DNA of 55,468 nucleotides from positions 1 through 55,468 of the forward strand of contig PABK01000048.1 in assembly GCA_002699145.1 (NCBI GenBank), written 5' to 3'. This DNA comes from Halioglobus sp. (GTDB taxonomy: Bacteria; Pseudomonadota; Gammaproteobacteria; Pseudomonadales; Halieaceae). Below the pieces are notes generated by a model that worked only from the letters and a program-made list of their open reading frames with translations, had not been told where the DNA came from and made no database searches. The translations under genes were made by a program, and so were the position numbers. Each line of letters opens with the position of its first letter. The first letter of the stretch is position 1. Below, piece by piece: positions 1 to 55,468 of this stretch.

Positions 1-248
1 TAATCATTCCTGCGTGGGACATCGGTGTTCTCTCCATTAAACGATCTTCGCAAAATCAGTTTAATGAATGCCGGTGTCCCCCGTTAATGATGAAGAGCCG
101 AATCCTGGTACTCCCGCCAATCACCTTCGATCTGTTTCCCCCGTCCCCACCTCGTTGCGCCTGTGCGAACCGCGATGTGCCCGGCCGCTGCATTGTTGCC
201 CCGCCAGGGCTTTTGCGGCATGTCAATGTTTTCGTCCGCAGACCATAC
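1..248. other. Non-coding left edge of window
   Basis: I see no supported gene here. Short open frames exist on both strands, but none has a recognisable product or a convincing ribosome-binding site. An open frame continuous with the deacylase gene reaches back to 163, but a consensus -10 box at 249-254 lies downstream of that point, so this stretch is better read as upstream regulatory DNA. Confidence 0.5.
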
Positions 249-254
249 TATAAT
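249..254 (+). promoter_or_regulatory. Perfect -10 box upstream of the PagL-like gene
   Basis: TATAAT occurs at 249-254. The best -35 candidate, TGTTTT at 227-232 (16-bp spacer), is poor. Transcription would start near 261, shortly before the ATG codons at 286 and 295. This argues against the longer open frame that begins at 163. Confidence 0.5.
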
Positions 255-294
255 CCCGTACAAGGCGTCAGCGCGACAGCACTGCATGGGGGGC

Positions 295-843
295 ATGAAC
301 CTGCGTATCGGAATAGCGCCACTGGTGATGGTGCTCCTCGTTTCCCGGCTGGCCAGCGCCCAGGTACTCTCCGTGGGTGGGGGAAAAACCATCCGTGCTG
401 CGACCAAACACGACTACGCCAGGCTGGAACTCAATTTCGACTGGATACCGGAACTGTGGCGCAACGACTCCTGGGTAGTTGATCTGCAGCACGCCGTCAG
501 TGTCGCCGGCTTCTGGGACGAGAACAGCTTATACATGGCCAGTTGGGCGCCCAACCTCATCTGCAAGCCCGCGAATGCGTCGGGCTACGTCCCGTACCTG
601 CAACTGGGACTGGGCGTGGCGCTGCTCTCTGACAAGACCTTCCAGTCACAGGACTCAGGTATCAATGACGACGGTACCAGCAATATGGGCTCCTATGCGC
701 AGTTTGAAAGCAGTCTTGCACTGGGTGTTGTGCGTGGCGACTTCGGTATTCGCGCCAGGGTCTACCACATTTCCAATGCGCAACTGGCCGACGAAAACGA
801 CGGCATGGACGTCGCGGAATTCGGCATCAGCTATCACTTTTAA
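295..843 (+). CDS. PagL-like lipid A 3-O-deacylase (acyloxyacyl hydrolase family)
   Basis: Likely an outer-membrane beta-barrel lipase that removes the 3-O acyl chain of lipid A. The product has an N-terminal signal peptide (MNLRIG, then a hydrophobic core, ending ASA-Q). It ends in an aromatic residue (SYHF), as outer-membrane barrels usually do. Near the C terminus is the family signature H-I-S-N-A followed by NDG, which holds the catalytic His and Ser. Where I recall PagL having its catalytic Glu (14 residues after His), this protein has Asp; a Glu lies three residues further on. ATG at 295 was chosen because the signal peptide starts there and the promoter lies between it and the upstream alternatives; ATG at 286 is also possible. 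It stands alone, with no obvious operon partner. Confidence 0.75.
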   Translation: MNLRIGIAPLVMVLLVSRLASAQVLSVGGGKTIRAATKHDYARLELNFDWIPELWRNDSWVVDLQHAVSVAGFWDENSLYMASWAPNLICKPANASGYVPYLQLGLGVALLSDKTFQSQDSGINDDGTSNMGSYAQFESSLALGVVRGDFGIRARVYHISNAQLADENDGMDVAEFGISYHF

Positions 844-1020
844 ATGACCCGATGGGGCCGGGGCGACGGCGAGTCGGCGCTGCTGCTTCCAGGCTGCGCA
901 ACTCGCGCACAATCACCGGCGTTGCGTGCCGTCGTAACATAGGCCAGGCGACGCGATCCATGCTGGACACCCCATGCAGGTCGCATATACTGACCGCTTT
1001 GAACAGCGACGAACCGCCCC

Positions 1021-2328
1021 GTGCAGTTACTTTCTCCCCGGCTTCGCCTGCTCCTGATCGGCGCCGTCTGGCTGCTGACCCTGTTCGCCATCATACTTTG
1101 GCTGGGCGGCAGTCGGCAGAAGCACCTGACCATCGCGGGCGGTCTCCAGGGCAGCGAGACCTATGCACTGAGCCAGGCCATCGCCGACGCCATCAACCAC
1201 TCGCGTACCGGCCTGCAGATCACGGTATACGAGTCCGGCGGCAGTGGTGAGAACAGCCGCCTGCTGGAGGCAGGCCGCGTGGACCTGGCGACAATACAGG
1301 CGGATACGCCGGTCACGGATCGCGTCGCGGGGGTGGCCACGCTCTATCGCAATGCCTATCACCTGCTGGCCCTCGACGGAGCGGGCATCGACAGCGTCGC
1401 CGACCTGCCCGGACACCGCGTGGCGATACCCCCGGCGAGCAGCGGCGAGTTCAAATCATTCTGGTTCCTGGTCGATCACTACCGCCTGCCCCGCGACGGG
1501 ATGATCGCGCTGCCGATGTCGGAGGCGGCGGCGGATTTCGCCATGCAGCGCGGCCAGGTGGATGCGGTGTTTCGCGTGCGCGCGCCGGGCAATGCGGCCA
1601 TCCGCGAGCTTATCGGCGAGCGGCGTATGCACCTGGTGCCGATTCCACAGGCGCAGGCCATGGCCTTGCAGGAACCGGCCGTGGAGCCCGGCGTGATTCC
1701 ACTGGGTTCCTACCGCGGGCACCCGGCGCTGCCCGAGGCGGACCTGCCCACGGCCATCGTCGACCGCCTGCTGGTGGCGCGCTCCGACCTGAAGCCCTCG
1801 GTGGTGCACAAATTGACCCGCGAGCTTTACGATCACCGCGCGGAGATCATGGACGCCAATCGCCTGGCGGGTTTTATCGGACCTGTCGGCGAGGAGTCGG
1901 ACAGCGTGGTGGCGGCCCATCCCGGAGCGCGCGCCTACTATGATCGCGAGAAGCCGGGTTACCTGCAGCAGAACGCGCGCCTGTTTTCCGCGCTGTTGTA
2001 CGTGCTGGTCATCGTCGGCTCGGGGCTGCTCGCGCTGCGCACCCACTGGGTGCGTTCGCGGCGGATGCGCATGCATACATTCAACCGGCAGCTCATGGAC
2101 ATCGCCGCTGCCGTACGCCGCGAGCACGGCGTAGAGGCACTGTTACAGCGCAAGCACCAGCTCGTGGACATGCTGGACGAGGTGGTGCGCGACCTCGAGC
2201 GGGAAAAGGTCAGCCAGGAGGAATTTGAGCACTTCTCCTTCACCTGGCAGGCGGTCGACGCGCTGATCCGAGACCGGCTGCACCTGGGAGACGCGCTGCC
2301 GGCGCCGCAGGTGGAGGCGTCCTCGTGA
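1021..2328 (+). CDS. TAXI-family solute-binding protein with two membrane anchors and a cytoplasmic tail
   Basis: Related to the TAXI solute receptors of TRAP transporters. Residues about 8-30 form a membrane anchor. Residues about 35-310 form the periplasmic binding domain: TIAGGLQGSETYALSQAIA, the YESGGSGEN loop, and a second lobe beginning VADLPGHRVAIPPASSGE. A second membrane segment lies at about 322-342. It is followed by a basic cytoplasmic tail of about 90 residues rich in charged helix, probably coiled coil. Ordinary TAXI receptors are free or lipid-anchored periplasmic proteins, and no TRAP permease (DctQM) lies nearby, so a sensing role is more likely than uptake. Starts at GTG 1021. 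Its stop overlaps the start of the next gene by GTGA, so the two are probably coupled. Ligand unknown. Confidence 0.75.
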   Translation: MQLLSPRLRLLLIGAVWLLTLFAIILWLGGSRQKHLTIAGGLQGSETYALSQAIADAINHSRTGLQITVYESGGSGENSRLLEAGRVDLATIQADTPVTDRVAGVATLYRNAYHLLALDGAGIDSVADLPGHRVAIPPASSGEFKSFWFLVDHYRLPRDGMIALPMSEAAADFAMQRGQVDAVFRVRAPGNAAIRELIGERRMHLVPIPQAQAMALQEPAVEPGVIPLGSYRGHPALPEADLPTAIVDRLLVARSDLKPSVVHKLTRELYDHRAEIMDANRLAGFIGPVGEESDSVVAAHPGARAYYDREKPGYLQQNARLFSALLYVLVIVGSGLLALRTHWVRSRRMRMHTFNRQLMDIAAAVRREHGVEALLQRKHQLVDMLDEVVRDLEREKVSQEEFEHFSFTWQAVDALIRDRLHLGDALPAPQVEASS

Positions 2329-3482
2329 GCGCGGTGCGCTTCTGGACGCTGGCGGCGCTGGGCTGCGGTCTGCTGCTGGCGCTGTTCGCCTGGGGCTTTG
2401 CACAGTGGCACCTGGGCAAGCACAGCGCGGTGGTCTCGGAGCGGCTGCTGTTGCTGGGAGAGCTGCGCCGCGGCGCCGTACAGCGCTATTTTTCCACGGT
2501 GCAGGCGGAACTGCGTTTCTGGAGCAGCAGCCAGGAGATCATCGCCATCCAGTCGGATTTACTCGACGTCTGGCAGCGGGAGGGAGAGGCGGCCAGTGCG
2601 CGGCTTCACTACGTCGACCACAACCCCCACCCGGCGGGCGAGTACCGCGCACTGGACGATGCCGGCGACGGCAGCCGCTACAGTGAGCTGCACCGCGGCC
2701 TGCACGAAGCGGCCCGCCTGTTTGTCACCGAGCGCGGCTACTACAACTTCTTCCTGATCAGTCCCGGCGGCGACATCATGTACTCGGTGGAGAAGGACGA
2801 CGATTTCGCCACCAGCCTGGTCGACGGTCCCTACGCCGACACCTGGTTGGGGAGGGTGTTCCGGCGCGCGCGCGAGGGTCACGAGCTCGGCGTGGTCGCC
2901 TTGAGCGATATGCAGTCCTACGCCCCCAGTCACGGCGCACCGGCCATGTTCATCGCCACGGCGTTGCGCGCCGCTGACGGCAGGTTTCTCGGCGTTCTGG
3001 CCTTCGAACTGCCAACCGACGAGTTGTTACACATCATGAACTACGCCAAGGGCATGGGCGATAGCGGCGAAACCTACCTGGTCGGCCCGGACCTGTTGAT
3101 GCGCAGTGATTCCCGGTTCAGCGAGACCTCCACGGTGCTGCAGCAAAGCGTCGCGACAGCGAGTGTCGAGCGCGCGCTGGCGGGCGAGCAGGGCGTCGAC
3201 GTGGTGGAGGGCTATCGCGGCGAGTCGGTGATGTCGGCCTACCTGCCGTTGCCCGTGGGCGGCAGGAGCTGGGCGCTGATGGCAGAGATGGATACGCAGG
3301 AGATCGCCCGCGAGGCGGCGCGCGAGCGCCCCTCGATCGCGGGGATACTGGCCTTCATCTACGGCCTGTCCCTGTGGACGCTGTGGTACTGGCGCCTGCG
3401 CTATCTGCCCGAGGGCGCGGCGGATGCTGCGATGTTGAATGACCTGGTCGACAGCCCGGACAGTCCGCTGCTCGACGCCTAG
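2325..3482 (+). CDS. Membrane-tethered Cache-like sensor protein without an output domain
   Basis: A 385-residue protein with a membrane segment at about 6-28, a long extracytoplasmic region, and a second membrane segment at about 338-357. Only about 28 residues follow. The extracytoplasmic part looks like a double Cache/PAS-like sensor: an early helix with RRGAVQRYFSTVQAELRFW, then YYNFFLISPGGDIMYSVEKD, then FIATALRAADGRFLGVLAFELP and MGDSGETYLVG, as in chemoreceptor and kinase sensor modules. No HAMP, kinase, GGDEF or chemoreceptor domain follows. It starts at GTG 2325, inside the TAXI stop codon, so it is probably made in step with that protein. Function unknown; I infer a two-protein sensing complex. 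Confidence 0.7.
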   Translation: MSAVRFWTLAALGCGLLLALFAWGFAQWHLGKHSAVVSERLLLLGELRRGAVQRYFSTVQAELRFWSSSQEIIAIQSDLLDVWQREGEAASARLHYVDHNPHPAGEYRALDDAGDGSRYSELHRGLHEAARLFVTERGYYNFFLISPGGDIMYSVEKDDDFATSLVDGPYADTWLGRVFRRAREGHELGVVALSDMQSYAPSHGAPAMFIATALRAADGRFLGVLAFELPTDELLHIMNYAKGMGDSGETYLVGPDLLMRSDSRFSETSTVLQQSVATASVERALAGEQGVDVVEGYRGESVMSAYLPLPVGGRSWALMAEMDTQEIAREAARERPSIAGILAFIYGLSLWTLWYWRLRYLPEGAADAAMLNDLVDSPDSPLLDA

Positions 3483-3488
3483 CGGCGC

Positions 3489-4139
3489 CTAGCCGGGTGA
3501 CTGCTTCACCCCGGCCAGGAAGGCGTGGGCGCTGCTGGTGAGCATCGCGTAGTAGTCGACATCCGGCGCGAAGCGTTCCAGGTGATGGTTGATGGATAGC
3601 TGGCTCAGACCCATGGCCAGCGCCCACAGCGTCATCGCCAGCTTCATCGGATCTGCTCCCTCCAGTCCCTGGGCCTGGCACCAGGCCTGTACCTGGTCGA
3701 CGAGCAGGTAGAAGCCGTTCATCGTGCGCCCGGCCCGGTCGGCCTCCTCGGTGGTTTGCCCCTGCTCCGTCATGAAGCCGCGCTCGCCCCACATGACGTC
3801 GAAGAATGCGGGTTTGCTGGTGACGAACTCGATATAGGCCTTGCCCAGTTCGATGATGCACTCGGTGCTGCCCCGCGGCAGGCGTTCGCGAATGGCGGTC
3901 ATGCGCTCGCCCATGCCGCAAAACCCGAGTTCGCCGACCGCGCGCAGCAGGTCCTCTCGGTCGCGAAAATGCCGATAGGGCGCAGCACTGCTGACGCCGG
4001 CGCGGCGCGCCGCGTCCACCATGGCGAATTCCTCGGAGCCGGATTCCTCGATCAGTTCGGCCGCGGCGACGATCAACGCGTTGCGCAGGTCGCCGTGGTG
4101 ATAGCTGCGCGCGGCCCCGGCTTCGTTGTCACGCGGCAT
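3489..4139 (-). CDS. TetR-family transcriptional repressor of the RND operon
   Basis: A 216-residue TetR-type regulator. The N terminus contains the DNA-binding helix-turn-helix: YHHGDLRNALIVAAAELIEE, then RRAGVSSAAPYRHFRDREDLL. The rest is a helical ligand-binding domain resembling the WHG/TetR_C group. The ATG at 4139 was chosen because it directly precedes the conserved HTH, and upstream codons in frame encode the RND C terminus in another register. It overlaps the end of the RND pump gene by 11 bp and is the third gene of the adaptor-pump-repressor operon. It likely represses that operon through the repeats at 8432-8461; effector unknown. Confidence 0.85.
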   Translation of the reverse strand: MPRDNEAGAARSYHHGDLRNALIVAAAELIEESGSEEFAMVDAARRAGVSSAAPYRHFRDREDLLRAVGELGFCGMGERMTAIRERLPRGSTECIIELGKAYIEFVTSKPAFFDVMWGERGFMTEQGQTTEEADRAGRTMNGFYLLVDQVQAWCQAQGLEGADPMKLAMTLWALAMGLSQLSINHHLERFAPDVDYYAMLTSSAHAFLAGVKQSPG

Positions 4140-7100
4140 GGTCGGGCACCCACTCGGAGCGGTCGTCGCGCGCCGGCGTGTTCGTCGTCGCCTCCGGCTG
4201 CGGCGAGCGGGAGCGCGCGCAGAGCAGGAACAGCGGCGGTACGAGGAAGAAGGAGATGATCGTCGACAACAGCACGCCGCCGGCGATGGCCATGGCAAAG
4301 GGCGGCCAGAACGCGCTGCCTTCCAGGATCAGTGGCAGGAAGCCGCCAAAGGTGGTCACGGTGGTGGAGACGATGTGGCGGCTGGAATCCATCACCACCC
4401 GGCGCACCTGCAGCGGGTCGCCGCGCGCGGCGAAGTGGTCGCCCTGCAGCGCGGTGATGATAATGATCGCGGCGTTGATGGACACGCCGATGGAGCCGAT
4501 CACGCCGATCATCGCCTGGATACCGAAGGGGTAGCGGAACACCGCCAGCGACAACAGCGACAGGCCCAGGGAGCAGACACACACCAGTGCGGCCACTGCA
4601 GACAGGCGCCAGGAGTTGAAGGTGATGACGATGGTCGCCATCAGTGCGGCGCCGATCAGGCCCATGGGCGCCATCAGCTCCTGCACCACCTCGGCGCGCT
4701 CGTCGCTGTCGCCGCCGAAGCGCATGCTGTAGCCCGCGGGCAGCTTGACCGGCCGCTCGCGCAGGTCCTGCTGCAGCAGTTTCAGCGCCTCCTCCGGCAG
4801 CACACCGCGCACCAGGTAGCCCTGTACCGTATTCACGCGGCGACCGTTGTAGCGCGAGATCGGGCTCTGCGAGGGCTCCAGGCTAGGTCGGCCCAGTGCA
4901 TTGAGGGGGACCGCGGCGATGCCACCGGCATCGGAGGCCGCGCGGCCGGGCAGGGGCAGGCGAATGCTGGCGATGTCGTCGGCCGTGCCCCAGTTGGCCT
5001 CGGACAGCCGCACCCGCACCGGCAACCGCTCGGTGCCCTCCAGCACCTCGCCGCCGACGCGGCCGTTGAGGGCGTCGTTGAGCGCCGCGGCGGCATCGCC
5101 CAGTTGCAGGCCGGCCAGGCGCAGGCTCTCCTCGCCCAGGTCGAAACGCAGCTTGGGTGCGCCGCCGATCAGGCTGGTGCTGGTATGGGTGACGTAGGGT
5201 ATCTGCTCAAAGCGCTGGCGCAGGTCGTCTCCCAGGCTGCGCAACACGTCGAGGTCTGGCCCGGTCACCTCGATTTCCAGCGGCGCCAGCACCGGGGGTC
5301 CCTGGTCGATGCCGCGCACGATGATGCGCGCCTGGGGGTAGTCCCGGTCCAGCTCTACCTGCAGGCGCCGGATCAGGTCGTCGGTGCGGTTTTCATCGCG
5401 GGTCAGCACCAGCGCCTCCGCCCAGGAGGGAATGCCCTCCTTGAAGCGGTACATGTTGTAGTAAAAGGCCGGGGCGCTCTCGCCCAGGGTCCAGTCGACA
5501 CGGCGGATCAGCGGGTCATCGCGCAGTTGCGCGTCCAGGCGACGCACCAGGTCTGCGGTGTCGTAGATGGAGCGTCCGTCCGCCAGCTTTACCTGGATGT
5601 ACAGCTGGTCGCGGTCGGTGCCGGGAAAGAACTGCGCGGTGAGGGTGGGGAAGGCGAGAAAGCCCGTCACCGGCAGCGCCAGTGCCAGCAGGATGCTCGC
5701 CAGCGGATGGCGCAAGCTCCAGTCCATACTGCGCGCCAGCAGTTCGCCGGCGCGACCGCTGTCCACGCCGCCGATGTACCAGTGGCCGCGGGGCGCCGGT
5801 TCGCGCGGCAGCAGCCAGGCCGCCAGCACGGGTGTGACCACCAGCGCCAGCACCGTGGAGGTCACCAGCATGATAATGACCGCGCTGGCGATGGCGCCGA
5901 CGAATTCTCCACCCGGCCCGGGCAGGATGGCCATGGGCACGAAGGCGAGAATCGTAGTCAGCGCCGAGGCGATCAGCGGGATGCGCAGGCGGTCTACCGA
6001 GCCGCCGATCGCGGCCAGCGGTGTGTCGCCGCGCAGCAGGCGCTTGCGCACCTCGTCGGTGATGACGATTGAACCATCGACCAGCAGGCCCAGCGCGACG
6101 ATCAGTCCGGTGATGGACATCTGGTGCAGGGCCATACCCAGCCTGTCCATTACGGAGATCGAGATCAGGCCGCACAGCGGCAGGATGACGGCCACGACCA
6201 CCGCGGCGCGCCAGCCCAGGGTGAACAGCAGCACCAGGACCACCAGTGCGACACCGATGGCAAGGTTGCTCGCGACCTCGCGCAGCCGTGTCTCGGCGTA
6301 ACTGCTCTGGTCGTAGGTGATTGCCAGCGACAGGCCGGCGGGCGCGCGCGCGCGGTACTCGTCCACGTACTGCCGGAAGGCGGCGCTGTAGCGGTCCACC
6401 TGGTGATTGGGCTCCATCACGGTGCCCACCAGCAGACCCGGCCGCCCCTGGGTGATGGCCATGCCCGGCGGTGGCGTCATCGCCGCCTTGTACACGCGGG
6501 CGATGTCGGCGATGCGCGTGGCGCCGCCGTCGGCGGTGTTGACGATCACCTGGCGGATGCGCTCGACGCTGCGAAACTCGCCGGCCAGTTCGATGAGCAG
6601 GTCGCTGCCGGCGCCGGTGGCGCGGCCGGAGGAGACCTTCACATCCGCCGCGCGCAGGGCCGCACTGACCTGCGCCAGGCTCAACCCGCGGGACACCAGT
6701 TCCGCCTCGTCCACCTCGACGCGGATTTCCTCCTGTGGCTCGCCGAAGATTTCCACCAGCTTGGTATCCGGCAGGTTGCGCGCGCCGTCGGCGAAATCCT
6801 GGGCCAGGCGGTTGAGCAGGGACAGCGGCATGTCCGCCTGCGTGGCGGAGGAAAAGGCGACAATGGTGGTAAAGGAGGTCAGCCTGTCGTTGTCGAACTG
6901 GGGCTGTCCGGCATCCTCGGGGAACTGGCGCGCGGCGTCGGCGAGCGCGTCGCGCACCTCCGACCAGACCCGTTCCAGCGTCTCCGCGGACAGCGTGTCC
7001 AGCAGCATGATATTGAGGAAGGACACACCGCTGCTGGAGGTGGAACGCAGCTCGTCGATCTCCGCGATGCCGCGCAACTCGTCCTCCAGTGGCCGGGTGA

Positions 7101-7290
7101 CCAGCGCTTCCACGCGATCCGGGGTGGCGCCGGGGTAGAACGTGGTGACGGTGGCCACGAAGCTGGTCAGCGCCGGGTCTTCCTGGCGGGCGATGGACTG
7201 CAGGCTGCTCAGGCCCACGGCGACCGCGCTGACGATGATCAGCACAAGGTAGCGGTAATGGGTGTATACCAGCCTGGCAAGCATGCTCAC
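4129..7290 (-). CDS. RND-family efflux permease (inner-membrane pump)
   Basis: A 1053-residue transporter of the AcrB/MdtB superfamily, the usual length, with two halves each holding one membrane helix, a large periplasmic loop and a cluster of about five helices. It probably forms a tripartite pump with the adaptor at 7287-8408 and an outer-membrane channel encoded elsewhere. Membrane segment 4 reads GLLVDGSIVITDE. AcrB has two adjacent Asp here, and only the first is kept. Membrane segment 10 reads IGVSINAAIII, where AcrB has its key Lys, so the canonical proton-relay triad is incomplete by my recalled alignment. It starts at GTG 7290, in a GTGA overlap with the adaptor stop; an ATG two codons in (7284) is an alternative. 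Substrate unknown. Confidence 0.9.
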   Translation of the reverse strand: MSMLARLVYTHYRYLVLIIVSAVAVGLSSLQSIARQEDPALTSFVATVTTFYPGATPDRVEALVTRPLEDELRGIAEIDELRSTSSSGVSFLNIMLLDTLSAETLERVWSEVRDALADAARQFPEDAGQPQFDNDRLTSFTTIVAFSSATQADMPLSLLNRLAQDFADGARNLPDTKLVEIFGEPQEEIRVEVDEAELVSRGLSLAQVSAALRAADVKVSSGRATGAGSDLLIELAGEFRSVERIRQVIVNTADGGATRIADIARVYKAAMTPPPGMAITQGRPGLLVGTVMEPNHQVDRYSAAFRQYVDEYRARAPAGLSLAITYDQSSYAETRLREVASNLAIGVALVVLVLLFTLGWRAAVVVAVILPLCGLISISVMDRLGMALHQMSITGLIVALGLLVDGSIVITDEVRKRLLRGDTPLAAIGGSVDRLRIPLIASALTTILAFVPMAILPGPGGEFVGAIASAVIIMLVTSTVLALVVTPVLAAWLLPREPAPRGHWYIGGVDSGRAGELLARSMDWSLRHPLASILLALALPVTGFLAFPTLTAQFFPGTDRDQLYIQVKLADGRSIYDTADLVRRLDAQLRDDPLIRRVDWTLGESAPAFYYNMYRFKEGIPSWAEALVLTRDENRTDDLIRRLQVELDRDYPQARIIVRGIDQGPPVLAPLEIEVTGPDLDVLRSLGDDLRQRFEQIPYVTHTSTSLIGGAPKLRFDLGEESLRLAGLQLGDAAAALNDALNGRVGGEVLEGTERLPVRVRLSEANWGTADDIASIRLPLPGRAASDAGGIAAVPLNALGRPSLEPSQSPISRYNGRRVNTVQGYLVRGVLPEEALKLLQQDLRERPVKLPAGYSMRFGGDSDERAEVVQELMAPMGLIGAALMATIVITFNSWRLSAVAALVCVCSLGLSLLSLAVFRYPFGIQAMIGVIGSIGVSINAAIIIITALQGDHFAARGDPLQVRRVVMDSSRHIVSTTVTTFGGFLPLILEGSAFWPPFAMAIAGGVLLSTIISFFLVPPLFLLCARSRSPQPEATTNTPARDDRSEWVPDHAA

Positions 7291-8408
7291 TGCCCCCCGG
7301 CGACGGTCAGCGGCGTACCCGGAGTGACACGGTGCACGCCGCTGGCGACAACCAGCGAACCGTCCGGCAGGGTGCCGCGCACGAACGCGCGGTCGGCGCG
7401 TACGTCGACCACTTCCACGGCCTCGCGCACCGCCACCGTGTGCCCGTCCTGCTCAACCAGGCGCAGCACGGTCCAGATGCCGCGCGCGCCCTCCTGCAGC
7501 GCGGACAACGGTATCCAGCCGCCGATCTCGTCAACCCGCTCCTCGAGCACCAGGCTTACGGCCTCGCCGTCCAGCCCCTGGATATTCTCGGGCAGGGCGA
7601 AGACAGCGGTCGTTGCCCGGGTGCGCGGGTTGACGTCGGGACGCACCGACAGCAGCAGCGCATCGACACTGCTGTCGCGCAGACGCAGTGGATAACGCTT
7701 GCCTGGCTCCAGGGCGCTGGCGCGTCGCGCCGCCACGCCGATGTGCGCTTCCCGGGCCGCGGTCTCCACCAGTCTCACCACCGGCTCGCCGGGGGCGACG
7801 ACAGCGCCCTGGTGCACATAGCGGTCGGCGATCACGCCATCGTAGGGTGCCCGCAGGCTGCTCTTTTGCAGATCGATATCGGTGCTTTGCAGCTGCGCGC
7901 TGACCGCCACCACGCCCGCTTCCAGGGCGCGGGCGCGCAGCCGTGTATCGTCGTGGGCTTCCCGCGACACCGCGCCGCTGGCCACCAGGTCGCGCTGCCG
8001 CTCCGCCTTGATATTGGCCAGTTCCAGTTCCGCCCGGGCCTGCTCCAGTTGCGCGGCAATGCTCGCCCGCTGTGCGCGCAGGCTGGACTGGTCCAGGGTG
8101 GCGATGATCTCGCCGGCGCGCACCGGTGTGCCCGGCCGCGGCGGGGCGCTGTCCAGCGTGCCGCTGACCTCGAAGCCGAGGTTGGCCTTGCGTCCGGCGG
8201 CGACCACGCCGAGGTACGAGACCTCGCGGTGGAAGCCGTCGCGCTGTTCGAAGGCGACCGTTTCCACGGGCAGGGGAGGGCGCGGCTGTGGGCCCCCGGA
8301 CAGGGCGACGCGCGCGTACAACAGGCCGGTTGTCACGGTTACTAGCAACACCGCCAGCAGCGCGCCCAGGAGCGTGCCGCGGCGGCGGGATTGGGTTTGG
8401 CTGGTCAC
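7287..8408 (-). CDS. RND efflux periplasmic adaptor (membrane fusion protein)
   Basis: A 373-residue HlyD/AcrA-type adaptor. A membrane anchor lies at about 10-32. It is followed by a lipoyl/barrel-sandwich half (VSYLGVVAAGRKANLGFEVS), an alpha-helical hairpin (about 100-165, rich in QLEQARAELELANIKAERQR), and the returning lipoyl strand SSLRAPYDGVIADRYVHQGA. A beta-barrel and membrane-proximal domain close the protein. It links the inner-membrane pump to an outer-membrane exit duct. It is the first gene of the minus-strand operon, starting at GTG 8408 about 26 bp from a palindromic operator/promoter, and its stop overlaps the pump start by GTGA. Confidence 0.9.
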   Translation of the reverse strand: MTSQTQSRRRGTLLGALLAVLLVTVTTGLLYARVALSGGPQPRPPLPVETVAFEQRDGFHREVSYLGVVAAGRKANLGFEVSGTLDSAPPRPGTPVRAGEIIATLDQSSLRAQRASIAAQLEQARAELELANIKAERQRDLVASGAVSREAHDDTRLRARALEAGVVAVSAQLQSTDIDLQKSSLRAPYDGVIADRYVHQGAVVAPGEPVVRLVETAAREAHIGVAARRASALEPGKRYPLRLRDSSVDALLLSVRPDVNPRTRATTAVFALPENIQGLDGEAVSLVLEERVDEIGGWIPLSALQEGARGIWTVLRLVEQDGHTVAVREAVEVVDVRADRAFVRGTLPDGSLVVASGVHRVTPGTPLTVAGGQ

Positions 8409-8431
8409 TGCTGACCCCGAATGTAAGAAGA

Positions 8432-8469
8432 TATAACATTTATGTTAACTCGTATAACATTGAAGTCAA
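8432..8469 (-). promoter_or_regulatory. Promoter and candidate TetR operator for the RND operon
   Basis: Two direct copies of TATAACATT lie at 8432-8440 and 8453-8461, exactly 21 bp (two helical turns) apart. The first copy also forms the perfect palindrome TAACAT-TT-ATGTTA at 8434-8447. On the minus strand a promoter reads TTGACT (8469-8464), a 16-bp spacer, then TAACAT (8447-8442), so both repeats cover the core promoter. This fits repression and autoregulation by the TetR protein encoded third in the operon; that link is an inference. Confidence 0.7.
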
Positions 8470-8562
8470 GCGCCGCCCGCGAGCGCTTGCACGGCGGGGG
8501 GTATTTGACGCACAATGCGCGCTCCGTCGCGGTCCGTGCCGCGGCGGTCGCTGTGGTGATCC

Positions 8563-8667
<105 letters not shown>

Positions 8668-8766
8668 TTTATCCCGCCGGGCGCGGGCTGTCCGCCGCGC
8701 CGGTTTCTGTCCCCGGGGCGCTGGTGTATCCTAGCCGTCTTGGCACGAATTCAGGCACAACACCGC

Positions 8767-10482
8767 ATGTCCTACCAGGTTCTGGCGCGCAAGTGGCGAC
8801 CGGGAAACTTTCACGAGATGGTCGGCCAGGAGCACGTGCTGCAGGCCCTCGTCAACGCCCTGGACAACGGCCGCCTGCACCACGCCTACCTGTTCACCGG
8901 CACGCGCGGCGTGGGCAAGACCACGATCGCACGCATCCTCGCCAAATGCCTGAACTGTGAGGGCGGTGTCACCTCCCAGCCCTGTGGCAGCTGTTCCTCC
9001 TGCGTGGAGATCGCCGAGGGGCGCAGCGTGGACCTGCTGGAGGTGGACGCCGCCTCGCGCACCAAGGTCGAGGACACCCGCGAACTGCTGGAAAATGTGC
9101 AGTACGCGCCCACCAGCGCGCGCTACAAGGTGTACCTGATCGACGAGGTGCATATGCTCTCCAACCACAGCTTCAACGCGCTGTTGAAGACACTGGAGGA
9201 GCCGCCGCCGCACGTGAAGTTCCTGCTGGCGACCACCGACCCGCACAAGCTGCCGGCGACCGTGTTGTCGCGCTGCCTGCAGTTCAACCTGAAAAACATG
9301 CCGCCGGAACAGGTGGTGGACCACCTGGGCCGTGTGTTGCAGCAGGAGGGCGTGGACTTCGAGGAGCCGGCGCTGTGGCTGCTGGGGCGTGCTGCTGCAG
9401 GCAGCATGCGCGATGCCCTCAGCCTCACCGACCAGGCCATCGCCTTCGGTTCGGGCGCTCTGCGCGAGGCCGACGTGCGCAGCATGTTGGGCAGCGTCGA
9501 CCTGAGTTTCGTCTACCGCCTGCTCGAGGCGGTGGCGGCGGCACAGCCCGGCGATATGCTCGAGGTGGTGGCGCAGATGAATGAACACGGCGTGGACTTC
9601 GCCGGCGCACTGGACGAACTGCTGTCCCTGCTGCACCGTGTGGCCACGGCCCAGGCGGTGCCGCAGGCCATCGACAATCACTGGGGCGACGGCGAGCGCG
9701 TGGCGCAGTTTGCCGCCGGCATCAGCGCCGAGGACGCGCAGTTGTTCTACCAGGTCGCCCTCAACGGCAAGCGCGACCTGGCCCTGGCGCCGGAGCCGCG
9801 CGCCGGTTTCGAGATGACCATGCTGCGCATGGTGGCGTTTCGTCCGCAGGCGGTCATCGATGACTCCCTGGGCCCGGACGACCTGCGGGAAGTCGCCTCC
9901 GCCCCCGCCGCCGCGGAGGGCGGCGCGCCGGTAAAAAAGTCCGTTGAGCCGCCGCCTCCCCCGGTCGCCGAGGCGCCGCGGGAGCAGGGCGGCAAAGTTG
10001 CGGCGGGCGTCCCCGCGGCGGGCGTCCCCGCGGCTGGCGCCCCAGCGGCTGGCGCTGCACCGGCGGCGCTGGATGAACTGGACCGGGACAGCTGGGCGGA
10101 CTTGCTGGAGCAACTGGGCCTGAACGGCATCATCTACAACATCGCCTCGCACTGTTCCCTGGAAGACTGCCGGGACCGGGCGCTGCGTTTTACACTGGAC
10201 GCAGCCAACGCGGCGCTGTTCAACGACGGTCACGGTGAGCAGATTCGCCGTGCCCTGGAGCGGCACTTCGACACGGCCGTAAGCGTGAGTATCGAGCCCG
10301 GCGAGCCCGGCGGCGAGACACCGGCGATGCGCCAGGCGCGGCGCAAACGTGAACGCCAGCGCGAGGCCGAGGACGCCATCGAGGCCGATCCACGCTTACA
10401 GGCGCTGATCGCGCGCTTCGACGGCGAGCTGGATCGCGCCTCCATCGCACCGACAGACACAGCGGTAAAGGAACAATCATGA
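8767..10482 (+). CDS. dnaX: DNA polymerase III subunits tau and (by frameshift) gamma
   Basis: The clamp-loader ATPase. The full-length tau product is 571 residues. Walker A is GTRGVGKT at residues 45-52, followed by a four-Cys zinc module (C-E-G-G then C-G-S-C-S-S-C), Walker B LIDEVHM and sensor regions. A Pro/Ala-rich linker (about 375-440) leads to the C-terminal domain that contacts helicase and polymerase. ATG 8767 gives the conserved [12 protein letters not shown] start. Codons 389-391 (GTA AAA AAG) hold an A AAA AAG slippery heptamer with an upstream purine-rich Shine-Dalgarno-like stretch. A -1 shift would end after two more residues, giving a 393-residue gamma. First gene of a coupled dnaX-ybaB-recR-rnd-ycgL-ycgN run; the stop overlaps ybaB by ATGA. 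Confidence 0.97.
9915..9947 (+). promoter_or_regulatory. Programmed -1 ribosomal frameshift cassette in dnaX
   Basis: The slippery heptamer A AAA AAG at 9933-9939 is in the correct register (GTA AAA AAG). An internal Shine-Dalgarno-like GGAGGG lies at 9915-9920, 12 nt upstream. After a -1 slip the ribosome reads GTC CGT and then stops at TGA 9945-9947. A GC-rich stem (CGCCTC 9953-9958 with GAGGCG 9970-9975) lies downstream. All three elements match the E. coli dnaX design, in which the same heptamer, an upstream AGGGAG and a downstream hairpin produce gamma. Confidence 0.8.
10000..10059 (+). repeat. Four 15-bp tandem repeats in the tau linker
   Basis: Four in-frame units begin at 10000, 10015, 10030 and 10045. 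The first two are identical (GCGGCGGGCGTCCCC) and the last two have drifted. They encode [20 protein letters not shown] in the flexible linker of tau, just downstream of the gamma stop, so only tau carries them. Copy number could vary between strains without breaking the frame. Confidence 0.9.
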
Positions 10483-10802
10483 AGGGAAAACTGTCCGACC
10501 TGATGCAGCAGGCGCAGAAAATGCAGGCCGATATGCAGAAGGCCCAGGAGGAACTGGCCAATGCCGAGGTGGTGGGAGAGTCCGGCGCCGGCATGGTCAG
10601 CGTGGTCATGACCGGGCGCCACGACGTCAAGCGCGTGAGCATCGACGACGCGGTCATGGGTGAGGACAAGGAGGTGCTGGAGGACCTGCTGGCCGCGGCA
10701 GTCAACGACGCGGTGCGCAAGGTCGAGGCGCACAACCGCGACGCCATGGCCGACTTCGCCTCCGGCATCAACCTGCCACCCGGCTTCAAGATGCCGTTCT
10801 AG
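10479..10802 (+). CDS. ybaB: YbaB/EbfC family nucleoid-associated protein
   Basis: A 107-residue small DNA-binding protein of the YbaB/EbfC family, which forms tweezer-like dimers on DNA. The start [25 protein letters not shown] is the family's first amphipathic helix. It is followed by a short sheet ([19 protein letters not shown]) and a C-terminal helix ending in the usual Gly/Pro-rich tail [10 protein letters not shown]. The ATG at 10479 overlaps the dnaX stop by ATGA. The dnaX-ybaB-recR order is widely conserved. Confidence 0.95.
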
Positions 10803-10813
10803 GCTGCCTGCCG

Positions 10814-11413
10814 ATGGCCTTCAGTCCCTCATTGCAAAACCTGGTCGACGCACTGCGTTGCCTGCCCGGCGTCGGGCCCAAGTCTGCGCAACGCATGACG
10901 CTGCACCTGCTCGAGCGCGACCGCGAGGGGGCCGTGGCCCTGGCCGACGCGCTGCGCGAGGCGGTGGACAAGGTGGGACACTGCACGCGCTGCCGCAATT
11001 TCACGGAACTGGAGGTGTGCGAGATCTGCGCCGACCCGAAACGCGACGCCGCCACGGTGTGCGTGGTGGAGACGCCGGCGGACGTCGTCGCGGTCGAGCA
11101 GAGCGCCGGTTTTCGCGGCCTGTACTTCGTGCTCATGGGTCACCTCTCGCCCATCGACGGTATCGGCCCCGCCGAGATCGGCCTGGAACAGTTCCACCAG
11201 CGCGTCATCGACGAGGGCATCCAGGAAGTGATCCTGGCCACCAATCCCACGGTGGAGGGCGAGGCGACCGCCTACTACCTGACCGAAATGCTGCAGGGCG
11301 TGGGCGTCAGTGTGTCGCGAATCGCGCACGGCGTACCGCTGGGCGGAGAACTGGAATATGTCGATGGCTCGACCCTTGCACACGCCCTGGCCGGCCGCCG
11401 GCCGCTGGACTGA
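10814..11413 (+). CDS. recR: Recombination mediator protein RecR
   Basis: A 199-residue RecR, the usual length. An N-terminal helix-hairpin-helix ([15 protein letters not shown]) is followed by the four-Cys zinc finger C-T-R-C then C-E-I-C. A Toprim domain follows ([14 protein letters not shown], then [18 protein letters not shown]). With RecO and RecF it loads RecA at gapped DNA. It starts 11 bp after ybaB and ends 3 bp before rnd. Confidence 0.97.
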
Positions 11414-11416
11414 TCG

Positions 11417-12547
11417 ATGAGCTGGCAACTGATCCAGTCGGACGAGGCGCTGGCGCCGCTGCTGCAGCAGGCGCGGCAGGGCGGCGCGGTGATCCTGGAC
11501 ACCGAGTTCATGCGCCGCAACACCTTCTATCCCCAGGTGGCGCTGCTGCAACTGTGTTTCGAGGGCGCCCCGGGCGGTGGCGACACGGCCTGGCTGGTCG
11601 ATCCGCTGGCCATACAGGACACTGCGCCCATCGCCGCGCTGCTCGAGGACCGTGCGGTCACCAAGGTGCTGCACTCGGCGAGCGAGGACCTGGAGGTCTT
11701 CCAGCGCTGGCTGGGCGTATTGCCGCAGCCGCTGTTCGATACCCAGCGCGCCGCGGCCCTGGTCGATATCGGCTTCGGCATGGGTTATCGGGCGCTGGTG
11801 CAGGCGATCAGCGGTATCGACCTGCCGAAGGGGGAAACCCGCTCCAACTGGTTGCAGCGCCCGTTGACGCAGGCGCAGTGCGATTACGCCGCCCAGGACG
11901 TGATCTGCCTGCTGCCGGTGTGGCGCGAATTGCTGCGGCGCTGCGAGGCGAACGAGCGGCTGGACTGGTTGCTGGCCGACGGCGAGGATGTGCTGGCGGC
12001 GGCGCGCGCCGCAGGCGACGATTACCACACGCGTATCAAGGGCGCCTGGAAGCTGGACCGGCGGCAGCTGGCCGCACTGGCCGAGGTGTGCCGCTGGCGC
12101 GAGCAGACGGCGCGTACGCGCGACAAGCCGCGCGGCTGGATCATCGACGATCGCGCCTGCCTGGAGATCGCACGGCGCAGCCCGCGCGACCAGCGGGCGC
12201 TGCAGGGCATCGACCTGCCCGCCCCGGTGCTGCGCCGGCACGGTCGGGACATCCTCGAGGTGCTCGCGGCGACACGTGAACTGCCCGACGACGCGTTGCC
12301 GCAGCGCCTGCCGCAGCCGCTGGACGCAGCGCAGCGCGACCAGCTCAAACGCCTCAAATCCAGCGGCCGGGCGCTGGCCGAAACCCTGGCGCTGGCGCCG
12401 GAGATCCTGCTGCCGGGCAAGGACTACGAGTTGCTGGTGCGCGAGCACGCGGGCGAGGCGATCACCCTCCCGCCGCACTGGCAGGGCTGGCGCGCCGACG
12501 CAGTGCTGCGGCCATTGCGCGCGAGCCTGCAGGGCGCGGCGCCATGA
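11417..12547 (+). CDS. rnd: Ribonuclease D
   Basis: A 376-residue 3'-5' exoribonuclease of the DEDD family that trims tRNA and other small-RNA precursors. The first exonuclease motif is VILDTEFMRRNTFYPQVALLQ, with Asp and Glu metal ligands. VLHSASEDLEVF carries the second motif and YAAQDVICL the third. A central HRDC domain (about 208-290, LAEVCRWREQTAR) binds RNA. Its stop overlaps ycgL by ATGA. Confidence 0.95.
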   Translation: MSWQLIQSDEALAPLLQQARQGGAVILDTEFMRRNTFYPQVALLQLCFEGAPGGGDTAWLVDPLAIQDTAPIAALLEDRAVTKVLHSASEDLEVFQRWLGVLPQPLFDTQRAAALVDIGFGMGYRALVQAISGIDLPKGETRSNWLQRPLTQAQCDYAAQDVICLLPVWRELLRRCEANERLDWLLADGEDVLAAARAAGDDYHTRIKGAWKLDRRQLAALAEVCRWREQTARTRDKPRGWIIDDRACLEIARRSPRDQRALQGIDLPAPVLRRHGRDILEVLAATRELPDDALPQRLPQPLDAAQRDQLKRLKSSGRALAETLALAPEILLPGKDYELLVREHAGEAITLPPHWQGWRADAVLRPLRASLQGAAP

Positions 12548-12816
12548 CCCTGTTGTGCCAGGTCTACCGCAGCGCCAGGCGGGCGCAAACCTACCTGTTT
12601 GTCGACAAACAGCGCGGCCTGCAGGACGTGCCTGAGGAGTTGCTCGCGGGTTTCGGCGAGCCACAGGAAGTCATGGTGCTCGCCCTGGAGCCCGGGCGGC
12701 GCCTGGCGCGGGCCGATGCCGCCGAGGTGATCACCAGTATCAACGACAAGGGCTTCTACCTGCAGCTGCCGCCCTCGCCGGCAGAATTGCACGCGCGGGA
12801 GCGGGCCGGTGACTGA
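12544..12816 (+). CDS. ycgL: YcgL domain protein
   Basis: A 90-residue member of the YcgL family (UPF0745), common in gammaproteobacteria and of unclear biochemical role. Typical motifs are CQVYRSARRAQTYLFVDK near the N terminus and LPPSPAELHARER near the C terminus. It sits between rnd and ycgN with overlapping reading frames on both sides, which suggests coupled translation. As I recall, rnd-ycgL adjacency is seen in Pseudomonas too. Confidence 0.9.
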   Translation: MTLLCQVYRSARRAQTYLFVDKQRGLQDVPEELLAGFGEPQEVMVLALEPGRRLARADAAEVITSINDKGFYLQLPPSPAELHARERAGD

Positions 12817-13249
12817 CCTGGCGAGCAAACCGCTGCAGGAACTGGACACTGCCGAGTGGGAGGCGCTGTGCGATGGCTGCGCGCGCTGCTGCCTGCACAA
12901 GCTGGAAGACGAGGACAGCGCCGAGGTCGTCTACACCGCGGTGCGCTGTCGCCACCTCGACGAGCAAAGTTGCCGCTGCAGCGATTACCCGCGGCGCTCG
13001 ATCATGGTGGAGAACTGCATCAACCTGCGCGATGTCGACCCGGCGAGCCTGGACTGGCTGCCGCCGACCTGCGCCTACCGCCTGCGCGCCCACGGCCTGC
13101 CGTTGCCGTCGTGGCACTACCTGGTCAGCGGCGACCGGGACGCGGTGCACCGGGCGGGTATCTCCATCCGCGGGCGCAGCGTTTCGGACGAGTTTGTGCA
13201 TCCCGACGGCTTCGATGAACATATCGTGCACTGGGTGGACCAGGAGTAG
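12809..13249 (+). CDS. ycgN: YcgN/YkgJ-family cysteine cluster protein (UPF0260)
   Basis: A 146-residue protein close to the usual family length. It carries the cysteine cluster C21-x2-C24-x2-C27-C28, with more Cys at CRHLDEQSCRCSDY, ENCINL and PTCAYR. Such clusters suggest metal or iron-sulfur binding, but the family function is not firmly known. It begins at GTG 12809, overlapping ycgL by 8 bp. Confidence 0.92.
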   Translation: MTDLASKPLQELDTAEWEALCDGCARCCLHKLEDEDSAEVVYTAVRCRHLDEQSCRCSDYPRRSIMVENCINLRDVDPASLDWLPPTCAYRLRAHGLPLPSWHYLVSGDRDAVHRAGISIRGRSVSDEFVHPDGFDEHIVHWVDQE

Positions 13250-13252
13250 AGC

Positions 13253-13597
13253 GTGCTGACCGAAACTTCGTACCTGACCGCGATTTACGTATACGCCGGC
13301 GCCGGCCTGCTGGTGGCCCTGTGCCTGGCCTGGTGGCTGGGACGGCGCTGGGGCGGTGGCTGGACCTCGCTGCTGGTATTGCTGTGCGCGGCCCTGCTGC
13401 TGACGCCGGCGTTCCCCCGGGAGGGGGCGGATACCATGGCCCCGGCCCTGGTGGTCGCCGCTTTCCAGTTGCTGACCGACGGCATGGACGCGGCGCGCCA
13501 CGCGTTGCGGCCGCTGGCATACGCCTGTGGCCTGGCCGTCGTGCTGGCCCTGTTGCTGCGCCTGACCGTGTTCCGCCGGCGCCGCGCGGACAGTTGA
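13253..13597 (+). CDS. Small hydrophobic membrane protein of unknown function
   Basis: A 114-residue protein with about four predicted membrane segments (about 9-27, 36-52, 62-76 and 86-106) and a basic C-terminal tail (RRRRADS). I do not recognise a named family. It starts at GTG 13253, 3 bp after ycgN, so it is probably the last gene of the dnaX run. The long open frame with standard codon use supports it as real. Confidence 0.6.
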   Translation: MLTETSYLTAIYVYAGAGLLVALCLAWWLGRRWGGGWTSLLVLLCAALLLTPAFPREGADTMAPALVVAAFQLLTDGMDAARHALRPLAYACGLAVVLALLLRLTVFRRRRADS

Positions 13598-13659
13598 TAT
13601 GGGCCCTTGCAGCTTGTAATCTGTGGCGCTTTCGCTATGAAACCGGGTAAGACGAGACT

Positions 13660-14505
13660 ATGAAATTCGAAGGTACCGAACGCTATGTGGCCACCGATGA
13701 CCTGCGCATGGCGGTCAACGCGGCGGTCGCCCTGGAACGCCCGCTGCTGATCAAGGGCGAGCCGGGCACCGGTAAGACCATGCTCGCCGAGGAAGTGGCC
13801 CTGGGCCTGGGCAAGCGCCTGATCCAGTGGCATATCAAGTCCACCACCAAGGCGCAGCAGGGCCTGTACGAGTACGACGCGGTCTCGCGGCTGCGTGACT
13901 CGCAGCTGGGCGATGAAAAGGTGCATGACATCCGCAACTACATCAAGAAGGGCAAGCTGTGGGAGGCCTTCGAAGCCGACGAGCAGGTCGTGCTGTTGAT
14001 CGACGAGGTGGACAAGGCGGACATCGAGTTTCCCAACGACCTGCTGGTGGAGCTGGATCGCATGGAGTTCTTCGTCTACGAAACCGGCGAAACCGTCAAG
14101 GCGAAACACCGTCCCATTATCGTGATCACCAGCAACAACGAGAAAGAGCTGCCCGACGCCTTCCTGCGTCGCTGCTTTTTCCACTTCATCAACTTTCCCG
14201 ACCGCGACACCATGCGCGAGATCATCGGCGTGCACTACCCGAACATCGCCCAGGACCTGGTACAGGAGGCGATGGAGGTGTTTTTTGATGTGCGCGCCAT
14301 CCCCGGCCTGAAGAAGAAACCGTCGACATCGGAGTTGATCGACTGGCTGAAACTGTTGATGGCGGACGATATCCCGGACGAAATCCTCAAGGAACGCGAC
14401 CCGACCAAGGCGATCCCGCCACTCTACGGCGCGCTGTTGAAAAACGAGCAGGACGTGCACCTGCTGGAACGCCTTGCGTTCATGCACCGGCGCGAGAGCC
14501 GCTAG
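13660..14505 (+). CDS. MoxR-family AAA+ ATPase
   Basis: A 281-residue ATPase of the MoxR branch, which usually acts as a chaperone with von Willebrand factor A proteins. Walker A is GEPGTGKTM at about residue 33, Walker B is VVLLIDEVDKAD, sensor 1 is VITSNNEKELPDAFLRRC, and a C-terminal lid follows. It starts at ATG 13660. The VWA gene begins 18 bp downstream, and this pairing is characteristic of the family. The client complex cannot be told from sequence. Confidence 0.93.
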   Translation: MKFEGTERYVATDDLRMAVNAAVALERPLLIKGEPGTGKTMLAEEVALGLGKRLIQWHIKSTTKAQQGLYEYDAVSRLRDSQLGDEKVHDIRNYIKKGKLWEAFEADEQVVLLIDEVDKADIEFPNDLLVELDRMEFFVYETGETVKAKHRPIIVITSNNEKELPDAFLRRCFFHFINFPDRDTMREIIGVHYPNIAQDLVQEAMEVFFDVRAIPGLKKKPSTSELIDWLKLLMADDIPDEILKERDPTKAIPPLYGALLKNEQDVHLLERLAFMHRRESR

Positions 14506-14523
14506 GGCGCGCGGCCGGCTGCC

Positions 14524-15699
14524 ATGCTGATCAATTTCTTCCACGGCTTGCGCGACGGCGGGGTGCCGGTCACCACCCGCGAACTTCTCGACCTGCTCGA
14601 GGGGCTCAAGCGGCATGTGGCCTTCGGCAACATGGACGACTTCTACTATTTCAGTCGCGCCTGCCTGGTCAAGGACGAGAAGTACTTCGACCGCTTCGAT
14701 CGAGCGTTCGGCCTGCACTTCAAGGAGCTGGAGGCGCTGGACGACATCATCGAGGCGCTGATTCCCGACGACTGGCTGCGTTCGGAGTTCATGAAGAACC
14801 TGAGCGAGGAGGACAAGGCCAAGATCGAATCCCTGGGCGGCCTGGAAAAACTCATCGAGGAATTCAAGAAACGCCTGGAAGAGCAGAAGGAGCGGCACGA
14901 GGGCGGCAGCAAGTGGATCGGCACCGGCGGCACCTCGCCGTTCGGCCAGGAGGGTTACCACCCCGAGGGCATACGCGTCGGCCCCAACGGCAAGAACCGC
15001 AAGGCGGTGAAAGTCTGGGAGAAGCGTGATTACAAGAACCTGGACGATTCCGTCGAGTTGGGCACGCGCAATATCAAGGTCGCCATGCGCCGCCTGCGCA
15101 AGTTCGCGCGCACCGGTGCGGCGGACGAACTGGACCTGGACGACACCATCAGTTCCACCGCGCGTAACGCCGGCCTGCTCGATATCAAGATGGTTCCGGA
15201 GCGGCACAATGCGGTGAAGGTGCTGTTGTTCCTGGACGTGGGCGGCTCCATGGACCCGCACGTGCGCGTGTGCGAGGAGCTGTTCTCGGCGGCGCGCACC
15301 GAGTTCAAGCACCTGGAGTACTTCTACTTCCACAACTTCATCTACGAGAGCGTGTGGAAGAACAATATACGCCGCCACAACGAGCGCACGCCGCTGCTGG
15401 ATATCCTGCACAAGTACAGCCACGACTACAAAGTCGTGTTCGTCGGTGACGCCTCCATGTCGCCCTATGAAATCATGCAGCCGGGCGGCAGCGTCGAACA
15501 CTGGAACGACGAGTCGGGCGAGGTGTGGATGCGGCGCCTGCTCGAGGTCTACGACAAGGTCATCTGGATCAACCCGGTGCCCGAGGACGAGTGGCAGTAC
15601 ACCCAGTCCGTGGCCATGACCCACCAGTTGCTGGAAGGGCACATGTATCCGCTCACCCTGAAAGGCCTGGAAGAGGGCATGTCCTACCTCTCCAAGTAG
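14524..15699 (+). CDS. VWA domain protein (CoxE-like), partner of MoxR ATPase
   Basis: A 391-residue cytoplasmic protein. The N-terminal half is helical with a charged stretch (KKRLEEQKERHEGG). The C-terminal half is a von Willebrand A fold whose metal-site motif is D-V-G-G-S-M beginning at Asp238, the variant of DxSxS seen in this CoxE-like group. Later motifs include VVFVGDASMSPYEI and VIWINPVPEDEW. With the MoxR ATPase directly upstream it probably forms a metal-insertion or complex-assembly chaperone pair; no client gene is adjacent. Confidence 0.9.
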   Translation: MLINFFHGLRDGGVPVTTRELLDLLEGLKRHVAFGNMDDFYYFSRACLVKDEKYFDRFDRAFGLHFKELEALDDIIEALIPDDWLRSEFMKNLSEEDKAKIESLGGLEKLIEEFKKRLEEQKERHEGGSKWIGTGGTSPFGQEGYHPEGIRVGPNGKNRKAVKVWEKRDYKNLDDSVELGTRNIKVAMRRLRKFARTGAADELDLDDTISSTARNAGLLDIKMVPERHNAVKVLLFLDVGGSMDPHVRVCEELFSAARTEFKHLEYFYFHNFIYESVWKNNIRRHNERTPLLDILHKYSHDYKVVFVGDASMSPYEIMQPGGSVEHWNDESGEVWMRRLLEVYDKVIWINPVPEDEWQYTQSVAMTHQLLEGHMYPLTLKGLEEGMSYLSK

Positions 15700-15743
15700 G
15701 CCGCCCGTCTCATCCCGCCCTGGGCGGGGCACTCAACGACTGC

Positions 15744-16547
15744 TCACACAACTCTCGGCGCGACGCCCTGGCTGGCGTGGTCGCCAGTGTAGCGCGGCAG
15801 GAACGCCACCAGGCTCGCCGCCACCGCCACGTTCAGTGACTCCACGCCGTTGGCCATGGGAATGGACAGGCGCCGCTGGGCCAGCGCCGCACTGGCCGCC
15901 GACACGCCCTCGCTCTCGTTGCCCAGCACGTACACGCAGAATGGCCCGGGCCGGTGGGCGAACAGTGTTTCGGGCGCGTCACCGGCCAGTACGCAGATCT
16001 CCGCTCCGGCGTCGCGGCACTGCTGTAGCGCCTGGTCCAGTGCGCCGCAGGACAATACGGGAGCGCGGAACACGGCGGCGGCACTGGCCTTGATCACCAG
16101 CGGGCCCAGGGCGGCGTTGCCGCGCCGCGGCAGCAGGATGCCGTCCACCCCGCCGGCGGCCGCCGAGCGAATGATCATGCCGAGGTTCTGCGGGTTGGTG
16201 ATGCCGTCCAGCGCCAGCAGGCGAGCCGGTTGTCGCGGGCCGCCGGCGAGGTAGTCCTGCACGGAGGCGAAAGCGGGGCACAGCACGTCAAGCGCGACCC
16301 CCTGGTCCTGGCGACCGTTTTTCGAGATACGTGACAGGGTCTCCCGGCTGTGTTCGCGCAGCGGCACACCGCGCCGCCCGGCCAGTGCGCGTATTTCCCC
16401 GACAATGCCGCCGGCGCGGTTGCTGCTGGCCAGGTGCAGGGTATGGCACTGCAGTGTGTCGTCCAGCAGCACATCGCGCACGGCCTTGCGTCCGTACACC
16501 GTGAGCAGCCGGTCCAGGGGCGGGGCAGGGTGGGGCCGATCAGCCAT
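15744..16547 (-). CDS. TrmH/SpoU-family RNA 2'-O-methyltransferase (RlmB-like)
   Basis: A 267-residue SPOUT methyltransferase. An N-terminal substrate-binding domain (YGRKAVRDVLL, then RISKNGRQDQGVAL) precedes the knotted catalytic domain. Motif 1 is NPQNLGMIIRSAAAGGVDGI, motif 2 is VYVLGNESEGVS and motif 3 is LSIPMANGVESLNVAVAASL. The family methylates ribose in rRNA or tRNA; RlmB modifies 23S rRNA, but the target here is not proven. It is convergent with the MoxR/VWA pair and is followed upstream on the same strand by the IclR gene. Confidence 0.88.
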   Translation of the reverse strand: MADRPHPAPPLDRLLTVYGRKAVRDVLLDDTLQCHTLHLASSNRAGGIVGEIRALAGRRGVPLREHSRETLSRISKNGRQDQGVALDVLCPAFASVQDYLAGGPRQPARLLALDGITNPQNLGMIIRSAAAGGVDGILLPRRGNAALGPLVIKASAAAVFRAPVLSCGALDQALQQCRDAGAEICVLAGDAPETLFAHRPGPFCVYVLGNESEGVSAASAALAQRRLSIPMANGVESLNVAVAASLVAFLPRYTGDHASQGVAPRVV

Positions 16548-16559
16548 GTCGCCGGTTAA

Positions 16560-17465
16560 TCAGCTGACCGTTTCCTTGCCGATGGCCAGGGCGGTGACGC
16601 GGTCCGCGGAGGCCTTCATGCGCGCCGCGATCTCCTCGATCTGTGCACCGCTGATGGGCTTGTCCGAGGAACCGGCGACGAAACACATGATGGGCACCTG
16701 CTTGAACACGAACACCGGTACCGAGATGGTGCTCAAATCGTAACGCGCCTTGGGGTCGATGCGGTCGAGATGGAAGTGCTCGTCACAGAGGTCGTGCTGG
16801 TACTTGTTGGCGGCCTCCTCCAGATGGGTCAGGCTCCAGGAGTTGTGGATGCGCGCCAGTTCCGCGCGCAGTTCCGCCTCTGCCCTGGTCTTGAGCGTCA
16901 CCTCGTAGCCGCGCGCGCGTATGGCGATCAGCGAGACGCGCAGCTTCTGGTCGAGCTTTTCGTTGTAGCCGCCGCGGGACTCGTGACAGCGGGTCAGCCA
17001 GGCCTCGAGGTACTTGGCGTCGGAGAACGCGGTAAAGCACGCGGAAACCGGCGCGGTGTTGGGCAGGCGCAGGCCGAGCTGGAAGGAGTCGATCATCTCC
17101 GAGGCGCGCCCGTACAGTGCGAGCAGCACCTGGTGCAGCTTGGAGCGCCCGGTCACGGCGAAGCCGACGCCGAGCTCGTTCTGCAGCGCCTCGAGTTCCG
17201 GCCGCGCGTACTCCAGCACCGGGAACTGGGCAAAGGCGGCGTTGCCCGCGGCGATGATTGACGGTCCCAGGCGGTAGGCTTTAGTCTTCGGGTGCTGCAC
17301 CAGGAAGCCGTAGTTGGCCATGGTGGTCAGGATGGCGTGGCAGGTCGCCTTGTTCAGGTTCAGCCGCCGGGTCATTTCCGTGAGGCCGAAAGACTGGTGC
17401 GGATTGGCCATCAACAGGTCCAGTATGGCCAGTGCTCTCGCCGTCGGTTGAGAAAATAATGCCAC
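16560..17465 (-). CDS. IclR-family transcriptional regulator
   Basis: A 301-residue regulator. The N-terminal winged helix-turn-helix (ALAILDLLMANPHQSFGLTE, then LNLNKATCHAILTTMANYGFL) is followed by an effector-binding GAF-like IclR domain. No catabolic operon is adjacent, so the target is unknown. It starts at ATG 17465. A minus-strand promoter with an overlapping inverted repeat lies about 50 bp upstream, consistent with self-control. It is divergent from the glutaredoxin-like gene at 17590. Confidence 0.9.
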   Translation of the reverse strand: MALFSQPTARALAILDLLMANPHQSFGLTEMTRRLNLNKATCHAILTTMANYGFLVQHPKTKAYRLGPSIIAAGNAAFAQFPVLEYARPELEALQNELGVGFAVTGRSKLHQVLLALYGRASEMIDSFQLGLRLPNTAPVSACFTAFSDAKYLEAWLTRCHESRGGYNEKLDQKLRVSLIAIRARGYEVTLKTRAEAELRAELARIHNSWSLTHLEEAANKYQHDLCDEHFHLDRIDPKARYDLSTISVPVFVFKQVPIMCFVAGSSDKPISGAQIEEIAARMKASADRVTALAIGKETVS

Positions 17466-17513
17466 TGAATGCTTTCTCCGGGACGTTACTGCGTGCCGCC
17501 GCTCGGCAGCCCG

Positions 17514-17546
17514 GTACAGTATATTGTACTTGGTCCAGCATGGTAA
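17514..17546 (-). promoter_or_regulatory. Promoter and candidate operator for the IclR gene
   Basis: On the minus strand TTACCA (17546-17541), a 17-bp spacer and TATACT (17523-17518) form a plausible sigma70 promoter. The -10 box lies inside the inverted repeat GTACA-6 bp-TGTAC (17514-17529). The repeat is well placed for autoregulation by the IclR protein and could also affect the divergent gene. Binding is an inference. Confidence 0.5.
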
Positions 17547-17589
17547 TGCCTGTTAACCGCGCACACAAGACCCGCCCGGGGACAAGACC

Positions 17590-17829
17590 CTGAAAACTTT
17601 CAATCTTTACAGCACCAGCGCCTGCCACCTGTGTGAGGTGGCCGAGCGCATGATCGGCGTCGAGCTGGCGGCGGGTTGTGAGTGCCGCGTCGAGGTGGTG
17701 GACATCAGTGAATCGGACGTCTTGTTCGAACGTTACGGCACGCGCATCCCGGTGCTGCGCCATCCCGACGGGCGCGAAATGGACTGGCCCTTCGAACAGC
17801 TCGCGCTGGCGCGATTCCTGCGCGCGTAG
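17590..17829 (+). CDS. Glutaredoxin-like protein (DUF836 family), CTG start
   Basis: A 79-residue thioredoxin-fold protein. The N terminus reads KTFNLYSTSACHLCEVA, with a redox-type C-x2-C at residues 12 and 15. It continues into a beta-alpha-beta core with the cis-Pro region TRIPVLRHPDGRE, typical of the DUF836 glutaredoxin-like family. The only in-frame start that keeps the whole fold is CTG 17590: the upstream in-frame stop is at 17554, and no ATG, GTG or TTG lies between. A GGGGACAAG stretch just upstream can serve as ribosome-binding site. A GTG start at 17638 would lose the first strand and both cysteines. Divergent from the IclR gene. Confidence 0.75.
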   Translation: MKTFNLYSTSACHLCEVAERMIGVELAAGCECRVEVVDISESDVLFERYGTRIPVLRHPDGREMDWPFEQLALARFLRA

Positions 17830-17841
17830 ACGGGCGGCGCG

Positions 17842-18273
17842 TCAGACGCGTACCGCCAGTACGTCGCAGCTGGCGCCGTGCAGCACGCCATTGGCCGTCG
17901 AGCCCATCAACAACGCCAGGCCGTAGCGACCGTGGCTGCCTACCACGATAAGGTCGGCGCCGATTTCCTCCGCCATGGCGTGAATCTCGACCTCCGGCTT
18001 GCCCAGCACGATGTGCTGGTGATCCGGTGGCACCGCGTGGTTTTCGCCAAAGCGTGTCAGCTGGGCGGTGGCCTGCTGGTGGATCTCGTCCTGGATGCCG
18101 GAAAAATCCATGGGGATATCGCCGCCATAGGCGAAGCTCAGCGGCTCGATCACGTGAATCACGTGGAGATCACAGCCCCCGTTGTTGTCCGCGATGGCCT
18201 GGGCGCGTCGCACGACCTGCGCGGAATCCTCGCTCAGGTCGACGGCGGCGATAATTTTTCGGTACTGGGACAT
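17842..18273 (-). CDS. Universal stress protein, UspA family
   Basis: A 143-residue single-domain Usp. It opens with the family's first strand (KIIAAVDLSEDSAQVVRRA). It ends with the nucleotide-loop motif VVGSHGRYGLALLMGSTANGVLHGASCDVL, broken here as GSHG then GS, which suggests ATP binding. It is convergent with the glutaredoxin-like gene (12 bp between stops) and divergent from the next membrane protein. Role in stress survival is general to the family; specific trigger unknown. Confidence 0.92.
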   Translation of the reverse strand: MSQYRKIIAAVDLSEDSAQVVRRAQAIADNNGGCDLHVIHVIEPLSFAYGGDIPMDFSGIQDEIHQQATAQLTRFGENHAVPPDHQHIVLGKPEVEIHAMAEEIGADLIVVGSHGRYGLALLMGSTANGVLHGASCDVLAVRV

Positions 18274-18357
18274 GGGTGCCTCTCCGCGTGGCTGTGACTG
18301 GGGCTGTTATAGCATAGAATAGCGCCGCCCATCGATTGACCTGTGTCAGGGAGAGGG

Positions 18358-18801
18358 ATGCTCACCTACCTGCTGATAGCCTTTATCATCGCCGTGGCGC
18401 TGGCCCCGCTGGTGCATTTCATGCCCAGCAAGCGCCAGCGCGAGCTGTCGCGGCTACGCGAGTACGCCGCGTTGCACGGCTTGTTTGTCGAGTTGCGCCC
18501 GCTGCCAGGCGGTGACCGCGCACCCCGGCCGCCGCCCGGTGAGGTGATCTACTACGGGCTGCGCCTGCCCGCCACGGCGGATTTGCCCAGGGGCGCCTGG
18601 GCCCTGCGCGAGGAGGGCTGGCGCGGCATCGGCGCCCGCCTGCCGGTACCCGCGGCGTTCGCCGGTTTTCCCGCGGAGGTCTTTGTCGCGAGTTGCGACA
18701 GCGGCAGCTGTGGCGCGTTCTGGGTGGAGTCCGGGGGTGAGCAAAAGGTCGAGCAGATCCGCGCCGCACTGTGCGCCTGGGCGGGGCAGGGAGCGAGCTG
18801 A
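18358..18801 (+). CDS. Small membrane-anchored protein of unknown function
   Basis: A 147-residue protein with one N-terminal membrane segment (LTYLLIAFIIAVALAPLVHF) and a soluble remainder whose start resembles an anchored assembly factor (SKRQRELSRLREYAALHGL). I do not recognise a named domain. ATG 18358 was preferred over GTG 18343 because GGGAGAGGG sits directly before it as a strong ribosome-binding site. Coding support comes from the signal anchor and the length. Confidence 0.6.
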   Translation: MLTYLLIAFIIAVALAPLVHFMPSKRQRELSRLREYAALHGLFVELRPLPGGDRAPRPPPGEVIYYGLRLPATADLPRGAWALREEGWRGIGARLPVPAAFAGFPAEVFVASCDSGSCGAFWVESGGEQKVEQIRAALCAWAGQGAS

Positions 18802-18838
18802 CGGACGCGGCGGATGGCGGGCGGCGGGGTATTTTTCC

Positions 18839-18867
18839 TTGACCGCGGCCCGCTAGCGACTTATATA
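18839..18867 (+). promoter_or_regulatory. Sigma70 promoter for topA
   Basis: TTGACC (18839-18844), a 17-bp spacer and TATATA (18862-18867) give a near-consensus promoter. Transcription would start near 18874, leaving a leader of about 58 nt before the topA ATG. Confidence 0.7.
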
Positions 18868-18931
18868 TGCCCCTTTTTTGCGCCCGGCCGCCTGCCGCCT
18901 GGCGCGAATCGGGCGTTTACAACGGAATTGT

Positions 18932-21592
18932 ATGGGTAAATCACTAGTCATCGTGGAGTCGCCGGCCAAGGCGAAGACCATCAACAAGTACCTGGGCAAG
19001 GACTTTGTCGTGAAGTCCAGTGTCGGTCATATCCGTGACCTGCCCACCTCCGGCAGTGCCACGAACAAGGCCGATCCCAAGGAACGCGCGGCACAGGCGG
19101 CGAAAACCCGCAAGATGTCCCCGGCGAAAAAGGCGGCACATAAAAAGAAGAAGGCGCGGGAACAACTGATTCGGCGCATGGGTATCGACCCTGGCAAGAA
19201 GTGGCAGGCCAACTACCAGATACTGCCGGGCAAGGAAAAAGTCGTCAATGAGTTGAAGGCGCTGGCGGCGAACTCCGACGCGGTCTATCTCGCCACCGAC
19301 CTCGACCGCGAGGGGGAGGCCATCGCCTGGCATCTCAAGGAAGCCATCGGCGGGGACGACTCGCGCTACCAGCGGGTCGTGTTCAACGAGATTACCAAGA
19401 AGGCCATCACCGAGGCTTTCGAGCACCCCGCGTCGCTGGACATGGACCGGGTCAACGCGCAGCAGGCGCGCCGTTTTCTCGACCGGGTGGTCGGCTACAT
19501 GGTGTCGCCGCTGCTGTGGTCCAAGGTGGCCCGCGGCCTCTCTGCCGGGCGGGTGCAATCGGTCGCCGTGCGCCTGATCGTCGAACGAGAACGCGAGATT
19601 CGCGCCTTCGTACCGGAGGAATACTGGGAGGTACACGCCGACCTGGGGACACAGGCCGGTGAGTCGGTGCGCTTCCAGGTGCTCAAGCACGCCGGGCAGG
19701 ATTTCCGTCCCGGCAACGAGGCGGATGCGATGGCCGCGACAGCCGAGCTGGAAAAGCTGGGCTATGCCGTGGAGGGGCGTGAAGACAAACCCACGCGGTC
19801 GCGGGCCCCAACGCCCTTCATCACCTCGACGCTGCAGCAGGCCGCGAGTACGCGCCTGGGTTTCTCCGTAAAGAAAACCATGATGCTGGCACAGCGCCTG
19901 TACGAGGCTGGCTATATCACCTACATGCGGACCGATTCGACCAACCTCAGCGCCGAGGCGGTCGACGCCTGTCGCAAGTACATCGGCGAGAATTTCCCGC
20001 CGCGCTACCTGCTGGACAAACCGCGCCTGTTTTCGTCCAAGGAGGGGGCGCAGGAAGCGCACGAGGCCATCCGGCCGTCCGATGTCAACGTGCCGCAGAC
20101 CGCGCTGAAAGGCATGGAGCGCGATGCCGAGCGCCTGTACGAACTGATCTGGCGCCAGTTCGTGGCCTGCCAGATGCCCGATGCGGAGTACACGTCCACC
20201 AAGGTGACGGTGGCGGCCGGTGACTACCGGCTCAACGCGCGCGGACGCATCGTGCGTTTCGACGGTTATACGCGCGTGCAACCGCCGGCCGGCCGCAAGT
20301 CCGACGACGCGGTCCTGCCGGACCTGAAACAGGGCGACGCCCTGCAGCTGCTCAAGCTGGACCCGGCGCAACATTTTACCAAGCCGGCGCCGCGCTACGG
20401 CGAGGCCAGCCTGGTGCGCGAACTGGAAAAGCGCGGTATCGGCCGACCCTCCACCTATGCCTCGATCATCTCCACCATCCAGGACCGGGGTTATGTGCGC
20501 CTGGAAAACAAGCGCTTCTACGCGGAAAAAATGGGCGACATCGTCACCCAGCGCCTGCAGTCGAGCTTCGAGGAGCTGCTCGACTACGGCTTCACCGCAA
20601 AAATGGAAGAGGAACTGGACGAGGTCGCCCAGGGCTCGCTCGAGTGGCATGAACTGCTGGACCGTTTCTACGAGGAGTTCAGCGCCCTGCTCGAGAAGGC
20701 CGGGGAACCCGAGCCCGCGGGCATGCAGCCCAACGAACCCACCATGACCGACATTCCCTGCGCCGAGTGCGGTCGCCCCATGCAGGTGCGCACCGCCAGC
20801 ACCGGGGTGTTCCTGGGATGTTCCGGCTACGCGCTACCGCCCAAGGAGCGCTGCAAGCACACCCTCAACCTGACGCCGGGCGACGAGGCGATTCGCGAGG
20901 ACGCCGATGACGAGGCAGAGTCGCGCCTGTTGCGCAGCAAGCACCGCTGCCCGAAATGCGGCACCGCCATGGACAGTTACCTCATCGACGAGCAGCGCAA
21001 GCTGCATGTGTGCGGCAACAACCCGGACTGTGACGGTTTCGAGGTGGAGCACGGCAAGTTCAAGATTCGCGGTTACGAGGGTCCGGTGCTGGAGTGCGAC
21101 AAGTGCGGCGCGGAGATGCAGCTCAAGAACGGGCGCTTCGGCAAGTACTTTGGCTGCACCGCCGAGGGCTGCAAGAACACGCGCAAGTTGCTGCGCAACG
21201 GCGAGGCCGCGCCGCCGAAAATGGACCCGGTGCCGATGCCGGAACTGCAGTGCCAGAAGGTGGACGACACCTACATACTGCGCGATGGCGCCGCGGGCCT
21301 GTTCCTGGCCGCCAGCCAGTTCCCGCGCAACCGCGAGACACGGGCGCCGCTGGTGGCGGAGTTATTGCCACACCAGGCGGAGATCGACCCCAAGTACGGC
21401 TTCCTGTTCGACGCGCCGGTCAATGACCCGGACGGCAACCCCGCCCAGGTGCGCTTCAGCCGCAAGACCAAGGAGCAGTACGTCATGAGCGAAAAAGACG
21501 GCAAGGCCACCGGCTGGAAGGCCTGGTTCCGCGATGGCAAGTGGCAGGAGGACCAGTCCGCCGGCCGCAGTCGCGCGCGCAAGAAAGCATGA
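18932..21592 (+). CDS. topA: DNA topoisomerase I
   Basis: An 886-residue type IA topoisomerase that relaxes negative supercoils. The N-terminal Toprim domain contains [17 protein letters not shown] and the acidic DLDREGE. A Lys-rich insertion (about residues 48-80) interrupts it, as in E. coli. The catalytic Tyr is Tyr331 in ITYMRTDST. The C terminus holds three four-Cys zinc ribbons ([24 protein letters not shown]). ATG 18932 gives the conserved [14 protein letters not shown] start. Its stop overlaps the next gene by ATGA. Confidence 0.97.
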
Positions 21593-22059
21593 ACGCCGCC
21601 AGGGCCAACGCCAACCAGGCGCTGTACCTGGCGAAAATCCTGCTGGGCGCCTGGCGCCGCGATAGCGACGCGGCGGAGGTCGCCGACGCCACCCTGCGCC
21701 AGGCTTACCTGCCGGCCGTGCGCACGCACCTGGTGCAGGCCTACGGCTGGTTCCTGCTCGAGGTGCGCGGTGAGGACTTCCCCGCCGGCACGGCGCCTCC
21801 AGCCGGCGTGGCGGAACTGCCGGAGATATCCGCCGGGCGCGCCGTCGCCGGCGAACTGCGCGAATTCCAGCAACTGGAGCAGGACGGCTGGCTGGCCGCA
21901 CTGCTCGCGGCGTCGACGAGCGCCGCGTCCGGCCCGCGCGCGCCGGGCAACCTGGCCAGCCCCGCCCCGGAGCTGCCGGACCACGCCCAGGCCAGCGCCT
22001 GGGCGGACTCCCTGGAGGACCTGTTCGGCCGCATGCGCGATTCCCTGGACGAGTTCTAG
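21589..22059 (+). CDS. Conserved protein of the topA-lexA neighbourhood (DUF6586-like)
   Basis: A 156-residue soluble, Ala/Leu-rich helical protein with no catalytic motif I can see. Its N terminus ([21 protein letters not shown]) and its place right after topA match the small protein found there in Pseudomonas (DUF6586-like). It starts at ATG 21589, in a 4-bp overlap with the topA stop, so translation is probably coupled. Function unknown. Confidence 0.75.
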
Positions 22060-22127
22060 GCGCGCGCTGGCCGCGCCGGGGTGCAGTTGTTATGATGGAG
22101 ATGCTGCAGCCAACAGAGGTTTAGTGA

Positions 22128-22379
22128 GTGTCAGCATCCCTTATGGAGATCGTCGATCTCGGAGACGGGCAGATCGTATTACAGCGGGCGGACGACGACT
22201 CCGAACCGCTCGTGACCATCAGCTTTTCCGAGGAAACCCGCATCTACCTGATGGACAACGGGCTGGAAGTCGCCAAGGCCATGATCCAGGCCGGTATCCA
22301 GACTGCCGCGGCGCTAGCCGACGAGGCGGAGGTAGAGGTGGAAGAAACACACGAACAGGGGCCGCGTATCCTGCACTGA
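22128..22379 (+). CDS. Small conserved hypothetical protein
   Basis: An 83-residue acidic protein (EIVDLGDGQIVLQRADDD, then VTISFSEETRIYLMDNGLEV). The position between topA and lexA matches a small conserved gene there in Pseudomonas. GTG 22128 has AGAGG 8 nt upstream; ATG 22143 is an alternative. The acidic, Glu-rich tail and lack of known domains leave the function open. It is convergent with lexA. Confidence 0.7.
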   Translation: MSASLMEIVDLGDGQIVLQRADDDSEPLVTISFSEETRIYLMDNGLEVAKAMIQAGIQTAAALADEAEVEVEETHEQGPRILH

Positions 22380-22403
22380 GCGCAAGGCCGGCGCAGCCTC
22401 GCG

Positions 22404-23006
22404 CTAGTTGCCGCGCCTCAGTACACCGACACCCAGGCCCTCGATCGCGAAATCCTGCTCGCGCAGGTCGACCTCGATCGGCGCATAGTCCGCGTTCTCC
22501 GGCAGTAGTTGCAGGCGGTATTTCTCGCGCCCGCGCTTGAGGCGCTTCACCGTGACCTCGTCGTCGATACGCGCGACCACGATTTCGCCGTTGCTCGCGG
22601 TGGGTGTGCTGTGCACGGCGAGCAGGTCGCCGTCGAGAATGCCCACCTCGATCATGCTGTCACCCTGTACGCGCAGGAAATAGTCCGCCCGCGGGCGGAA
22701 AAAGGTCGCCGGCAGGTCGCAGTAATCCTCGATATGTTCCTGGGCCAGCACCGGGTTGCCCGCCGCCACACGGCCGACGATGGGGATGCCGCTGCTCTCG
22801 GGCAGGCGGATGCCGCGGGAGGCGCCGGCGATCATCTCGATGGCGCCCTTGCGCGCCAGCGCCTTGAGGTGTTCTTCTGCGGCATTGGCGGACTTGAAGC
22901 CGAGTTCGCGCGCGATGTCCGCCCGGGTGGGGGGGTAGCCCGTGTCGTCGATGTGCTGGCGGATGATGTCCAGTACCTGCTGCTGCCGCTGGGTGAGCTT
23001 TTCCAT
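22404..23006 (-). CDS. lexA: LexA repressor, SOS master regulator
   Basis: A 200-residue LexA. The N-terminal winged helix ([20 protein letters not shown], then [13 protein letters not shown]) binds SOS boxes. The Ala-Gly cleavage site lies in [11 protein letters not shown]. The catalytic Ser is in GDSMIEVGI and the Lys in [11 protein letters not shown] 23006 gives the conserved MEKLTQRQ start; upstream in-frame codons cross the SOS boxes. Two boxes lie immediately upstream, so it represses itself until RecA triggers self-cleavage. No sulA follows, unlike in Pseudomonas. Confidence 0.97.
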
Positions 23007-23015
23007 GACGCCCCT

Positions 23016-23069
23016 CTGTTTATTTATACAGTTGCTGTGATTATATACAGTACGGGCTCGCCGCGGCAA
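23016..23069 (-). promoter_or_regulatory. lexA promoter with two SOS (LexA) boxes
   Basis: Two perfect CTG-N10-CAG boxes are present: CTGTTTATTTATACAG at 23016-23031 and CTGTGATTATATACAG at 23035-23050. The minus-strand -10 TATAAT (23045-23040) lies inside the distal box. A -35 candidate, TTGCCG (23069-23064), sits 18 bp away. The proximal box ends about 10 bp from the lexA start codon, so bound LexA would block transcription directly. Confidence 0.92.
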
Positions 23070-23192
23070 GCGCGGAGACGGTGCTGACGGGGCGGGTGCA
23101 GACGGCTACCGGGAGAGAGTTCCCCGCAACGCGTGGCCGGGCGGGGCTGAAGCGGGCAGCCGGGCAGGCCGTGGCGGGGTTGCTGCCGTGGC

Positions 23193-23504
23193 TCAGAGAT
23201 CCTCGACGCCGTACATCGCGTCGGGCTCGATGGAGGACAGCGGGTTGGCCCAGTCCTCGGGGTGCATGGGCAGGTCGGGATCCAGCATGTCGTCGTCGTC
23301 CAGTTCGAAGGGCGCGCGCCAGTCCTCAGGCGCCTCGACCTCCTCGAGCTGCATGTCGCGCCACGCCTCCAGGTCGTACTCCGCGACCTCGCCGTCCAGG
23401 TACTGGATCTCGATGGCCTGGTGGTCCATGTCCCAGTCGATGACCTCGAACAGGGCATGGGTTTGCAGGTCCTTGTACCAGGCGCCCGGTACGGGGCTCA
23501 ACAT
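23193..23504 (-). CDS. Small acidic protein, DUF6763-like
   Basis: A 103-residue soluble, strongly acidic protein (PVPGAWYKDLQTHALFEVID, then EFELDDDDML-like acidic runs near the middle). It resembles the DUF6763 group found near lexA in related genomes. ATG 23504 was chosen because AAGG lies 8 nt upstream; ATG 23510 and longer forms up to 23579 are possible. No enzymatic motif. Function unknown. Confidence 0.7.
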   Translation of the reverse strand: MLSPVPGAWYKDLQTHALFEVIDWDMDHQAIEIQYLDGEVAEYDLEAWRDMQLEEVEAPEDWRAPFELDDDDMLDPDLPMHPEDWANPLSSIEPDAMYGVEDL

Positions 23505-23677
23505 TTTCATCGCCTTCAACCTGTGGTCAGGATTTCCCCTTGAGCCTGTGAACATATCACGCTGGCCGGGGCTGTCCATTATGTGAAACAGGCATAAAAA
23601 TGCGCGCAGAAATTACCGCTGGCCGGGCCTCGCTATCTATTTCTGCAAGATCAACTGTTTGCGCGGGCTTTCAAGAG

Positions 23678-23707
23678 TTGACTTAAGCGCAGGCGGGCTT
23701 TTATATA
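23678..23707 (+). promoter_or_regulatory. Sigma70 promoter upstream of the MscS gene
   Basis: TTGACT (23678-23683), an 18-bp spacer and TATATA (23702-23707) lie in an AT-rich stretch about 90 bp before the MscS start. It would leave a leader of roughly 80 nt. Confidence 0.65.
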
Positions 23708-23795
23708 GCCGAAGCGGCGGGGGCGATCAGGCCGACATAAATAAATTGTCTAAGAGCGAGGCGATCCTTGTTGACGCGCGCGGAAAACGTTTGCG

Positions 23796-24890
23796 GTGAA
23801 TAGCCTGCGGGAAGCGCTGTCCGCGCTGGCCGGTTACCTGTCCGTGGGTGACCAGTTCCTGCTGTTGTGCCTGTTGCTGGTCGCCGGCGTCCTGGTCCAC
23901 CTGCTGCTGGGACTGATGCTGCGCCGCCTGCACCGGGTGGCGCGCGACAGCCAGCAGGCCTGGGACGACGTCATCGTCACCGCGCTGGAAACGCCGTTGC
24001 GCCTGGGCCTGTGGATCGGCGTCGTCTACCTCGCCCTGCGCATCTACCCGCTGCCGGGAGCGGTACAGCAGGCGGTGCTGGCCGCCAACGACACCTGCAT
24101 GGTCCTGTTGCTGGCCTGGTTTATCGCGCGGCTGATCAAGGGAATCGAGGGGGAAATGCTCGCGCCCACGCGCAGCGGCGCCTCCTCGGCGGACCGCGCC
24201 ACCGTGCGCGCCGTGGCCAAGCTGGGCCGCATCACCCTGTGGGTGGTGGCCGCGCTGATGGTGCTGCAGAGCGTCGGCGTGAGCATCTCGGGCCTGCTCG
24301 CTTTCGGCGGCATTGGCGGCATCGCCGTCGGTTTCGCCGCCAAGGACCTGCTGGCGAATTTTTTCGGCGGCCTGAGTATCTACCTGGACCGCCCCTTCAC
24401 CGTGGGCGACTGGATTCGCTCGCCGGACCGGGAGATCGAGGGCACGGTGGAGAGCATCGGCTGGCGCCTGACGGTTATCCGCACCTTCGACCAGCGGCCG
24501 CTGTACGTGCCCAACGCGGTGTTCAGCCAGATTGCGGTGGAGAACCCCTCGCGCATGTTCAACCGGCGCATCTACGAGACCATCGGCCTGCGCTACCAGG
24601 ACGCGGACAAGGTGGGCGCCATCGTCACCCAGGTGCGCGAGATGCTGCAGCAGCACCCGGCCATCGACCCGCGGCGTACACTGATCGTCAATTTCGTCAG
24701 CTTTGGCGCCTCGTCCCTGGACTTTTTCGTCTATACCTTTACGCGCACGACCGTCTGGGTGGAGTACCACGCCATCAAGGAGGACATCCTGTTGCAGATT
24801 CTCGACATCATTCACGCCAACGGCGCCGACGTCGCCTTTCCCACGCGCACGCTGCACGTGCAGCGGGAACAGCCGGAGCCTGAAGCATGA
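23796..24890 (+). CDS. MscS-family mechanosensitive ion channel
   Basis: A 364-residue small-conductance mechanosensitive channel that opens under osmotic downshock. Membrane segments lie at about 22-42, 65-85 and 97-117. The pore-lining segment follows, with the Gly/Ala-rich stretch GLLAFGGIGGIAVGFAAKDLLANFFGG. A beta domain (FTVGDWIRSPDREIEGTVESI) and a cytoplasmic cage (about 240-345) follow. It starts at GTG 23796 and overlaps the next gene by ATGA. Pseudomonas lacks this gene at the equivalent place as far as I recall, so it is a lineage-specific insertion in an otherwise conserved block. Confidence 0.93.
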   Translation: MNSLREALSALAGYLSVGDQFLLLCLLLVAGVLVHLLLGLMLRRLHRVARDSQQAWDDVIVTALETPLRLGLWIGVVYLALRIYPLPGAVQQAVLAANDTCMVLLLAWFIARLIKGIEGEMLAPTRSGASSADRATVRAVAKLGRITLWVVAALMVLQSVGVSISGLLAFGGIGGIAVGFAAKDLLANFFGGLSIYLDRPFTVGDWIRSPDREIEGTVESIGWRLTVIRTFDQRPLYVPNAVFSQIAVENPSRMFNRRIYETIGLRYQDADKVGAIVTQVREMLQQHPAIDPRRTLIVNFVSFGASSLDFFVYTFTRTTVWVEYHAIKEDILLQILDIIHANGADVAFPTRTLHVQREQPEPEA

Positions 24891-25627
24891 GTGCCCTGGC
24901 CATTATCGGCGGTACCGGCGTGGACCAGTGGGAGGGTCTGGACGTGGTGCGCGAACACCCGTTGGACACGCCCTACGGGGCGCCTTCCCGCCCGGTCCAG
25001 GAGGGACGCCTGGGTGCGACGACGGTATTTTTCCTGCAGCGCCACGGCAGTCCCGACGCCATTCCGCCGCACCTGATCAACTACCGCGCGAACCTGTGGG
25101 CCCTGCGCTCGCTGGGCGCCGAGCGCGTGGTGGCGGTCAACACCGTCGGCGGTATCAGCGCGGAGATGCGTCCGGGCCGCCTGTTGATACCGGACCAGCT
25201 CATCGACTATACCTGGGGCCGGGAGCACACTGTCGACGACGGCGGCAACGGCGCGCTGCAACACATCGATTTCACGGAACCCTACGATCGCGAACTGCGG
25301 CTGGCGCTGGTGGACGCGGCGCAGCGGGGACGCATCCCCCACGAGCCCTCCGGGGTGCACGGGGTCACCCAGGGGCCGAGGCTGGAAACCGCGGCGGAAG
25401 TGCAGCGCATGGCGCGTGACGGTTGTGACGTGGTCGGCATGACCGGCATGCCAGAGGCCTCGCTGGCGCGCGAACTGGGCCTGGCCTACGCCTGTGTGTG
25501 CATGGTGGTGAATCCCGCCGCCGGACTCGGCGACCTGCCGCTGACCCTGGATATGATGCGGCAGATACTGCAGCAGGAGGCGGCGGTGGTGCGCCAGTTG
25601 CTGGCCGAACTGATTACCGGCCCGTGA
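24887..25627 (+). CDS. S-methyl-5'-thioinosine (or thioadenosine) phosphorylase
   Basis: A 246-residue purine-nucleoside phosphorylase of the MTAP/MTIP group. Motifs are AIIGGTGVDQ (phosphate site), FLQRHG and PHLINYRANLWAL, GVHGVTQGPRLETAAEV, and DVVGMTGMPEASLARELGLAYA. In Pseudomonas the gene at this position encodes the inosine-specific MTIP, and the VVNPAAG loop here supports that reading, but specificity is not certain. It recycles the methylthio-nucleoside by-product of polyamine synthesis and quorum-signal synthesis. Its 3' end overlaps convergent csiV by 14 bp. Confidence 0.88.
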   Translation: MSALAIIGGTGVDQWEGLDVVREHPLDTPYGAPSRPVQEGRLGATTVFFLQRHGSPDAIPPHLINYRANLWALRSLGAERVVAVNTVGGISAEMRPGRLLIPDQLIDYTWGREHTVDDGGNGALQHIDFTEPYDRELRLALVDAAQRGRIPHEPSGVHGVTQGPRLETAAEVQRMARDGCDVVGMTGMPEASLARELGLAYACVCMVVNPAAGLGDLPLTLDMMRQILQQEAAVVRQLLAELITGP

Positions 25628-26693
25628 GCGGTGCGACGCCGTTGCCGGCCGCGAACAGTGCCGGTGGCAAATCGTCGCGCGCGGCCTCTGCCTGGGCCAG
25701 TTCCCACAGGGCCTCGTCGTCCAGCGGCGTGAGCTTGACGATCACCCCGAGCATGGGGTGGTCAATATAGTGCACCTCGTTGCTGCGCATGCGCCTTTTC
25801 TGCTGCAGCAGTACCGCGTGACGGAAGGGGTACAGCGGTTGCGCGGTCACTGCCACCGGCTGTAGGCCTTCGCTGGCGACAGCGCCGGCCGCGGGCAGGG
25901 TGGCGTCCTGTCCGTGCGCAGCGCCGGCGCTCACCGCGCCGTTCGCGTCGATGGTCAGGTATTCCGGCCCCCGCGCTTGCGTGGCCGCCGGGTCGGACAG
26001 CGGCGGTTCCGGCGTCTCCACGATCACCGCCGGCGGTCCCAGCGGCGGCGCCGGCATGCGCCAGGTGCCGGCCAGGTACTCGCCCATGGTGTTCAGCCAC
26101 AGGTTGGTCTCCAGGTGCAGGTAGCGGGACAGGTGCAGGCGTACGCTGCCCTGTAGCTGCGGCCAGCGCTGTTCATCGCCGGAGTGGTCCAGGACGATGG
26201 GCAGGGCGGCGGACTCCGCGACCACCGGCTGCGCCCAGATTTCGTGGAAGAGGATGCGGTAGCCGCCGTTGCGCTGCATGTAGGCGGCCTTGCCGCGAAA
26301 TTCGCGCTGTGTGGCGGGCAGCGTGAGAAATGCGGTGGGCAGTTCCACACTCTCGTCGGGCGCGGTTTGCGGCGCCGCGTCCGCTGCGGCGCCGGCCGTA
26401 TCGAACGCTGGCGCTGCCTCCGGCGGCGCCAGTCCGGGCGCGGTGATGAGCAGCCGGCCGAACTCGTCCAGTTCGGCCTCGCCCTCGTGTGTGGCCAGCG
26501 CGGCGTCCAGGCGCGCAGGCTGCAGCAGGAAGCGTGCCGCACCCGGGTAGGCCAGGGCCGGTTCCGCTTGCCACTGCTCGGCGCCGCTGCCGCCGGGTTG
26601 CGCGAAAACGATCAGCTCCACCGTGTACCAGCGCTGCGCCTGCGCCGACGCCGGCAGCGCCAGCAGCGCCAGGCAGGCCAGCAGCTTACGCAC
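25614..26693 (-). CDS. csiV: CsiV family protein (cell-wall-associated, peptidoglycan-binding)
   Basis: A 359-residue exported protein. The signal peptide is MRKLLACLALLALPASAQA, followed by RWYTVELIVFAQPG. The C-terminal half has KRRMRSNEVHYIDHPMLGVIVKLTP, a hallmark of the CsiV (DUF2803) family. In Vibrio cholerae CsiV activates LpoA for PBP1a when D-amino acids are present; the role here is by homology. It overlaps the convergent phosphorylase by 14 bp and the mfd stop by 8 bp, and is probably co-transcribed with mfd. Confidence 0.85.
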   Translation of the reverse strand: MRKLLACLALLALPASAQAQRWYTVELIVFAQPGGSGAEQWQAEPALAYPGAARFLLQPARLDAALATHEGEAELDEFGRLLITAPGLAPPEAAPAFDTAGAAADAAPQTAPDESVELPTAFLTLPATQREFRGKAAYMQRNGGYRILFHEIWAQPVVAESAALPIVLDHSGDEQRWPQLQGSVRLHLSRYLHLETNLWLNTMGEYLAGTWRMPAPPLGPPAVIVETPEPPLSDPAATQARGPEYLTIDANGAVSAGAAHGQDATLPAAGAVASEGLQPVAVTAQPLYPFRHAVLLQQKRRMRSNEVHYIDHPMLGVIVKLTPLDDEALWELAQAEAARDDLPPALFAAGNGVAPLTGR

Positions 26694-29600
26694 TGGCCGC
26701 CTCAGCCGGTCCGGCGGGGCTGAAACTGTCCAGCAGTTCGTGCAGGAAGCGGCGCCGCTCGGCGCCGTCGGGCAGTGTCTTGTCGAAACGCAAGCGTGTC
26801 GCTCCGGCCAGCCTGTAGGATTGGGGGTCGGACTGCACCAGTTGCACCAGGCTCAGCGGGTCTACCGGCGTCGTCTCCTTGAAGTCGATACTACCACCGG
26901 CCGGGCCGGCGTCGATAGTGTGGATACCCAGCGCCTGCGCGCGCAGCCGCAGGCGCGACACCTCGAAAAGGTTGCCCACCTGGGGCGGCAGCAGGCCGAA
27001 ACGGTCGATCATCTCGACGCGCAACTGGCGCAGTTCCTCCTCGTTTGCCGCGGCGCTGATGCGCTTGTACAGCACCAGCCGGCTGTTGATGTCCGGCAGG
27101 TAGTCGTCCGGAATCAGTGCCGGCATGTGCAGGTTGACCTCGGTGCCCTGTTCCAGCGGTGCGTCCACGTCCGGCAGTTCGCCGCGGCGCAGGGCGTCCA
27201 CCGCGCGCTCCAGCATCTCCATGTACATGCCGAAGCCCACGCTGTGAATCTGGCCGCTCTGCTCGTCGCCCAGCAGTTCCCCGGCGCCGCGAATCTCCAG
27301 GTCGTGCGTCGCCAGCAGGTAACCGACGCCGAGATCCCCGGCCGACTCGATGGCCTCCAGGCGCTTGGCGGCGTCGCCGGTGAGCGCCGACCGCGGCGGG
27401 GACAGCAGGTAGGCGTAGGCCTGGTGGTGCGAGCGCCCCACGCGTCCGCGCAGCTGGTGCAGCTGTGCCAAACCGAAACGGTCCGCGCGTTCGATGATGA
27501 TGGTGTTGGCGTTGGGGATGTCGATGCCGGTCTCGATGATGGTGGTGCACAACAGCACGTGGTGGCGCTGGTGGTAGAAGGCCGACATGACCTGCTCGAG
27601 CTCGGTCTCGCGCATCTGGCCGTGGGCCACGGCGATACTCATGTCCGGCAACAGCTCGCGCAGCTTGCGCGCGGTCTCCTCGATCGTCTTGACCTCGTTG
27701 TGCAGGTAGTACACCTGCCCGCCGCGCAGTGTCTCGCGCAGCACTGCCTCCTTGATCAGCGCGACGTTGTGTTCGCGCACGAAGGTCTTGATGGACAGGC
27801 GGCGCGCCGGCGGCGTGGCGATAATGGACAGGTCGCGCATGCCGCCCAGGGCCATGTTCAGCGTGCGCGGGATGGGCGTGGCGGTCAGCGTGAGGATGTC
27901 CACCTCCGCGCGCAGCGCCTTGATGACCTCTTTCTGCTTGACGCCGAAGCGGTGCTCCTCGTCGATGATCAGCAGGCCGAGGTCGTGGAAGCGAAAGTCG
28001 CTCTGCAGCAATTTGTGCGTGCCGATAAGGATATCCAGCTTGCCTGACGCCGCGCGCTGCAGGATGCGCTGCGACTCGCTGCCGCTGCGAAAGCGCGAGA
28101 CCATTTCAACGCTCACGGGCCAGTCCGCGAAACGGTCGCTGAAGGTGTTGTAGTGTTGCTGGGCGAGCAGGGTGGTCGGCACCAGCACGGCGACCTGTTT
28201 GCCCTGGCGCGCCGCGACGAAGGCGGCGCGCAGCGCGACCTCGGTCTTGCCGAAGCCGACGTCGCCACACACCAGCCGGTCCATGACTCTCTCGCTGCAC
28301 ATGTCATCCAGCACCGCGTCGATGGCCTCTTCCTGGTCCGGGGTCTCCTCGAAGGGGAAGGCGGCGCAGAATTTCAGGTAGTCGGCGTCGTCGCGCCGGA
28401 AGGCAAAGCCCTGGCGGGCCTCGCGGCGAGCGTATACCTCGAGCAACTGGGAGGCCACGTCTTGGGCCTTCTCCGCCGCCTTGCGCCGCGCCTTGTCCCA
28501 CTGCTCCGAGCCGAGCCGGTGCAGCGGCGCCAGCTCCGGGTCACCGCCGGTGTAGCGGCTGATCAGGTGCAGGGAGGCCACCGGCACGTAGAGCGTCGAG
28601 CCCTCGGCGTACTCCAGGGTGAGAAACTCGGTCTGCTGGCCGTCCACCTCGAGCATGTTCAGGCCGCAGTAGCGGCCCACCCCGTGTTCCAGGTGCACCA
28701 CCGGCACGCCGGCGCGCAACTCGTTGAGGTCGCGGAAGATGTTGGCCGCGGCGCTGTCCTGGCCGCGTTTGCGCCGTCGCCGCTGCGCCACGCGCTCGCC
28801 GAACAACTGCGCCTCGCACAGCAGCGTCGGCGCGCCGGGGCCGCTGTACAGGCCGCGATCGATGGGTGCCGTGGTAATGGCGAAATCCAGGCCGCGCTGC
28901 AGGAAGGTCCACCAGTCGGGCACGGTCGGCGCTTCCAGTCCGCCCTCCCGCAGCGACTCCAGCAGGATTTCCCGGCGCCCGGCCGACTCCGCGCAGAGCA
29001 GCACCGGCCCGCCGTGGCGCGCCAGGAAGCCCTGCAGCCGCTGCACGGCGGAACCCTCGCCGCCCAGGTCCGGGGGCGGCAGCAGGGCGGTCTCGCGGTG
29101 CACGCTGGCCTCGGGATTGTGGCGCAACTCCAGCACCGCAAAGTCTTTCAGGGCGTGGTACAGCTCTTCCACCGGCAGGAATCCGCGGCGCGGCTCCAGC
29201 AGCGGCCGCCGTGGGTCGATGCCGTACTCCTCGTGGCGCGCGCACACCTCACTCCAGAAATGCTGCGCCGCGCCGTGGTGATCGCCGCAGGTGATGACCG
29301 CCGCGTCGCGCGGCAGGTAGTCGAAGAGGGTGGCGCAGGCGTCGAAGAACAGGGGCAGGTAGTACTCGCAGCCGCCCGGGCTGCGCCCGGCGCTGACCTC
29401 GGTGAAGGTCGGGCACTGCTCCGGGTCCGAGTCGAAGGCCTCGTACCAGTGCATCTGGAAGCGCCGGATCGCGCCGGCGTCCAGTGGGTACTCGCGTGCG
29501 GGCAGGAGCTTGATCGCCTCCACTTTGTCCACCGTGCGCTGGGTCTCCGGGTCGAAGGTGCGCAGGGTGTCCACCTCGTCGTCCAGCAGGTCGATGCGAT

Positions 29601-30147
29601 AGGGCAGGGGGCTGCCCATGGGGAACACGTCGATGAGGGAGCCGCGCAGGGCGAACTCGCCGTGCTCGTACACCGTTTCCACGTTGCGGTAGCCGTTGCG
29701 CTGCAGGTTGCCGCGAAACTGCTCGGGGTCCAGCGACTGCCCGGTGGCCAGCACCAGGCTCTTGCCGGCGACGTAGGCGGTGGGCGGCAGGCGGTGCATG
29801 AGCGTGGGCACCGGCACGATGAGCACGCCGTGTGCCTGCGCCGGCAGCCGGTAGAGCGTGTCCAGGCGCTCCGAGATGATGTCCTGGTGCGGGGAGAAGT
29901 TGTCGTAGGGCAGGGTCTCCCAGTCCGGGAACGACAGCACCGGGGTGGCGTCGTCGAGGAAGAAGGCCAGCTCGCGCTCCAGCGCCAGGGCGCTGCTGGT
30001 GTCCGGAGTCAGCACCAGCAGCAGGCGCTGGCCGGCGCACAGCTCGGCGATACACAGGGCGTCCGCGCAGCCGTGGGTGGGACCCAGGGCGGTGCGCGAG
30101 GACGGCTGGTCGGGCCAGGGGGTGTTGTCGAGCAGGGCGCGGAACAT
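26686..30147 (-). CDS. mfd: Transcription-repair coupling factor
   Basis: An 1153-residue Mfd, the normal length. An N-terminal UvrB-like region (UvrA docking) is followed by the RNA-polymerase-interacting domain (GVPVVHLEHGVGRYCGLNM). A RecG-like translocase follows: Walker A GDVGFGKTEVALRAAF, DEEH box, TATPIPRTLNMA, TTIIETGIDIPNANTII. The C-terminal TRCF domain ends the protein. It removes stalled RNA polymerase and recruits UvrA to the template strand. Divergent from gap across about 215 bp. Confidence 0.97.
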   Translation of the reverse strand: MFRALLDNTPWPDQPSSRTALGPTHGCADALCIAELCAGQRLLLVLTPDTSSALALERELAFFLDDATPVLSFPDWETLPYDNFSPHQDIISERLDTLYRLPAQAHGVLIVPVPTLMHRLPPTAYVAGKSLVLATGQSLDPEQFRGNLQRNGYRNVETVYEHGEFALRGSLIDVFPMGSPLPYRIDLLDDEVDTLRTFDPETQRTVDKVEAIKLLPAREYPLDAGAIRRFQMHWYEAFDSDPEQCPTFTEVSAGRSPGGCEYYLPLFFDACATLFDYLPRDAAVITCGDHHGAAQHFWSEVCARHEEYGIDPRRPLLEPRRGFLPVEELYHALKDFAVLELRHNPEASVHRETALLPPPDLGGEGSAVQRLQGFLARHGGPVLLCAESAGRREILLESLREGGLEAPTVPDWWTFLQRGLDFAITTAPIDRGLYSGPGAPTLLCEAQLFGERVAQRRRRKRGQDSAAANIFRDLNELRAGVPVVHLEHGVGRYCGLNMLEVDGQQTEFLTLEYAEGSTLYVPVASLHLISRYTGGDPELAPLHRLGSEQWDKARRKAAEKAQDVASQLLEVYARREARQGFAFRRDDADYLKFCAAFPFEETPDQEEAIDAVLDDMCSERVMDRLVCGDVGFGKTEVALRAAFVAARQGKQVAVLVPTTLLAQQHYNTFSDRFADWPVSVEMVSRFRSGSESQRILQRAASGKLDILIGTHKLLQSDFRFHDLGLLIIDEEHRFGVKQKEVIKALRAEVDILTLTATPIPRTLNMALGGMRDLSIIATPPARRLSIKTFVREHNVALIKEAVLRETLRGGQVYYLHNEVKTIEETARKLRELLPDMSIAVAHGQMRETELEQVMSAFYHQRHHVLLCTTIIETGIDIPNANTIIIERADRFGLAQLHQLRGRVGRSHHQAYAYLLSPPRSALTGDAAKRLEAIESAGDLGVGYLLATHDLEIRGAGELLGDEQSGQIHSVGFGMYMEMLERAVDALRRGELPDVDAPLEQGTEVNLHMPALIPDDYLPDINSRLVLYKRISAAANEEELRQLRVEMIDRFGLLPPQVGNLFEVSRLRLRAQALGIHTIDAGPAGGSIDFKETTPVDPLSLVQLVQSDPQSYRLAGATRLRFDKTLPDGAERRRFLHELLDSFSPAGPAEAASA

Positions 30148-30241
30148 GGGGCCTCGGTCGCCGGTGGAAAGAGCCGCGCATTATAGCCAAGGGGCGGGGC
30201 GGCGCCAGCGTGAAGCGCGTTGCGAATCTCCCGGCAGCGCC

Positions 30242-30270
30242 TTGCGCCCCATGGTGCATACGTTGATAAT
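30242..30270 (+). promoter_or_regulatory. Promoter candidate for the GAPDH gene
   Basis: TTGCGC (30242-30247), a 17-bp spacer and GATAAT (30265-30270) lie about 90 bp upstream of the GTG start. The 215-bp space between mfd and the GAPDH gene must also hold the mfd promoter, which I could not define. Confidence 0.5.
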
Positions 30271-30362
30271 ACGCGCCCGACCGGCGCTGGCGCCGGAAAA
30301 AGCGCACACGCTACTAACCGGCAATACCTATAACAACAGCTCATCAACGAGGGTACGACGCA

Positions 30363-31832
30363 GTGAACGATCGCAAGCGGGAGCGCCCCGCCGACTATTT
30401 CAAGGACTGGAAGGAGCGTGAGGCTCTGGCCGAGGGCATGATTCCCGTGGTCGGCCGCCTGTCCCGCGAAAAGAGCGTCAAGTGCTATATCTACGGCCGG
30501 CCGCTGGTCAACCGCTCTGTGCTGGAAATCATGAAGGACCACCGCTACGTGCGCCAGGTGGAGGCCAACGAACTGTCCGAGTTCGAGACCTTCCCGGTGC
30601 TCAGCCGCATGAGCCAGCTCGACCTGGGTCCGGCGCACATCGACGTCGGCCGGCTGGCGGTGAACTACTACGACCACGGCGCGGGCGACGGCCTCAGCGT
30701 GGAAGAGTACGTCGACCGCGAACTGGCCCCCCTGGTGGGCGCGCAGCACAAGCCGCTGGACCAGCCCCAGGACGTGGTGCTGTACGGCTTCGGCCGCATC
30801 GGACGCCTGATGGCGCGCCTGCTCATCGAGAAAACCGACGGCGGCGATTGCCTGCGCCTGCGCGCCATCGTCGTGCGCCGTGGCAAGGCGCCCAACGACC
30901 TGGTCAAGCGCGCCAGCCTGCTGCGCCGCGACTCCGTACACGGCAATTTCCAGGGCACCATCCGCGTCGACGAGGAGCGCCAGTCCTTCGTCGCCAACGG
31001 CAATGAGGTGAAGGTCATCTACGCCGATTCGCCGGACGAGGTGGACTACACCGAGTACGGTATCGACAACGCCATCATCATCGACAACACCGGTGTGTGG
31101 CGCGATGAGGACGGGTTGTCCCAGCACCTGAAGTGTCCCGGCGCGAGCAAGGTGATTCTCACCGCGCTGGGCAAGGGCAACCTGAAAAATGTTGTCGCCG
31201 GCATCAACCACGACATCATCGAGGACAGCGATACGATCATATCCGCCGCCTCCTGCACCACCAACGCCATCGCGCCGCCGCTCAAGGCCATGGACGACGA
31301 GTACGGCATCGTCGCCGGGCACGTCGAGACGGTGCACGCCTACACCAACGACCAGAATCTCATCGACAACTACCACAAGGCCTCGCGCCGCGGGCGCAGC
31401 GCGCCCCTGAACATGGTGCTGACCGAGACCGGCGCGGCCAGCGCCGTGGGCAAGGTGCTGCCGCAGCTGCAGGGCAAGCTCACCGGCAACGCCATCCGCG
31501 TACCGATTCCGAACGTGTCGATGGCCATTCTCAACCTGACCCTGAGCCGTGAGACCACCGCCCAGGAGGTCACCGAGTTCATGCGCCACCTGGCCCTGCA
31601 CTCGCCGTTGCGCAAGCAGATCGACTACTCCGCGTCACCGGAGGTGGTGTCCACGGATTTCGTCGGCTCGCGGCACGCCTGTGTATTCGACGCCAACGCC
31701 ACCATCGCCAACGGCAACCAGGTGGTGCTGTACCTTTGGTACGACAACGAATTCGGCTACAGTTGCCAGGTGCACCGTATCCTGGAGCAGATGGCGGGTA
31801 TCCGCTTCACCGTCTACCCGGAGCACGGCTGA
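30363..31832 (+). CDS. Long-form glyceraldehyde-3-phosphate dehydrogenase
   Basis: A 489-residue GAPDH, about 150 residues longer than the glycolytic enzyme, as in the Pseudomonas gene beside nqr. The N-terminal extension (about 1-130) contains RPADYFKDWKEREALAEGMIP. The NAD-binding fold begins with VVLYGFGRIGRLMARLL. The catalytic Cys is in SAASCTTNAIAPPL, with the active-site His region ETVHAYTNDQNL and the C-terminal YDNEFGYSCQV. It interconverts glyceraldehyde-3-phosphate and 1,3-bisphosphoglycerate; direction and cofactor preference are not certain. It starts at GTG 30363. Confidence 0.92.
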   Translation: MNDRKRERPADYFKDWKEREALAEGMIPVVGRLSREKSVKCYIYGRPLVNRSVLEIMKDHRYVRQVEANELSEFETFPVLSRMSQLDLGPAHIDVGRLAVNYYDHGAGDGLSVEEYVDRELAPLVGAQHKPLDQPQDVVLYGFGRIGRLMARLLIEKTDGGDCLRLRAIVVRRGKAPNDLVKRASLLRRDSVHGNFQGTIRVDEERQSFVANGNEVKVIYADSPDEVDYTEYGIDNAIIIDNTGVWRDEDGLSQHLKCPGASKVILTALGKGNLKNVVAGINHDIIEDSDTIISAASCTTNAIAPPLKAMDDEYGIVAGHVETVHAYTNDQNLIDNYHKASRRGRSAPLNMVLTETGAASAVGKVLPQLQGKLTGNAIRVPIPNVSMAILNLTLSRETTAQEVTEFMRHLALHSPLRKQIDYSASPEVVSTDFVGSRHACVFDANATIANGNQVVLYLWYDNEFGYSCQVHRILEQMAGIRFTVYPEHG

Positions 31833-31920
31833 TTCGACGGGCGCCTGTTGCGAGAGGCAAAACCTGTTCAAAATCAAACAACTGGCTTGCACGTGCTAGC
31901 GTTTTGCCGGGCGCATCCTG

Positions 31921-31926
31921 TATAAT
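31921..31926 (+). promoter_or_regulatory. -10 box of the nqr operon
   Basis: A perfect TATAAT at 31921-31926 is preceded by TG. No good -35 lies at 17 bp (TAGCGT at 31898-31903). Transcription from here leaves a GC-rich leader of about 150 nt before nqrA, long enough for regulation, though I see no known riboswitch in it. Confidence 0.5.
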
Positions 31927-32082
31927 GCGCGCGGCCTGGATTGCGATGGCCGCCGGTCGCCGCGGGCGGTGCCCGGCAGCCGTTCGCGGCAGCGTGGCCA
32001 CCCTCGCGGGGCATTCGTCGGGGACGAGACCGCAGCGCGATTTCAGACCACTCACAAGAGTTCGATTCTGTAGGCAGATCGT

Positions 32083-33426
32083 ATGATCAAAATCAAACGG
32101 GGCCTGGATATACCTATTCAAGGTGCCCCCCGGCAGGCGATTGAAAATGCCCCCGCGACCCGGGCCGCGGCCCTGGTCGGGTTCGATTATGTCGGCATGA
32201 AGCCGACCATGGAAGTCGCCGAGGGCGACCGGGTCAAGCTGGGACAATTACTGTTCACCGACAAGAAAACCGAGGGTGTGCGCTACACCGCCCCGGCCGG
32301 CGGCGTGGTCGCGGCCATCAACCGCGGTGCCCGGCGGGTACTGCAGTCGGTGGTGATCGAGGTCGACGGCGACGGCGAGGAGGCGGAATCCTTCCCGACC
32401 TGCAGCGCCGACAGCCTGCCCGACGCCGACAGCATTCGCGATACGCTGGTGCGCAGCGGCCAGTGGACGGCGTTGCGCACGCGCCCGTTCAGCAAGGTGC
32501 CGGCGCCGGACAGCGAGGCGGCGGCCATTTTCGTCACCGCCATCGACACGCATCCGCTGGCGGCGGACCCGGCGCTGGTCATCGCCGAGCAGCCCGAGGC
32601 CTTCGCCCTGGGCCTGGACCTGCTGGCGCGCCTGACCAGCGGCAAGCTCTTCCTGTGCAAGGCCCCCGGGGCCGAGATCCCCGCGGGCAGCGCCGCGAAT
32701 ATCGAGAGCGAGGAGTTCGCCGGTCCGCATCCCGCAGGGCTCGCGGGTACCCACGTACATTTCAAGATGGGCGCCGCCCTGTCGCAGGTGGTATGGACCA
32801 TCGGCTACCAGGAGGTGATTGCCATCGGCCGCTTGTTCCTGGACGGCAAGCTGTACACGCCGCGCATCGTCGCCCTGGGCGGGCCACAGGTGGACAACCC
32901 GCGGCTGCTGCGCACGCGCCTGGGCGCCGACCTGCAGGCGCTGTGCGCCGGCCAGCTGCGCAACGGCGAGAACCGTATCATTTCCGGCTCGGTGCTGGGT
33001 GGGCGCGCGGTGTCCGGGGCGACGGCCTACCTGGGGCGCTACCACAACCAGGTATCGGTGCTGCTGGAAGGGCGCAAACGCGAGTTCATGGGCTGGTTTT
33101 CACCCGGCTTCAACAAGCACTCCAGCCTCGGTATCTACGTCTCCAGTTTCTTCGGGGGCAAGCCGCTGCCCATGACCACCAACACCAACGGCAGTGAGCG
33201 CGCCATCGTGCCCGTGGGCTCCTACGAGAAGGTCATGCCCCTGGATATCCTGCCCACCCAGCTGTTGCGCGCCCTCGTGGTGGGCGACACGGAGATGGCC
33301 CAGGCGCTGGGCTGTCTCGAACTGGACGAGGAAGACCTGGCGCTGTGCAGCTATGTCTGCTCCGGCAAATACGAGTACGGTCCCATCCTGCGGGACAACC
33401 TCACGCGCATAGAAAAGGAGGGTTGA
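32083..33426 (+). CDS. nqrA: Na+-translocating NADH:quinone reductase subunit A
   Basis: A 447-residue NqrA, normal size. The N-terminal beta-barrel starts [19 protein letters not shown]. Typical stretches are [20 protein letters not shown] and [21 protein letters not shown]. It is the peripheral cytoplasmic subunit with a Rossmann-like fold and is implicated in quinone binding near the membrane. First gene of nqrABCDEF. The ATG at 32083 fits the conserved start. Confidence 0.97.
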
Positions 33427-33429
33427 ATC

Positions 33430-34626
33430 GTGGGACTGCGGCAAATGCTCGACAGTATCGAGCACCATTTCCAGGAAGGCGGGCGTTTCCAGAAATACTA
33501 CGCCCTGTACGAGGTTTTCGATACCTTCCTCTATTCCCCTGACAGCGTGACGCGCACCACCGCACACGTGCGCGACGGTGTGGACCTCAAGCGCATCATG
33601 ATCACCGTGTGGCTGGCCACCTTCCCGGCCATGTTCTACGGCATGTACAACCTCGGCGCGCTGGCCACGGAAGTGATGCCCGCGGGCTACGCCGTGGAGG
33701 GCTGGCGCGGCTGGCTGATCGGCACGTTCGGCGGCTACGACGCTTCCAGCACCTGGCACTGCCTGTGGTACGGCGCGGTGTTTTTCCTGCCCATCTACAT
33801 CACCACCTTCCTGGTTGGCATCGCCTGGGAGATACTGTTCGCGGTGCGCCGCGGTCACGAGGTCAACGAGGGCTTCTTTGTCACCTCCATCCTGTTTGCC
33901 CTGACCTGCCCGCCGGACATTCCGCTGTGGCAGGTGGCCCTGGGTATCAGCTTCGGTGTGGTGATCGGCAAGGAGGTGTTCGGCGGTACCGGCAAGAACT
34001 TCCTCAACCCGGCGCTGACCGGGCGCGCTTTCCTCTATTTCGCCTACCCGGCGCAACTGTCCGGTGACAGCGTCTGGGTGGCGGTGGACGGTTACAGCGG
34101 CGCCACCGCGCTGTCCGTGGTCGCCTCGGACGGCATGCAGGCCCTGCAGCAACAGTGGAGCTGGATGGAGGCCTTCATCGGTTCGGTGCCCGGCTCGATT
34201 GGCGAGACCTCGACCCTGGCCATACTGCTGGGCATGGTGCTGCTGCTGATCACGCGGGTGGCGTCCTGGCGCATTATCTTCGGTGTCTTTATCGGCATGT
34301 TCGCCCTGTCCGGCCTGTTCAACCTGGTCGGCTCCGACACCAACCCGGCCTTCGCCATGCCCTGGTACTGGCACCTGGTGACCGGCGGTTTCGCCTTCGG
34401 CATGGTGTTCATGGCCACCGACCCGGTGTCGGCGGCCATGACCGATGCCGGCAAGTGGGCCTTCGGTATACTCATCGGCGTGATGACGGTGTTGATTCGT
34501 GTCGTCAACCCGGCATTTCCCGAGGGCATCATGCTGGCTATCCTCTTCGCCAACCTGTTCGCCCCGCTGATCGATCATTTCGTGGTGCAGGCAAACATCA
34601 AACGGAGGCTGTCACGTGTCCAGTAA
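33430..34626 (+). CDS. nqrB: Na+-translocating NADH:quinone reductase subunit B
   Basis: A 398-residue membrane subunit with about ten helices. The covalent FMN site is the Thr of D-G-Y-S-G-A-T (Thr226 by my count, Thr236 in Vibrio cholerae). The conserved [18 protein letters not shown] stretch is present. It carries electrons and forms part of the sodium path and quinone site. It starts at GTG 33430, 3 bp after nqrA, and overlaps nqrC by 11 bp. Confidence 0.97.
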
Positions 34627-35389
34627 TGACAGTATCGGCAAGACGCTGACGGTGGCGCTGCTGCTGTGCGTGGTGTGCTCGGTGATCGTGTCCACCGCCG
34701 CGGTCATGCTGAAACCGGCGCAGGAACTCAACAAGAGCCTGGACCGCAAGCGCAATATCCTCGCCGCCGCGGGCATGCTCGACGAGACCCGCGACGTGGA
34801 AGAGCAGTTCAAGCAGATCACCACCCGCGTGGTGGACCTGCGCAACGGGCATTTCGCCGACGATGTGGATGCGCAATCCATTGATCCGCTCAAGGCGGCC
34901 AAGGACCCGGCGCGTTCCGAGGCGCTGTCCGTGGATGAGGATATCGCCAAGATCTTCCGTCGCGAGCACTACACCCGTGTGTATATCGTCGAGGACGAGC
35001 AGGGCGGGGTCGACAAGGTGATCCTGCCGGTGCGCGGTTACGGCCTGTGGTCAACGCTGTACGGTTTTATCGCCCTGGAGTCGGACGCCAACACCGTCGC
35101 CGGCCTGGGCTTCTATGAGCATGGCGAGACGCCGGGACTCGGCGGCGAGGTGGACAACCCGCGCTGGAAGGCCCTGTGGCCGGGCAAAAAAGTCTACCGC
35201 GACGACGAGGTGGCGCTGCAGCTTATCAAGGGCAGCGTGGATCCGGACAACCCCAATGCCCCCTGGCGGGTGGACGGGCTGGCCGGGGCGACACTGACCG
35301 CGCGCGGCGTGACCAACCTGGTGCAGTTCTGGCTGGGTGAAAACGGCTTTGCGCCATTTCTTGATAACCTCAGAGCGGGAGAGGCCTGA
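34616..35389 (+). CDS. nqrC: Na+-translocating NADH:quinone reductase subunit C
   Basis: A 257-residue subunit with one N-terminal membrane helix (about 10-31) and a periplasmic FMN domain. The flavin-attachment motif reads D-G-L-A-G-A-T, with FMN expected on Thr226. The usual Ser three residues before that Thr is Ala here, while nqrB keeps Ser. The Asp and the Thr, the parts ApbE needs most, are kept. It starts at GTG 34616. Confidence 0.96.
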
Positions 35390-35391
35390 GT

Positions 35392-36054
35392 ATGGATTCC
35401 GTGAAAGCGACACTGACCACGCCGATCTTCAGGAACAACCCCATTGCCCTGCAGATCCTGGGTATCTGCTCGGCCCTGGCGGTCACCTCCTCGTTGCAGG
35501 TCACCCTGGTAATGTGTGTGGCGTTGACCTTTGTCTGCGCCTTTTCCAACCTCGGCGTGTCGATTATCCGCCGACACATTCCCGGCAGCATCCGCATCAT
35601 CGTGCAGATGGTCATCATCGCCTCGCTGGTTATCGTGGTGGACCAGTTTCTCAAGGCCTACGCCTATGCCATCAGCAAGCAGCTGTCGGTCTTCGTCGGC
35701 CTGATCATCACCAACTGTATCGTGATGGGCCGCGCGGAGGCCTACGCCATGAAGAACCCGCCACTGCCCAGCTTCATCGACGGCATTGGCAACGGGCTGG
35801 GTTACAGCGTGGTGCTCATCGCCGTGGCGGTGGTGCGCGAACTGTTCGGCGCCGGCAAGCTGATGGGCTTCGAGATACTGCCGCTGGTCACCGAGGGCGG
35901 CTGGTACAACCCGAACGGCCTGTTGCTGCTGCCGCCCAGCGCCTTCTTCCTCATCGGCATGTTCATCTGGGCCCTGCGCAGCGTGCAGAAGGAGCAGGTG
36001 GAGGAACCGGACTTCAAGATGGCCAGCCATACCACGGTCAGGGAGGGCGCGTAG
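35392..36054 (+). CDS. nqrD: Na+-translocating NADH:quinone reductase subunit D
   Basis: A 220-residue integral membrane subunit with about six helices. Typical NqrD stretches are [21 protein letters not shown] and [18 protein letters not shown]. With NqrE it holds an iron centre within the membrane in known structures. It ends immediately before the nqrE start codon. Confidence 0.97.
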
Positions 36055-36663
36055 ATGGAAGCCCTGCTGAGCCTGTTTATCCGGGCAATCTTCATCGAGA
36101 ACATGGCCCTGGCCTTCTTCCTGGGCATGTGCACCTTCCTCGCCATCTCGAAGAAAATCCAGGCCGCGCTGGGCCTGGGTATCGCGGTCGTGGTGGTGCT
36201 GACCATCACCGTGCCGGTGAACAACCTCATCTACAACTACCTGTTGTCGGATGGCGCGCTGGCCTGGGCGGGGCTGCCGGACATGGACCTGAGCTTCCTC
36301 GGCCTGCTGTCCTACATCGGTGTTATCGCCGCCATCGTGCAGATCCTGGAAATGTTCCTGGACCGCTTCGTGCCGGCCCTGTACAACGCGCTGGGCGTAT
36401 TCCTGCCGCTGATCACGGTGAACTGCGCAATCCTTGGCGCCTCGCTGTTTATGGTGGAGCGCGATTACACCTTCGCCGAGAGCGTGGTGTTCGGCGCGGG
36501 CTCCGGCGTGGGCTGGGCGCTGGCCATCGTCGCCCTGGCGGGCATCCGCGAGAAGCTCAAGTACTCCGACGTGCCCGAGGGGCTGCAGGGGCTGGGCATC
36601 ACCTTCATTATCGTCGGCCTGATGTCGCTGGGCTTCATGTCCTTCGGCGGCATCGACATCTAG
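36055..36663 (+). CDS. nqrE: Na+-translocating NADH:quinone reductase subunit E
   Basis: A 202-residue six-helix membrane subunit. Typical stretches are [21 protein letters not shown] and [16 protein letters not shown]. It is homologous to NqrD with opposite topology; the Cys residues in both contribute to the shared iron centre in known complexes. It directly abuts nqrD. Confidence 0.97.
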
Positions 36664-36683
36664 GCAAGCGGGGCTAGTCAGAC

Positions 36684-37907
36684 ATGGATATGACAATCTT
36701 TTTCGGCGTGGGCATGTTCACCGCGATCGTGTTGCTGCTGGTACTGGTGATTCTCTTCGCCCGCGCCCGGTTGGTCAGTTCCGGTGACGTCAATATCGAG
36801 ATCAACGGCGAGAAGACCATCACCGTACCCGCCGGCGGCAAGCTGCTGCAGACGCTGTCGGAGTCCAATATCTTTCTCGCTTCCGCCTGTGGCGGCGGCG
36901 GCACCTGCGCCCAGTGCAAGTGCATCGTCGAGGAGGGCGGCGGTTCCATGTTGCCCACCGAGGAGTCCCATTTCACGCGCCGCGAGGCGGACGAGGGCTG
37001 GCGCCTGAGCTGCCAGACCGCGGTGAAGCAGGACATGAAGATCGTGGTGCCCGAGGAAGTGTTCGGGGTGAAGCAGTGGGAATGCACGGTGGAATCCAAT
37101 CCCAACGTGGCGACCTTCATCAAGGAACTGACCCTGCGCCTGCCCGAGGGCGAGAACGTCGATTTCCGCGCCGGCGGCTACGTGCAGCTGGAGTGCCCGC
37201 CGCACCACGTGAAGTACTCCGATTTCGACATCGAGGAGGAGTACCGCGGCGACTGGGAGCGCTTTGGTTTCTTCAAGCTCGAGTCGGTGGTGAAAGAGCC
37301 GGTGATCCGCGCCTACTCCATGGCCAACTACCCGGAAGAGAAGGGTATCGTCAAGTTCAACATCCGCATCGCCACGCCGCCGCCGGGCAGCGAGGGCATC
37401 CCGCCCGGCATCATGTCGTCCTGGGTGTTCAACCTGCAGCCGGGGGACAAGGTGAAGGTCTACGGCCCCTTTGGCGAGTTTTTCGCCAAGGATACCGACG
37501 CCGAGATGGTCTTCATCGGCGGCGGTGCGGGTATGGCGCCCATGCGCTCGCACCTGTTCGACCAGCTCAAGCGCCTGCACAGCAAGCGCAAGATCTCCTT
37601 CTGGTACGGCGCGCGCTCCCTGCGCGAGATGTTCTACCAGGACGAGTACGACCAGCTCGCCGAGGAAAACGACAACTTCGAATGGCACGTGGCCCTGTCC
37701 GACCCGCAGCCGGAGGACGACTGGGACGGTCTGACCGGGTTCATCCACAACGTCCTGTACGAAGAGTACCTGAAGGACCACCCCGCGCCGGAAGACTGCG
37801 AGTACTACATGTGCGGTCCGCCCATGATGAACTCGGCGGTCATCCAGATGCTCACCGATTTGGGTGTCGAGCCCGAGAACATCCTGCTCGATGATTTCGG
37901 TGGTTGA
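36684..37907 (+). CDS. nqrF: Na+-translocating NADH:quinone reductase subunit F (NADH entry)
   Basis: A 407-residue electron-entry subunit. One N-terminal membrane helix is followed by a 2Fe-2S ferredoxin domain ([15 protein letters not shown], with the fourth Cys in LSCQTAV). A FAD domain ([12 protein letters not shown]) and a NADH domain ([12 protein letters not shown], then [10 protein letters not shown]) follow. It oxidises NADH and passes electrons to the membrane flavins. An intrinsic terminator follows its stop, and the apbE start overlaps its end. Confidence 0.97.
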
Positions 37908-39015
37908 TATTCTCCGCCGTGCGCGCACAAGCCACTCCCGCGAGTGGCTTTTTTGTCTGTTGCTGTTGTTCGTGCTGTTGTTCGGCCTTGGTGGCTGTGG
38001 CGTGGGCGAGCCGGAAACGGTCAGGCTCAACGGTCCCACCATGGGCACCACCTGGTCGCTGGTGTATGTACCGGCGGCGCAGCAACCGGTGCCCGAGGAG
38101 GTGCGCACGGGCGTACAGGCGGTCCTGGACGCTATTGACGCGACCATGTCCACCTACCGCGAGGACTCGGAACTCAGTCGCCTCAACCGCGCCACGCCGG
38201 GCAGCTGGTTTCAGCTCTCCGGCGAACTCATGCAGGTACTCATGACCGCGATGCAGGTCGGCACGCAGAGCGGCGGGGCCTACGACGTGACCGTCGGGCC
38301 GCTGGTGGACCTGTGGGGCTTCGGCCCGGGGGCGCCGGTAGTGCAGCCGCCGAAGCCGGAAGAGATACAGGCGCGCCTGGCGCAGGTCGGGCAGCAGCAC
38401 CTGCGTTTCAACCTGCACGGGGGCAGCGTCATGAAGCAGCGCAAGCTGGCGCTGGACCTGTCCTCCCTGGCCAAGGGCTACGCCGTCGACCGCGCGGCGC
38501 GCTGGCTGGGCGAGAACGGTGTGCAGCGTTTCCTGCTCGAGGTGGGGGGCGAGATGAAGTTGTCCGGGCACAGCGGCAGGGGCGACCCATGGCGCGTTGC
38601 GATCGAACAGCCAGACGCGGGCGGCCGCGCGGTGGCCGCGACGCTGCAGGCCAGTGACGTCGCCGTCGCCACCTCCGGCGACTACCGCAACTTTTTCGAC
38701 TACCAGGGCAAGCGCTATTCGCACACGATCGACCCGCGCAGCGGCTGGCCGGTGGCCCACGATTTGGTCTCGGTCACGGTGGTGCACCCCAGTGCGATGC
38801 TCGCCGACGCCTGGGCCACCGCCCTGAGCGTGCTGGGGCGCGAGCGCGCCGCAGCGGTGGCCACCGAGCAGGCTTTGGCGGTATATTTCATATACAGGTC
38901 GCAGGACGGCTTCACACACAGTCACACGGCGCCGATGGCCGCCTACCTGCCGTCTTCCACGACTGGCGCGGTGTCGGCTGCGGAAACGGGTAGAGAGCCG
39001 GGAGGCAAGTCATGA
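37891..39015 (+). CDS. apbE: FAD:protein FMN transferase, lipoprotein
   Basis: A 374-residue flavin transferase that attaches FMN to Thr in NqrB and NqrC. A lipoprotein signal ([17 protein letters not shown]) ends in a lipobox Cys, so it acts in the periplasm on the membrane. Core motifs are [45 protein letters not shown] and [15 protein letters not shown] 37891 overlaps the nqrF stop by 17 bp; GTG 37864 and 37900 are in-frame alternatives. A full intrinsic terminator lies inside codons 13-22, just before the signal core. It overlaps nqrM by ATGA. Confidence 0.92.
37929..37954 (+). terminator. Intrinsic terminator after nqrF, inside apbE
   Basis: A 9-bp perfect stem (AAGCCACTC 37929-37937 with GAGTGGCTT 37942-37950) and a 4-nt loop are followed by six T (37949-37954). 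It begins 22 bp after the nqrF stop. It is the strongest terminator in the window, yet it lies within the apbE reading frame. Confidence 0.85.
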
Positions 39016-39257
39016 CACTCTTTTTTCTCACGCTGCTGGTGGTCGGGCTGGTGGTCGCCGCCATGGCGGTGGGTGTCATCGCCGGCCGTGAGCCCATCAA
39101 GGGCTCCTGCGGCGGCATGGGCGCACTGGGCATCGACACCGCCTGCGAGATCTGTGGCGGCGACCCGCGCGCGTGCGACGAACAGACCCGCGACGGCCAG
39201 GTGGGCAGGGAGAACCCCGATCGTTACTATCCCGCCGACCGCAACACAGGTCAGTAG
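39012..39257 (+). CDS. nqrM: Nqr maturation factor NqrM
   Basis: An 81-residue protein with an N-terminal membrane helix (about 3-24) and four Cys at residues 33, 45, 48 and 55 (SCGGMGA, then CEIC and DPRAC). This matches NqrM (DUF539), which is needed to insert iron into the NqrD/E centre. The ATG at 39012 overlaps the apbE stop by ATGA. It completes the set of genes needed for a working sodium pump. Confidence 0.95.
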   Translation: MTLFFLTLLVVGLVVAAMAVGVIAGREPIKGSCGGMGALGIDTACEICGGDPRACDEQTRDGQVGRENPDRYYPADRNTGQ

Positions 39258-39266
39258 ACCGGCCGC

Positions 39267-40526
39267 GTGAGTTTCAGCGCCAACGCCTCCCTGGGCTACG
39301 CGAGTTTTGTCGGGCTGCGCTACAGCTTCAGTCGTAAACGCAACCGTTTCACCGCCGTCATCGCCGCCGTGTCCATGCTCGGTATGGTGCTCGGTGTGGC
39401 CAGCCTAATCGTCGTGTTGTCGGTGATGAACGGCTTCGCCGCGGAACTGCGCGGGCGCATCCTGTCCCTGGTGCCGCACGGCTACGTGGAACAGCGCGCG
39501 AGTATCGACGACTGGCGCGCGCTGGCCGCGCAACTGGAACAGCGCGAGGACATTGTCGCCGTGTCTCCCTACCTCACCGACAAGGTCATCCTCGGCAGTG
39601 CGCGCAGCGTGCGCGGCGCCGTGCTCACCGCGATTGACCCGCAACGGGAAGCGCGGGTGTCCGAGGTGGCCGCGCGTATGCGTGCGGGCAGCCTGGACGG
39701 CCTCGCCGGGCCGGGCTTCAACGTCGTGCTCGGCGCCTCGCTGGCGGGCATGCTCGGGGTCGGCCCCGGGGACCAGGTGGAGGTCACCTTGCCGCGCCTG
39801 ACGGTGACGCCGCTGGGGGTCTTTCCGCGCAGCAAGCGCCTCACCGTCAGCGGCGTGTTTGAGGTAGGCGCCCAGCCCGACAGCTACCAGGCCTACGTGT
39901 CCCTGGCCACGGGGCAGCGACTGCTCGCCGCGGGTGAGCGCGTGCACGGCCTGCAGGTGCGCACGCCGGACCTGCACGCGGCCCCGGGCATCATGGCGTC
40001 GCTGGCCGCCGAGTTGGGAGCGGGTTACCAGGTGAAGGACTGGAGCCGCACCCAGGGTTCCCTGTTCCGCGCGGTGAAAATGGAGAAGGTCATGGTCAGT
40101 CTGTTGCTGCTCAGCGTGGTCGCGGTGGCGGCGTTCAATATCGTGTCCACGCTGGTTATGTCGGTCACGGAAAAGCGTCGCGACATCGCCGTGCTGCGCA
40201 CCCTGGGCGCGCGGCCGCGCGGCATCATCGCCATTTTCGTCGCCCACGGCCTGGCCCTGGCCGCCGTGGGCATCGTCGCCGGGGCGCTGATCGGCGTCAC
40301 CCTGGCGTTGAATATCGCCGACCTGACCGCCGCGCTGGAGCGCCTGTTCGGTGTCAAGCTGTTCGATCCCGCGGTGTATTTCATCAGCGAATTGCCGGCG
40401 CAACTGCAGTGGGCGGACGTGGCCATGGTGGCCGGCGCCTCGCTGCTGCTGAGCCTGCTCGCCACCCTGTACCCGGCGTGGCGCGCCGCGCGTATCGCCC
40501 CCGCGGAGGTGCTGCGTTATGAGTGA
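39267..40526 (+). CDS. lolC: Lipoprotein-releasing ABC transporter permease LolC
   Basis: A 419-residue permease with one N-terminal helix, a large periplasmic domain (about 50-275) and three C-terminal helices. The start [20 protein letters not shown] and the FtsX-like C terminus are typical. With LolD and LolE it extracts outer-membrane lipoproteins from the inner membrane and passes them to LolA. It starts at GTG 39267, 9 bp after nqrM, and overlaps lolD by 8 bp. As first in lolC-lolD-lolE order it is named LolC; LolC and LolE are paralogs. Confidence 0.93.
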
Positions 40527-41190
40527 GCCGGTGCTGCGCTGCGACAAGTTGTGCCGGGTCTACGAGGACGGCAACCGCTCGGTGCAGGTACTCAACGGGG
40601 TGCAGCTGGAACTGGCCGCGGGAGAGAAAATTGCCATTGTCGGCGCTTCCGGTTCCGGCAAGTCGACCCTGCTCAACCTGCTCGGCGGCCTGGACCGGCC
40701 CAGCAGCGGGCGCGTGCTGCTCGGCGGCCAGGACCTGGGCGCCTTGCCGGAAAACGCACTGTGCGCGCTGCGCAATACGCGACTGGGCTTTGTCTACCAG
40801 TTCCATCACCTGCTGCCGGAATTCGACGCGCGCGAGAACGTCGCCATGCCGCTGCTCATTCGCGGCGAGGCCCGGCGCGAGGCCTGGCGCCGCGCCGACG
40901 CCATGCTCGGCCGCGTGGGCATGGCGCAGCGTCTGGATCATCGCCCGGCGCAGCTGTCCGGGGGGGAGCGCCAGCGCGTCGCGATCGCACGCGCCCTGGT
41001 AGGCCAGCCGGACTGTGTCCTGCTCGACGAGCCCACCGGCAACCTCGATCCGCACTCGGCCGCCCAGGTGCTGGCGCTGATCGACGAACTGGGCCAGGAG
41101 CGCGCCTCATTCATCGTGGTCACCCACGACCCGGCCATCGCGGCGCATATGAACCGCACTCTCGAACTGCGCGACGGAATCCTGGTGTGA
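40519..41190 (+). CDS. lolD: Lipoprotein-releasing ABC transporter ATPase LolD
   Basis: A 223-residue ATPase. Walker A is [10 protein letters not shown], the signature is [16 protein letters not shown] and Walker B is [12 protein letters not shown], with the H-loop in VVTHD. It energises lipoprotein release with LolC and LolE. The stop overlaps the lolE start by GTGA. Confidence 0.97.
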
Positions 41191-42431
41191 CCGGCGGCGA
41201 ACGGCTGCGGGTGGCCCTGCGCTACACCTTTCCCTCGGGGCGCGGGCATCTCTCCACCTTCCTGTCGCTGCTGTCAATGCTCGGCCTGGTGGTCGCCATC
41301 GGCCTGCTGATTATCGTGCTCTCGGTGATGAACGGCTTCGACAAGGAGATGCGCGAGCGCATCCTCGGCCTGGTGCCCCATGTCACCCTCTACGCCAGTG
41401 TTCCCATCGACGACTGGCAGGCGCAACTACCGTTGTTGCAGGAGCATCCGGAGGTCGCCGAGGTCACTCCCTTCGTGGAATTCGACGCCCTGGTCATGCG
41501 CGGTACCGCGATCGACACCGCCCGCGGTGTCGGCCTCGACGCCGCCGGCGGCCGCCTGCCGCGCGCACTGCGCGACTACCTCGACGCCCCGGCCCTGGCG
41601 CAACTGGCGCAGGCCCCGGACAGCCTGGTGCTGGGCGCCGGTGTGGCGACGCGATTGGGCGTCGCGGTGGGTGATCGCATCACCCTGGTGGCGCCGGGCG
41701 AGCCGGGCAGTGAGCGTTCCAGCGCGGCGCGTTTCGAGCCGGTGCGCCTGGCGGGTATTCTCGAAACCGGCACCGAGCTGGACCAGGCGGTGGCCCTGGT
41801 GCCGCTGCCGCTGGCCGCGCGGCTCGCCGGTATTGCGGGGCGGGTCAGCGGCTTCCGCGTCGCCACGCACGACCTGTTCTCGGCGCGGCGCATCGGCTGG
41901 GAGCTCACCGACAGGCTCCCGCACGGGTACTATGCCACCCACTGGATCATGACCCACGGCAATCTCTACGCGGCTATCCAGCTGTCGCGCAACCTGGTGA
42001 CGCTGTTGCTGCTGTCGATCATCGCCGTGGCCGCCTTCAATGTCGTCTCCTCGCTGGTGCTGGTGGTGCTGGACAAGCAGGGCAACATTGCCATCCTGCG
42101 CACCCTGGGCGCCTCGGGTCGCGATATTGCCTGGATCTTCCTGCTGCAGGGGGGAATGATCGGCGCGGTGGGCGTCGTCGCCGGCGGCGCGGTGGGCGCC
42201 GCCGGCAGCCTGGCGGTGCCGGGGCTTGTCCGCTGGCTGGAAGGGGTCCTGGGAATGCGCTTTCTCGATACCGACGTCTACCCGGTATCCTTCCTGCCGG
42301 TGGACCTGCTGTGGCGCGACGTGGTGCTGGTCGGCGCGGTGGCGCTGGTGATGTGTGTGGTCGCGGCGATCTATCCCGCGCGCCGGGCGGCGCGCCTGGC
42401 GCCCGCGCTGGTACTCAACCAGGATCGCTGA
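41187..42431 (+). CDS. lolE: Lipoprotein-releasing ABC transporter permease LolE
   Basis: A 414-residue paralog of LolC. The N terminus ([20 protein letters not shown]) is followed by a helix ([20 protein letters not shown]), a periplasmic domain and three C-terminal helices ending in an FtsX fold. GTG 41187 was chosen because it overlaps the lolD stop and gives the conserved start; the frame stays open far upstream through lolD but that part is not this gene. Its 3' end overlaps the convergent DUF2062 gene by 17 bp. Confidence 0.94.
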
Positions 42432-42951
42432 GCCGCAGGCGCCGCCGCTTCTTGCGCAGGCGCCACTGGCGCGCGACGCGCCAGCGCCACATCACACTGA
42501 TGACGAAATAGCCCACGCAACCGAAAAACAGCCCGCAGACCATGCAGCCGAGCAGGAACGGCTTCCAGATCGCTACCAGGCTGGTGCCCAGCCAGTGGAA
42601 ACTCAGTTCGAAGTTCAGTTGCCGCACCGGCGCGTCCAGTAACAGCGCCCCCACCTGGTAGGCGAGGAAGTAGATCGCCGGCATGGTCACCGGGTTGGTG
42701 ATCCACACCAGTCCCACTGACAGCGGCAGGTTGCAGCGGAACAGGATCGCCAGCAGGGCCGCCAGCACCATCTGCCCCGGTATGGGCATGAAGGCGACAA
42801 GAAAACCGACGAAGAAGGCCATCGCCGCGGAATAGCGGTTGATGTGCCACAGGTTGCCCTCGTAAATCCATTCGCCCAGCACCTTCAGGGCAGCTATTTC
42901 GCGCACCCGCGCGGCGCTGGGCACGATGGATTTGAGGGTTTTCTTGGGCAT
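42415..42951 (-). CDS. DUF2062 membrane protein
   Basis: A 178-residue membrane protein. The start PKKTLKSIVPSAARVREI leads to about three membrane segments, with the family stretches AFFVGFLVAFMPIPGQM, NLPLSVGLVWITNPVTMPAIYFLAY and the basic tail RKKRRRLRL. Function of DUF2062 is unknown. ATG 42951 was chosen over a longer open frame reaching 43080 because the conserved start lies there. Pseudomonas also has a DUF2062 gene between lolE and comEC. Confidence 0.9.
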   Translation of the reverse strand: MPKKTLKSIVPSAARVREIAALKVLGEWIYEGNLWHINRYSAAMAFFVGFLVAFMPIPGQMVLAALLAILFRCNLPLSVGLVWITNPVTMPAIYFLAYQVGALLLDAPVRQLNFELSFHWLGTSLVAIWKPFLLGCMVCGLFFGCVGYFVISVMWRWRVARQWRLRKKRRRLRLSDPG

Positions 42952-43059
42952 GGGCGATTGGCCGGAAGTGGTCTGCCGTTTTTCCTGTCGGTGTGCTTCA
43001 CTGCAACGGAATAACGACGTTGCGGGTCGTCGCGGGGGGGTAACAGCCCGCGCCTTATT

Positions 43060-45483
43060 ATGCGCAAAGAGGGTGCACATTCAAGCACGCATCCATGCCT
43101 GGCCCCGGGCGTGGGCGTGGGCGCGGGCGCGGGCGCGGGTGTGGGTGTGGGTGTGGGAGCCGGCACCTGGATGTGCGGCGTGGTGGCGGGTGTGTGCGTT
43201 GTGGCCCTGTTGCCCGCCTTGCCGCCGCCGGCGCTGTGGCTGGCGCTGGCCCCCGTGGCCCTGCTGCCATTGGCGCTGCCGCGCCCGACGCTATGGCTGT
43301 GTGCCGGTCTCGCCGCGGGCGCGCTGGCGGCGGGCTGGCACGGGCAGCAGTTGCTGCGTGCGCGCCTGGCACCGGCCTGTGTCGGCGTCGAAATCGGCGC
43401 GCAGGGCGTCATCGCCTCCCTGCCGCAACGGCGGCTGCTGCCCGACGGCACGCCGCAGCAGCGCTTCGACTTCGATGTGCAGGCGCTGTGGCCGCCGCAC
43501 TGCGCCGGCCCGCGCCGTCTCGCCCTGTCCTACTACGGCGCGCGGGTGCTGCGGCCGGGGCAGCGCTGGCAATTCGACCTGCGCCTGAAGCAACCCTGGG
43601 GCCTGGCCAACCCCGGCTCCTACAACGCCCAGGACTGGTTTGCCCGTCGCCGGGTGGACGCCGTGGGCAGCGTGCGGCGCGATGTGGCCAGGGCGTTGCC
43701 GGGGGAGGAGGGGCCGCGCTATGCGCACCAGCGCCTGCGCGGGGACATCGCCGCGCGCATCGCCGACCTGTCGGCGGGGGAGGACGCGCGAGCGATCCTG
43801 CGCGCGCTGGCGGTGGCCGACCGCGCCGCGCTGACCCCCGACCTGCGCGCCGTGTTCCAGCACCTGGGCACCAGCCACCTGCTGGTGATCTCCGGGCTGC
43901 ACGTGGGCATGGTCGCCGCTATCGGCTACCTGCTGGGCGCGGGACTGTCGCGCTTGCCCATCGCTCGCCGCGGCGCCTGGCTGGCGCCGCTCGGCGCCAT
44001 GCTGCCGGCCTGCGCCTACGCCGCCCTGGCCGGCTTTTCCCTGCCGACACAGCGCGCGCTGGTCATGCTGCTGGCCTTCGCCCTGGCGGCCCTGGCCGGG
44101 CGCCACAGCCACGCGCAGCGCAACCTGTTGCTGGCGGCGGTCATTGTACTGTTGTGCAATCCGCTGGCGGTCACCGGCAGCGGGTTCTGGTTGTCCTTCG
44201 GCGCGGTGGCCGCGCTGTTGTGGTTGGCGCACTGGCGCAAGGGGCGCGCCGGGCGCGGACCGTCGCGGCGCGGCGCGGCCGGGGCCAGGCTGGCCGGCGC
44301 CCTGGCGACCCAGGGCTACATGGCGCTGGTTATGTTGCCGCTGGGCGCGCTGTTTTTTGGCGGCGGCAGCACCCTGTCGCTGCTGGCCAACCTGGTGCTG
44401 ATTCCGCTGGTGGGCCTGGTGATCGTGCCCCTGACGCTGTGCGGCGTGGCCTGCCACCTGCTCGGCCTGGCCTGGGCCGAGGCGCCCTGGCGCGTCGCGG
44501 CCTGGCTGGTGGAGGCCGTGCTGCCCCCGGCCCGCGCCCTGGCCGAGGGGGCCGCCGGTCCCGCCTGGCTGGAACTGCAGGGGGGAGCCCTGGGTATCGC
44601 GCTGGCCCTGTGCGCGCTGCTGTTGTGGCCGCTGCCCGGCGGCTGGCCCCTGCGCGCGCTGTGCGCGCTGTTGTTGCTGCCGCTGTCCCTGCCCCCGGCG
44701 CAGCTGCCGGCGGGCGACGCGCGCGGCCTGACGGTCACCGTGCTGGATGTGGGGCAGGGCACGGCGGTCCTGCTGCGCGCCGGCCAGCGCGTACTGCTCT
44801 ACGATACCGGCGGTGGGGTCCCCGGCGGCGGCAACCTTGCGGATTCAGTGGTGTTGCCCTTTCTGCGGCGTGCCGGGATTCGTCGCCTGGATACCCTGGT
44901 CGTCAGCCACGGCGACCTGGACCACAGCGCCGGGGTGGGTACCGTGCTGGCTGCGCTGCCGGTGGCGCGAGTGCGTCGCGGCGGCAGCGTCGACACTGCT
45001 CGCGGTCGGTCCTGCCGCGCCGGTGAGAGCTGGCGCTGGCCGGGGGGGCAGCGTTTCCGCTTTCTTTCGCCGGCGCAGGAGCGCGGGCTCAGTGAGAACA
45101 ACGCCTCCTGTGTGCTGCAGGTGCAGGTGGGCGGACAGCGGCTGTTGTTGCCCGGGGATATCGCCGCCGCCCGCGAGCGCAGCCTGGTGCGCTTCTGGCG
45201 CGGGCAGCTGTCCGCCGACTGGCTGCTGGTGGCGCACCACGGCAGCGCCACGTCCACCTCGCGCACCCTGCTCAAGACCGTGGCGCCCGCCGTGGGGGTG
45301 CTCAGCCGCGGCTACGCCAACCGTTTTGGCCATCCCCACCCGGACGTGCTCGCCGCCCTGTCGCAGCAGGGCGTGGCGCGCTACGACACCGCCGCCGCTG
45401 GCGCGCTGGAGTTCCGCCTGCACCCGGACGGGCCGCTGACGGTGCGCGCCTGGCGCGAGCAGCGGCGGCGCTTCTGGTGGTAG
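43060..45483 (+). CDS. comEC: DNA internalisation competence protein ComEC/Rec2
   Basis: An 807-residue inner-membrane channel for single-stranded DNA uptake. The N-terminal part holds the OB-like DUF4131 region. The central competence domain has about seven helices (HLGTSHLLVISGLHVGMVAA, then GFSLPTQRALVMLLAFALAAL). The C-terminal metallo-beta-lactamase-like domain has VTVLDVGQGTAVLL, SHGDLDHSAGV and LLVAHHGSATSTS. The N terminus carries a run of Gly-Val/Gly-Ala repeats from a hexamer tract. ATG 43060 starts upstream of that tract; ATG 43171 is a shorter alternative that would omit it. Confidence 0.92.
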   Translation: MRKEGAHSSTHPCLAPGVGVGAGAGAGVGVGVGAGTWMCGVVAGVCVVALLPALPPPALWLALAPVALLPLALPRPTLWLCAGLAAGALAAGWHGQQLLRARLAPACVGVEIGAQGVIASLPQRRLLPDGTPQQRFDFDVQALWPPHCAGPRRLALSYYGARVLRPGQRWQFDLRLKQPWGLANPGSYNAQDWFARRRVDAVGSVRRDVARALPGEEGPRYAHQRLRGDIAARIADLSAGEDARAILRALAVADRAALTPDLRAVFQHLGTSHLLVISGLHVGMVAAIGYLLGAGLSRLPIARRGAWLAPLGAMLPACAYAALAGFSLPTQRALVMLLAFALAALAGRHSHAQRNLLLAAVIVLLCNPLAVTGSGFWLSFGAVAALLWLAHWRKGRAGRGPSRRGAAGARLAGALATQGYMALVMLPLGALFFGGGSTLSLLANLVLIPLVGLVIVPLTLCGVACHLLGLAWAEAPWRVAAWLVEAVLPPARALAEGAAGPAWLELQGGALGIALALCALLLWPLPGGWPLRALCALLLLPLSLPPAQLPAGDARGLTVTVLDVGQGTAVLLRAGQRVLLYDTGGGVPGGGNLADSVVLPFLRRAGIRRLDTLVVSHGDLDHSAGVGTVLAALPVARVRRGGSVDTARGRSCRAGESWRWPGGQRFRFLSPAQERGLSENNASCVLQVQVGGQRLLLPGDIAAARERSLVRFWRGQLSADWLLVAHHGSATSTSRTLLKTVAPAVGVLSRGYANRFGHPHPDVLAALSQQGVARYDTAAAGALEFRLHPDGPLTVRAWREQRRRFWW
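43107..43160 (+). repeat. In-frame hexanucleotide repeat at the comEC 5' end
   Basis: Nine hexamers run without a gap: two GGGCGT, three GGGCGC, three GGGTGT, then GGGAGC. They encode alternating Gly and Val/Ala in or next to the first hydrophobic segment. Because the unit is 6 bp, copy-number changes alter protein length but not frame. The grouping of identical copies suggests slippage. Confidence 0.9.
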
Positions 45484-45516
45484 TTTGCCCGCTATTCCAG
45501 CAGTGAAACCTGTGCG

Positions 45517-45522
45517 TATAAT
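45517..45522 (+). promoter_or_regulatory. -10 box upstream of exbB
   Basis: A perfect TATAAT at 45517-45522 lies 33 bp before the exbB GTG. The -35 is weak (TTCCAG 45495-45500, 16-bp spacer). It probably drives the exbB-exbD-msbA-lpxK-kdsB run. Confidence 0.5.
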
Positions 45523-45554
45523 GGGCCCGTCTCACCGGACCAAGGGGCGTCACC

Positions 45555-46178
45555 GTGCTAGAACTGTTGGTAGCCGGCGGCTGGTTGATGGTGCTGATCG
45601 TTCTCAGTTCCGTCCTCGTGCTGGCGATATGTATCGAGCGGCTGTATACGCTCAACCCGAAAAAAATCTCGCCGCCGCATCTGCTGGCGACCGTGTGGAA
45701 GCAGCTCAAGCGCGGCGAGATGGACGCCACGCGCCTGCGCACCCTGCGCGAGTCCTCGCCGCTGGGGCGCATCCTGGCCGCCGGCCTGGGCAACGCCTAC
45801 CACGGCCGCGAGGTCATGAAGGAGAGCATCCAGGAAGCGGCGGGCCACGTCGTGCACGAACTCGAGCGCTACCTCAATACCCTGGGGACCATCGCCGCGG
45901 TGGCACCCTTGCTGGGCCTGCTCGGCACGGTGCTGGGTATGATCAAGGTCTTCGCCGAGATCATGGCCCAGGGCACCGGTAACGCCAGCGCGCTGGCGGG
46001 GGGCATTTCCGAGGCGCTGATCACCACCGCGGCGGGGCTGACGGTGGCGATTCCCGCGCTGGTCATGCACCGCTACTTCACCGGCCGCATCGACGCCATC
46101 GTGGTGGACCTCGAGCAGGAGACCATCAAGCTGGTCGACGCCCTGCACAGCGAAGAGAACACGGAAGCCGCGTCTTGA
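45555..46178 (+). CDS. exbB: ExbB/TolQ/MotA-family proton channel protein
   Basis: A 207-residue inner-membrane protein with three membrane segments (about 6-28, 108-130 and 150-172) and the family stretches GTIAAVAPLLGLLGTVLGMIK and ITTAAGLTVAIPALVMHRYF. Paired with ExbD it converts the proton gradient to mechanical work for TonB-like or Tol-like systems. No tonB or tolA is nearby, so the partner is encoded elsewhere. It starts at GTG 45555. Confidence 0.92.
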   Translation: MLELLVAGGWLMVLIVLSSVLVLAICIERLYTLNPKKISPPHLLATVWKQLKRGEMDATRLRTLRESSPLGRILAAGLGNAYHGREVMKESIQEAAGHVVHELERYLNTLGTIAAVAPLLGLLGTVLGMIKVFAEIMAQGTGNASALAGGISEALITTAAGLTVAIPALVMHRYFTGRIDAIVVDLEQETIKLVDALHSEENTEAAS

Positions 46179-46601
46179 AGTTCCGCCGCCAGCGCCGCGA
46201 GGAGGTCGGGATCAACCTGACCCCGCTGATCGACATCGTGTTCCTGCTGCTGATTTTCTTCATGGTCTCCACCACGTTTACCCGCGAGACCCAGCTCAGC
46301 ATCGACCTGCCCGAGGCGGAGGGCAGGCCGCAGGCGACGGTGGAGGAGCAGATCGAGATACTGGTCGACGAATCCGGCGGCTACCGCGTCAACGGCCGCG
46401 CACTGGTGGACTCGCGCCTGCGCACGCTGCAGGCGGCCATCTACAAGGAATCGGCCGGCGATACCACGCTGCCGATGATCATCACCGCCGACGCGCAGGC
46501 CGCGCACCAGGACGTGGTGCGCGCGATGGACGCGGCGGGGCAGATGGGCTTCATTCACCTGAGCATCACCACCCGCCAACCCGCGGCGCCAGCGCCGGGC
46601 G

Positions 46602-46609
<8 letters not shown>
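46175..46609 (+). CDS. exbD: ExbD/TolR-family protein
   Basis: A 144-residue protein with one N-terminal membrane helix. The helix (NLTPLIDIVFLLLIFFMV) carries the conserved Asp in PLIDIVF that is needed for proton coupling. A periplasmic domain follows. It starts at TTG 46175 in a TTGA overlap with the exbB stop, the only TTG-start quartet seen here. Its end overlaps msbA by 8 bp. Confidence 0.92.
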
Positions 46610-48442
<1,833 letters not shown>

Positions 48443-48446
<4 letters not shown>

Positions 48447-49426
48447 GACAGCGCCTGCAGCAGGCGTTGCCGGACGCCTGGTACCGCGGCGCGCCCTGGC
48501 TGTGCCTGCTGTGGCCGCTGGAGTGGACCTTCCGCGCGGCGAGTTTTACGCGCCGCTACGCGTTTCGCCGCGGGTTGCGGCGCAGTTACCGTGCGCCGGT
48601 GCCGGTGGTGGTCATCGGCAATATCACCCTGGGCGGGACCGGCAAGACCGAGGTGGTGATCGCGTTGGTGCAGGCCCTGCGCGAGCGCGGCATCGTTGCG
48701 GGCGTGGTCAGCCGTGGCCACGGCGCCGCGAGCTCGCCGGCGCCGCACTGGGTCGGGCCGCACAGCACGGCACGCGAGTGCGGTGACGAGCCGCTGCTGA
48801 TCCAGCGCCGCGGCGGCTGCCCCTGTGTGGTGGCCGGCAACCGTGCGGCGGCGGTGCAGGCCCTGTTGCGCCGCGCGCATGTCGACATCGTGCTCAGCGA
48901 CGACGGTCTGCAACACTACTCCCTGGGCCGCGACCTGGAAGTCGTGCTGTACGATGCGCAGGCCGCGTTTGGCAACGGCCACTGCCTGCCTGCGGGCCCC
49001 CTGCGCGAGCCCCTGTCGCGGCTGGCGCAGGCGGACTTCGTGTTGTCGCGCGGCGGCGCCGGCGACGACGCGGACGTGCGCTACCTGCCCGAGGCGCTCA
49101 TCCACCTGCAGCGTGACGAACGCGTCGAGGTGTCGCCGCAGGCCATCGGTCGCGAGGTCTACGCCGTGGCGGGGCTGGGCCGGCCGGCGCTGTTCATCGA
49201 CATGCTCGAGCGCGCGGGCTTCGCGGTCACGCCGCGCCTGTTTCCTGATCACCACCGGTTTCGCGCCGCCGACTTCGCCGGCCTGCGCGACAGGCCTGTT
49301 ATCATGACGCAGAAGGACGCGGTAAAATGCACCGCGTTGGTCGGTGACAACGCCTGGTTCCTGCGGGTGAGCGCGCAATTACCCGCGCGCCTGGTAGACG
49401 CGGTGGCGCACCTGGCCCGGCCCTGA
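48443..49426 (+). CDS. lpxK: Tetraacyldisaccharide 4'-kinase LpxK
   Basis: A 327-residue kinase that phosphorylates the 4' position of the lipid A disaccharide. One N-terminal membrane-associated helix ([19 protein letters not shown]) is followed by the P-loop [15 protein letters not shown]. Later motifs are [20 protein letters not shown] and [15 protein letters not shown] 48443 overlaps the msbA stop; the frame stays open upstream only as an msbA shadow. It precedes kdsB, which keeps the LPS theme. Confidence 0.95.
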
Positions 49427-49442
49427 AGTACGGAGTTTTTTC

Positions 49443-50207
49443 ATGTCGTTCACAGTCGTCATCCCGGCGCGCTACGGTTCCACACGGTTGCCCGGCAAGC
49501 CCCTGCTGGAGATCCACGGCAAGCCGATGGTGCAGCGCGTGTGGGAGCAGGCCCGGCGCAGCGGCGCAGGCCGCGTGGTGATCGCCACCGACGACGCGCG
49601 TATCGTCGACGCCGCCAGCGGCTTCGGCGCCGATGTGCTGCTGACGCGCGCCGACCACCCCTCCGGCACCGACCGTTTGCAGGAAGTCGCCCAGGCGCTG
49701 GAGCTGCCCGCGCACCACATAGTCGTCAACGTGCAGGGCGACGAGCCGCTCATCCCCCCGGCGGTGATCGACCAGGTCGCGGGCAACCTCGCCCGGCACG
49801 ACAGCGCGGGCATTGCGACCCTGTGCGAAATCATCGTCAGCGCGGAGGACCTGCGCAACCCGAACGTCTGCAAGGTGGTGACCGACGCGCGGGGCATGGC
49901 CCTGTATTTTAGCCGCGCGCCGATTCCCTGGCCGCGCGAGGCCTTTGCCGGCGGCGGCGATGCACTGCCCGACGGGGGCGAGTGGTTGCGCCACATCGGC
50001 ATCTACGCCTACCGTACCGATTTCCTGCAGCGCTTCGTCGGCTGGCCGCCGGCGCCCCAGGAAACACTGGAACAACTGGAGCAACTGCGTGCCCTGCACC
50101 ACGGCATCGACATTCACGTCGCGAGCTGTTGCGAGCAGGTGCCGCCCGGCGTCGACACGCAACAGGACCTGGAACATGTACGCGAGTTACTGGCGGCGGG
50201 GGAGTAG
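49443..50207 (+). CDS. kdsB: 3-deoxy-manno-octulosonate cytidylyltransferase (CMP-Kdo synthetase)
   Basis: A 254-residue enzyme that makes CMP-Kdo for LPS inner core. The N-terminal nucleotide site is [20 protein letters not shown]. Further motifs are [25 protein letters not shown] and [21 protein letters not shown]. It starts at ATG 49443, 16 bp after lpxK. Confidence 0.97.
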
Positions 50208-50222
50208 GCAGTGGAGCGGGAT

Positions 50223-50699
50223 ATGACACGCGTGCTGTTTGTGTGCCTGGGCAATATCTGTCGATCCCCCACCGCGCACGGCGTCTTCCGGCAAATGGTA
50301 GACGCGCGCGGGCTCTCCGGGCGGATCGAGGTGGATTCCTGCGGCACCGCCCACTGGCACGCGGGGGAGGCGCCCGACCCGCGCTCCACCGAGGAGGCCG
50401 CCAGGCGCGGCTACCGCCTGGGTGACCTGCGTGCGCGCCAGGTGCAGCCCGATGACTTCGCGCGTTTTGACTACATACTGGCCATGGACCTGTCCAACCT
50501 CGCCGACCTGCAGGCCGTGTGCCCGGCCGATTTCGACGGCCACCTGGGGCTGTTCCTGGACTTTGCCGCGGACAGTGACACCGACGAGGTGCCCGATCCC
50601 TACTACGGCGGCGGCGAGGGCTTTACCCGGGTGCTGGACCTCGTGGAGGCCGCGAGCGAGGGCCTGCTGGACGAACTGGACCGGCGCGGCCACCTGTGA
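50223..50699 (+). CDS. Low-molecular-weight protein tyrosine phosphatase
   Basis: A 158-residue phosphatase. The catalytic loop is VCLGNICRSP with Cys8 and Arg14, and the general-acid Asp lies in PDPYYGGGEGF near residue 121. ATG 50223 has GGAGCGG immediately before it and gives the conserved start; GTG 50211 would add four residues. The physiological substrate is not clear; Wzb-like roles in polysaccharide export occur in the family. It overlaps murB by GTGA. Confidence 0.93.
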   Translation: MTRVLFVCLGNICRSPTAHGVFRQMVDARGLSGRIEVDSCGTAHWHAGEAPDPRSTEEAARRGYRLGDLRARQVQPDDFARFDYILAMDLSNLADLQAVCPADFDGHLGLFLDFAADSDTDEVPDPYYGGGEGFTRVLDLVEAASEGLLDELDRRGHL

Positions 50700-51727
50700 T
50701 CGAGGTGCGGCGCGACGTCAGCCTGGGCCACTACAACACCCTGGCCCTGCCGGCGAGCGCGGCGGCCTTCGTCGAGGTGAGTGATGACGCCGGGTTGCCG
50801 CGGGCGCTGGAGTGGGCCGCGCAACACGAACTGCCCGTGTTGCCGCTGGGCGAGGGCAGCAACGTGGTGCTCGTGGGCGAGCAGCAGGCGCTGCTGCTGC
50901 GCCTGTCCACCTCGGGCGTCGAGGAACTGGAGCGCGGTCCCGAGCACGTGCTGCTGCGCGTCGCCGCCGGACAGCGCTGGCATCCTTTCGTGGCGTGGAC
51001 CCTGGCCCAGGGGTTCTGCGGACTGGAAAACCTCGCACTGATTCCCGGCACCGTCGGCGCGGCGCCGATCCAGAACATCGGCGCCTACGGTGTGGAACTC
51101 AGTCACTGCCTGGTGGCAGTGCACGCCCTGCGCGTGGCCGATGGTGCGGCATTGACGCTGGCGGCGCAGGACTGCCGCCTGGGGTACCGCGACAGCGTCT
51201 TCAAGCACGAGTTGTGCGACCAGTTGCTGATTACCGCGGTGGACCTGCGCCTTGCGACGCGCGCGCAAACACACACCGCCTACCCGGCGCTGCGCGACCA
51301 TCTCGACGCGCACGGCCTGGGCGAGCCCACACCGCAGCAGGTGTTCGACGCGGTGGTGGCGATCCGCCGCGCGCGCCTGCCGGATCCGGCGCGCGAACCC
51401 AACGCCGGCAGTTTTTTCAAGAACCCGGTGCTGGAGGCGGCGCAGGCGCAGGCGCTGCAGGCGCGTTTTGCCGGGCTGCCGGGCTATCCCCAGGATGACG
51501 GCCGGGTGAAGCTGCCCGCGGCCTGGCTGATCGAGCACTGTGGCTTCAAGGGCCGCCGGCGCGGCGCGGTACGCGTGCATCGCGAGCACGCGCTGGTGCT
51601 GGTCAACGACGGCGCCGGCCGCGGCGAGGAACTGCTGGCGCTGGCGCGGGAGATCGCCGCACAGGTGGCCGACACTTTCGCTATCGAGTTGGAGATCGAG
51701 CCACGCGTCTACGGGGCCGCCGCGTGA
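50696..51727 (+). CDS. murB: UDP-N-acetylenolpyruvoylglucosamine reductase (type I)
   Basis: A 343-residue flavoenzyme that reduces UDP-GlcNAc-enolpyruvate to UDP-MurNAc. FAD motifs include PLGEGSNVVLVGE and ALIPGTVGAAPIQNIGAYGVE. The catalytic Ser lies in AGSFFKNPV. Type I is indicated by the Tyr-loop YRDSVFK and the length. It starts at GTG 50696 and overlaps uvrC by GTGA. Confidence 0.96.
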   Translation: MIEVRRDVSLGHYNTLALPASAAAFVEVSDDAGLPRALEWAAQHELPVLPLGEGSNVVLVGEQQALLLRLSTSGVEELERGPEHVLLRVAAGQRWHPFVAWTLAQGFCGLENLALIPGTVGAAPIQNIGAYGVELSHCLVAVHALRVADGAALTLAAQDCRLGYRDSVFKHELCDQLLITAVDLRLATRAQTHTAYPALRDHLDAHGLGEPTPQQVFDAVVAIRRARLPDPAREPNAGSFFKNPVLEAAQAQALQARFAGLPGYPQDDGRVKLPAAWLIEHCGFKGRRRGAVRVHREHALVLVNDGAGRGEELLALAREIAAQVADTFAIELEIEPRVYGAAA

Positions 51728-53544
51728 GCGCGTTCGACCACAAGGCCTTCGTCAAGACACTCACCACGCGCCCGGGTGTGTACCAGATGTACGACGAGCA
51801 GGGGCAGCTGCTCTACGTGGGCAAGGCGCGCAACCTGAAGAATCGCGTGGGCAGCTACTTCCGCGCGCGCGGCCTCACCGACAAGACCATGGCGCTGGTG
51901 TCGCGCATCGCGGATATCCAGGTCACCGTGACCAGCACCGAGGTGGATGCGCTGCTGCTGGAAAACAACCTTATCAAGAACCACCAGCCGCCCTACAATA
52001 TCCTGTTGCGCGACGACAAATCCTACCCGTACATCTTCCTTTCCAGCCAGGACAAGTTCCCGCGCATCGACCTGCACCGCGGCGCGAAGCGGCGCAAGGG
52101 CACGTACTTCGGCCCGTACCCCAGCGCCGGCGCGGTGCGCGAGTCACTGCATTTCCTGCAGAAGGTGTTCAAGGTGCGCCAGTGCGAGGACAGTTATTTT
52201 CGCAACCGTTCGCGGCCGTGCCTGCAGTACCAGATCGATCGCTGCAGTGCCCCCTGCGTCGGCCTGGTAAGCGAACAGGAGTACGCCGAGCAGGTGGAGC
52301 ACACCAGCCTGTTCCTGCGCGGCAAATCGCAGGAACTGCTGGTGCGCCTGGCCGACGACATGGAGCGCGCCGCCGCCGACCTGGCGTACGAGAAAGCCGC
52401 GGTCTACCGCGACCAGATCAGCCAGTTACAGCAGGTGCAGGCCAGCCAGGGCATCGAGGGCGCCAGCGGCGACCTGGACATCCTCGCCGCCGCCACCGCC
52501 CACGGGCGCGCCTGCGTCCAGGTGTTGTTCGTGCGCGGCGCACGGGTGCTGGGTAGCAAGACGCACTACCCGCCGCTGAAACTGGACGAGAGCCCGGCGC
52601 AGGTGCTGTCGGCGTTTCTGCCGCTGTACTACCTGAACGAGTCGCGTGCGGTCCCCGCCGAGATCATCGTCAACGCGCTGCCGGAGGACGCGGACACCCT
52701 GGCCGAGGCGTTGTCAGTGCATGCGCAGCGCCAGGTGAAAATACGCCAGCGTGTGCGCGAGGCCCGCGCGCGCTGGCTGAAGCTCGCCACGCAGACTGCC
52801 GAGACCAACCTCGTCTCGCACCTGGCGGACAAGCAGACCATCCTCGGCCGCCTGCAGGCGCTGCAGGACCTGCTGGACCTGCCCGAGACTCCCGAGCGCA
52901 TGGAGTGTTTCGACATCAGTCACAGCGCCGGTGAGGCCACCGTCGCCTCCTGCGTGGTGTTCGACCAGAACGGTCCGCGCAAGGCCGATTACCGCAAGTT
53001 CAACATCGAGGGCATCACCGGCGGCGACGACTATGCCGCCATGCAACAGGCCCTGGAGCGTCGCTACAAGCGGCTGAAGTCGGGGGAGGGCGCACTGCCC
53101 GACGTGCTGTTCATCGACGGCGGCAAGGGCCAGGTGGCCCAGGCGATGGCGGTACTCGAAGACCTGCAGATCAGCGGGGTGGAGGTGATCGGCGTGGCCA
53201 AGGGAACCACGCGCAAGGCCGGTTTCGAAACCCTGGTCAGCGGCGCCAGCGGCCGCGAGCGGCAGTTGCCCGGCGACAGCGGCGCCCTGCACCTGATTCA
53301 GCAGATTCGCGACGAGGCGCACCGTTTCGCTATCACCGGCCACCGCGGCCGGCGCGACAAGGCGCGGCAGCGCTCAGTGCTGGAGGACATTCCCGGCGTG
53401 GGCGCGCGCAGGCGGCGTGAACTGCTGCGGCATTTTGGCAGTGCGCGCGGCGTGCAGAACGCCAACGTCGACGAACTGAAAAAAATACCCGGGATCAGCG
53501 CCACCCTGGCGCAGCAGATATACGACCACCTGCACGCCGGCTAG
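51724..53544 (+). CDS. uvrC: Excinuclease ABC subunit C
   Basis: A 606-residue incision nuclease. The GIY-YIG domain begins GVYQMYDEQGQLLYVGKA. A Cys-rich segment (RPCLQYQIDRCSAPC) and a UvrB-binding UVR motif follow. The RNase H-like nuclease contains MECFDISHSAGE and DVLFIDGGKGQ. Tandem helix-hairpin-helix motifs (EDIPGVGARRRRELLRHFG) close the protein. It cuts both sides of bulky lesions with UvrA and UvrB. It starts at GTG 51724. In many relatives pgsA follows at once; here an extra gene and about 500 bp intervene. Confidence 0.97.
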   Translation: MSAFDHKAFVKTLTTRPGVYQMYDEQGQLLYVGKARNLKNRVGSYFRARGLTDKTMALVSRIADIQVTVTSTEVDALLLENNLIKNHQPPYNILLRDDKSYPYIFLSSQDKFPRIDLHRGAKRRKGTYFGPYPSAGAVRESLHFLQKVFKVRQCEDSYFRNRSRPCLQYQIDRCSAPCVGLVSEQEYAEQVEHTSLFLRGKSQELLVRLADDMERAAADLAYEKAAVYRDQISQLQQVQASQGIEGASGDLDILAAATAHGRACVQVLFVRGARVLGSKTHYPPLKLDESPAQVLSAFLPLYYLNESRAVPAEIIVNALPEDADTLAEALSVHAQRQVKIRQRVREARARWLKLATQTAETNLVSHLADKQTILGRLQALQDLLDLPETPERMECFDISHSAGEATVASCVVFDQNGPRKADYRKFNIEGITGGDDYAAMQQALERRYKRLKSGEGALPDVLFIDGGKGQVAQAMAVLEDLQISGVEVIGVAKGTTRKAGFETLVSGASGRERQLPGDSGALHLIQQIRDEAHRFAITGHRGRRDKARQRSVLEDIPGVGARRRRELLRHFGSARGVQNANVDELKKIPGISATLAQQIYDHLHAG

Positions 53545-53549
53545 GCGCG

Positions 53550-54233
53550 CTAGATGACGAAGCAGTCCAGCGGCGGCCGCGTCTTGCGTGCGGCCGGGCT
53601 GTGCTTCTTGGCTTTGACCTTGTTGTGCAGGTAGCGGCGGAATACGTAGTCCGGACAGTGGGTCCAGTGCAGCTGGGTGGGGCTGGTAAACTCCGTTACC
53701 GAGCCAAAGCCCGACAGCGTCAACGGGCTGGTCTCGGTAGTGCGCGGCTTGCTGCTGATCTTGCTGAGCATGGTGTAGGCGAGATTGAGTTGCGCCCCCA
53801 CCAGTTTCTTGTGGTCCGGCATCTGGTTGCCGAACAGCAGGGCGTTGATCATGTAGGAGGTCTGCACGCTTTCCTGGGTCGGCGCCACTTCCGTCGGGTC
53901 GTAGGGGTTCGACGGGTGGAAGTCGCCCAGCAGGTCCATGTGTTCCACGCGCCCGGCGAACAGTTTCAGCAGCGGGTCCGTGCCTGTGCCCAGCGGGTCG
54001 GAAAAGCCCGGTACCTGGGCCTTCTTGTGAGCTGTGAACGGGGCGAAGCTGAAGGCCGTCGACAGCCCCGGCTGCCGCTCGACAATGCGCAACCCGGTGA
54101 GGCCGTAATCGATGGAGACGGTGTCGGGGTCGATCTTCCCGGCCCGCGCGGGGCTGCCCACGGCCAGAGCGAGGGCCAGCGCCAGCAGGCCTGTCACGAA
54201 CGCACAATGCTTTTTAATCATTATTATCATCAT
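53550..54233 (-). CDS. Secreted protein of unknown function
   Basis: A protein of up to 227 residues with a signal peptide (KKHCAFVTGLLALALALAVG, cleaving near ARA-G). The mature part is enriched in Pro, Thr and Lys and contains PSNPYDPTEVAPTQES, QLHWTHCPDYVFRRYLHN and a basic C terminus ending CFVI. I do not recognise a family. Several ATG codons cluster at the 5' end (54233, 54230, 54221); GGAAGAG precedes them. It is convergent with uvrC (5 bp between stops) and divergent from pgsA. Its position between two genes normally adjacent suggests a later insertion. Confidence 0.6.
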   Translation of the reverse strand: MMIIMIKKHCAFVTGLLALALALAVGSPARAGKIDPDTVSIDYGLTGLRIVERQPGLSTAFSFAPFTAHKKAQVPGFSDPLGTGTDPLLKLFAGRVEHMDLLGDFHPSNPYDPTEVAPTQESVQTSYMINALLFGNQMPDHKKLVGAQLNLAYTMLSKISSKPRTTETSPLTLSGFGSVTEFTSPTQLHWTHCPDYVFRRYLHNKVKAKKHSPAARKTRPPLDCFVI

Positions 54234-54739
54234 CGCTCTTCCGGCGACGGGTGCGTGGTGGACTGTCCGTGTACTCCCTTACCAGTGCACTTTGCAGTGT
54301 TTGCGCAACGGGTTAGCGGTCTTCGCCCGACTTGCCACCCGGATAAGCAATATCTGTACCACGCGGACACAGTTAGCGGCACCTGACCTGTCATTTCCCT
54401 GTCACGGCCACCTGGTCAGGCCAATGTAAAGCATTCGACCGGCGCATTGCAAGTGCCCGGGTGAAGCCGGTCACAGATTTAGAAAATCCATATTTTACAG
54501 TAAGATAGGCTGCCTATTGAAAGCGGGTTTTGTAAGCGCCTGGCGGCGTTCGGCGCTCCGGGGTAGGCATTTGCCTCCCATTGGGGCATGCGCGCTATTC
54601 GGGGGCAGGCTGCCCAGTTTGGGGAATAGGCGCAGTGCCCATGCCGCTCCCCTGTATGGCCGGCCGGCGGTAGGGTAGACTTTGCGCAACGCGGGCAGGC
54701 GCAGACCGCCGCCACAGTTTACCGGTGCAGACGGACAGC
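54234..54739. other. Non-coding spacer with inverted repeats upstream of pgsA
   Basis: No gene is supported in these 506 bp; short open frames on both strands lack homology and ribosome-binding sites. It is more AT-rich near 54475-54520. It contains an ATAGGC-T-GCCTAT palindrome (54505-54517) and two strong hairpins between 54561 and 54640. Confidence 0.6.
54561..54640. repeat. Adjacent hairpin-forming inverted repeats
   Basis: A first hairpin pairs GGG-T-AGGCA (54561-54569) with TGCCTCCC (54572-54579). A second, larger one pairs GGGCATGCGCGCTATTC (54584-54600) with GAATAGGCGCAGTGCCC (54624-54640) with only two bulges. Inside its loop is a small hairpin GGGCA-GGC-TGCCC (54603-54615). The structure could be an RNA element, a small palindromic mobile-element relic or a protein-binding site; no identity is certain. 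Confidence 0.6.
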
Positions 54740-55312
54740 ATGCCCATCAATATTCCCAACACCCTGACCATCCTGCGGATCGTGCTGATTCCCGTGCTGG
54801 TGGTCGTATTTTACCTGCCGTTTGAGAACCACCTGCTGGTGGCGGCGGGCGTTTTCGGCCTGGCCGCGATTACCGACTGGTTCGACGGCTACCTCGCCCG
54901 GCGCCTGGGCCAGATGACCGCATTCGGCGCGTTTCTCGACCCGGTGGCGGACAAATTGATGGTCGCCATCGCGCTGGTGCTGCTGGTGGAACGCCACGAC
55001 ACCCTGCTGTTTACCCTGGCCGCCTGCGTGATCATCGGCCGCGAGATCGTCATCTCCGCCCTGCGCGAATGGATGGCGGAGCTGGGCGAGCGCACCTCGG
55101 TGGCGGTGTCCTACGTGGGCAAGGTCAAAACCGCCTTCCAGATGGTGGCGATCGCCGGGTTGCTGGCCATCGACCCCGCGCGCGACGGCAACTGGCTGCT
55201 GGGCCTGTGCTACCTGGTGCTGTACGCCGCGGCGATACTCACCCTGTGGAGCATGGTGGTCTACCTGCGCGCCGCCTGGGCCGTTATCAGGGATATGGAT
55301 AACCCTTTGTAA
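54740..55312 (+). CDS. pgsA: CDP-diacylglycerol-glycerol-3-phosphate 3-phosphatidyltransferase
   Basis: A 190-residue CDP-alcohol phosphotransferase that makes phosphatidylglycerol phosphate. The start PINIPNTLTILRIVLIPVLV is typical. The signature spans ITDWFDGYLARRLGQ and then AFLDPVADK, with the Asp residues that bind metal. About five membrane segments follow. ATG 54740 was chosen over GTG 54725 because the family starts at the NIPNTLT stretch. A tRNA gene follows at about 80 bp, the usual arrangement. Confidence 0.95.
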   Translation: MPINIPNTLTILRIVLIPVLVVVFYLPFENHLLVAAGVFGLAAITDWFDGYLARRLGQMTAFGAFLDPVADKLMVAIALVLLVERHDTLLFTLAACVIIGREIVISALREWMAELGERTSVAVSYVGKVKTAFQMVAIAGLLAIDPARDGNWLLGLCYLVLYAAAILTLWSMVVYLRAAWAVIRDMDNPL

Positions 55313-55389
55313 TTCAGGTGCTTGCACAACGAATGCGCGAGTTGTCGCTTGACTCGGTGCGCGCGGTGCATACAATAGGCGCTCTTTCA

Positions 55390-55468
55390 GCGGGAATAGC
55401 TCAGTTGGTAGAGCGCAACCTTGACATGGTTGTGGCGGGGCACGCAGCCTCGCCGGTTCCGGCGACCA
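55390..55468 (+). tRNA. tRNA-like gene with GAC (Val) anticodon; abnormal 3' third, at window end
   Basis: The 5' two thirds fold as a tRNA. The acceptor strand GCGGGAA (55390-55396) is followed by a D arm GCTC-AGTTGGTA-GAGC (55399-55414). The anticodon arm is CAACC-TTGACAT-GGTTG (55416-55432), with anticodon GAC at 55423-55425, which reads Val. The 3' part (55433-55468) lacks a GTTCRA T loop in the right place. TTCCGGC (55457-55463) pairs with the acceptor strand with one mismatch, and the sequence ends GACCA. Relatives commonly have a Gly(GCC) tRNA after pgsA. Contig-end misassembly, an interrupted tRNA or a diverged gene are all possible. Confidence 0.5.

Follow-up and report, generated by a model that had tools for sequence, protein, structure and literature searches.

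A probable −1 ribosomal frameshift signal in dnaX of Halieaceae, with covarying hairpins on both sides of the slip site

The dnaX gene of a Halioglobus species very probably carries a programmed −1 ribosomal frameshift signal that would give a 393-residue gamma protein. As judged by comparison with dnaX genes of related bacteria, the slippery heptamer, the distance to a Shine–Dalgarno (SD)-like motif, the early stop and two flanking hairpins are under nucleotide-level selection; the slip, its efficiency and the gamma product are predictions from these elements. Frameshifting in dnaX as such is well known, and the gene described here adds a variant layout of the stimulators, with two covarying hairpins flanking the putative slip site as the new element. 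The whole marine family retains the signal, which is under strong selection at the nucleotide level; one genus has cleanly lost it.

The dnaX gene and its predicted products

The window analysed is a stretch of 55,468 nucleotides from Halioglobus sp. (GenBank assembly GCA_002699145.1, contig PABK01000048.1), in which dnaX lies among the following features.

8563–8659: SRP RNA (68.6 bits), immediately 5' of dnaX
8767–10482, + strand: dnaX, tau reading frame, 571 aa (NCBIfam PRK07994, 781.2 bits; dnaX_nterm, 435.8 bits; Pfam domains)
8767–9947, + strand: predicted gamma, 393 aa (−1 shift at 9933–9939, stop TGA at 9945–9947; product predicted from sequence)
10479–10802: ybaB, 3' of dnaX
10814–11413: recR, 3' of ybaB

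The nearest named relatives of the window dnaX are Halioglobus, Pseudohalioglobus and other Halieaceae. Pfam matches assign residues 233–357 to clamp-loader domain III and residues 438–560 to tau domain V. Counted from the ATG at 8767, the predicted gamma comprises 391 + 2 = 393 residues with Val-Arg (VR) at its C-terminus. Its end falls past the domain III match (to 357) and ahead of the domain V match (from 438), and these limits agree with the preliminary description, which had gamma ending after the clamp-loader domains. An open frame of 511 aa runs antisense over dnaX (8731–10266, − strand) and is probably a by-product of GC-rich codon use.

The frameshift signal in the window

The putative signal consists of the following elements.

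9909–9925, + strand: 5' hairpin CGCCGC-[GGAGG]-GCGGCG with the SD-like motif in its loop (from comparative covariation)
9915–9920, + strand: GGAGGG, SD-like stimulator (GGAGG at 9915–9919, 13 nt 5' of the heptamer)
9933–9939, + strand: slippery heptamer A_AAA_AAG (codons 389–391, GTA AAA AAG), in the phase that permits tandem tRNA-Lys slippage
9945–9947, + strand: −1-frame stop TGA, two codons past the heptamer (the −1 frame reads AAA AAA GTC CGT TGA)
9948–9993, + strand: 3' stem-loop, starting 8 nt past the heptamer (from the fold of 9940–9995 and cross-genus covariation)

The in-frame heptamer, the GGAGGG placed 12 nt upstream (13 nt if counted from GGAGG) and the −1-frame TGA after two codons had all been pointed out in the preliminary description, and each is present at these positions; the possible 5' hairpin with GGAGG in its loop was no part of that description. 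The GC-rich stem that it located downstream is borne out as a fold: the segment 9940–9995 reaches −33.6 kcal/mol (z −2.2; 5 of 200 shuffles were equally good), within the best 6% of control positions of the gene. A 44-nt stretch clipped the stem (z +1.0), and this 56-nt stretch was used instead. At the 5' hairpin, the local 24-nt fold has −12.0 kcal/mol, among the best 3% of such segments in the gene. The energy of both hairpins together (9903–9996, 94 nt) is unexceptional (z −0.73; 47 of 200 shuffles as good), and the 5' hairpin is present in the minimum-energy fold of this stretch and absent from its centroid. The case for the putative 5' hairpin in the window is built on comparison across genes and not on fold energy.

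The heptamer on its own is weak evidence, because AAAAAAG is present five times on the two strands of the window, against 0.74 expected. Given Val-Lys-Lys, the codons GTA AAA AAG have a probability of 1.3% under the synonymous codon use of the window dnaX.

Conservation within the family and beyond

Genes for dnaX were gathered from the genus, family, order and class of the window organism. The genus set holds 15 genes from 18 genomes, three of which had no dnaX match at the cut-off. The family set of 88 derives from 100 genomes, 10 of them without a match; two genomes with dnaX broken out of frame (G289 and G315) and one with the gene at a contig end (G351) were excluded, and G003 was added. 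Only frame-matched heptamers past codon 340 were counted. The heptamer is kept in 79 of the 88 family genes (one of the other nine, L156, ends at codon 391). Conservation in close relatives, on which the preliminary description had made its reading depend, was found in the genus, where all 15 genes have the heptamer and 14 of them a −1 stop within two codons.

In 79 of 79 heptamer genes, the A run numbers exactly six nucleotides, for a synonymous expectation of 3.3% on average. A −1 stop lies at most two codons past the heptamer in 75 of the 79, compared with 8.6% of 19,930 positions taken from these genes as controls; the exceptions L009, L111, L145 and L146 have it after 4, 6, 20 and 5 codons, respectively. 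GGAGG stands exactly 13 nt 5' of the heptamer in 46/79 family genes (163/44,721 control positions), and an SD core of any kind precedes it in 77/79 (12.5% of control positions).

The same heptamer could be conserved for the protein, as a Lys-Lys motif of the linker, without any frameshift. The two lysines are by definition kept wherever the heptamer is present and the peptide ahead of it is similar in many relatives, but the residue preceding Lys-Lys varies over the 79 genes (V 33, A 31, G 7, P 4, L 2, T 1, R 1) even though its codon must end in A. Likewise, the base required for the −1 stop is present while the residues vary: the 36 genes that stop after two codons encode ten kinds of residue at codon +2. 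Lys-Lys occurs elsewhere in the 88 genes six times, never as A_AAA_AAG, and hairpins with the SD motif in the loop score above synonymous shuffles (14.07 compared with a mean of 9.78, sd 0.47; see below). A purely protein-level motif is hardly credible on these grounds.

On a quickly built tree of 92 clamp-loader proteins (86 from the family and 6 others, without the short sequences L156 and L168), three changes suffice for the distribution of the heptamer. It is missing in all seven readable dnaX genes of genus g122 (L159–L165; the eighth, L156, is cut short) and in the single gene of genus g120 (L187), and the signal is therefore dispensable within the family. In g122, GAG AAA AAG in L062/L165 is a possible remnant of the heptamer. 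Genera with and without the signal make up natural pairs in which the purpose of gamma could be addressed. The loss in one genus would also suit a signal that works very weakly, with gamma as a functionless trace product, as would the lower −1 shifting seen in vitro with stable upstream hairpins (PMC6321510, in excerpt). However, the heptamer is retained over nearly the whole family tree and selection bears on several separate elements, so that we consider this reading unlikely.

Outside the family but in the same order, 35 of 56 dnaX genes contain the heptamer, in five cases as the end of an A10 run. Forty genes were picked from 110 matches outside the order (one is cut short); the heptamer occurs in one of them, G477, which belongs to the order of E. 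coli. E. coli and the order around G579 have it in 24 of 31 loci; this order of E. coli relatives is taken to be Enterobacterales, from an identity to E. coli DnaX of up to 91%. A class-wide trait is ruled out by the one gene in 40, and these counts, set beside the 79 of 88, describe a signal that is patchy across the class and retained in the family.

In the two excluded genes with a broken frame (L208 of G289 and L209 of G315, from genomes of 4 and 1 contigs), the break lies in the clamp-loader part, and both the heptamer and a GGAGG ahead of it are still present in the piece downstream; the break may be a sequencing error or real.

A hairpin around the Shine–Dalgarno motif

In the 46 genes whose GGAGG stands at 13 nt, the 5' hairpin was scored as the best hairpin holding GGAGG in its loop (5-nt core, loop of up to 12). 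Stems reach at least 4 bp in 43 of the 46 genes and at least 5 bp in 32, with widely differing sequences: CGCCGC/GCGGCG in the window, CGCTGT/ACAGCG in L004, GGCTGC/GCAGCC in L130 and GATCGTCGC/GCGACGATC in L014. With 3' flanks swapped across genera, the mean score drops from 14.07 to 11.72, and 0 of 300 swaps were as good on average. When one gene per genus was kept (17 genes), the score was 13.41 compared with 11.42 after swapping (1 in 1000 as good). The best of 200 synonymous shuffles scored 10.93. GGAGG occurs in these genes at 194 further sites, which score 8.0, with 19% reaching at least 5 bp. Stems of 5 bp form in 70% of true flank pairs and in 47% of swapped ones, so shared GC-rich stems account for part of the signal.

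A flank-swap scan from −150 to +102 nt relative to the heptamer (6-nt steps, a span of about 250 nt) gave two peaks. The first is centred on the SD motif (z 5.7, up to 7.0 in a fine scan, and 3.0–4.0 with one gene per genus), and the second, at +30, corresponds to the 3' hairpin (z 5.2, and 4.1 with one gene per genus). All offsets outside the two peaks have z between −3.6 and +3.0, and the value of +3.0, at −120, drops to 0.2 with one gene per genus. The 5' signal was also seen in the 11 other family genes (z 3.4 at −18).

With a looser score (4-nt core, loop of up to 14), 21 of 37 SD-core genes in the set from the window's order have at least 4 bp, a raw count with no chance level attached. 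By the same score, and likewise with no chance level, 0 of 10 SD-core genes in the order of E. coli reach 4 bp; the 5' signal is also absent in the 22 genes of genus g17. A 5' SD hairpin as a universal part of dnaX signals is ruled out by these two groups. In E. coli dnaX, a 5-bp stem closing a longer loop is possible; by eye, this stem is not intact in L300–L304.

Within the family, the 5' hairpin has the appearance of a genuine, conserved RNA element. We know of no described case in which the SD motif itself lies in a hairpin loop 13 nt from the slip site. Titles and abstract beginnings, from a coverage that leaves out most subscription journals, contained no SD-loop hairpin at a frameshift site.

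The downstream stem-loop across relatives

In genus g14 (7 genes), both sides have changed in one or more genes at 7 of the 10 consensus pairs of the 3' stem; individual pairs are broken in as many as 3 of the 7 genes, and the covariation term equals 0. In genus g17, the 3' hairpin has 8 bp, and just two of its pairs show changes, all of them one-sided. An RNAalifold alignment of the window's genus gave no pairs of a common 3' fold. The 3' fold ranks within the best tenth of its own gene at 6 of 15 genus sites and 28 of 78 family sites.

The g17 genes have a layout of their own, with a near-invariant compact hairpin (CCACCGG..CCGGTGG) 6 nt past the heptamer, a weaker SD motif and no 5' hairpin signal (L169, L170, L172, L174, L176–L180, L182–L186 and L188–L195). 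This is another layout of the same putative frameshift cassette.

Decoding of the slip site and proposed mechanism

A single tRNA-Lys, with anticodon UUU, was found in the window organism among 31 typed of 37 tRNA matches; five of the six untyped matches are 81–87 nt long and one scores 37 bits. The UUU pattern is present in 18 of 19 genomes and the CUU pattern in 0 of 19, and the idea that a second tRNA-Lys (CUU) brought about the loss of the heptamer is not supported. The E. coli site is described as prone to shifting owing to weak pairing of the only tRNA-Lys with the second codon (PMC5009743, in excerpt). Two patterns for the 3' end of the 16S rRNA gave no hit in the assembly, and the anti-SD sequence is therefore assumed.

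We propose that a ribosome decoding GTA AAA AAG would have tRNA-Lys(UUU) on both lysine codons, while GGAGG would pair upstream with the anti-SD of its 16S rRNA and the stem-loop would stand ahead of it. A fraction of the ribosomes would then move back by one base, from AAA AAG to AAA AAA, add Val-Arg and terminate at TGA, producing gamma (domains I–III) alongside the 571-residue tau. Distances between the SD motif and the site of −1 shifts are given as 9–14 nt (PMC5009743) and as 8–11 nt (PMC6321510, in excerpt); the GGAGG at 13 nt falls inside the first range and outside the second.

An identical protein would result if RNA polymerase, aided by the nascent 5' hairpin, added one A on the run of six and the transcript were translated in the standard way. 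Such stimulation is known from a Roseiflexus insertion sequence, where a hairpin just 5' of the slippery run promotes slippage of RNA polymerase (PMC5009743, in excerpt), and runs of A9–A10 occur in the same part of other dnaX genes. Polymerase slippage would, however, favour longer runs than the invariable six; the sole copy is always in the A_AAA_AAG phase in the 15 genus genes, for which all frames were listed; that model assigns no function to GGAGG at a constant spacing; and the 5' hairpin of the window ends 7 nt ahead of the A run, whereas the Roseiflexus hairpin lies next to its own slippery run. The fixed A6, the fixed phase, an SD distance within 9–14 nt and the single tRNA-Lys UUU favour slippage on the ribosome, and a transcriptional origin of gamma appears very unlikely.

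With the ribosome on the heptamer, the 3' arm of the 5' hairpin would sit within the mRNA channel, and the hairpin would therefore be open when the heptamer occupies the P and A sites. On this geometry, it may keep free 30S subunits away from the strong internal SD and open only for a translating ribosome; this masking of the SD between ribosomes is the role that we favour as the most likely one. The opposite effect, in which the hairpin lowers −1 shifting, is possible by analogy with a 70S system in which stable upstream hairpins reduced it (PMC6321510, in excerpt). For Halieaceae we tentatively suggest, without putting it ahead of its negation, that the covarying 5' hairpin makes the internal SD in its loop self-masking, so that only elongating ribosomes open it and the cassette could act without attracting free 30S subunits, or that the gamma:tau ratio is tuned by hairpin stability (temperature, salt, ribosome spacing). 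A hairpin around an internal SD would constitute a new stimulator layout that can be tested.

Comparison with known dnaX systems

The signal of E. coli dnaX (Rfam RF00382) resembles that of the window in its A_AAA_AAG in the same phase, an upstream internal SD, a downstream stem-loop, a −1 TGA at most two codons on and a short product that ends between domain III and tau domain V. The two differ in the distance of the SD (GGAGG at 13 nt in the window, GGAG at 10 nt in E. coli), in the SD within a hairpin loop (found in the window but not in the 10 genes of the E. coli order), in the sequence and position of the 3' stem (8 nt past the heptamer compared with 5 nt) and in the residues after the slip site (two, VR, compared with one). 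The Rfam model RF00382 has no match at E ≤ 1 in 8000–11500, whereas the E. coli K-12 control scores 96.8 bits. The label 'E. coli-style' given earlier thus fits the heptamer, the early stop and the two kinds of stimulator, and needs qualifying for the SD distance, the SD in a hairpin loop and the RF00382 match.

According to the excerpts of the following sources, dnaX frameshifting occurs in E. coli and many bacteria (PMC4066793), and a frameshift logo covers nine genera, including Escherichia, Salmonella, Neisseria, Vibrio and five others (PMC3711429). A 2012 review, in its excerpt, reports similar dnaX frameshift sequences among all enterobacteria, with most other bacteria lacking them and perhaps making no gamma (PMC3290774). 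Titles and abstract beginnings yielded nothing on dnaX frameshifting in Halieaceae. Another type is the proteolytic gamma of Caulobacter, which a protease cuts from tau (PMC5009743, in excerpt). Hairpins 5' of a slippery run are shared with the frameshift sites of PMC6321510 and with the nascent-RNA hairpin of the Roseiflexus element (PMC5009743), but, compared with the excerpts of both papers, the window differs in that its loop carries the SD motif itself, at 13 nt from the site.

An A run also yields two products from the single dnaX gene of Thermus thermophilus (PMC5009743 and PMC3711429, in excerpt). That run has nine A, whereas the heptamer genes of the window's family have exactly six followed by G, with an SD and a fixed phase. 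Slippage of the Thermus type (A run of about nine or more) was rejected for these genes, the run being six in 79/79. Among 221 distinct dnaX genes, 13 runs of A9 or A10 were seen, all at codons 359–472 (L021, L093, L215, L223, L224, L225, L264, L268, L280, L285, L293, L296 and L298), with stops within nine codons in both shifted frames; at least five of these genes are from the window's order. They are candidates for Thermus-like transcriptional slippage in other gammaproteobacteria.
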